This document shows, piece after piece, positions 1 to 34,380 of a stretch of 34,380 bases of DNA (position 1 is its first letter; the number at the start of each line of letters is the position of its first letter). The stretch is from Pseudomonadota bacterium. Lineage in GTDB: Bacteria > Myxococcota_A > UBA9042 > GCA-2863065. Under the pieces are notes generated by a model, which was not told where the DNA came from, did not search any database, and saw nothing but the letters and a program-made list of their open reading frames with translations. Position numbers and translations under genes: made by a program. The stretch is taken from positions 1 to 34,380 of the forward strand of contig CANMLD010000022.1 in NCBI GenBank assembly GCA_947498315.1. The letters are read 5' to 3'.

Positions 1-1202
<1,202 letters not shown>

Positions 1203-1203
<1 letters not shown>

Positions 1204-2063
1204 TGAACGCCTGGGCGCGATATCGTCGTTTGACCGTGCTCTTCGTGGCGCTGGTCCTCCCGTTGGCCTCGCTCTGGTACCACAGCCGGCCGCGCCCCGA
1301 GCCGACTCTAACGGAACGCATCCTCATGCGCTTCGTGAACCCGGCGCAGTCGATAATGAGCGGCGTGGTCGGCTCGTTCGCGAAGGTCTTCGTCGACTAC
1401 ATTTGGCTAGTCGGCGTGGTTGAGGAGAACCGCGATCTCCGTCGCCAGAACGAAGTCCTCGCCGGGATGGTCCAAGACCGGGACCAGCTCAGGAAGGAGA
1501 ACCGTCGACTGAAGGACTTCCTTCGTTTCAAGGGAGAGCGCACCGACCTCGAGACCGCCACGGCACGTGTCCTCGCGAAGGACGTCTCTCCATATCACCG
1601 AGTACTCAAGGTGAAGATCAGCGCCGGCACGACGCAAGGGATCGAGCGCCTACAGCCGGTCATCACGCCGGCCGGGGTGGTCGGTCACATCGAGAAGGTG
1701 ATGGACGAGTACGCCGAGGTGAAGCTCACGGTCGACGCCGGCGCACGAGTCGCTGTGACGATAGAGGGGCGCGACGTGAAGGGTACGGTCGTGGGCTCCG
1801 GTGACAGAAACGACTACCAAGCGGCCTTTGAAGTTGGCGATCCGACCCAAGAAGTGAGGCCCGGCGACATGCTCGTAACCTCTGGAGAGGATGAGCGATT
1901 CCCCAAGGGGCTCGTCGTCGGATACGTCTCGGACGCTCCGATGCGACAAGATGACATCGGTGTCATGTTCCAGGTCACGCCCAGCGTGAACTTCAAGACC
2001 CTCGAGTTCGTGCAGATTGTGACGTCGCACTTCGAGTTCGCACCCTCGGACGACGGGAAGTGA
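1203..2063 (+). CDS. mreC: rod shape-determining protein MreC
   Basis: Bitopic inner-membrane protein whose periplasmic part activates PBP2 and links MreB to the wall machinery. It has a short cytoplasmic tail, one membrane segment (about residues 9-26), a coiled coil (about 70-105, NRDLRRQNEVLAGMVQDRDQ) and then the beta-rich MreC domain. At 286 aa it is shorter than the E. coli protein because it lacks a long C-terminal tail, as is common. The start overlaps the mreB stop. The stop codon TGA at 2061-2063 is also the first three bases of the repeat island that follows, so the natural 3' end may have been touched by an insertion. The protein itself looks complete. Confidence 0.95.
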
Positions 2064-2085
2064 GTGGGTCGGACAAAATGGAGAT
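2061..2085 (+). repeat. 25-bp end motif, copy 1 (starts at the mreC stop)
   Basis: The first 20 bases are TGAGTGGGTCGGACAAAATG. An identical 25-bp copy lies on the minus strand at 27820-27796. In both places the initial TGA is the stop codon of the neighbouring gene (mreC here, a membrane protein gene there). The sequences diverge immediately after the 25 bp. Confidence 0.9.
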
Positions 2086-2102
2086 TGAGCGTACACCGCG
2101 CA

Positions 2103-2404
2103 CCTCGGGGGCTGTGGGGGTCGCCCCCACCCGCAAGCGCATTGACTGCCGACGGCAGCCGCCCTCTTGCTTCGACTGGGCGCCGACAGGCGCGTACTCG
2201 AGCGACGAAGGGGGGCTGCATCGCCCGTCAAGGAGCGAGAGCAACTCGATGATAGGAGCCTGCTGCTTTTCTCCCGTCGCATGCCTTCGCGCTTCCGTAC
2301 GAGAGCGGCGTCAGATGTCTGCGATACGTCCTCACGTACCTTTGGGTACGGGCCGGGCGTTTCTCCCTCGGGGGGCGCGGGGGTGTCCCCCACCGGCAAG
2401 CGCA
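2103..2404 (+). repeat. pair of 39-bp direct repeats with G/C hairpins inside island 1
   Basis: Copies at 2103-2141 and 2366-2404 match at 33 of 39 positions and end in GCAAGCGCA. Each contains a short hairpin: GTGGGGG-TCG-CCCCCAC at 2114-2130, and GGGGG-TGT-CCCCC at 2379-2391. Read on the minus strand, both encode LAGGG(D/H)P(H/R)(S/A)PRG. That comes from the repeat itself and is not evidence for a gene. Confidence 0.75.
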
Positions 2405-2473
2405 AGAACAGCCTTCCTTGCTCTCGTAGGGAATCGCTTCGGCCTGCTCGGTCCGAAAAACAGCAGGCTCCTA
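2253..2473 (+). repeat. 221-bp segment bounded by a perfect 13-bp inverted repeat
   Basis: TAGGAGCCTGCTG at 2253-2265 is matched by CAGCAGGCTCCTA at 2461-2473, and similarity continues inward (CTTTTC against GAAAAA). This is the structure of a small MITE-like unit nested inside island 1. It also holds a GTACC-tttg-GGTAC mini-hairpin. No target duplication is evident. Confidence 0.65.
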
Positions 2474-2529
2474 GAAAATTGCCGGTGGACGCCAACCAAA
2501 ACCCCACCCGACCCGCTGAGTGAGGCGCA

Positions 2530-3054
2530 ATGAACAGTCTCTCTCAATCCATCGCCGTGTCGTTCGCTGTCTACCTGCTTCTCGGAATCGAGGCGCCACT
2601 GTTGCAGCAGCTGCACTTGCAGTACTTCGCACCGGACCTGGCCCTCGTGGCAGTGCTCTGGTGTGCGCTACGCATGCCTGTGGTCGCGGGCACCCTGACT
2701 TGTCTCGTCATAGGCTTCCTCAAGGACGGCTTCGTGATGGGGTGTCCCGTTGGGATGCACGCCGAGATCTTCGTCATCCTCTTCCTCGTCGCGCGCTACC
2801 TCGCCGCCAAGGTACCCGTACGTGGTCTTTCGACCCTGGTCGTATCGACGGTCGCGCTATCGATCGCCGCGTCATCCCTCTTCGTCCTTCTATCGCTCCT
2901 CTTCGATCCCTATTTCGAGTCGCATAGGATGGTGTTCAGGCTCATGTTCCCGGTCGCCCTGGTCACGGCGCCCTTTTCGCCGGTGGTCTTCTTCGTGCTC
3001 GACCGCGTCGACCTGCTCTTCGCTCGGTCCTCGCGCAGAGACGGGCTCATATGA
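2530..3054 (+). CDS. mreD: rod shape-determining protein MreD
   Basis: Small integral membrane component of the Mre complex that works with MreC to regulate PBP2/RodA. It has 174 aa (family about 160-175) and five or six hydrophobic segments. The characteristic first helix and the FAPDL-type motif after it (LQYFAPDLALVAVLW) are present, followed by a glycine-bearing helix with a KDG motif (IGFLKDGF). The ATG at 2530 is chosen because GAGG lies 5 nt upstream. It should be translated right after mreC, but island 1 now separates them. It is followed 20 nt later by mrdA. Confidence 0.92.
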   Translation: MNSLSQSIAVSFAVYLLLGIEAPLLQQLHLQYFAPDLALVAVLWCALRMPVVAGTLTCLVIGFLKDGFVMGCPVGMHAEIFVILFLVARYLAAKVPVRGLSTLVVSTVALSIAASSLFVLLSLLFDPYFESHRMVFRLMFPVALVTAPFSPVVFFVLDRVDLLFARSSRRDGLI

Positions 3055-3074
3055 GCGAGAGGAACTGACGAGCC

Positions 3075-5528
3075 GTGCCTCCCCGCACACAACACGGCAT
3101 GCCGGACTACCGGGCCTCGTACCGATGGACGATGCTCATCATGACGGTCGCGTTCTTGACGCTGCTCATGCGTTTCTTCGTGTTGCAGATCGCCAGGACG
3201 CAAGAATACCAGCAAGATCAACAGCGTATAAAGACTCGAGCCGAGCGATTACCAGCGCGACGTGGCCTCATCGTTGACCGAAACGGCGTGGTACTAGCGC
3301 AGAACGTCGAGACGCACGACCTCGTCATGGTGCCGTATCGAGTCAAGGACCCCAGAAAAGTCGGGGAGCTACTTCGCAAGCATCTGTCGCTCACCGTGGA
3401 CGAGGAGCAGACGCTCCAGGAGCTCATCCGCGTCGGCATGGAGAACCGCGAGAAGCTCGACATCGTCGTCCTTCGCCAAGACGTCGTCAGCGAACATTGC
3501 CCCTTTGGCGCTCAGAAGCTGGAACGGCTCGACGTCAAGAAGCGCACGCTCTGGAGCGCGACCTCTGGCCGATCCTACTTTCCCACGACCAGCGCAGAGA
3601 CGCGGTGTCCGCATGACCGGAGCAAGGCGCTGGAATGGAACAGCTCCCGTACTCTGGGCCGCTGCCCAGACGGGCTTGAGTACGCCTCTGCCTCATCCGA
3701 CCCCATCGACGGTTCGCCGCTCGCCGAGAAGACATGGAGCCTACGTTGCCCATCCGACGGCCGCCTGTACAACAATGAGAAGGCCATTGTCGAGGCGGCC
3801 CTCTATGAGATGCCAGGGATCGAGATCCGCACCAGCCTGCGCCGGGTCTACCCGCAGAAGAACCTAGTGTCACACCTCGTGGGGTACGTAAACCAGATCA
3901 GCGCCAAAGACCTCGAGTCGAGTCCAGGTGAGTACCTGCCGAACGACCGGGCGGGCCGTACCGGTGTCGAGAGGTCGTTCGAGAAGGAGCTGCGGGGGCA
4001 GTGGGGTCAGCGCAATACGCTGATCGAGCGGCTCGGTGGCGACGGGCCCGTGGTCGAAGTGACGGACCCGAACAAGCCAGATAAGCCGGTCGTCGATGGC
4101 GCCACGATTCGCCTCACCATCGATGTGCGCCTCCAGGAGGCAGCTCAACAAGCAATGCGCTATCACAAGAGCGGCGCTGCCGTGGTGATGGACGTCAGAA
4201 CGGGTGAGGTCCTCGCGCTCTACTCGAAGCCGACCTTCGATCCGAATCTGTGGGCCGGACGGCTCCCCGCGCAGGTGCTGCAGGAGACGAACCGCAGCCC
4301 TTACTCACCCATGCTCAACAAGGCGCTGACGGCCTACGCACCGGGCTCGATCTACAAGCTCATAACAGCGACGGCGGGCCTCCACACCCACACGACCGAC
4401 TTCAAGCGTGAAGTGATGTGTCCGGGCTACTTCGAGTACGGCGGACGACGCTTCCGTTGCCACCTGAGGACCGGTCATGGGTCGATGGACCTCGTGCACG
4501 CGATGGCACGATCGTGCGACATCTTCTTCTACAAGCTCGGCGAGGAGATGGGCATGGACACACTTTACCACTACGCCACCCAGTACTTCGGGCTGGGTGG
4601 TCCGACTGGGCTAGAGATTGGCGAGTCCGAAGGCCTAGTCCCGACGCGTGAGTGGCACCGGAAGCGTGACGGAGTCTTCATGCCGGGTTTCACGGTCTCT
4701 ACCGCGGTCGGGCAGAAGGACATTCGACTGACGCCGCTTCAAGTCACTCGCGCCTATGTGGCTGTAGCAAACGGCGGGCTCCTCCTCGATGCCCACGTGT
4801 TGAAGCAGGTCGAGGACCGGGGCGGTCGCGTGCTTCGGGCGACCGCCCCGACCGGAACGACGCGACTCCCTCTTGCGGAGGAGGAGCTCGCAGGCCTGAA
4901 GGAGGGCTTTTGGCGTACGGTGAACGATGAACACGGGACCGCGTTCGACGCTCGGATCCCTGGGACGGGTGAAGTCGCCGGCAAGACCGGAACGGCCGAA
5001 GCCTCTGAGCGCAAGGCCGGCGTCACCGAAGACATCGCGCGATGGCTCGAGGAGGACCACGCATGGTTCTCCGGCTATGCCCCGGCGCGCAACCCCGAGA
5101 TCGCGCTCACCGTCTTCGTCGAGCACGGGCTCTCTGGTGGCAAGATGGCGGGGCCGGTGGCGATGCAGATTGTGAAGGCCTACCTGGACATGCGTAACGA
5201 TGGCTCGCGGCCTCAGGAACAAGTGGAGCCGAATCCCATTCGATCGGAGCCGACGCGCATAACCCCTCCGCCTCAAGGGCCACCGGCCCCAGTGGAAGGG
5301 GCTCGGCCGAGCCAAGAAGTGCCTTCTGGCTCCTCGAACGCGCCGGTCGAACAACAGAACTCGCGACCCGGGACGGCGGGCCGAGCCGGCGTAGCACTGC
5401 CCGGCGTAGCACTGCCCGGCGTAGCACTGCCGGCTGACCATGCTGAGCCTCCAAACGCAGAAGCGGCGCCGCCGTCGCAACCAGAGGGCCGAGTGAACCA
5501 CGAGCCCATGGAGATCGAACTCCCATGA
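3075..5528 (+). CDS. mrdA: penicillin-binding protein 2 (peptidoglycan D,D-transpeptidase MrdA)
   Basis: Class B PBP that cross-links new glycan strands made by RodA in lateral-wall growth. It has one N-terminal membrane anchor (about residues 17-40) and then the pedestal domain. The transpeptidase domain has SIYK (S425 nucleophile), SCD (480-482) and KTG (637-639). At 817 aa it is much longer than E. coli PBP2 (633). One extra part is an insertion of roughly 95 residues (about 138-233) in the pedestal, with four Cys-Pro motifs (C142, C178, C197, C225). The other is a Pro-rich tail after about residue 695 with a 15-bp tandem repeat. The GTG start at 3075 is favoured by AGGA upstream; ATG at 3099 is an alternative. 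It overlaps rodA by 4 nt (ATGA). Confidence 0.95.
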   Translation: MPPRTQHGMPDYRASYRWTMLIMTVAFLTLLMRFFVLQIARTQEYQQDQQRIKTRAERLPARRGLIVDRNGVVLAQNVETHDLVMVPYRVKDPRKVGELLRKHLSLTVDEEQTLQELIRVGMENREKLDIVVLRQDVVSEHCPFGAQKLERLDVKKRTLWSATSGRSYFPTTSAETRCPHDRSKALEWNSSRTLGRCPDGLEYASASSDPIDGSPLAEKTWSLRCPSDGRLYNNEKAIVEAALYEMPGIEIRTSLRRVYPQKNLVSHLVGYVNQISAKDLESSPGEYLPNDRAGRTGVERSFEKELRGQWGQRNTLIERLGGDGPVVEVTDPNKPDKPVVDGATIRLTIDVRLQEAAQQAMRYHKSGAAVVMDVRTGEVLALYSKPTFDPNLWAGRLPAQVLQETNRSPYSPMLNKALTAYAPGSIYKLITATAGLHTHTTDFKREVMCPGYFEYGGRRFRCHLRTGHGSMDLVHAMARSCDIFFYKLGEEMGMDTLYHYATQYFGLGGPTGLEIGESEGLVPTREWHRKRDGVFMPGFTVSTAVGQKDIRLTPLQVTRAYVAVANGGLLLDAHVLKQVEDRGGRVLRATAPTGTTRLPLAEEELAGLKEGFWRTVNDEHGTAFDARIPGTGEVAGKTGTAEASERKAGVTEDIARWLEEDHAWFSGYAPARNPEIALTVFVEHGLSGGKMAGPVAMQIVKAYLDMRNDGSRPQEQVEPNPIRSEPTRITPPPQGPPAPVEGARPSQEVPSGSSNAPVEQQNSRPGTAGRAGVALPGVALPGVALPADHAEPPNAEAAPPSQPEGRVNHEPMEIELP
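5386..5430 (+). repeat. three perfect copies of a 15-bp tandem repeat in the mrdA tail
   Basis: CCGGCGTAGCACTGC is repeated three times without change, encoding a Gly-Val-Ala-Leu-Pro repeat in the Pro-rich C-terminal tail of PBP2. Because it is in frame (15 bp), copy number can change by slippage without breaking the gene. Confidence 0.9.
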
Positions 5529-6736
5529 TCGGTCGCGCCGAACGCCGTCGCCTCTTCGACATGAACTGGGTCGTCGTGGCGGTCATCATTACTCTCATCG
5601 CCATTGGGCTGCTGAATCTACGCAACGTCGACTTCTACAGTACCGACAGTTTCCACGGCCGACAGCTCAAGTGGTACCTCGTAGGGACCGTCGTCGCCGT
5701 CATCTGTGCCGTCACCGACCTGCATATCATCTCGAGACTGAGCTATCTCTTTTACGCCATTAGCATCGTGATGCTCATCGCCGTCCTCTTCACGAAGCCG
5801 ATCAACGGCTCGACGCGGTGGCTCCCGCTCCCCCTTATCGGCGAGTCCGTACAGCCGGCAGAGTTCGCGAAGATCGCCCTCATCATGGCGCTATCGCGGT
5901 TCTACCAAGATGGGTTCCGTGATGAGCGACACGACGATGGACCCATCCTCCGCTTCATGCGTCCATTGCTCCCCTTTCTCCTCATCGCCCCCCCGCTGTT
6001 CCTCATCTTTATCGAGCCGGACCTCGGGACGACCCTCGTCACGCTGTTCTGCGCGCTCTCGATCGTCTTCTTCGAGGGTCTTCGGTGGCGCACCGTGTTC
6101 CTTGCGGTTGGACTCGTGGCGCTCATCGTGCCGCTCGGGTGGAGGTTCTTCATTCATGACTACCAGCGCGATCGTGTGCGCGTCTGGGTCGACAGTGGCG
6201 CGCTTCAGGCGGAGTACGAGTCTGCGAAGAAGGCACTGAAGCAACGACCGGAGGACACTGAGTTGGTCGTGCACGTCAAGGAGCTAAATGAGGTGCTTGC
6301 AAAGGCGTATCAGCCGAAACAGGCCGAGATCGCGATCGGGTCCGGTGGCTTCTACGGAAAGGGTGGCCAGAACGGACACGCCGACCGCCAGCGCGGCCTG
6401 CCGGAGCTTCACACGGACTTCGTTATCGCGTGTTACGGAGAAGAGCGAGGTTTCGTGGGGAGCTCGTTCCTACTGACGCTCTACTACCTGCTCTGCTATT
6501 GGTGTATTCGGGTGACGAAGCTAGCGAGGGACCGCTATCAGGTGCTCGTAGCGGTCGGCGTATGCGCGCTGATCTTCTGGCAGTTCTTCGTGAACGTGGG
6601 GATGGTCACCGGGCTCATGCCGGTCGTTGGGGTGACGCTACCGCTCTTGTCGTACGGAGGGTCTAGCGTCATCACCATTTGTATCGGGCTGGGACTTCTG
6701 TTCAACATCGTGTTCCGAAGGCGGGCCACGGGTTGA
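5525..6736 (+). CDS. rodA: RodA, SEDS-family peptidoglycan glycosyltransferase
   Basis: Integral membrane polymerase that links lipid II into glycan strands as partner of PBP2. It has 403 aa with about ten membrane helices. SEDS landmarks are visible: GSTRW (95-99), VQPAEFAK (109-116), PDLGTT (165-170), DYQRDRV, IAIGSGG (269-275), HTDFV and LPLLSYGGSS. The loop after DYQRDRV is enlarged by about 30-35 charged residues (about 222-260). The usual acidic motif of this loop (as in E. coli ...SDPLGAGY) is not recognisable; only AYQPKQAEIAIGSGG aligns. The start overlaps mrdA by 4 nt, so the two are translationally coupled. It is the last gene of the mre operon. Confidence 0.95.
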   Translation: MIGRAERRRLFDMNWVVVAVIITLIAIGLLNLRNVDFYSTDSFHGRQLKWYLVGTVVAVICAVTDLHIISRLSYLFYAISIVMLIAVLFTKPINGSTRWLPLPLIGESVQPAEFAKIALIMALSRFYQDGFRDERHDDGPILRFMRPLLPFLLIAPPLFLIFIEPDLGTTLVTLFCALSIVFFEGLRWRTVFLAVGLVALIVPLGWRFFIHDYQRDRVRVWVDSGALQAEYESAKKALKQRPEDTELVVHVKELNEVLAKAYQPKQAEIAIGSGGFYGKGGQNGHADRQRGLPELHTDFVIACYGEERGFVGSSFLLTLYYLLCYWCIRVTKLARDRYQVLVAVGVCALIFWQFFVNVGMVTGLMPVVGVTLPLLSYGGSSVITICIGLGLLFNIVFRRRATG

Positions 6737-6749
6737 AGGTCCTAACGCG

Positions 6750-6781
6750 CGGACGGCCAACCCATCGGAGAAGGCCGTCCG
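6750..6781. terminator. candidate bidirectional terminator between rodA and trxA
   Basis: A perfect 9-bp stem (CGGACGGCC / GGCCGTCCG) with a 14-nt loop lies in the 71-bp gap between two convergent genes. There is no T-tract on either side, so it is a candidate only. Confidence 0.5.
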
Positions 6782-6807
6782 TTCACGCGATCAGACTGGT
6801 GACGTGC

Positions 6808-7137
6808 TCAGACGACCTTCGAGAGCGCTGTCACGAAGGCGCCCTTCGGCTTGGCGCCGACCATCTTGTCGACCGGCTGACCATTCTTGAAGAGGATGAA
6901 GGTCGGCACGCCCTGAATGCCGAACTTGCTGGTGATCATGGGCGCGGTGTCGATGTCGAGCTTCGCGATCTTGACCTTGCCTTGATACTCGGTCGCGAGC
7001 TGCTCGATGGTCGGGGCGACCGCACGGCAGGGCCCACACCACGTCGCCCAGAAGTCGACCAAGACAGGGATGCTGCTGTCCTCGACCTCGGCCTTGAAGT
7101 TGGTGTCGGTGAGGGTGACGACGTTAGGGGAGGCCAT
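6808..7137 (-). CDS. trxA: thioredoxin
   Basis: Cytoplasmic thiol-disulfide reductant. At 109 aa it is a single thioredoxin fold with the active site WCGPC (Cys34 and Cys37), the structural cis-proline motif GVPTF (76-80) and the DFWATWCGPC strand typical of Trx1. The ORF track extends this frame far upstream, but the real start is the ATG at 7137. AGGAG lies 8 nt before it, and the family begins there (MASPNVVTLTDTNF). Its own promoter and a 5' stem-loop lie in the gap upstream. It converges on rodA. Confidence 0.97.
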   Translation of the reverse strand: MASPNVVTLTDTNFKAEVEDSSIPVLVDFWATWCGPCRAVAPTIEQLATEYQGKVKIAKLDIDTAPMITSKFGIQGVPTFILFKNGQPVDKMVGAKPKGAFVTALSKVV

Positions 7138-7189
7138 GACAGGAGCTCCTGATTGGGCCGCGGTCGCGCGGCTCACGGTGGGGACAGAT

Positions 7190-7215
7190 CGTTGCTTCAG
7201 ACGAACGAAGCAACG
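7190..7215 (-). promoter_or_regulatory. 5' leader stem-loop of trxA
   Basis: A perfect 9-bp inverted repeat (CGTTGCTTC / GAAGCAACG) with an 8-nt loop. On the minus strand it falls just after the predicted transcription start and about 50 nt before the trxA ATG. It would put a hairpin near the 5' end of the mRNA, possibly for stability or control. Confidence 0.55.
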
Positions 7216-7222
7216 AGGCGCA

Positions 7223-7251
7223 AGCATAGGGTCTGACCCTAGGTGTGACAA
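7223..7251 (-). promoter_or_regulatory. trxA promoter with overlapping palindrome
   Basis: On the minus strand TTGTCA is followed after exactly 17 nt by TATGCT, a good vegetative promoter. A perfect palindrome TAGGGT-CAG-ACCCTA (7227-7241) covers the spacer and enters the -10 box, which is where a repressor would act. The predicted leader is about 80 nt. Confidence 0.6.
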
Positions 7252-7298
7252 GGCACAGGCGCTCGCGAACACGTAAGCCGTTGAATACGAGCTGTCTT

Positions 7299-7664
7299 TC
7301 AGAGCCCGAAGAGCCCGAGCATCCAAGTCGCCAGCGAAGCGACCACGGCGACGAGTCCACCGCCGACAATGGCTGGGAGCACCCCTTTTACGTCGAGCTC
7401 GTCGGTCACGGCATCCGTCACCTTGAACAGGACGGCGGCGATGAGCCACCGGGTGAAGAAGCCGAAGAGCCACGCGAGCCCCAACGTCCCGATGGCGAGC
7501 ACCCAGAAGAGCAGCTTGGCGAGCGCGAGGTTCAGGACGCCCAAGATGGCCCCTGCGATGAATGCGCTCGCGGGCGACTTCAACTTGATACCGGGGACGA
7601 CCTGTGCGGCCACCCAGATGGCCAGCGTGAGCGCTACCCATCCGACGAGCAGGTTCATTACCAT
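7299..7664 (-). CDS. small four-helix membrane protein, phage-holin-family IV type
   Basis: A 121-aa protein made almost wholly of hydrophobic helices (about 4). The phrase VVPGIKLKSPASAFIAGAILGVLN is typical of the widespread 'phage holin family, superfamily IV' proteins (Mycobacterial 4-TMS type). These are chromosomal and of unknown physiological role; there is no sign of a prophage here. The start ATG at 7664 has AAGGAG about 9 nt upstream. It lies upstream of trxA on the same strand, but trxA has its own promoter. The function is unknown and the family name should not be read as proof of lysis activity. Confidence 0.8.
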   Translation of the reverse strand: MVMNLLVGWVALTLAIWVAAQVVPGIKLKSPASAFIAGAILGVLNLALAKLLFWVLAIGTLGLAWLFGFFTRWLIAAVLFKVTDAVTDELDVKGVLPAIVGGGLVAVVASLATWMLGLFGL

Positions 7665-7739
7665 GAAGAGGTCTCCTTGAGCGAAGAGTCAGTAGCTCGG
7701 GCGGTCCCCCCTGCCGCACCGACATGGCGCGCGAGGGGG

Positions 7740-8585
7740 CTAATAGAGTTGAGTCAACACCGCCGCAGGGCGATCGAGCCCCGCCCCACCGCATGCGAAA
7801 GGATCGGGATCATAGTGCACCACGTCGAGAATGAGGCCGTGTCCAGGTGCGGTCTCGCCGGCGTCGCTGCGTCTTCGGGATTGTAGCGCCGTCGCGACGG
7901 CATCGTCGGTGCGGTAGCCACGTCCGACTTCTACCAGGGTCCCAGCCATGATGCGGATCATGTTTTGTAGGAACGCGTTTCCGCGGACGACGATGGCGAG
8001 GTCACCATGAATGCGTGGACCGGCATCGCTGGCGGCTATAGGGCCCTGGGCCTCGACCTCGACACCGAACACGTGTCGTATGGACGTGTGGGCCTGGCAG
8101 CTCGAAGCCCGAAAGGCCGAGAAGTCGTGTTCCCCGACGAACGAGGCGGCGGCACGGCGCATCGCGAGGACGTCGAGCGGAAAGGGGATGAACCACGCAT
8201 TGCGACGGCGAATGGCGCAGCGGGTCCGCGAGTTCCAGACGCGATAGCGGTACGTCTTCCCGAGCGAAGACTTGCGCACGTCGAAGCCATCTGGGGCCTC
8301 ACAGGCGTCCGAGACCGACACATCGGGTGGGAGGATGGTGTTCAACGCCCGAACGAGGCCGTGTAGTGGGATGCGGCTCTGGGTGTAGAAGAGGACGGGC
8401 AGGCCAAGCGCGTGCACGCCTGCGTCTGTGCGGCTCGATGCGAGGACCGATGCCTCTTCGCGCGTGAGCTGCGAGATGGCGTCCTCGAGTGTGCCCTGGA
8501 TGGTACGGAGGACAGCCTGCCGTTGGTAGCCCTTGAACTCGGTGCCGTCATACTGGACGAGCAGGAGGACACGGCGCTCGACCAC
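7740..8585 (-). CDS. truA: tRNA pseudouridine(38-40) synthase TruA
   Basis: Isomerises uridines 38-40 in the anticodon arm of tRNAs to pseudouridine. Family motifs are present: YDGTEFKGYQRQ near the N-terminus, the catalytic aspartate in SSRTDAGVHAL, KTYRYRV, FVGEHDFSAF and the C-terminal FLQNMIRIMAGTLVEVG. The ORF track runs upstream into the next gene. I choose the GTG at 8585, giving 281 aa (E. coli 270), because homology begins just after it (VERRVLLLVQYDG) and it lies 17 nt after the stop of the barrel gene. It is probably transcribed with that gene. The C-terminus is about as long as usual. Confidence 0.93.
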   Translation of the reverse strand: MVERRVLLLVQYDGTEFKGYQRQAVLRTIQGTLEDAISQLTREEASVLASSRTDAGVHALGLPVLFYTQSRIPLHGLVRALNTILPPDVSVSDACEAPDGFDVRKSSLGKTYRYRVWNSRTRCAIRRRNAWFIPFPLDVLAMRRAAASFVGEHDFSAFRASSCQAHTSIRHVFGVEVEAQGPIAASDAGPRIHGDLAIVVRGNAFLQNMIRIMAGTLVEVGRGYRTDDAVATALQSRRRSDAGETAPGHGLILDVVHYDPDPFACGGAGLDRPAAVLTQLY

Positions 8586-8602
8586 GCGCGGCTCGTCGGG
8601 CG

Positions 8603-9307
8603 TCAGAAGTCGAACGCGAGGCCGAAGAGCGCCGTGCTGTCTCCGAGCTGCCAGGAGCTGTCGGAGCCGAAGTCGTCGTCCCAGCCGTAGTACCACATGG
8701 CGAACAGGTACGAGTTGTTCACCCCGACCTCACTGTCGAACGCCTGCGCCATCTTTGGGGCGAAGAAGTCGAGTGGGATGCGGATGCCGAGCTCAGTGTG
8801 GAGCCCCCACGTGTCGCCGGCAGCGTCGCTACCGCCGAAGGACGACGTGTCGCCAACCCCGTTGGTGGCCCACCAGATGGTGTAGTCGAGCCCGAGCTTG
8901 AAGTAGGGGACGAGTGGGACGATGTCACCCCACGTATCGAGGTAGTAGCCCGCCGTGAGGCCGAGGGGCACCATGTTGAGCGAGGTCTCATCCACCCCCT
9001 CGGAGCCGGTCTCCTGGTCGAGCGCGTTGCCGGTGACGCTGCCGTAACCGACCTCACCGCCGAGGGTGACCATACCGCCGACGCCACGCCAGAGCACGTA
9101 GGCGTACTCGATACGAAACAGGACCATGCCTTCGTCGCCGAAGATGTCGTCGTAGGCACTGCCGCCCTCGGAGTCGATGTCGGGTGTGTAGGGCCCGATC
9201 TTGAACTCGAAGGTCTGGGTCAGCGGGGAATCACCCGGGATGCCGTAGAGCTGAGCTGAAGCGAGCCCTGGCACCATGAGGGCGAGGAAGAGGACGAGGC
9301 GGCTCAT
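8603..9307 (-). CDS. outer-membrane beta-barrel protein, MXAN_2562-like
   Basis: A 234-aa protein with a clean signal peptide (MSRLVLFLALMVPGLASA before QLYG). The mature part has alternating hydrophobic/polar strands and many aromatic residues, ending in the barrel-like terminal strand TALFGLAFDF (C-terminal Phe). The FEFKIGPYTPDID...YDDIFGDEGMVLFRIEYAY opening resembles the myxobacterial MXAN_2562 barrel family. Its start overlaps the stop of the upstream Fn3/CFI-box gene (ATGA), matching the paired MXAN_2561-MXAN_2562 arrangement. The precise role is unknown; anchoring or exporting its partner is only a guess. Confidence 0.75.
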   Translation of the reverse strand: MSRLVLFLALMVPGLASAQLYGIPGDSPLTQTFEFKIGPYTPDIDSEGGSAYDDIFGDEGMVLFRIEYAYVLWRGVGGMVTLGGEVGYGSVTGNALDQETGSEGVDETSLNMVPLGLTAGYYLDTWGDIVPLVPYFKLGLDYTIWWATNGVGDTSSFGGSDAAGDTWGLHTELGIRIPLDFFAPKMAQAFDSEVGVNNSYLFAMWYYGWDDDFGSDSSWQLGDSTALFGLAFDF

Positions 9308-10863
9308 CGGGAGGTCCCTTCGCCGGCGTTTGATCCACCAGCGCGTCGACGGTGGCGGCGTACCCGCCAGGCGGTGAACGCGGCGCCCAGGAACGCCGCG
9401 GGGCCCCAGGCTGGCGCAGCCATCACCAGGAACGTGAAGATCACGAGCGGCCACAGCAGGATCCGGGAGACGCTGCGTAGCCACTCCGACTCGGAGATGA
9501 CGGCCGCCGCTTTGGGGCCGACCTGGCCATACAGGTTCACCAGCGCCTGCCCGCCGGTGCCACTCATCATGCGTTGGTCTCGGAACTGACGAAGGACGTC
9601 GACCGTCGGTGCGACGGGGCTACCCCAGGCCGCCGTAGCGACGAAGCAGAACGAGAAGCCGCCTTCCTCATTGGCGCCTGGCTGGCTGCGGTAGTGCTCG
9701 TAGAAGTCATCGAGCGCCTTCGGTGCTCCAGAGACAAGGTCCGAGGTGTCGCAGAAGGTCGACTCGTTTCCACCTTCGTCGATTGCGGTCACCGCGAAGT
9801 AGTAGGTGGTCCCGTTCGTCAGGCCAGTGACTTGGTGTTTCCCAGAGGTGGTCGTGAGCCGGCCAGTGCTCTGCACGTCCGTGTCGCTGATCTCGTCGTA
9901 CGTGAACTCGCGCTCGGAGTAGTACACGACGTGCTCGAGGTCGTCGTCCGTGCTCGTGTCGTCCCAGGACACCGTCACGTTGGTCTCGCCAGACGCGGCG
10001 CCCGTCACGGTTGGGGCGGAAGGCGCCGTACGATCGAGGGCGAACTCGATCTTCTCGTTGGTGATCCCGCCCGCGGAGTCCTTCACGTAGACGTAGAGGT
10101 ACTTCGTGGCAGCGGAGTCGCACGAATCACCGAGGAGTTGACCGGTCGTGAAGGTGAGATCGAGGCCGCTCCACGCGGTGTTGTCGTCGAACTGCAGCAG
10201 GACCTTGCAGCTCGTGTCGTTGTCCTCTGGCTCGGTGGACGTGCTGCAAGACGTGCCGATGGCGTAAGCGTACTGCGTCAGCTCCACTCCCGTCGTGGAC
10301 GTGGAGTTCATGCGGACCGTGACGGTGATGACGCCGGAGGTGTTGAGGGCGCCGTGCAGGGCCCCTGGCTTCCCTGCACTGTCAGTGCCGTCCGTACCAT
10401 CGGTGGTGTCCGTCGCGTCCCCGCTGTCGGTGCCGTCCGTCGCATCCGTGCCGTCCGTCGCGTCCCCGCTGTCGGTGGTGTCCGTCGCGTCCGTGCTGTC
10501 GGTGGTGTCCGTCGCGTCCCTGCCGTCGACTCCTGCCGTGTCTTCGAGCGACGCCGTGTCTTCGAGCGATGCCGTGTCGACCGAGGTCGTGGTGTCCGAG
10601 ACGCTCGTGTCGCTGCTAGTGGCGTCGGCGTCCGTCGACCCGGTGTCGCCGCAGACGAGGGAGGCCTCTTGCTCGAGCAGCTCACGGCAGAGCGTTAGGC
10701 CGATTCGGTAATTGCCGTCGGACTGCTCTACGTCCTCGATGGTCGTCGGGGTGACGTTCTCGATGGTGAAGCCTGCGATCTCCGCACGAGCCGCACGAGG
10801 AGCGGCCCATAACGCAGTGGTGGCCGAGACGACCACGAGGGTGGGAAGGGATCTGATAGTCAC
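9304..10863 (-). CDS. Fn3-domain envelope protein with Thr-Asp-rich linker and CFI-box C-terminus, MXAN_2561-like
   Basis: At 519 aa it has a signal peptide (about 1-27), a Thr/Asp/Ser/Gly low-complexity linker (about 72-162) and a beta-rich region with several Cys. A fibronectin type III domain follows (about 278-375; APSAPTVTGAASGETNVTVSW...TYYFAVTAID). The end is a CFI-box motif (FCFVATAAWGSPVAPTVDVLRQFRD, about 405-429), hydrophobic segments (about 468-498) and a basic tail RVRRHRRR. That end is a sorting-type anchor like the MYXO-CTERM ends of its presumed relatives. The GTG start (GGAG 6 nt upstream) fits the signal peptide; the longer ORF does not. It overlaps the barrel gene by 4 nt. 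The linker appears to be inserted relative to shorter homologues, but that needs an alignment. Confidence 0.72.
   Translation of the reverse strand: MTIRSLPTLVVVSATTALWAAPRAARAEIAGFTIENVTPTTIEDVEQSDGNYRIGLTLCRELLEQEASLVCGDTGSTDADATSSDTSVSDTTTSVDTASLEDTASLEDTAGVDGRDATDTTDSTDATDTTDSGDATDGTDATDGTDSGDATDTTDGTDGTDSAGKPGALHGALNTSGVITVTVRMNSTSTTGVELTQYAYAIGTSCSTSTEPEDNDTSCKVLLQFDDNTAWSGLDLTFTTGQLLGDSCDSAATKYLYVYVKDSAGGITNEKIEFALDRTAPSAPTVTGAASGETNVTVSWDDTSTDDDLEHVVYYSEREFTYDEISDTDVQSTGRLTTTSGKHQVTGLTNGTTYYFAVTAIDEGGNESTFCDTSDLVSGAPKALDDFYEHYRSQPGANEEGGFSFCFVATAAWGSPVAPTVDVLRQFRDQRMMSGTGGQALVNLYGQVGPKAAAVISESEWLRSVSRILLWPLVIFTFLVMAAPAWGPAAFLGAAFTAWRVRRHRRRAGGSNAGEGTSR
10378..10650 (-). repeat. Thr-Asp-coding low-complexity repeat
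   Basis: Degenerate 9-12-bp repeats (GTCGGTGGTGTCCGTCGCGT and variants on the plus strand) encode TDGTDATDGTDSGDATDTTD-type sequence. The same kind of repeat, with the same codons, occurs in the neighbouring lipoprotein gene at 14355-14594. Confidence 0.85.
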
Positions 10864-10919
10864 TCGGGCTCCAAGGGCGGACGCGGTCGCGTACAGGCAG
10901 GGCCCGCGCGCGCCGCGTG

Positions 10920-10947
10920 AGTCTAACGCTGGCGACGCCCCGGTCAA
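10920..10947 (-). promoter_or_regulatory. candidate promoter of the Fn3/CFI-box and barrel genes
   Basis: On the minus strand TTGACC and TAGACT are 16 nt apart, about 57 nt before the GTG start. This is a reasonable match to a housekeeping promoter, based on sequence only. Confidence 0.4.
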
Positions 10948-10975
10948 ATACCGGCTTGCCGATGGGCGAGGCAAG
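10940..10975 (-). terminator. two small hairpins downstream of the lipoprotein gene
   Basis: CCGGT-caaat-ACCGG (10940-10954) and CTTGCC-(9 nt)-GGCAAG (10955-10975) lie 60-90 nt after the lipoprotein stop. They could end its transcript. Both are short and lack a T-run, and the first overlaps the candidate promoter. Confidence 0.3.
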
Positions 10976-11033
10976 TGCTTCGAGTCAACCTCGGGGGCGC
11001 CGCCGTTCGCTCCGTCAGCGCGGCACCGGTGGG

Positions 11034-14000
11034 CTACGGAACGAAGCGCCAGAGCACGTAATTGCTCTGATCTTTCGTGGTCCCGACGACCGTGAGACCC
11101 GTTGAGAGGCTACCCGTGAGCGCCATCGGGAGCTCGGTGTCGACGGGTAGATTGAAACGGAACCAAGCCTTGCCGTCTTCGCCGTTCGAACCGGCCTGAA
11201 AGCCGGTAAGCATCCAGCCCTGGGCGTCTTGAGCGAGGACGACCATGGAGCCGCCGATCGCGACGGCGTCGTAGAAAGTTATGTCAGAGCCAAGCGGCAC
11301 GTAGTCTTTGCAGACGCCCTTGGAGCAGCGAGCCATGAGGCCCTTCGCGCCGTAGATCCACGCCTGCGAGCTGTCGACTTGAACGATGCCGTTGAAGATC
11401 GCCGCGTCTGCCGCGAACGTGCTCTGAGCTGAAGGGAAGGTGTTGTCCCCTTCGAGGTCGGTGCTCACGTCGAGGTTCTGGTCGGTAGATGTCGACACGA
11501 GGATCCCGCCATCGATGACCGAGTTGTAGATGCAGGGCGTAATGGTACAGGGTTGAACGACCGACCAGAGCGTCGCACCTCGCCAGTCTTGTTCTGCGGT
11601 CGGTGGGTTCGTCGGGAGCTTCGTGGTGGAGCACTTCCACGTCTCACTGCCAGCTAAGAAGCTGGTCGTCAGGACACACCGGAGCGCGAAACCCTTGAGG
11701 GTCGAGCCGTTGCGACCGCTTAGCAGGAACCACTCTTCCGAGGAGGAGAGCCCGCCAGCGAACGTGGCGCCGAGCGCGCGCCAGTCGATGTCCTTGTACT
11801 CCGTGGTTGCCGCCGCAATCGCTGCGTGGAGGGCCGAGTCGGTGAACTGCACCGACTGCACGCCTTCCGACACGAGCCCAACGATCGCGTTCTCTCCGAC
11901 CACGACCCGTCCGCTGATGGCGTCGGCCCAGCCTGAAAGTCCGCCGAGATTGGCAATCGTACCGCCGGGCTCGACGGCGAACACGCGGAAGTGCTGCGTG
12001 GCGAGGAGGGCACACTGAGCGTTAAACGGGTTGCGGACGCGCCCCATGAAGTTCGCAACGAACAAGTGAGTAGCGGACTCTGTCGTCGCGGAGACGGGCT
12101 CGAGCTCCGTCGAGTCGCACAGGCCCTTACCGACCGATGCGAAGGGATCGAAGCGCGCGCCGCCGACGCATTTGGTGTTGATGCAGAGGTCAGGGGATGT
12201 CGCCGCGTTGTTGTCGTCGCAAGCGATGAAGTCGGGTTGCGGTCCATAGACGCAGCCCCCGCCAACCACACATTTATCAGCGGTGCAGGCGCTGCCGTCA
12301 TCGCAAGCGTTGTTGTCAGCCGTAAAATCGCACTGCCCCGTCGCAGCACTACAGGCGTCGATGGTGCAGGGGATGCCGTCATCACAAGTCAGCGTCTTGA
12401 CGAGCTTGCAGGCGCTGCTCGAGGCGCTGCTCGAGCACGACTCGATGGTGCACAAGCTACCGTCAGTGTTGCACGACGTACCGGTAGCGAGTGGCGTCGT
12501 CACACAACCGAGAGTCGATGAGCACAAGTCCGACGTGCAGGGGTTCGCGTCGTTGCAGGTGACGATCTTGCCGGTGCACTTCCCAGCACCATCGCACTTG
12601 TCGGCGTCGGTGCACTTGCTGCCATCGTCACACGCCGTGTTGAGCACGGCGTTCGTGTACTTACAGCCCGTCGTGATGTCGCAGCCCGCGATCACCTGGC
12701 ACGTCTTGGCGGGGCACGTGACGGGCGTGCCGTTGCATACGCCGGACTTACAGACCTTGGTCGTGGAGCACAGGTCATCGGACCCACACGACGCGTTTTC
12801 GTTCGTGGGGACGAGCGAACATGTCCCCGTCGCCGGCTGGCAGGAGTTGGCCTGGCAGGTATTGCCGAGCGCAGAAGAGCAGACGACTGGCGTGCCTGAC
12901 TGGCACTTCTTGGAGCCGCTCCCCTGCGTCACGCACTTCTCGACGCCATTGCAGAGGTTGGAGTCACCACAGTCGGCGTCGACGGAGCACTCGCACACCT
13001 GCGTGCCTCCACCACAGACTCCGTTGGTGCAGGACTCGCTCGTAGTGCACGCCGATCCGTCGTTGCAAGCCGAACCGTTGTTCGCGTTTCCGGGTACGCA
13101 GCCGCTGACGGGGCTGCACGAGAAGACCTGGCAGGCCCCGCCCGTGGGGCAAACGACGGCCGCGCCGGGCTTGCACACGCCAGCCTGGCACAGGTCCCCA
13201 GTCGAGCACACGTTGTTGTCACTGCAGGGCGCCGTGTTGTTCGTATGGGCGCAGGCCGACTTCGGGATCAGTGGATCGTAGCCCGGCGGTGCAGTGCCTG
13301 TGCAGGTGTCCGTGGTGCAGAGGTTGTCGTCGTCGCACGTGATGGGCGTGCCGCGACAGGCGCCACTGACGTCGCAGGCGTCGAGGCTCGTGCAGATGTC
13401 GCCGTCGCTGCAGACGGTCCCGAGGGTGATGTTGACGACGCACTCACCTCCGACGCAGGCGTCGGTCGTGCAGGGGTTGCCGTCATTACAAACCTTGTCG
13501 GAGCCACCGCAGGTTCCGCCGCCGCATTTGTCGCCCGTGGTGCAACCGTCGTCGTCATTGCACGAGACCGTGTTGTTCGTGAACTTGCAGGTGCCCGAGT
13601 CACACACGTCGTCAGTGCAGAGATTATCGTCCTGACAGACGATGGCGGTCCCGGTACAGGCACCGCTCGAGCTACATTGGTCGTTCTGGGTGCACGCGCT
13701 GCCGTCGGAGCAGGGCGTCCCTGCCAAGATCTGAGGCTGACAGACGCCCGTCGCCGGCACGCATGCCGACTTGGAGCATGCCGTGTCCGACCCGGGGTCG
13801 CAGGTCACGATAGATGTTGGCGGGATGACACAGACCTTACCAGCACCGTCGTTCTGGCAGACGGGCGTCCCGTTACAAAGGTTGCCGTCGTCGGTGCAGT
13901 CGGCGTTGACGGTACATGCGCAGAGGTTCTGTCCTGACGTGCAGGCGTCCTGAGCGCAGGTGTCACCATCGGTACACGGGTTGTCGTCGGAACAGGCTTG

Positions 14001-14942
14001 GCCGTCGAGCGGGAAGTTGGAGCAAGACCCGGTGACGGCGTCACAGAGGTCGGCGGTGCAAGGGTTGCCGTCGCCGCAGCTCTTGTTCTGACCTGCGCAG
14101 AGGCCGTTGGAACAGGCGTCATTGACCGTGCAGACGACCCCGTCGTTGCAGATCCCTGACGCCTTCGGGGCCGCGTTGCAGATGCCACCCTCGCCACACG
14201 TTCCCGTCCAGCAGGCCGGGAACGGTACATCAGCCGGCACGCAAGGGTTGCCGGGATCGAGAGGGGCCACGACGCACGTCTCGTTCACGCAGATCGCAGT
14301 CTCACAGGGGGTCTTCAAGGCGGCACAGTCGGCCGTCAGCGTGCAGGCGAGCGGCCCGCCGTCGGTCCCATCGGTCCCATCGGTCCCGTCCGTAGCGTCA
14401 GTCGTGTCCGTGCCGTCGGTCGTGTCCGTGGCGTCGGTGGCGTCAGCGTCGGTCTCGCCGTCGGTGCCATCGCGAGCGTCGGTGCCATCGGATTGGTCGG
14501 TCGTGTCTACCCCGTCAACGCCGTCGGTCGCGTCTACGGCGTCGGTTACATCGCCGGACTCGGTCCCATCGGTCGCGTCGCTCCCGTCGGTCTCGGCTAC
14601 ACACTGCCCAGTGTTCGAGTCGCAGGCGCTGCCCGCCGCGCAAGGACGGCTGACGAAGCCCGCGCCCGGTGAGCAGGTCTGGCAGCGGTCACCCGCGAGC
14701 TCTTGCCCCGCCGCGTAACACGCGTTCCCGGCGAAGCAGCTGTTCGCCTGCACGGTGAAGGTGCACTGACCATCGTCGCAAGAGCCGGTTCGGCACGTAT
14801 CTCCGCTATTGCAGTCGCTGTCGACCTTGCAACCGGTCGTGGCGCCCGTGTCGCCGCCGCCGCTCGCGACTTTGATGTCGCCACAAGCGGCTATGCTGAG
14901 GATGCCTCCAAGGCCAGCGAGGTATTTTGTCCAACTGGGCAT
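11034..14942 (-). CDS. large Cys-rich disulfide-repeat lipoprotein
   Basis: At 1302 aa it has a lipoprotein signal with lipobox LSIAAC (Cys20), so it is probably anchored to a membrane and surface-exposed or periplasmic. A first Cys-rich block is followed by a Thr-Asp/Gly-Asp linker (about 117-196). Then come roughly 700 residues of repeated modules of the type CsDgnpCTtDaCxxGxCxg, resembling myxobacterial disulfide repeats. A non-repetitive, mostly Cys-poor C-terminal domain of about 350 residues begins near RFDPFASVGKG and ends in a beta-rich segment with WRFVP. Substrate and role are unknown; adhesion or extracellular recognition is a guess. ATG at 14942 has GGAG 9 nt upstream. Confidence 0.82.
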   Translation of the reverse strand: MPSWTKYLAGLGGILSIAACGDIKVASGGGDTGATTGCKVDSDCNSGDTCRTGSCDDGQCTFTVQANSCFAGNACYAAGQELAGDRCQTCSPGAGFVSRPCAAGSACDSNTGQCVAETDGSDATDGTESGDVTDAVDATDGVDGVDTTDQSDGTDARDGTDGETDADATDATDTTDGTDTTDATDGTDGTDGTDGGPLACTLTADCAALKTPCETAICVNETCVVAPLDPGNPCVPADVPFPACWTGTCGEGGICNAAPKASGICNDGVVCTVNDACSNGLCAGQNKSCGDGNPCTADLCDAVTGSCSNFPLDGQACSDDNPCTDGDTCAQDACTSGQNLCACTVNADCTDDGNLCNGTPVCQNDGAGKVCVIPPTSIVTCDPGSDTACSKSACVPATGVCQPQILAGTPCSDGSACTQNDQCSSSGACTGTAIVCQDDNLCTDDVCDSGTCKFTNNTVSCNDDDGCTTGDKCGGGTCGGSDKVCNDGNPCTTDACVGGECVVNITLGTVCSDGDICTSLDACDVSGACRGTPITCDDDNLCTTDTCTGTAPPGYDPLIPKSACAHTNNTAPCSDNNVCSTGDLCQAGVCKPGAAVVCPTGGACQVFSCSPVSGCVPGNANNGSACNDGSACTTSESCTNGVCGGGTQVCECSVDADCGDSNLCNGVEKCVTQGSGSKKCQSGTPVVCSSALGNTCQANSCQPATGTCSLVPTNENASCGSDDLCSTTKVCKSGVCNGTPVTCPAKTCQVIAGCDITTGCKYTNAVLNTACDDGSKCTDADKCDGAGKCTGKIVTCNDANPCTSDLCSSTLGCVTTPLATGTSCNTDGSLCTIESCSSSASSSACKLVKTLTCDDGIPCTIDACSAATGQCDFTADNNACDDGSACTADKCVVGGGCVYGPQPDFIACDDNNAATSPDLCINTKCVGGARFDPFASVGKGLCDSTELEPVSATTESATHLFVANFMGRVRNPFNAQCALLATQHFRVFAVEPGGTIANLGGLSGWADAISGRVVVGENAIVGLVSEGVQSVQFTDSALHAAIAAATTEYKDIDWRALGATFAGGLSSSEEWFLLSGRNGSTLKGFALRCVLTTSFLAGSETWKCSTTKLPTNPPTAEQDWRGATLWSVVQPCTITPCIYNSVIDGGILVSTSTDQNLDVSTDLEGDNTFPSAQSTFAADAAIFNGIVQVDSSQAWIYGAKGLMARCSKGVCKDYVPLGSDITFYDAVAIGGSMVVLAQDAQGWMLTGFQAGSNGEDGKAWFRFNLPVDTELPMALTGSLSTGLTVVGTTKDQSNYVLWRFVP
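14355..14594 (-). repeat. Thr-Asp/Gly-Asp-coding low-complexity repeat
   Basis: About 80 codons of TDGTDATD/DGVDG-type sequence made of short repeats such as GTCGGTCCCATC and GTCGGTCGTGTCC on the plus strand. It resembles the repeat in the Fn3/CFI-box gene and is a likely site of slippage or recombination between the two genes. Confidence 0.85.
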
Positions 14943-15001
14943 GATGCTCTACTCCGCGACTCGAGGGTTCCGAGGACGACTGCTCCCCTTTCGAGATCCC
15001 T

Positions 15002-15029
15002 AGCATACGGGTCTGGCCATCGATGCCAA
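15002..15029 (-). promoter_or_regulatory. candidate promoter of the Cys-rich lipoprotein gene
   Basis: On the minus strand TTGGCA and TATGCT are 16 nt apart in the 137-bp gap between the peptidase stop and the lipoprotein ATG, giving a leader of about 53 nt. Confidence 0.45.
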
Positions 15030-15079
15030 AGTTTCGCGGTACGTCCGAAAGAAGAAAGACGCCCGTGAAGAACCGAAAG

Positions 15080-16372
15080 TCAGCCCTCGACGAGGAGGCG
15101 GCGCATCACAGCGGTCATGTTGGCGATGTCGGAGGCGCCGGCCTGTTCGCGGATCGAATGCATCGAGAGCATCGCGCACCCGACGTCGACGGTACGGACC
15201 GCGAGCCCGGCCGCGACGATAGCGCCTATGGTGCTGCCGCACGCGATGTCAGAGCGCACCACGAACTCTTGATGCGGCACGCCTTCTTCTCGGCACGCCT
15301 GCCGGAAACGCGCACCCGTCTCAGCGTCGGTGGCGTAGCTCATGTTCATGTTCGTCTTGATGACCGGACCGCCGTTGAGCATGGGCTTGTGGCTGGGCTC
15401 GTGCTTGTCGGCGTAGTTGGGATGGACGCCGTGAGCCATGTCAGCCGAGACGCAGAAGCTGCGTGCGAGCGAGCGCCGTAGCCCGCCAACGCTTGGGTTC
15501 GGGTGACCATCGACGAGCTGTTCGAGGAGGTGTTTCAGGAGCACCGACTCCGCGCCACGCTCGGAGCCGGAGCCACACTCCTCGTGGTCGAAGAGGCAGA
15601 TGACCGAGGTGTGCGCGGGCGGCCTGCTGATGCGCTGGGCCTCGATGAGCGCCATCAGGGCCGAGTAACAGGACGCCTGGTTGTCGAGACGAGCACCAAA
15701 CACGAACTCGCCGGTGGCACCACCGACCGTGGGGGGCTGGGTGTCATAGAGCCCCAGGTCGAAGCCGAGCACATCGGCTTCGGCGCACCCGACCGCGTCC
15801 GAGACGAGCTTCTCCACGCTCGGTGCACCCGACAGCCCGATGATGGGGGGCAGGTGGGTCTGCTTGTTCAGGATGAGACCGCGGGTCGTGACCTCGCGGT
15901 CGAGATGGATGGCGAGGTTGGCGATGCGCGCGAGGGGCATGTCGAGTCGGACTAGCTCGAGTCGCGGCGACTTCGACGTGGCGTCGCGAATCGCGATGCG
16001 GCCGGCTAGACCGAGATCCCGGTCTGTCCAGGTGTGGAGCAAGACGCCGCCGTACGGCTCGACCGCCCAGGTGGCATAGCCCTCTTTTGTCTGATTGGGC
16101 TTCGGCTTCAAACGGAGGTTTGGCGAGTCCGTGTGGGCCCCGATGAGGCGAAACCCCGCCTCTGACGGCGAGTCGGAGCCTGGCACCCACGCGAAGAGCG
16201 TCCCGGCGCGCTTCATGAAGGCGCCCTGCCCTGGTGACACCGCGACGGCGGCGTCGTCATCATGGACTTCGACGAAGCCAGCCGCAGTCAATCGACCGGC
16301 GGCGGCGACTACGCAGTGGAAGGGGCTGGGGGACGCGCTGATGAAGTCGACGAGGTCGAGAGCCGCGTTCAT
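15080..16372 (-). CDS. M18-family aminopeptidase (aspartyl aminopeptidase type)
   Basis: Zinc-dependent exopeptidase, probably cytoplasmic (no signal peptide), 430 aa, the usual M18 size. The metal and catalytic motifs are in place: GAHTDSPNLRLKP (His80), ARLDNQAS with the bridging Asp, FDHEECGSGSERGA with the catalytic Glu pair, SADMAHGVHPNY with Asp, and MHSIRE with the last His. The ORF track extends upstream into the FHA gene. ATG at 16372 is chosen because M18 homology begins at MNAALDLVDFISASPSPFH, and it falls 22 nt after the FHA gene stop. No good ribosome-binding site is visible, so coupling to the FHA gene is likely. Confidence 0.93.
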   Translation of the reverse strand: MNAALDLVDFISASPSPFHCVVAAAGRLTAAGFVEVHDDDAAVAVSPGQGAFMKRAGTLFAWVPGSDSPSEAGFRLIGAHTDSPNLRLKPKPNQTKEGYATWAVEPYGGVLLHTWTDRDLGLAGRIAIRDATSKSPRLELVRLDMPLARIANLAIHLDREVTTRGLILNKQTHLPPIIGLSGAPSVEKLVSDAVGCAEADVLGFDLGLYDTQPPTVGGATGEFVFGARLDNQASCYSALMALIEAQRISRPPAHTSVICLFDHEECGSGSERGAESVLLKHLLEQLVDGHPNPSVGGLRRSLARSFCVSADMAHGVHPNYADKHEPSHKPMLNGGPVIKTNMNMSYATDAETGARFRQACREEGVPHQEFVVRSDIACGSTIGAIVAAGLAVRTVDVGCAMLSMHSIREQAGASDIANMTAVMRRLLVEG

Positions 16373-16394
16373 GAGAGGGAGGACCGTCCTGGGA

Positions 16395-17921
16395 TCAGGG
16401 AACAGGGGCAGCCACTGGCGCCGGAGCGCCTTCGGCCGGGGCTGGGACGACGGGTGCTGGAGCGGCCGCAGCCGGCGCGCCGGGGTCCGGTGACGGGGGC
16501 GGCAGGGGCACGCCCGCCGGAGCTGGAATGCCAGCCGGAACGGGGACTTCCGTGGGAACAGGGGCGGCGGGCACAACCGGTGGCTGTGCGGCAAGCTGAG
16601 CCTCGAGGGTGGCGATGAGGGGCGTGAGCGTCTTGTCGGTCGGGTTTACGCCCGCCGCGCGCTTGTACAGCTCGATCGCCTTGGCGAGGTTCTTCTCGAC
16701 CTTCTCGGCGGCGTCCGCTTCGGTGAGCCAAGGACCGCGCTTCGCATCGATCTTGGCCTTGCCCAGCTCGAGCATCGGCCCCCCTCTCTTGATGAGGCGT
16801 TCGAGCGCCTTCCCAGCAGAAGCCCAATCGCTGAGCGCGAGGCCGTCGACGATGGCGTCCACTTCGGCGCGGTCGGCGCGCAGCTGTCCCTCGGCGGTCT
16901 CCAAGTAGCCACGCAGCTCGCCCTTCTCGTCGTCTGCGGCGATGCCTTCGGCCTCAGCAGCACCTTGTTTCAGGAGCTTCTCGGCTTCGGCCCAGTCGTC
17001 GGCTGCTGCCAGTTTCTGGGCTCGACCGACAAGCTTGACGAGCTTGGTCTTGGCCGCCGATAGACGAGAGTCGCGCTCGGCGCTCGCCGCCTGCTCTTGC
17101 TGGCCGCGGATGGCCTTGGCTTCTTCTTCCGTTACGCCGGACCCGAAGAGCTTGTCGCGAAAGACCCAAGCGAGTGTGCCGCCCGTCGCGAGGAGCATGA
17201 AGATGAAGAGCGACAGGAAGAGGAGGCCCTTGCGCCCGCCCGAGCTGACCTCGATTACCTCGCCTTCAGAGCCCGGCATCTCACAGATGAACTCGACGTT
17301 GCCGAAGCGAATTCGATCGCCGTGACTGAACGCCCCGTGGGTGACGCGCTGGTCGTTGATGTAGCTTCCGTTGCTGCTCTTCAGGTCCTCGACGTGCAAG
17401 GTGCCGTCTTCGTGACGAAGTACCTTGGCGTGAACGCGCGAGATCGAGGCGTCGACCACGGTTATGGCGCAGTCCTTGCCGCGCCCAACTAGGTTGACGG
17501 AGCGGGTGAGGTCGAAGGGCTTGCCTTGGACGGGCCCGTTGGTGCCGACGAGGCGCCCGAAGATCTCGGAGCCTGCGGGCCCCTGGGCGTGTTCGGTGCC
17601 GTCGTCACTGCGGCTAGCGCGGCCGACATCCCCGCCATCGATGTGGAGATAAAAGTCGCCGACCTTGACCTGAGCACCGAGAGCGACCTCGGTGACCTTG
17701 TGGGCGCGCTTGCCATTGATGAAGATGCCGTTCGAAGACCCGAGGTCTTCGACGTAGATCTTCCCCGCCTGAGTGAAGAGGCGCGCGTGTTTCCGGGAGA
17801 CGTTGTCGGAGGGGAGGATGATGTCGTTCCCCGTTCCGCGACCGATGATGAACTCACCCTCGCTGAACTGGTACTCCTCGGCGATCGCGCCCGCAGAATC
17901 CTCGATGATGAGCGTGAACAT
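16395..17921 (-). CDS. tandem-FHA membrane protein with helical and Pro/Ala-rich C-terminal region
   Basis: FHA domains bind phosphothreonine peptides. This 508-aa protein has two: FHA-1 (about 5-95; GRGTGND, SRKHARL, SSNGIFING) and FHA-2 (about 122-213; GRGKDCAI, SRVHAKV, SSNGSYIND). Both keep the conserved Gly-Arg, Ser-x-x-His and Asn. One membrane helix follows (about 232-253), then an Ala/Lys/Glu-rich helical region with possible TPR-like repeats (about 265-440) and a Pro/Ala/Val-rich tail. The FHA part should be cytoplasmic and the rest periplasmic. It follows the FHA-CpaF gene by 7 nt, so the two probably act together in Ser/Thr-kinase signalling. The partners are not in this window. 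Confidence 0.85.
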   Translation of the reverse strand: MFTLIIEDSAGAIAEEYQFSEGEFIIGRGTGNDIILPSDNVSRKHARLFTQAGKIYVEDLGSSNGIFINGKRAHKVTEVALGAQVKVGDFYLHIDGGDVGRASRSDDGTEHAQGPAGSEIFGRLVGTNGPVQGKPFDLTRSVNLVGRGKDCAITVVDASISRVHAKVLRHEDGTLHVEDLKSSNGSYINDQRVTHGAFSHGDRIRFGNVEFICEMPGSEGEVIEVSSGGRKGLLFLSLFIFMLLATGGTLAWVFRDKLFGSGVTEEEAKAIRGQQEQAASAERDSRLSAAKTKLVKLVGRAQKLAAADDWAEAEKLLKQGAAEAEGIAADDEKGELRGYLETAEGQLRADRAEVDAIVDGLALSDWASAGKALERLIKRGGPMLELGKAKIDAKRGPWLTEADAAEKVEKNLAKAIELYKRAAGVNPTDKTLTPLIATLEAQLAAQPPVVPAAPVPTEVPVPAGIPAPAGVPLPPPSPDPGAPAAAAPAPVVPAPAEGAPAPVAAPVP

Positions 17922-17928
17922 GATCGCC

Positions 17929-19905
17929 TCAGCCGCCGGTATCGACGACGGTCACGCGTAGACCCTCGGACGTGGACTGCACGAAGACGACGTGCGCGAA
18001 TGCGTGCTGCACGAGCCCCATCGCAAGGGCCTCGTTCGGCGCGCCGTGGTTCGCGATGACCTGCCGAGACAATCGGCTGAGTCCGTCTGCGGCATCGCGG
18101 CCGTAGAAGCTGGCCAGGACTCCTTCGGCTCCGGAGTGGGCGAGCTCGACGAGCGCAGCCGCGTCAGCCCCCGTGACCGGTGCGACCAGCAGGCGATCGC
18201 CGAGCAACAGCGGCAGTACGCGGAAGAGCTGCGCGCTCTCGTCAGGGAGGATCGGGAGGCGTAGACGCGTCACGTTGCGGTGGGGCACCGAGAGCGTGTG
18301 GCGGGCCTCCACGATGACGAGTCGGTCCTCTTCCGACGCGAAGAGTGCCAGCGCCCCAAGGACCGCGGCGCGGTCGGCGGGCGAGCGCCCCACGACCGCC
18401 ACGTTGGCACCGTCTTGGACCTGAGTGGCGAGGAACTCCGCGTCGTCGCTCGTGAGCGCGCCCGAATCGACGAGCGCCTTCATGGTGAGCCGACGGCGAC
18501 TCGGCTTGATGAAGCTGAGTACCGGGCCCGCCGCTGCGAGTGGCGGGAGCACCACTTGAAAGCCAGTGCCGTCAGGGAGCTCGCCGACCAGCATGGGCGG
18601 GCGGTTGCTTGCACTGAACCCGAGGGTGCTCGCGAGCCGGTCGACGATGCGGCTGAGTGCCGCAGGCGACGAGAACGACTTCCATACCGTCTCGGTCACG
18701 CCGTCGGCGGTCACGAGGATCTGATTGAAGTCATTGACTTGGATGCGCGTGACCGCGTCGTCGTCGAGGAAGTACTCGACCGGCCCGACACCGGTGAACT
18801 CGTAGAGGACGTCGTGGGTGAGCGTCGCGTCGTCGAGGAAGGTCGGGACGAGACCTCCCGAACGCGCCGTTGCGACAACTGCCCCTACGGCGGCCTCCAG
18901 ATCCGACCATTGCCGGTCGGAGAGGTGATCGAGGTGATCGGGGTCGATGTCATCGAAGACCGAGGTCGCCACGCGCCGATGAAGCTCGTCGAGGACGCTG
19001 ACGTAGGTCTCGAAGCGGGCGTCGCCGTCGTCACTGCTTCCACGAGCTTCCGTAGCCGGAGCTTCTCTACGGATGGAGTCACTGCGTGAAGCCGGAGGCG
19101 CCGGTGCTTCAGGCACGGGTTCGAGGTCTTCGTCCGCGCTCTCTGTCGACGCCACGGTCGCGACTGGAGCGACCTGGACTGGGGCGGGAGGGGGTGGCGC
19201 CACTGGTGGAGGCGCGATCACGGCCGGAGTCGCGGGCGAAGCCGCCACCAGCGGTTCGCCGCTGACGATCGCCATCGTCGTCGGCGCCTCGTCTTCTTCG
19301 AGCTCGACTTCCTCCTCGAGGACGGCGGCCGAGGGTTGCTCTTCTTCGACTTCGAACTCGACCTCGAGGCCGTCGTCGGAGTCCTCGGCGGGCTCGCCCT
19401 CGGCTACGCCCTCAGCGATGATCTCGACCTCGACGACCTCGGCGTCGAGCTCGTCGAGGTCGATGGCACGGGTTGCGGCCTCGGAGTCCTCGGACAACAT
19501 GGACGCGGGGGGGGCCTTCACGGTCTGGCCTTTCCCGATGTGTGGGACCGCCGGTGGCATGGGCGCTTCAGCCCGCTGCGGGGCGTTCGATGGCCGCATC
19601 GAGGAACCGGATGGGGGCGCGCCGACGAGCTGCATGACGAAGTCGCCGATGTAAATACGGTCGTCGGAAGTGACGACCCGGGGCGCGGCGATGCGCTCCT
19701 TGTTCACGTAGGTCCCGTTCGTGCTCTTCAGATCGATGACTATGAACTTCTCTTCCTTCACGACGATGCGGGCGTGTCTCTTCGAGATGTTGCCCTTCGG
19801 AAGGATGATGTCGTTGCCGCTGATGCGGCCGATCGTGAGCTCTTCTTTGTCGAACGTGAGCCGGCGCTCGGGACCGCCCTTCTCAATCATCAAGACCGTG
19901 AACAT
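17929..19905 (-). CDS. FHA domain fused to a degenerate CpaF/TadA-like ATPase
   Basis: At 658 aa: N-terminal FHA domain (about 5-95; TIGRISGNDI, SKRHARI, STNGTYVN), a long acidic/Pro-rich linker (about 100-295), then a region that follows CpaF-type secretion ATPases. That region has GVGPVEYFLDDDAVTRIQVN (about 372-391), a PDGTGFQVVLPPLAAAGPVLSFIK stretch (about 444-467) and LTMKALVDSGALTSDDAEFL. At the Walker A position stands VGRSPADRA (about 505-513), with no GxxGxGKT/S. The Walker B glutamate area reads RLLVAPVTG, and the usual TxHAN is SFYGRD. I infer a non-hydrolysing scaffold or regulator. Start ATG 19905 has GAGGGAG just upstream; the longer ORF start is rejected. Confidence 0.78.
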   Translation of the reverse strand: MFTVLMIEKGGPERRLTFDKEELTIGRISGNDIILPKGNISKRHARIVVKEEKFIVIDLKSTNGTYVNKERIAAPRVVTSDDRIYIGDFVMQLVGAPPSGSSMRPSNAPQRAEAPMPPAVPHIGKGQTVKAPPASMLSEDSEAATRAIDLDELDAEVVEVEIIAEGVAEGEPAEDSDDGLEVEFEVEEEQPSAAVLEEEVELEEDEAPTTMAIVSGEPLVAASPATPAVIAPPPVAPPPPAPVQVAPVATVASTESADEDLEPVPEAPAPPASRSDSIRREAPATEARGSSDDGDARFETYVSVLDELHRRVATSVFDDIDPDHLDHLSDRQWSDLEAAVGAVVATARSGGLVPTFLDDATLTHDVLYEFTGVGPVEYFLDDDAVTRIQVNDFNQILVTADGVTETVWKSFSSPAALSRIVDRLASTLGFSASNRPPMLVGELPDGTGFQVVLPPLAAAGPVLSFIKPSRRRLTMKALVDSGALTSDDAEFLATQVQDGANVAVVGRSPADRAAVLGALALFASEEDRLVIVEARHTLSVPHRNVTRLRLPILPDESAQLFRVLPLLLGDRLLVAPVTGADAAALVELAHSGAEGVLASFYGRDAADGLSRLSRQVIANHGAPNEALAMGLVQHAFAHVVFVQSTSEGLRVTVVDTGG

Positions 19906-20192
19906 GCGCTCCCTCGACTTCCTGCCTTCTACCGGCTTTCGATTCGCCACTCACGGCGTTCGTCGTCCGACAACGATGCCCCCGCGCCCCAGATTCGCCG
20001 TCTATTCCCGGCGTAGCGCACGTCGGCACTCGACCGAGTTCGGTGGAGCCCGCCGGGCGGCATCTTGGGACCATGATTGTTGAGCACGTCGAAGGGGCTG
20101 TCAAGGCGACGCAAGCCACGCATTAGCCTATTGGTTCCATACACTTGTACCTTCTCGTGACTTGTAGGCGAAAGAAGGGCATCTTGCGCGTC
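19906..20192. other. divergent intergenic region between the FHA operon and the MlaE gene
   Basis: About 287 bp. It should hold the promoters of both divergent units, but I found no convincing -35/-10 pair on either strand, no hairpin with a T-run and no ORF with family features. The ORF track opens the MlaE frame here at a TTG (20145). Confidence 0.4.
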
Positions 20193-20969
20193 ATGGCGAC
20201 GTCGGCCATCGAAGGGCTCGGAAAGCGTGTGCTGGACTTCTTCACGGGCGTCGGTGCCATCGTGATCTTGTTCGTGCGCTCTCTCGGCTGGCTCTTCCGT
20301 CCTCCCTTCCGGTTCGGCCTCTTTCTCCAGCAGATGGAGTTCGTGGGCGCCGGCTCCTTCTTCATCGTGTTCTTGACTGGGACATTCACTGGCCTCGTCC
20401 TTTCGCTTCAGCTCATCGACGGGTTCGGGCGATTTCAGGCCGAGACCCTCGTCGGGTCGACCATCGCCATCGCATTGTGCCGTGAGCTCGGTCCCGTTCT
20501 CACGGGGCTCATCGTGGCGGGCCGTGCCGCGAGCGCCATGGCGACTGAGCTCGGTACCATGAAGGTCACCGAGCAGATCGACGCGTTAGAGACGATGGCC
20601 GTGTCTACGACGCACTACTTGGTCGTCCCGCGGCTCGTGGCCGGCATCGTGATGATCCCCATCCTCACCATGCTCTTCAACGTGCTCGGGCTGCTGGCGT
20701 CGTACTACGTCTCGGTCGAGGTCATGGCGATCGACGCAGGGAGCTACGTCCGAAACATCAACAAGTACTTGACCTCAGGCGACGTGACCGTCGGCGTCGT
20801 CAAGAGCATCGTGTTCGGTGCCACGATCGCTCTCGTTGCTTGTCACAAGGGCCTTACGGCATCAGGCGGCGCCCGCGGCGTCGGCACCGCGACAACGGAT
20901 GCCGTCGTCTCGAACTTCATTGCGATCTTCGTGCTCGATTACGTGCTGACGGTCCTCACTTTCCAGTAG
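20193..20969 (+). CDS. mlaE: MlaE-family ABC transporter permease
   Basis: Permease of the MCE/Mla type, which moves phospholipids or other hydrophobic molecules between the envelope membranes. It has 258 aa from the ATG at 20193 (E. coli MlaE about 260), with five or six hydrophobic segments. The family-defining stretch CRELGPVLTGLIVAGRAASAMATELGTMKVTEQIDALETM lies about residues 106-145, followed by LVVPRLVAGIVMIPILT and the terminal domain with GARGVGTATTDAVV. Upstream TTG starts (20145, 20184) are possible. No MlaF ATPase or MlaD MCE gene is next to it, which is unusual. The downstream genes are for glycan work. Confidence 0.9.
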   Translation: MATSAIEGLGKRVLDFFTGVGAIVILFVRSLGWLFRPPFRFGLFLQQMEFVGAGSFFIVFLTGTFTGLVLSLQLIDGFGRFQAETLVGSTIAIALCRELGPVLTGLIVAGRAASAMATELGTMKVTEQIDALETMAVSTTHYLVVPRLVAGIVMIPILTMLFNVLGLLASYYVSVEVMAIDAGSYVRNINKYLTSGDVTVGVVKSIVFGATIALVACHKGLTASGGARGVGTATTDAVVSNFIAIFVLDYVLTVLTFQ

Positions 20970-21054
20970 CGATGCGCCCTTCGTTAGCGCCGAAGGCCCG
21001 CGCAATCACAGACATCGATTGACAAGCCCTAGACGCCGCCGGTACACGCGCCAC

Positions 21055-21951
21055 ATGGACAGGCCACAGACCCCTCGCTCCCGTTCGCGCAAGACCTCGG
21101 ATGCAGCCGCCGCGACCGGCGTCGCCGATTCGCCCACTGCGGAAGCTCAGGCGCCAACCGTCGGAGCCGAGCAAGCAGAGACGCCGAAGCCAGAGACGCC
21201 GAAGCTGAGCGACGAGAACGCGGAGGCCCAAGGGGCAGGTCCGGCGACTCCGCTCGCGACCATCATCATCCCGGTCTACAACGAGCAGGGCCTCCTCGAG
21301 ACCGCCGTGGTCGACCTCATCGGCAAGCTCCGCCCGCTCGGCTTCCCCTTCGAAGTCATCCTCAGCGAGAACGGGTCGAAGGACGACACCAAGGAGCTGG
21401 CTTTTGGCCTCGAGCGCCGCTTCCCCGAAGTCCGGGCGCTCGTCTCGAGCGAACCGAACTACGGCCGGGCTCTGCGTCGCGGCATCCTCGAGGCTCGGGG
21501 CACGTTCGTCCTCTGCGACGAGATCGACATCTGCGACGTGGAGTTTCATACGCGAGCGCTCGCCATTCTCCGAAGCGGACAGGCGGACATGGTCGTTGGC
21601 TCGAAAGCCCACGCTGGCGCCCACGACAAACGCCCTGCGTTTCGGAGGCTCGGAACGAAGGTCATCAACACGCTCCTGCGCGTGTTCCTCGACTTCCGCG
21701 GCACTGACACTCACGGGCTCAAGGCCTTCCACCGCGAACGTCTGCTCGGGATCGTGAACCGGTGCATCGTAGACCGGGACCTCTTCGCGTCAGAGTTCGT
21801 CATCCGTGCGGAGCGCGCCGACTTTCGCGTCATGGAGATCCCAGTCGAGATCGCCGAGAAGCGCCCGCCGTCAATCAACCTGACGCGGCGCATCCCGAAG
21901 GTCCTGAAGGACCTGACTCGCCTCTTCATCGCCATCCGAATTCGCGGCTGA
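21055..21951 (+). CDS. GT2-family glycosyltransferase (polyprenyl-phosphate sugar synthase-like)
   Basis: At 298 aa it has a low-complexity Thr/Pro/Ala/Glu-rich N-terminal extension (about 1-55) and then a GT-A fold. The fold has TIIIPVYNEQGLLE (about 56-69), VILSENGSKDDT, a DEIDICDVEF metal-binding-type motif and PIEIAEKRPPS-like sequence near the end (PVEIAEKRPPSINL). This resembles dolichol/polyprenyl-phosphate sugar transferases, but the acceptor cannot be told from sequence. There are no membrane helices at the C-terminus. ATG 21055 is preferred to the TTG at 21019. The ribosome-binding site is poor. It is followed 6 nt later by a deacetylase, so they are likely cotranscribed. Confidence 0.82.
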   Translation: MDRPQTPRSRSRKTSDAAAATGVADSPTAEAQAPTVGAEQAETPKPETPKLSDENAEAQGAGPATPLATIIIPVYNEQGLLETAVVDLIGKLRPLGFPFEVILSENGSKDDTKELAFGLERRFPEVRALVSSEPNYGRALRRGILEARGTFVLCDEIDICDVEFHTRALAILRSGQADMVVGSKAHAGAHDKRPAFRRLGTKVINTLLRVFLDFRGTDTHGLKAFHRERLLGIVNRCIVDRDLFASEFVIRAERADFRVMEIPVEIAEKRPPSINLTRRIPKVLKDLTRLFIAIRIRG

Positions 21952-21957
21952 GCGGCA

Positions 21958-22857
21958 ATGCGCCGCCTCGCCGTCAACGTCGACATCGACGGGCTCAGGC
22001 TCTACAGGGCTATCCACGGCCTCCCGGCTTGGAGCGGTGATGCCGCCGATCTTGCTTGGACCATCGGTGTCCCCCGCTTCGCGGCGCTCTTCGAGTCCTT
22101 CGGGGTACACGGCACGTTCTTCGTCGTGGCTGCGGACCTCGAGGTACCGGCTCACCGTGCCATCGCTGCACGGCTCGTCGCTGCCGGCCATGAGCTCGGC
22201 AGCCACAGCCACACGCACCCTTACGACCTCACCCAGAAGCCCGAAGCCGTAATCGCTGAAGAGCTGCGACGTGCGGACGCTGAGATTGCGGCCGTTCGCG
22301 GCAGCCCAGTCTCCGGCTTTCGAGCGCCCGGCTACAACACGAGCGCGTTCATTGGTCGTGAGCTGAAGGCCCTCGGCTACACCTACGAGTCCAGCCGATT
22401 CCCGTGCCCGCCGTATTATGCTGCGCGCGCCGGCGCGATCGCGGCCATGCGCCTGGTCGGTCGCCGGAGCCGTTCCATCGTAGGCAGCCCCGCGCACGCC
22501 TTCGGCTCCCTCGAACCGTCGCGAGACGTGAATGGTCTCGTGGACTTCCCAATGAGCGTCGTGCCGGGGATCCGGTTCCCGCTCATCGGCACGTCGCTGT
22601 CGCTGCTCGGCGCGACGGCACTCACCGCGCTGGCCCCCGTTCTGCGCGCTCAGCCCTTCTTGAACCTCGAGTTCCACGCGCTCGATCTGCTCGACCGCCA
22701 AGACCTCGTCGGCCACGATGACGCACTCGTGAACGCGCAATTCGACCTGCGTCAGCCTGTAAAAGCGAAGCATGCCGCTTTCGCGGCCGCACTACGCGGC
22801 GTCGTCGCGGGAGCAGAGGCCCGAACGCTGGAGGAGCACGCGGCCGGCTGGATCTGA
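21958..22857 (+). CDS. polysaccharide deacetylase (NodB/CE4 fold)
   Basis: At 299 aa. CE4 motifs are visible: NVDID (7-11) with the catalytic/metal Asp pair, HELGSHSHTHP (78-88) carrying the two zinc histidines (HSHTH), and GFRAPGY (motif 3). There is no signal peptide, so it probably acts in the cytoplasm on a nucleotide- or lipid-linked sugar rather than on finished polymer. The closest setting is a two-gene unit with the preceding GT2 gene, as in pathways that transfer a sugar to a lipid carrier and then trim its formyl or acetyl group. The substrate is unknown. ATG 21958 follows the GT2 stop by 6 nt. Confidence 0.87.
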   Translation: MRRLAVNVDIDGLRLYRAIHGLPAWSGDAADLAWTIGVPRFAALFESFGVHGTFFVVAADLEVPAHRAIAARLVAAGHELGSHSHTHPYDLTQKPEAVIAEELRRADAEIAAVRGSPVSGFRAPGYNTSAFIGRELKALGYTYESSRFPCPPYYAARAGAIAAMRLVGRRSRSIVGSPAHAFGSLEPSRDVNGLVDFPMSVVPGIRFPLIGTSLSLLGATALTALAPVLRAQPFLNLEFHALDLLDRQDLVGHDDALVNAQFDLRQPVKAKHAAFAAALRGVVAGAEARTLEEHAAGWI

Positions 22858-22863
22858 CACGTC

Positions 22864-22891
22864 GACGTCGTGGTCCGAGTCAGCCGACGTC
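22864..22891. terminator. hairpin between convergent genes
   Basis: A perfect 7-bp stem GACGTCG / CGACGTC with a 14-nt loop lies in the 38-bp gap between the deacetylase and the transporter gene. No T-run is present. Confidence 0.4.
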
Positions 22892-22895
22892 CCGG

Positions 22896-24287
22896 TCAGT
22901 GTTTCGCGTCGTGCCTCTTGGGGCGGGCGTTCCAGATGAACGCGCACAAGACGAGCCCAACCATGGCGACTGGCAACATCGCGCCCGGCCAAACGGCCCA
23001 GTTGGCCGGGTCCTTGGCAGCTTCGTTCTTGGGCAAGTAGACGCCGTAGAAGAACGCCTGAGTGCCAGTGCCAAGGTAGACGAAGCCATCGATGATACCG
23101 GTCACCACGCCCGCGTTCTTCGAACCGCCGAAGTCCATCGACGCGGTGCCGGACAGCATGCCGTGAACGCCAATGACGCAAAGCGACATGAAGACGACCG
23201 ACCAGCCGAGGACCGGCCCGCCGAGCGAGTAGAACGCCAGGGCGCACCCGGCGAGAAGACCGGCGAAGAGGACGCTGGCCACCGGACCACGGCGTGAGCC
23301 GAAGACGTGGTCGGAGATGAAGCCCGCGAATACGCCCCCGAGGATGCCGGCGACGCACAACACGACGCCCCAGTTCTCGTAGACGAAGCTGCCTTCTTCG
23401 CCGATGGCCTTTGCGTAGAGGCGATATTGCTTCATCACCGCCTGGCGGAGAAAACCGGAGCAGAACTCGATGGCGACGATGAACCAGATGATCCGCTGCG
23501 AGAACATGCGCTTAGCGACTTCCGCAAGCGTCAGCGTTCCCACCTGGCCGGAGCTCGCGTCGCCCGTGTCGAAGTCGAGGAAGCCGGCTTTGGAGGGGGT
23601 GTCCTGAACGAGGAAGTAGGTGACTAGGGCGAACGTGCCGAGGACGGCTGCGGGCACCCAGAACGCCATCGTGAGGCCCGCGTGGCGGGCGAGGAGCAGG
23701 CTCCAGTCGTAGGAGAAGTAAAGGCCGAGCGAGATCAGGATCCCGAAGAGGCCGCCGAGCACGCCACGTTCGCGGACGTGGAACCATGGCGCGTTGACCT
23801 TGACGATGGAGACGGCGCCGAAGCTCTGAAAGTACATGTTGAGCGCGTTCAACCAGGTGAGCGACTGCTTCAGCGTGTCGGCGTCGCCGGTGTCCTTCGC
23901 GCTCCCCATGGCGACGGCAAAGCCGACGTTCATGAGCGCCGACCCGACCGTCGCGAGCAGCATCGTGAAGCGCCCGCCGAGCTTGTCGGTGAGGGGCCCG
24001 TTGATGAGGAACGAGATGCCGTAGACCCAGGCGCCGATGCCGTCGATCTCGTTGAAGTCGCCCTTCGGGAGCAGGGTCTTGTCGAGATCAGCGGCGATCG
24101 CCGACAGGTTGTAACGACCGAAGTAGAGGAAGGCGTAGGTTAGACCGAGCGGGACCCAGTTCATGACGCGGCGGCGTTTGTAGGCCTCGGAGTGACCGAG
24201 GTCGACCTTGGGGAGACGCGCCAGCACAATCCCCACGGCTACGAGCAGAAGTACGATTGGAAGGATCTTCTCGAGCCAAAGCGGCAT
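22896..24287 (-). CDS. MFS transporter of the organophosphate:phosphate antiporter (GlpT/UhpT-like) family
   Basis: Inner-membrane carrier of 463 aa with about 12 membrane helices plus an extra hydrophobic segment at the N-terminus (LWLEKILPIVLLLVAVGIVL). The OPA-type motif NWVPLGLTYAFLYFGRYNLSAIAADLD (about 43-69) and NGPLTDKLGGRFTMLL are visible, as is GSKNAGVVTGIIDGFVYLGTG near helix 11, the kind of Gly-rich helix seen in GlpT. Substrate is probably a phosphorylated small molecule, but this is inferred only from family. ATG 24287 has GGAGGT 7 nt upstream. The longer ORF start upstream lacks a ribosome-binding site. It diverges from the antiporter gene. Confidence 0.88.
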   Translation of the reverse strand: MPLWLEKILPIVLLLVAVGIVLARLPKVDLGHSEAYKRRRVMNWVPLGLTYAFLYFGRYNLSAIAADLDKTLLPKGDFNEIDGIGAWVYGISFLINGPLTDKLGGRFTMLLATVGSALMNVGFAVAMGSAKDTGDADTLKQSLTWLNALNMYFQSFGAVSIVKVNAPWFHVRERGVLGGLFGILISLGLYFSYDWSLLLARHAGLTMAFWVPAAVLGTFALVTYFLVQDTPSKAGFLDFDTGDASSGQVGTLTLAEVAKRMFSQRIIWFIVAIEFCSGFLRQAVMKQYRLYAKAIGEEGSFVYENWGVVLCVAGILGGVFAGFISDHVFGSRRGPVASVLFAGLLAGCALAFYSLGGPVLGWSVVFMSLCVIGVHGMLSGTASMDFGGSKNAGVVTGIIDGFVYLGTGTQAFFYGVYLPKNEAAKDPANWAVWPGAMLPVAMVGLVLCAFIWNARPKRHDAKH

Positions 24288-24438
24288 GTCTGCGACCTCC
24301 GGTGGAGCCGGACCGTAACACGAGACCTCGGACCTCAGGAAGGCGTCCAGGTGTCGTTTTGTGGACATCCAACGGTCGTCGGGTCCCTGTTCCAAGGAGG
24401 TGACGCCTCCGCAAAGGACAGCTACCCTCAGACGGCCC

Positions 24439-26595
24439 ATGGATGCCCACGTCTTACTGACCACCCTGGCCATCGTCCTCGGCGTCGCCGGCATCACCAC
24501 GGTCGTGACCCGAAAGCTCGGGCTGTCGTCGGTGCTCGGCTACCTCGTCGCTGGGCTCGTGGTCGGGCCGAACGTCCCGCTCCCGGTCTACGCCGATCGC
24601 GAGGTGGTGACGACGCTGTCCGAGCTCGGCGTGATCCTGCTGATGTTCTCGATAGGGCTCGAGCTCTCCATCCGCAAGGTCACCCGCCTCGCGGGGACGG
24701 CGGGGCCGGCGGCCTTGATCGAGATGGGGCTCATGGGCGTGCTCGGGCTCCTCACTGCACGCATGCTCGGGCTCGGCTCGCTCGAAGGGGCCTTTTTGGG
24801 CGCGATGGTCGCCATCTCGTCAACCATGGTGATCGCGAAGACCTTCGCGGATCAGAAGGTCAAAGGCCACTTGGTCGAGGTCGTGTTCGGCATCCTCGTG
24901 TTCGAGGACATCGCCGCGATCGTGCTCCTGACGGTCCTGACCGGCCTGTCGGCCGGCCTCTCGCCCTCACCGGTGTCGCTCGCCATCACCCTGGCCAAGC
25001 TCGCTGGCTTCCTACTGGGCGCCATCGCGCTCGGTCTCCCGCTGGTTCCCCGCTTCATGCGTCTGGTCGTACGCTTCGAGAGCGCGGAGACCACCACCGT
25101 AGCCGCCGTGGGGGTGTGCTTCGTCTTCGCCGCCATCGCGTCGTGGGCAGGTTTCTCGGTGGCCCTCGGCGCCATCATCGCGGGCGTGCTCTGCGCCGAG
25201 TCGGGCCACGGTGAGAAGCTGGAACATCTGGTCTCGCCGCTACGGGACCTCTTCTCGGCCATCTTCTTCGTCTCGGTCGGCATGCTCATCGACCCCGTGG
25301 CCATCACAGATCAATGGTTCCCGGTCCTCGTCATCACAGCCGTGGTGCTACTCGGCAAGTTCGTCTCGGTAACGCTCGGCGCTGTACTCTCCGGCGAGAG
25401 CATTGGCACCGCGGCGAAGGCGGCGGCCTGCCTCACGCAGATCGGCGAGTTCTCCTTCATCATCGCGGGCCTTGGGGTCACGAGTGGCACCACGTCGTCG
25501 GCGCTGCTCCCCATCGCGGTCGTCGTCTCGGCCATAACCGCCTTCACGACGCCCTATGCGATCGGAAACGCCGACCGCATCGCGTCCGCCGTCGAGAGAC
25601 GGCTCCCCGAAGCGCTTCGGACGACGGCTGCGCTCTACCACGCGTGGGTCGCCCGCCTTCGAGGGCGCCGCCTCGAGCCCACCCGTGCGGCGGGCCAGCG
25701 ACAGGTCCGACTGATCCTGCTCGAAGCGACCGGGATCGTCATGTTGGCCGCTGCTGCAGGGCTCGCCGCAGACCCAGTGGCGTCCTACCTACGCCGGTTC
25801 ACTGGGTTGCCGGCCTGGGTGCTCCGTGCGGTCTTGGGCCTCATGGTCATGGGTTTCAGCGTGCCCTTCGCCATCGGGATCGTTCGAAACTCGCGAGCGC
25901 TGGCGTCGAACTTCTCGAACGCACTGAGCGGCCGAACGCCTTCTGACCCGACTCAGACGATTGCGCCCGAAGAGTTGACGCCGCTCGAGAAGACGCTTCG
26001 GATCGGTCTCACGGTCGCGATCATCCTGGTCGTCGGCGCGCCTCTGCTCGCAGTCGTCCTCCCACTTCTACCCATCGGCTCGACGGTTGCGCTGGCGTCC
26101 ATTGCGCTCCTGACGCTGCTCATCTTCGCGAGCCCGATCCGGCGCTCCGTCCGAGAGGCCCGCTCCGGAGCGCAGATGGTCGTCGACGGCTTTCGCCGAC
26201 AGTTGCGCTCCGAGACTCTACCAGAGACGGCGGCCATCACGGACGCGACGCTCGCACGGATCGAGAGAGGCTCCGAGTCGGCATCCGTAAGTGCCTCTCG
26301 CAACGAAAGAGCCGTCCTCGACAGCCTCGACCCCACGACCGTATTGACGGTGGAGCACTCATGGGCTTGCATCGGTGAGACCCTGATGACGAGCGGTAGC
26401 GCCGAAGTGACTGAAACGACCGTCCTGGCTGTCTTGCGCCGCGACGGGCTGTCTTTCGCGCCGGTGAGTGACGTCGCGCTCGAATCGGGTGATCGCCTCG
26501 TCGCGTCCGGCAGCCCCGAAGCCATCGAAGCGCTCACTAATATCTTGAAGAGCGGACCGAACCCACGCGCTGAGTTTGCCGACCCTCGGAGGTGA
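24439..26595 (+). CDS. CPA2-family cation:proton antiporter with C-terminal RCK_C domain
   Basis: At 718 aa: 12-13 membrane helices of the KefB/KefC-type exchanger (LGYLVAGLVVGP, LGVILLMFSIGLEL, SSTMVIAKTF, VFEDIAAIVLL with the transport-site Asp, LLTQIGEFSFI-like sequence CLTQIGEFSFIIAG). A second hydrophobic region follows (about 458-600), then a cytoplasmic RCK_C (TrkA-C) domain (about 640-710; TVLAVLRRDGLSFAPVSDVALESGDRLVASG). The nucleotide-binding RCK_N domain of Kef proteins (GxGxxG) is not seen. Ion (K+ or Na+) is not predictable. I prefer the ATG at 24439; a perfect AAGGAGGTGA 35 nt upstream is too far to serve it. Its TGA lies 1 nt before island 2. Confidence 0.9.
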   Translation: MDAHVLLTTLAIVLGVAGITTVVTRKLGLSSVLGYLVAGLVVGPNVPLPVYADREVVTTLSELGVILLMFSIGLELSIRKVTRLAGTAGPAALIEMGLMGVLGLLTARMLGLGSLEGAFLGAMVAISSTMVIAKTFADQKVKGHLVEVVFGILVFEDIAAIVLLTVLTGLSAGLSPSPVSLAITLAKLAGFLLGAIALGLPLVPRFMRLVVRFESAETTTVAAVGVCFVFAAIASWAGFSVALGAIIAGVLCAESGHGEKLEHLVSPLRDLFSAIFFVSVGMLIDPVAITDQWFPVLVITAVVLLGKFVSVTLGAVLSGESIGTAAKAAACLTQIGEFSFIIAGLGVTSGTTSSALLPIAVVVSAITAFTTPYAIGNADRIASAVERRLPEALRTTAALYHAWVARLRGRRLEPTRAAGQRQVRLILLEATGIVMLAAAAGLAADPVASYLRRFTGLPAWVLRAVLGLMVMGFSVPFAIGIVRNSRALASNFSNALSGRTPSDPTQTIAPEELTPLEKTLRIGLTVAIILVVGAPLLAVVLPLLPIGSTVALASIALLTLLIFASPIRRSVREARSGAQMVVDGFRRQLRSETLPETAAITDATLARIERGSESASVSASRNERAVLDSLDPTTVLTVEHSWACIGETLMTSGSAEVTETTVLAVLRRDGLSFAPVSDVALESGDRLVASGSPEAIEALTNILKSGPNPRAEFADPRR

Positions 26596-26620
26596 TTCAG
26601 TGGTTCAGGCAAAACTCCGA

Positions 26621-26642
26621 TTGGCGTCCACCGGCAATTTTC
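26621..26642 (-). repeat. 22-bp end motif, copy 2 (copy 1 at 2474-2495, plus strand)
   Basis: GAAAATTGCCGGTGGACGCC plus AA is identical in the two islands. Both copies lie roughly 25 bp inside the island end, in the orientation expected for the same element end. Confidence 0.9.
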
Positions 26643-26727
26643 GGTGGTGTCCCCATTCCGGGGCGCCTCTTCCTCAGGAACGGCGTCGAAAGATCGCCAC
26701 AGTGAGCATTCGCAATCAAGACGGTGC

Positions 26728-26987
26728 ACGCCACCGGTTCGCTCCGCGAAGTCGGCCACGGTCTCCACGAGCCTGTCGGACGTCCGCTTGCCGACAGTAA
26801 GCGAGACGACGAAGCGACCCTCGACGTCGACCGCTGTGTGGTCCCACTGGTCGCCTGCCAAAGCGTCCTCCGGCTTCGCGTCGTCGCATTGCTTCTAGTT
26901 CTTCTCGACGAACGACCACTTCTCGTCGAACCGCGCTTCGCTCTCCGTGAGATCTTGTTTGATCATGTGCAGATACCGTCGGGCCAT
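26728..26987 (-). pseudogene. remnant of an IS1-like DDE transposase
   Basis: Read on the minus strand this gives MARRYLHMIKQDLTESEARF, then DEKWSFVEKN-stop-KQCDDAKPEDALAGD, then QWDHTAVDVEGRFVVSLTVG and KRTSDRLVETVADFAERTGG. This matches the middle of IS1-type transposases found in many high-GC bacteria (DE.W.FVGKKQ..CDP...GD.WDH.A.DPE.RLVV...GKRT). An in-frame TAG (26895-26897) cuts the KKQK motif. The region before and the DEY..Y part after are missing, so it cannot make an active enzyme. Family assignment is by motif only. Confidence 0.65.
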
Positions 26988-27009
26988 AGCTCGACGACAA
27001 CCCTCGATG

Positions 27010-27500
27010 GGCAGCGTTCTGGCGTGCTCGGTCCCGTCAATTCTCCGGCCGACTTCGCCGCGATGCGTCTATCCCCTGCCGGGCCCATGTCAGCACCGCT
27101 GGGCACGGACTCGTGCTCGCTGGTATCGGTCGGTAGAGCAAATTTGGAGTTCCCACTGTCTCCCGTTCAGGTAGACGGGGATTCTGGAATGGTCTCGGAT
27201 CTCGCGCAGTCGCCTGGGAGGGCAAGGCGGGGCCAGGCCTCGAGGGGGCAGCGTAGCGGCGTACTCGGTCCGAACAATTCTCCGGCCAATTTGACCGCGA
27301 CGCGCCTATCTCCTGCCGGGCCAACGTCGGCACGGACTCGTGCTCGCTGGTATCGGTCGGTAGAGCAAATTTGGAGTTCCCACTGTCTCCCATTCAGGTA
27401 GACGGGGATTCTGGAATGGTCTCGGATCTCGCGCAGCCGCCTGGGAGGGCAAGGCGGGGCCAGGCCTCGAGGGGGCAGCGTAGCGGCGTACTCGGTCCGA
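27010..27500 (+). repeat. 227-bp tandem repeat (two units plus a partial third)
   Basis: The word GGCAGCG opens units at 27010, 27247 and 27474. The stretch 27121-27273 recurs at 27348-27500 with only two base differences in 153, and 19 more bases match upstream. The first unit is 237 bp and more diverged at its left end. Such near-identity suggests a recent duplication. On the minus strand the repeat encodes the same peptide twice (LALPG.CARSETIPESPST in one frame), with no domain I recognise. Confidence 0.88.
27144..27169 (+). repeat. 26-bp motif present three times in island 2
   Basis: TTGGAGTTCCCACTGTCTCC and following bases at 27144-27169, again at 27371-27396 (1 change). A diverged copy at 27616-27641 matches 22 of 26. 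The third copy lies outside the 227-bp repeat, so the motif is itself a mobile or structural unit. Confidence 0.65.
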
Positions 27501-27638
27501 TCAAGCATCGAGTTCGCCGTCCTCGGCGGGCGCTCCGCGATGCCCGCCTCCGGGCGGCTCCACTCGACGCTTGACCGGCCCTGCGTTCGCCGGCAGGCAG
27601 GGCGAGGGTCGATACTTGGAGACCCCACTTCCTCCCGT

Positions 27639-27821
27639 TCAAGTGACCGATGCCCTCGGACCTGCTCCGGACCCGCGGCGCGGACGCCTCCCGAGCCCCT
27701 CCCGCTTGGCCACGAGCCGATTGTGCGGGCCGCAATGCAGGGTGAGGTTGTCGGCCGTGTTCGAGCCGCCGTGCGCCCACGCGATCCGGTGATGGATCTC
27801 CATTTTGTCCGACCCACTCAA
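27639..27821 (-). pseudogene. C-terminal fragment of an HNH endonuclease
   Basis: The 60-codon frame holds MEIHHRIAWAHGGSNTADNL followed by TLHCGPHNRLVAKREGLG. This is a complete HNH motif (His-His, Asn 14 residues on, His 8 further) of the common McrA-like type. Everything upstream of it, including the first CxxC zinc pair and any DNA-binding domain, is absent. The frame starts inside the 25-bp end motif, directly against the neighbouring gene's stop codon. It is more likely a broken remnant than a tiny working nuclease. Confidence 0.65.
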
Positions 27822-28621
27822 ACGTCGCGCAGCGCATCCTCGAGCAGAGAGACCCGTTCGCGCGAACGTCGAGCGAGCAGGAACGCCACCATGACGGGCA
27901 TCAGCGCGATCCCGAAGAGCACGAGGAGCACGCGCTGTTCACTTGGGCGGGCGCCGTCGATGAAGAGCCAGATGGGGCGACCGGGACGGCGCTCCTCTAG
28001 ACGGAGCCGACGCACTAGACCGTCTCGAATGGAGCGGAATCGCCTTGGGGCGGCGTCAGCGAGCAAGAGGCGACCCTCCGCCGAGAAGGCGACCCCTAGG
28101 TCGTCGGGACGCAGCCATCCCTCTCGGAGCAGGCCATCGTAGGCTGCAGCGACGAACACGTGTTGCGAGATGAGGGCCGGGATGGCGCGACGCGTGACGA
28201 CGATCATGTTGGCCACGGGGTCGAAGAAGGCGCTCCAGCCGACAGCGTCGTCACTACGGGTATGGCTGGTGACGAGGCCTCGGTCGTATCGGGCGTAGCG
28301 GTTGTTCTCGAAGGCGGTATCGACGGGTGAGCCCGCCCTCAGGAGCTGATCGAAGTCGCCGAGCTCCACGGCCTCAGTGCCAGCGAGTCCGTAGAAGAGA
28401 TCTTCGCGCTGCAGCCACCCGAAGAGCAGCAGCGCGAGCGCGGAGATGACGGCGAGGCCGAGGTGGACGTACGCGTCGCTTCGGGCGTCGCGCAGGACGT
28501 TATTGGGATGGTGCGGATCGTCTTCGGGCAGCTCGCCGCCAAAGCGGAACGGGTCGCTGAGCAGACGGAGCGAATCCGTGGGCGCTGGCCCTTCGGTCGT
28601 GGGTCGCTCGCTGTCGCTCAT
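27818..28621 (-). CDS. membrane protein of unknown function
   Basis: At 267 aa I do not recognise the family. It has a charged, Pro-rich N-terminus (about 1-50), one membrane helix (about 53-70, LGLAVISALALLLFGWL) and a soluble middle region of about 150 residues, probably periplasmic. A second helix (about 230-248, VLLVLFGIALMPVMVAFLL) and a short basic tail with a possible coiled coil (SRERVSLLEDALRDV) end it. The stop codon TGA is the first three bases of the 25-bp island motif, so the true C-terminus could have been altered by the insertion. It lies 42 nt after the CoA-transferase stop on the same strand, so they may be cotranscribed. Confidence 0.7.
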   Translation of the reverse strand: MSDSERPTTEGPAPTDSLRLLSDPFRFGGELPEDDPHHPNNVLRDARSDAYVHLGLAVISALALLLFGWLQREDLFYGLAGTEAVELGDFDQLLRAGSPVDTAFENNRYARYDRGLVTSHTRSDDAVGWSAFFDPVANMIVVTRRAIPALISQHVFVAAAYDGLLREGWLRPDDLGVAFSAEGRLLLADAAPRRFRSIRDGLVRRLRLEERRPGRPIWLFIDGARPSEQRVLLVLFGIALMPVMVAFLLARRSRERVSLLEDALRDV

Positions 28622-28663
28622 CGTGGCTGCGGCACCATGGGCTCACCTTACACGAAGCCGCGA

Positions 28664-29944
28664 TCAGAGCCACCCTTGGGCGCGAGCGACTGCCCTCAGC
28701 TCGTCACGGAACTCCGGCGCAGCGATGGCGGAGAGCGCGAGGACGCGCTCGCGCACGCTCTTTCCGTGCAGCTCAGCGACCCCATGCTCGGTCACGACGG
28801 TATGGATGTGGGCTCGAGTGGTCACGACGCCAGCGCCAGGGCGCAGGATCGGTACGATGCGGCTCACGGTGCCGCCCTTGGCAGTGCTCGGGAGCGCGAT
28901 GACGCCACGGCCCTCATCGGCGAGCGCGGCACCTCGGATGAAGTCCATCTGACCCCCGACGCCGCTGTAGCAGGCGGTCCCGATGGAGTCGGCGCAGACT
29001 TGGCCGCTGAGGTCGACCTCGATGGCGGAGTTCACGGCCACCATCTTGCGGAAACGACGGATGATCTGGGTGTCGTTCGTGTAGTCGGCGGGCCGGAACT
29101 CGAAGATGGGGTTGTCGTCGATGAAGCGGTAAAGACGCGCCGTGCCCATCGCGAAGGCCGTGACGACCTTGCCCCGGTTGATCTCTTTGGCGAGCCCGGT
29201 GATGGCACCGGCTTCGATGAGGTCGAGGACCGTGTCCGTGAACATCTCGGTGTGAACGCCGAGGTCCTTCTTGCCGCGGAGCTCGAGACCGACGGCCGCA
29301 GGGATAGAGCCGATCCCGAGCTGCAAGGTGGCGCCGTCAGGCACGAGGTTGGCGATGTGCGCACCGATGCGCCGCTCCTCGGCCGAGAGCTCTGGGTTTG
29401 GGAGCTCGTAAGGCGCCAGATCCCCGGCGACGAGCATGTTGAGGGCGCTAACGTGGATGAAGCCGTCGCCGTGGGTGCGGGGCATCTTCGGGTTGACGAG
29501 CGCGATGATCTGTTTGGCAGCGCGGACTGCGGCGAGCGCCACGTCGACCGATACGCCGAGCGAGCAAAACCCGTGTGCGTCCGGCGGGGAGACGTTGATG
29601 AAGGCGAAGTCGAGCGGCTCATTGCCCCTTCGGAAGAGCGCCGGGATGTCGCTCAGGAACACCGGGACGTAGTCCGCACGGCCTTCTCGAACCGCCGTTC
29701 GCGCATTGCTACCGATGAAGAGGGCGCGGTGGCGAATGATCCCCACAAGCTCAGGCGCCAGATGAGGCCCCGGGCCTTCGATGTGAAGGCTGACTGTGGT
29801 GATGTCCTTCACGTCGCCCGCCCGCGCCCGGGCGGCGAGCGCCTCGAGGAGAGGCGTAGGCGTGGCGGCACCACCATGGATGAAGATGCGCGACCCCTGG
29901 GGGATACGTGCGATGGCCTCGGCAGCAGTCGAAAAAGCGGTCAT
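28664..29944 (-). CDS. acetyl-CoA hydrolase / 4-hydroxybutyrate-type CoA-transferase
   Basis: At 426 aa it belongs to the family that moves CoA between acetate, butyrate-type or hydroxybutyrate acids. Visible family motifs are GSRIFIHGGAATP near the N-terminus, LPDGATLQLGIGSIPAAV-like sequence (VPDGATLQLGIGSIPAAV), and GVHTEMFTD, whose Glu is the likely catalytic residue. Also seen are VDLSGQVCADSIG, YSGVGGQMDFIRGA, ALPSTAKGGTVSRIVP and VVTEHGVAELHGKSVRERV. The start ATG at 29944 has GGAG 6 nt upstream; the ORF extension to 30004 is rejected. It diverges from the TetR gene across 142 bp, so it may be a target of that regulator. The exact acid is not predictable. Confidence 0.88.
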   Translation of the reverse strand: MTAFSTAAEAIARIPQGSRIFIHGGAATPTPLLEALAARARAGDVKDITTVSLHIEGPGPHLAPELVGIIRHRALFIGSNARTAVREGRADYVPVFLSDIPALFRRGNEPLDFAFINVSPPDAHGFCSLGVSVDVALAAVRAAKQIIALVNPKMPRTHGDGFIHVSALNMLVAGDLAPYELPNPELSAEERRIGAHIANLVPDGATLQLGIGSIPAAVGLELRGKKDLGVHTEMFTDTVLDLIEAGAITGLAKEINRGKVVTAFAMGTARLYRFIDDNPIFEFRPADYTNDTQIIRRFRKMVAVNSAIEVDLSGQVCADSIGTACYSGVGGQMDFIRGAALADEGRGVIALPSTAKGGTVSRIVPILRPGAGVVTTRAHIHTVVTEHGVAELHGKSVRERVLALSAIAAPEFRDELRAVARAQGWL

Positions 29945-30033
29945 GCAAGCTCCATCTTCGGCAGGGACCCCGGCTTCTACCAGCCACACGCATCTCCCTA
30001 ACACGCCTCGGTAAGAATCTTCACACCTCGCGC

Positions 30034-30085
30034 TTGACTCCGTCGGCCCGTCTAGTACAACCGTCCTAGTAGGACAAGTGTACTA
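30034..30085 (+). promoter_or_regulatory. promoter and 33-bp palindromic operator of the TetR operon
   Basis: TTGACT at 30034 followed after 16 nt by TACAAC makes a plausible promoter. From 30053 to 30085 lies a near-perfect palindrome centred on G30069: outer arms TAGTACA / TGTACTA, inner arms GTCCTA / TAGGAC, 13 of 16 pairs matched. It overlaps the -10 box and ends 1 nt before the TetR ATG, so transcripts would have a leader of 20 nt or less. This is classic placement for autorepression. Confidence 0.75.
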
Positions 30086-30086
30086 A

Positions 30087-30686
30087 ATGCCGATCGACTC
30101 CCCCGACATCAACCAGACCATTCGCGAAGCGGCCCTGCGCCTCTTCGCCGAATGCGGCTTCAGCGGCACCTCGGTGCGCGACGTCGCGAGCGCGGTCGGG
30201 ATCTCGCCAGGCCACCTCACCTACCACTTCCCGAAGAAGAGCGACCTCTTCCAGGCCGCCATCGAGACGACCTACCGGCGGCTCGTCGATGACCTGCGCT
30301 CACTGGCAGCCACGCCCGGCCAGCCAGCCAAGCGCCGGCTTCGACTGGTCCTAGACCGACTCTGTGAGCTCGCACCCGAAGAGAGTCTGATGCTCCGAAC
30401 CGCCCTCCGCGAGCTGATGACGGCGCCCGAACACCTCGGCCCGATCGCCAAGACGATGCAGCTCGGCCACCCTGTCGTCCTCCTGGGCTTGCTTCAGGAG
30501 TGCGTTGCAGAGGGCAGCTTGCCATCTGGGACCGGGATCGGCCTCTTGCCGCTGATCATGGGGACGCTCGTTTTCGCCCCCGTCATGCTCTCAATCGCAC
30601 ACGCCGCCATCGGCGACCTCGGCCTCATCGAGATCGCGCTGAACGCGGGTCGCGACGACCTCTACCGACTGCTGGGGCTCTCATGA
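30087..30686 (+). CDS. TetR/AcrR-family transcriptional regulator
   Basis: At 199 aa it has the N-terminal TetR helix-turn-helix (about 7-53; AALRLFAECGFSGTSVRDVA, ISPGHLTYHFPKKSDLF) and a variable ligand-binding region with hydrophobic C-terminal helices. No ribosome-binding site precedes the ATG because the operator fills that space, which points to a leaderless or very short-leader message. The likely targets are its own operon (barrel, ABC ATPase and two permeases) and perhaps the divergent CoA-transferase gene. The ligand is unknown. Its stop overlaps the next gene's ATG (ATGA). Confidence 0.92.
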   Translation: MPIDSPDINQTIREAALRLFAECGFSGTSVRDVASAVGISPGHLTYHFPKKSDLFQAAIETTYRRLVDDLRSLAATPGQPAKRRLRLVLDRLCELAPEESLMLRTALRELMTAPEHLGPIAKTMQLGHPVVLLGLLQECVAEGSLPSGTGIGLLPLIMGTLVFAPVMLSIAHAAIGDLGLIEIALNAGRDDLYRLLGLS

Positions 30687-31921
30687 CGATACGCGCCTCA
30701 TCCAGCCTGACGTCATCGCGCCTGACGTTGTTCGTGGTAGCGCTCGGCGTCCCGACTCTCGCGCTCGCCGCGGAGGGCCCGGTCACGGGCGAAGTTCGCG
30801 GGTACATCGAACACCGGCACCAGATCGCCATCGGCCTCGACCCCGCGTTGGCCAGCCTGCCCTTGGTCGACTTCGACGAGATCGGTCTGCACCCAGACGA
30901 GGTCTTCGGCGTCACGAACCACATTCGCCCAACCGGAAAGCTCCACTTCGGCGAGACGGCGACGCTGGTCATGACCGTCGACGCGCACAGCTACCACCTC
31001 CTCGACGCCAGAAAGCAAGAGGACCTCTGGGACTACCTGTCCCTCGACCGCCTCTACGTCTCCATCACCACCGACCAAGTGGACCTGACGCTCGGCAAGC
31101 AGGTCCTCAACTGGGGCCACGGTCTGCTCCTGAACCCTTCAGCGCCCAACAACGAGCGGCCGCCGCAAGACCTACGGGCCGAGCTCGAGGGGCTCTGGGC
31201 CGCCCGCGCGCTCGTGGCGATTCAAGACGACGCCAACGTGACCATGGCCGTCGCCGTGCGCGAGTCCACGCCAGACGACCCGCTCGTCGTCGGGCGCTGG
31301 GACAAGACGCTCGAGACGACCGATATGGCCGTCACCGTCACCTGGGACGAAGGCGCCGGCGACGTCACGCTCGGCTACGAGATCAAGGGTGACATCGAGG
31401 ACGGTCCGGGGCTGTGGGCGGAGACGACCGCGTCCGTGTTCACGGACGACGCCTCGACGTGGTCCTTCGAGGTCGAAGCCGGCCTCGACTACACCTTCGA
31501 TGTCCTGCAAGGGCTATACGTCGCGGCGGAGTACATCCACCATGGCGCCGGGGTCGATGGCGACTACATCGAGTCGGCCCTCGGCGGCAGACGACGCTCG
31601 GTGCTCCTCGGCAAGGACTACGCGCTCGTGATGATTCGTCAGACCTTCGACGCGCTCTGGCAGGCGCAGCTTCTGTCCATCACGAACGTCCGCGATCCAT
31701 CGGGGCTCGTGTCGGCACAGCTCACCTGGCTCCCGCTCGGCTACCTCGAGATCATCTTCGGTGCCAACCTCACCTGGGGAAGTGGTGGGGGCGAATACGC
31801 CCTCGAAGTCCCAGAGACGGTCTCGATGAACGGCGCCACCATCCCCATCCCCGAAGTCTGGGCCGGCTTGCCGCTGACGCCCACCGCCACCCTCTATCTC
31901 TGGGCCCGCTACTACTTCTGA
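30683..31921 (+). CDS. outer-membrane beta-barrel protein, porin-like
   Basis: At 412 aa it has an N-terminal signal peptide (about 1-29, ending ALAAEGP) and then a long series of amphipathic strands. The motif LTLGKQVLNWGHGLLLNPSAP (about 132-152) resembles the 'K/RQ..WG.G...P' turn of DUF1302- or alginate-export-like porins. It ends LYLWARYYF, with the C-terminal Phe expected of a barrel substrate of BAM. No lipobox. It overlaps the TetR gene by 4 nt and is followed 16 nt later by an ABC ATPase, so it is probably the outer-membrane partner of that transporter. Homology class uncertain. Confidence 0.75.
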   Translation: MTIRASSSLTSSRLTLFVVALGVPTLALAAEGPVTGEVRGYIEHRHQIAIGLDPALASLPLVDFDEIGLHPDEVFGVTNHIRPTGKLHFGETATLVMTVDAHSYHLLDARKQEDLWDYLSLDRLYVSITTDQVDLTLGKQVLNWGHGLLLNPSAPNNERPPQDLRAELEGLWAARALVAIQDDANVTMAVAVRESTPDDPLVVGRWDKTLETTDMAVTVTWDEGAGDVTLGYEIKGDIEDGPGLWAETTASVFTDDASTWSFEVEAGLDYTFDVLQGLYVAAEYIHHGAGVDGDYIESALGGRRRSVLLGKDYALVMIRQTFDALWQAQLLSITNVRDPSGLVSAQLTWLPLGYLEIIFGANLTWGSGGGEYALEVPETVSMNGATIPIPEVWAGLPLTPTATLYLWARYYF

Positions 31922-31937
31922 GCGCGAGCTCCCCGCC

Positions 31938-32696
31938 ATGGAGAACCCGATGTCCACGTCCCCAAGCTCCTCGTCGAGCCCCACCTCCGCCGGTGTCGAT
32001 TCAGTCCCGGTCGTCCGACTCGAAAACGCGACGCGCGTCTACAACCCCGGAGAGAACGAAGTTCGCGCCATCGATGGGGTGAACCTCGATGTTGCGCGGG
32101 GCGACTTCATGGCCCTCGTCGGCCCTTCCGGCTCGGGTAAATCGACGGTGCTTCACTCGCTCGGCTGCCTCGACCGGCCGGACGTGGGCCGCGTGTTCGT
32201 GGAAGGGCAGGACACGACCACGCTGAACGGTGACGCCCTCGCTCAGGTGCGTAACCAGCGAATTGGCTTCATCTTTCAGAGCTTCAACCTCATCCCCGTG
32301 TTCTCCGCCTACGAGAACATCGAGTTCTCGCTGCAGATCCTGGGCAACGTGTCGCCCGCCGAGAGCCGCGAACGGGTGAACGAGATGCTCGCGATCCTGG
32401 GGCTCGAAAAGCAGAAGGACCGCCGGCCCAATCAGCTCTCGGGCGGTCAGCAGCAGCGGGTCGCCATCGGTCGTGCGCTCGTGAAACGGCCCGCCATCAT
32501 CCTGGCCGACGAGCCTACCGCGAACCTCGATCGCCGCACGTCGGAGGACATCATCGGGCTCATGCGGCGCATGAACGAAGACAAGCACGCCACCTTCGTC
32601 TTCTCGACCCACGACGAGCACCTCATGCACCACGCCCGGCGGGTAGTGAGGCTCGTCGACGGCAAGATCGTGAGCGACGAGCGGAAGGCGGCCTAA
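31938..32696 (+). CDS. ABC transporter ATPase of the LolD/MacB type
   Basis: At 252 aa it is a full nucleotide-binding domain: Walker A GPSGSGKST (62-70), Q-loop IGFIFQSFNLIPVFSAYEN, signature LSGGQQQRVAIGRAL (about 162-176), Walker B ILADEPTANLD and the H-loop STHDEH. The FQ-FNL-P-sequence and the size are typical of LolD/MacB-class ATPases that work with FtsX-like permeases rather than of nutrient importers. The first 22 residues are Ser/Pro-rich and unconserved, so ATG 31950 is an alternative start. It is followed 2 nt later by the first permease. Confidence 0.93.
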   Translation: MENPMSTSPSSSSSPTSAGVDSVPVVRLENATRVYNPGENEVRAIDGVNLDVARGDFMALVGPSGSGKSTVLHSLGCLDRPDVGRVFVEGQDTTTLNGDALAQVRNQRIGFIFQSFNLIPVFSAYENIEFSLQILGNVSPAESRERVNEMLAILGLEKQKDRRPNQLSGGQQQRVAIGRALVKRPAIILADEPTANLDRRTSEDIIGLMRRMNEDKHATFVFSTHDEHLMHHARRVVRLVDGKIVSDERKAA

Positions 32697-32698
32697 CC

Positions 32699-33955
32699 AT
32701 GAACTTCATGCTGCGCATGGCGTTCCGAAACGCGCTCCGAAACCGTCGTCGTTCCCTGTTCACCATCGCGTCACTCGTGCTCGGCGTCGGGCTCTTCGTG
32801 GCCGCGAAGTCCTTCGTGGACGGCATTGAGATGACCATGGTCTCGACTCAGATCGACTCGGAACATGGACACCTTCGCGTCGTCACCAAGGCCTATCTGC
32901 TCGACGAGGACTATCGCCCTCTCGATGTCCCGTTCGATGACGCGTCCGCCGTCGCTGCGCTGTTCGCCAAGACGTTCCCGACGGCGCAAGTCGAGAGCCG
33001 GGCGCAGTTCATGGCGCAGATCGGTGACGGCGTTCGGACCCTGAACGCCCGCGGACTCGTCGTAAACCCCGAGACGTACGAGAAGATGTTTCGCATCGGC
33101 GCGCTAAGTCCTCCGCCTTTGGGTGAGGGCGGCGTGCAGCCCAAGGCGTGGGCGTGGATGGGCGCCGATCTCGCCAGCGCCTTCGGTCTGAAGGTCGGTG
33201 ACCGCTTCTTTGTGAAGGCAAAGACCCGAACGGGCACTGTGAACGCGCAGGACGGCGTCATCCTCGCCGGCCTTCTTCAATCGGGCTCGGCCATGACGGA
33301 CAACTTCACGGTCATCGTGCCGTCGTCGTGGGGCGCCAAGTTCCTGAACCTGCGCCGCGAAGGCGAGACGGTCGACTACGCGACGGAGGTCTTCGCCCGC
33401 TTCGGAGACCCGAACGACGCCGAAGCCGCCGAAGCGGCGGTGCTCGACGCGCACCCTTCGCTCGACGCTGAGACGTGGCGCGAGAACACCGCGTTCGTTC
33501 GTGCTTTCAACGACATCCGTCGCCAGCACTTCTATCTGGTGGTCGGCATCATCCTGCTCATCGGGGCGCTCTCGGTCGCCAACACCAGCCTGATGGCGGC
33601 CTTCGAACGCACCAAAGAGATCGGGACCTTACTCGCCCTCGGCTACCGGGCGAGCTCGGTTCGAGCGCTCTTCCTCACGGAGACGCTTCTCATCGGCGCG
33701 GTGGGATCGCTGCTCGGAGTCGCCATCGGGGGTACCGCGAGCGCGTGGTTCGAGCGACATCCGATTCGGCTGACGGGCCTCGACGAGGTCGAAGGGGGGA
33801 TGCCGATGCCACCGCTGCTCTACTTCAAGTTGAGTCCAGAGGCGCTCCTCTACGGGTTCCTCATCGGGCTCATGGTCGCGACGGTCGCGGCGCTCTTACC
33901 GGCGATTCGGGCGTCCAAGCTCGACCCGCTCACCGCGCTTCGCGAGGAGGCCTGA
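32699..33955 (+). CDS. FtsX/LolE-like ABC transporter permease (MacB-type architecture)
   Basis: At 418 aa it has an N-terminal helix (about 18-37), a large extracytoplasmic domain (about 40-270) and three C-terminal helices. The coupling motif AFERTKEIGTLLALGY sits after the second helix, with the FtsX-type end ATVAALLPAIRASKLDPLTALREEA. Such permeases extract or deliver lipoproteins, lipids or small molecules across the periplasm without a substrate channel in the membrane. It starts 2 nt after the ATPase stop and is followed 3 nt later by a second permease, so the transporter is probably a heterodimer of the two. Confidence 0.92.
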   Translation: MNFMLRMAFRNALRNRRRSLFTIASLVLGVGLFVAAKSFVDGIEMTMVSTQIDSEHGHLRVVTKAYLLDEDYRPLDVPFDDASAVAALFAKTFPTAQVESRAQFMAQIGDGVRTLNARGLVVNPETYEKMFRIGALSPPPLGEGGVQPKAWAWMGADLASAFGLKVGDRFFVKAKTRTGTVNAQDGVILAGLLQSGSAMTDNFTVIVPSSWGAKFLNLRREGETVDYATEVFARFGDPNDAEAAEAAVLDAHPSLDAETWRENTAFVRAFNDIRRQHFYLVVGIILLIGALSVANTSLMAAFERTKEIGTLLALGYRASSVRALFLTETLLIGAVGSLLGVAIGGTASAWFERHPIRLTGLDEVEGGMPMPPLLYFKLSPEALLYGFLIGLMVATVAALLPAIRASKLDPLTALREEA

Positions 33956-33958
33956 ACC

Positions 33959-34380
33959 ATGTTCCTCTATCGCTACGCCGTCAGAAACCTGACCCGCCAT
34001 AAGCTACGCACGTCGTTCACCACGCTGGCGGTCTCGCTCGCCGTGGGCCTCGTGGTCGTGGGCAACACCTTCATCGCCGGTCTGGGCGAGCACACGCTCT
34101 CCGAGTTCACGCGCTTCACGGGGCACGTTCAACTCCGCCACACGGAGTATGAGAAGCAGTGGCGCTTTCGACCTCTCGACTACACCGTAAAACCGTTCGA
34201 GGAGCTGCGCGGCAAGCTGAAGACGGTGCCGGGCGTGGTCAGTGTCCTCGGACGCATCGACTTCAACCTGATGCTCCAATACACGGACGAGTCGACCATC
34301 GTCCCCGAGAGCGCGGGTGTCGATGAGTCCACCCTCACGGACGAGCAGATCTTCGGGCGTAAAGTCATCGAGTTCGCGCC
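33959..34380 (+). CDS. second FtsX/LolE-like permease, cut by the window end
   Basis: The frame is open from the ATG at 33959 to the end, about 140 codons, and is missing from the ORF track because it has no stop in the window. It begins MFLYRYAVRNLTRHKLRTSFT, the usual start of MacB/LolE-type permeases, with a membrane helix at about residues 17-40 (LAVSLAVGLVVVGNTFIAG) and then the beginning of a periplasmic domain (GHVQLRHTEYEKQWRFRPLDY). It starts 3 nt after the previous stop. It is expected to have about 400 residues in full. Confidence 0.88.
   Translation, partial: MFLYRYAVRNLTRHKLRTSFTTLAVSLAVGLVVVGNTFIAGLGEHTLSEFTRFTGHVQLRHTEYEKQWRFRPLDYTVKPFEELRGKLKTVPGVVSVLGRIDFNLMLQYTDESTIVPESAGVDESTLTDEQIFGRKVIEFA

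Follow-up and report, generated by a model that had tools for sequence, protein, structure and literature searches.

ATPase activity is what the secretion and pilus motors of the T2SSE/VirB11 superfamily are known for, and database entries label such proteins as motor ATPases. FhaB/FipA, GarA and OdhI are actinobacterial FHA proteins of Hanks-kinase pathways; they have no CpaF domain, and their likeness to the protein described here is limited to the FHA domain. Closer to it are the FHA-fused motors. Class III CpaF is a form of the Tad motor ATPase with the architecture FHA-IDR-3HB-NTD-CAD (PMC12019362). In the Kil contact-dependent killing system of Myxococcus xanthus, the ATPase KilF is FHA-fused and several FHA proteins are found in the cluster (PMC8460266).

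The window (the whole 34,380-nt stretch of DNA analysed) carries a gene whose product has the same order of parts as class III CpaF, namely an FHA domain, a disordered region, a three-helix bundle, an N-terminal domain and an ATPase domain (Table 1). Unlike class III CpaF, it has none of the named residues of the nucleotide site, and no Tad locus was found for it. The locus is also like that of KilF and KilD, where an FHA-fused ATPase, surrounding FHA proteins and a functionally linked downstream gene are found together (PMC8460266), a likeness that rests on the description of these two M. xanthus proteins and not on their sequences. We consider the protein to be a conserved pseudo-ATPase, derived from an FHA-fused motor of the Tad/Kil type (class III CpaF) whose fold it retains, and now most likely acting as a phosphothreonine-dependent scaffold, a reading to which we give a probability of roughly 0.68. 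The frame opens with the ATG at 19905, which is preceded by a purine-rich stretch, and stops at 17929; a GTG 15 codons upstream is also a possible start. A plus-strand reading of the same interval is ruled out by stops.

Table 1. Features of the FHA-CpaF locus, in window positions
Feature	Residues	Position	Strand	Basis or remark
FHA-(disordered linker)-CpaF-like pseudo-ATPase gene, 658 aa		17929..19905	-	Pfam, NCBIfam, phmmer, AlphaFold2, Foldseek
FHA domain	1-96	19618..19905	-	Pfam PF00498 (residues 24-87, 1.6e-18); (near-)invariance across the class; pLDDT ~95
Disordered acidic/proline-rich linker	97-289	19039..19617	-	pLDDT mostly <50; dN/dS 0.15-0.29 in relatives
Candidate phosphoacceptor/FHA-ligand motif EAATRAID, Thr with hydrophobic residue at +3	142-149	19459..19482	-	by eye; recurs in f1, f3, f7, f9
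CpaF-like three-helix bundle, N-terminal domain and RecA-like ATPase domain, catalytically degenerate	290-658	17932..19038	-	profile, alignment, fold
Arginine-finger segment remnant GELPDGTG (CpaF ARLPDGSR)		18562..18585	-	R217, R223 lost
Walker A remnant VAVVGRSPADRAA	502-514	18364..18402	-	K287>R, T288>A, G284>P, G286>D
Asp box remnant (E)ARHTL (CpaF EDAAEL)		18292..18306	-	D309>A, E312>T
Walker B remnant LLVAPVTG (CpaF IIVGEVRG)	572-579	18169..18192	-	E357>P
His box remnant ASFYGRD (CpaF GTLHANS, T-x-HAN)	598-604	18094..18114	-	alignment
Partner gene, tandem FHA, 508 aa, 7 nt downstream of the FHA-CpaF stop		16395..17921	-	39/40 class loci

An FHA-CpaF fusion had been proposed by a sequence-only reading of this DNA, and both parts are confirmed, the FHA part by Pfam and the CpaF part by NCBIfam, phmmer and the fold. 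The NCBIfam profile for TadA/CpaF (TIGR03819) matches residues 361-653 at 4.5e-26, and phmmer against the PDB finds CpaF (9e24) at 1.2e-27; yet with 92 bits the protein falls far short of the 373 bits that TIGR03819 membership requires, and Pfam T2SSE has no match in it. Thus the CpaF ancestry is real, but the protein lies far from an ordinary member. The structure prediction agrees with this homology. In an AlphaFold2 model built with 43 family sequences, confidence is high for the FHA domain (pLDDT ~95) and for residues 291-655 (~90-97), whose predicted elements follow the CpaF order, while residues ~97-289 are disordered (mostly <50). The best PDB matches to the model by Foldseek are the TadA/CpaF structures 8rjf, 9e24 and 8rkd (E 8e-26 to 3e-24; TM ~0.6, target-normalised), with VirB11 and FlaI ranking behind them. 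The Tad pilus motor TadA/CpaF (PDB 8rjf, 9e24) is the best match in sequence as well as in fold, but identity to it is ~20% and the residues for hydrolysis are absent.

The nucleotide site of Caulobacter CpaF includes K287 and T288 in Walker A, E312 in the Asp box, E357 in Walker B and the arginine fingers R217, R223 and R347, the last of which is held by D215 (PMC12019362). In the alignment all eight are replaced in the window protein (D215>V440, R217>E442, R223>G448, K287>R512, T288>A513, E312>T537, R347>L566 and E357>P576), although Walker A still has its first glycine (G506) and the Asp box its first glutamate (E533). The strings that had been quoted for the lost Walker A, Walker B and HAN motifs are present as described, and the loss extends to E312, D215 and the three arginine fingers. 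An alternative Walker A had been named as what would overturn that description; a regex scan of the whole protein for GxxxxGK[ST] found none. Chance does not account for these replacements, because the 27 intact CpaFs of the alignment, which comprises 84 FHA-CpaF family members, 26 other CpaFs of the phylum and Caulobacter CpaF, keep the residues almost without exception. Since some of these 27, the KilF-like ones, carry an FHA fusion too, what is compared is degenerate with intact and not fused with unfused. We infer that the window protein would not hydrolyse nucleotide in vitro.

The FHA domain has its phosphothreonine-binding residues intact (G26, R27, N31, S41, R43, H44, S61, T62, N63, G64, T65 and N68). 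The ligand-binding set GR...S.RH...N is complete, and it is invariant or nearly so across the orthologues of the class to which the source genome belongs. Established FHA chemistry, taken together with these residues, makes it likely that the protein reads phosphothreonine. A possible ligand lies in the linker. Members of families f1, f3, f7 and f9 have T-[RQE]-A-[IL] following acidic residues, G017 has three copies of DESTQAI, and nine f6 members have an ATVAMPA-like motif, [AP]-T-[VIM]-[ASV]-M. The pattern T-x-A-[ILM] is enriched in those class linkers that had not been inspected beforehand (6/22 versus 1.3 expected, with relatedness not controlled), and there is no enrichment outside the class. 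The threonine of this class-confined motif could be both a kinase site and an FHA ligand. Several FHA matches in the phylum with open frames of 130-240 aa sit at contig ends (e.g. G105:C366, G377:C74, G188:C230), which suggests that contigs tend to end in the linker, whose sequence is proline-rich and of low complexity.

The partner gene, which the sequence-only reading did not mention, encodes a protein with FHA domains at about residues 1-97 and 120-215, a single transmembrane helix predicted at 229-253 and a C-terminus (265-445) that is helical and TPR-like. In both FHA domains the ligand-contact residues are invariant or nearly so among 24 aligned partners, so that phosphothreonine reading, which had been claimed for the FHA-CpaF protein, is supported at the level of residues for both proteins. 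Against the FhaB model the partner scores 124 bits where the cut-off is 125 bits, a score summed over the two FHA domains. A tandem-FHA gene directly follows FHA-CpaF in every class locus but one, and that one is cut by a contig end. Outside the class such a gene also adjoins in f19, f28, f30, f36, f41, f43 and f48; it is not adjacent in f18, f22, f38, f45 and others, and hence the pair is not universal. The window gene has as neighbours the tandem-FHA gene, an M18 aminopeptidase and an MlaE permease, and flanking genes other than the partner differ between families. Because they change in this way, the other conserved neighbours are best seen as lineage synteny, and thiazole-synthesis-like genes, an acyl-CoA synthetase and the envelope-sugar genes of f5 were rejected as functional neighbours on this judgement.

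The scaffold role that the sequence-only reading had proposed is a reasonable one. On this view, the ancestor was an FHA-fused Tad/Kil-type motor that would have lost hydrolysis and retained its fold. The FHA domain of the window protein and the two of its partner would dock on threonines phosphorylated by Hanks-type kinases, possibly threonines in the linkers of the two proteins themselves, and the CpaF-like body would provide an oligomeric or protein-binding platform. The source genome has 44 Pkinase matches (Hanks-type kinases). Gene linkage and the retained fold suggest that the protein is a scaffold acting with the tandem-FHA membrane protein, and we infer that it binds phosphopeptides, oligomerises and touches its partner, as we infer the pathway that it serves.

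The company that the protein keeps in its own genome bears on whether it is still attached to a motor. Active CpaF and Tad genes had been suggested as a check, and none was found, although at 91% completeness absence is not proof: T2SSE proteins occur there only as PilB/PilT/GspE types, with no active CpaF, and T2SSF proteins only as double-domain PilC/GspF types, with no TadB/C. The T2SSF proteins of the relatives G001, G002, G004, G005 and G006 are likewise only double-domain, and there is no secretin/platform/pilin cluster around the window gene. With neither an active CpaF nor a single-domain TadB/C-type T2SSF in the genome, the dead protein appears to persist without a detectable Tad machine. 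It might instead be a regulatory subunit, joining or capping an active secretion ATPase and tuning it by threonine phosphorylation. The kept fold would suit such a role, and active PilB/PilT/GspE-type ATPases with PilC/GspF platforms are at hand in the same genome. However, CpaF falls in another subfamily than PilB/PilT/GspE. Neither in the window nor in those relatives that were inspected could a pil or gsp gene be recognised close to the locus, whose conserved neighbour is an FHA protein, so this role seems unlikely.

How far the nucleotide site has decayed can be followed across the phylum, where the sampled genomes are mostly incomplete assemblies. The CpaF-like part has a homologue in 49 of 53 relatives, nearly all of them FHA fusions. 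The diagnostic FHA (E <1e-22) is found in 226/380 sampled genomes, and all 40 such loci that were fetched outside the class have a CpaF-like domain, with the P-loop pattern in only five (four f19, one f38). A search of GTDB contigs for related loci gave one FHA-only match, in an Oligoflexales genome, which was set aside. The f51 pair among the 84 aligned members is fully intact and was excluded; in the alignment of the remaining 82, the Walker-A lysine is kept in 17, the Walker-B glutamate in 22 and the HAN asparagine in two. No member keeps all seven key catalytic residues and ten, the window protein included, keep none. Loss of all motifs thus holds for the window protein as claimed; family-wide the loss is graded, and total loss is its end state. 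In f40, a family with very large genomes, Walker A is replaced by loops such as SASGGVNLER in FHA-CpaF-like proteins (L180 and L184, in G231 and G227), some of which occur in two or three copies.

Retention of the lysine (17/82), and of the glycine before it (56/82), means that some relatives may still bind nucleotide. It is then conceivable that the protein is a nucleotide sensor, to which ATP or some other nucleotide would bind non-canonically and without being hydrolysed, the signal being a change of conformation. The phosphate loop may indeed survive in part of the family, where 78/82 members have the first glycine of Walker A and the commonest Walker-A state is K to R (40/82). In the window protein, however, the loop is altered at G284, G286 and T288, and the Mg-coordinating E312 is gone along with the three arginine fingers, which makes a sensor role distinctly improbable.

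Intact relatives show what the ancestral setting may have looked like. The intact KilF-like copies of the phylum, unlike the window gene, keep the catalytic residues and adjoin secretin and/or platform genes. In one of them (G053), a tandem-FHA plus TPR protein is encoded downstream, and it matches the window partner over both FHA domains (32%, 1e-26). The gene order secretin, FHA-CpaF, FHA protein is found both in this KilF-like locus and in the intact sister family f51, and it is reminiscent of the Kil system. Such rows of genes would fit a Kil/Tad accessory role, in which the dead protein is an FHA adaptor beside an active CpaF/KilF of a contact-dependent pilus, as would the active CpaF of the class genomes G018, G025, G034 and G047, which in three of these accompanies the dead one (since the phylum search scored only six candidates per genome, the number of second CpaF copies found is a minimum). 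But in most class genomes searched, the source genome among them, the dead protein is present and no active CpaF was detected, and the class genomes checked are without TadB/C. An accessory of this kind is therefore very unlikely.

A maximum-likelihood tree was made without the catalytic columns, using 74 degenerate sequences, with SH-aLRT support only and a chosen root. All 74 fall in one clade (SH-aLRT 99) beside the intact f51 pair, with long branches present. G327 branches first within the clade; its Walker A, Walker B and Asp box are still in place, but its HAN box reads SVSAAS. The HAN box is also altered in members that keep the lysine (f19, f38 and some of f5, f6 and f12). Taken with the position of G327, this suggests that the His box was probably lost early and the Walker-A lysine late, an order read from a quick tree with long branches.

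In pairs of close relatives dN/dS of the degenerate domain is 0.03-0.19, compared with 0-0.11 for the FHA domain and 0.15-0.29 for the linker; in the least diverged pairs it is mostly 0.03-0.09, and across pairs several dS values are near saturation. Such values indicate that the dead domain is kept by purifying selection. A decaying gene that lost its motor function and is on its way to a pseudogene, as the loss of all motifs and the long branches might suggest, is scarcely credible and was rejected on the dN/dS and the distribution across the phylum, the frame being open in the sampled members. The earlier description of the protein as a conserved pseudoenzyme is strongly supported: orthologues occur throughout the phylum and group in one clade, the dead domain is under purifying selection and the predicted fold is intact.

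If the scaffold reading is correct, the family would be a clear case of a motor turned scaffold, its fold kept and its chemistry lost, and present usually once per genome across the phylum. The order of loss is testable from the surviving intermediates: f51 is intact, G327 has lost mainly the His box, and f19, f38 and f6 include lysine-keepers. A wider proposal, which we put forward tentatively and rate at somewhat under even odds, is that of a phylum-wide signalling module. An ancestral Kil/Tad-type FHA-CpaF would have lost its engine stepwise, the His/HAN box among the first parts and the lysine late, and would have been kept in many lineages with its tandem-FHA membrane partner as the core of a kinase-controlled, pilus-independent envelope scaffold. 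The family would offer a conserved and concrete hub, open to testing, for the numerous Hanks kinases and FHA proteins of these bacteria. The open-licence literature searched yielded no account of the degenerate FHA-CpaF family, which would also caution against annotating such proteins automatically as pilus ATPases.

Some further observations concern the surroundings of these genes. In two outgroup genomes, G327 (L130:2372-6356) and G279 (L132:1722-4722), FHA-CpaF lies near a PP2C phosphatase. Also nearby are, in G327, an FHA-trypsin protein and a zinc-ribbon protein that has two FHA domains and, in G279, an FHA protein as well as a zinc-ribbon protein with a Hanks kinase. The window itself encodes, at 11034-14942 on the minus strand, a cysteine-rich repeat protein of 1302 aa with an acidic, DGTD-rich stretch, which is probably secreted and in which Pfam finds only Dicty_CTDC repeats. 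The source genome has a second degenerate secretion ATPase on contig C288 (L025:1483-3300, minus strand), an MshEN-GspE/PilB-like protein with GPRDSGRT at Walker A (K to R), VLVLDGLEL at Walker B and VIASVSAP at the His box. It also has a third, divergent double-domain PilC-like T2SSF protein (G000:C104:15247-16050) without an obvious cognate ATPase, and similar third copies are found in several relatives.
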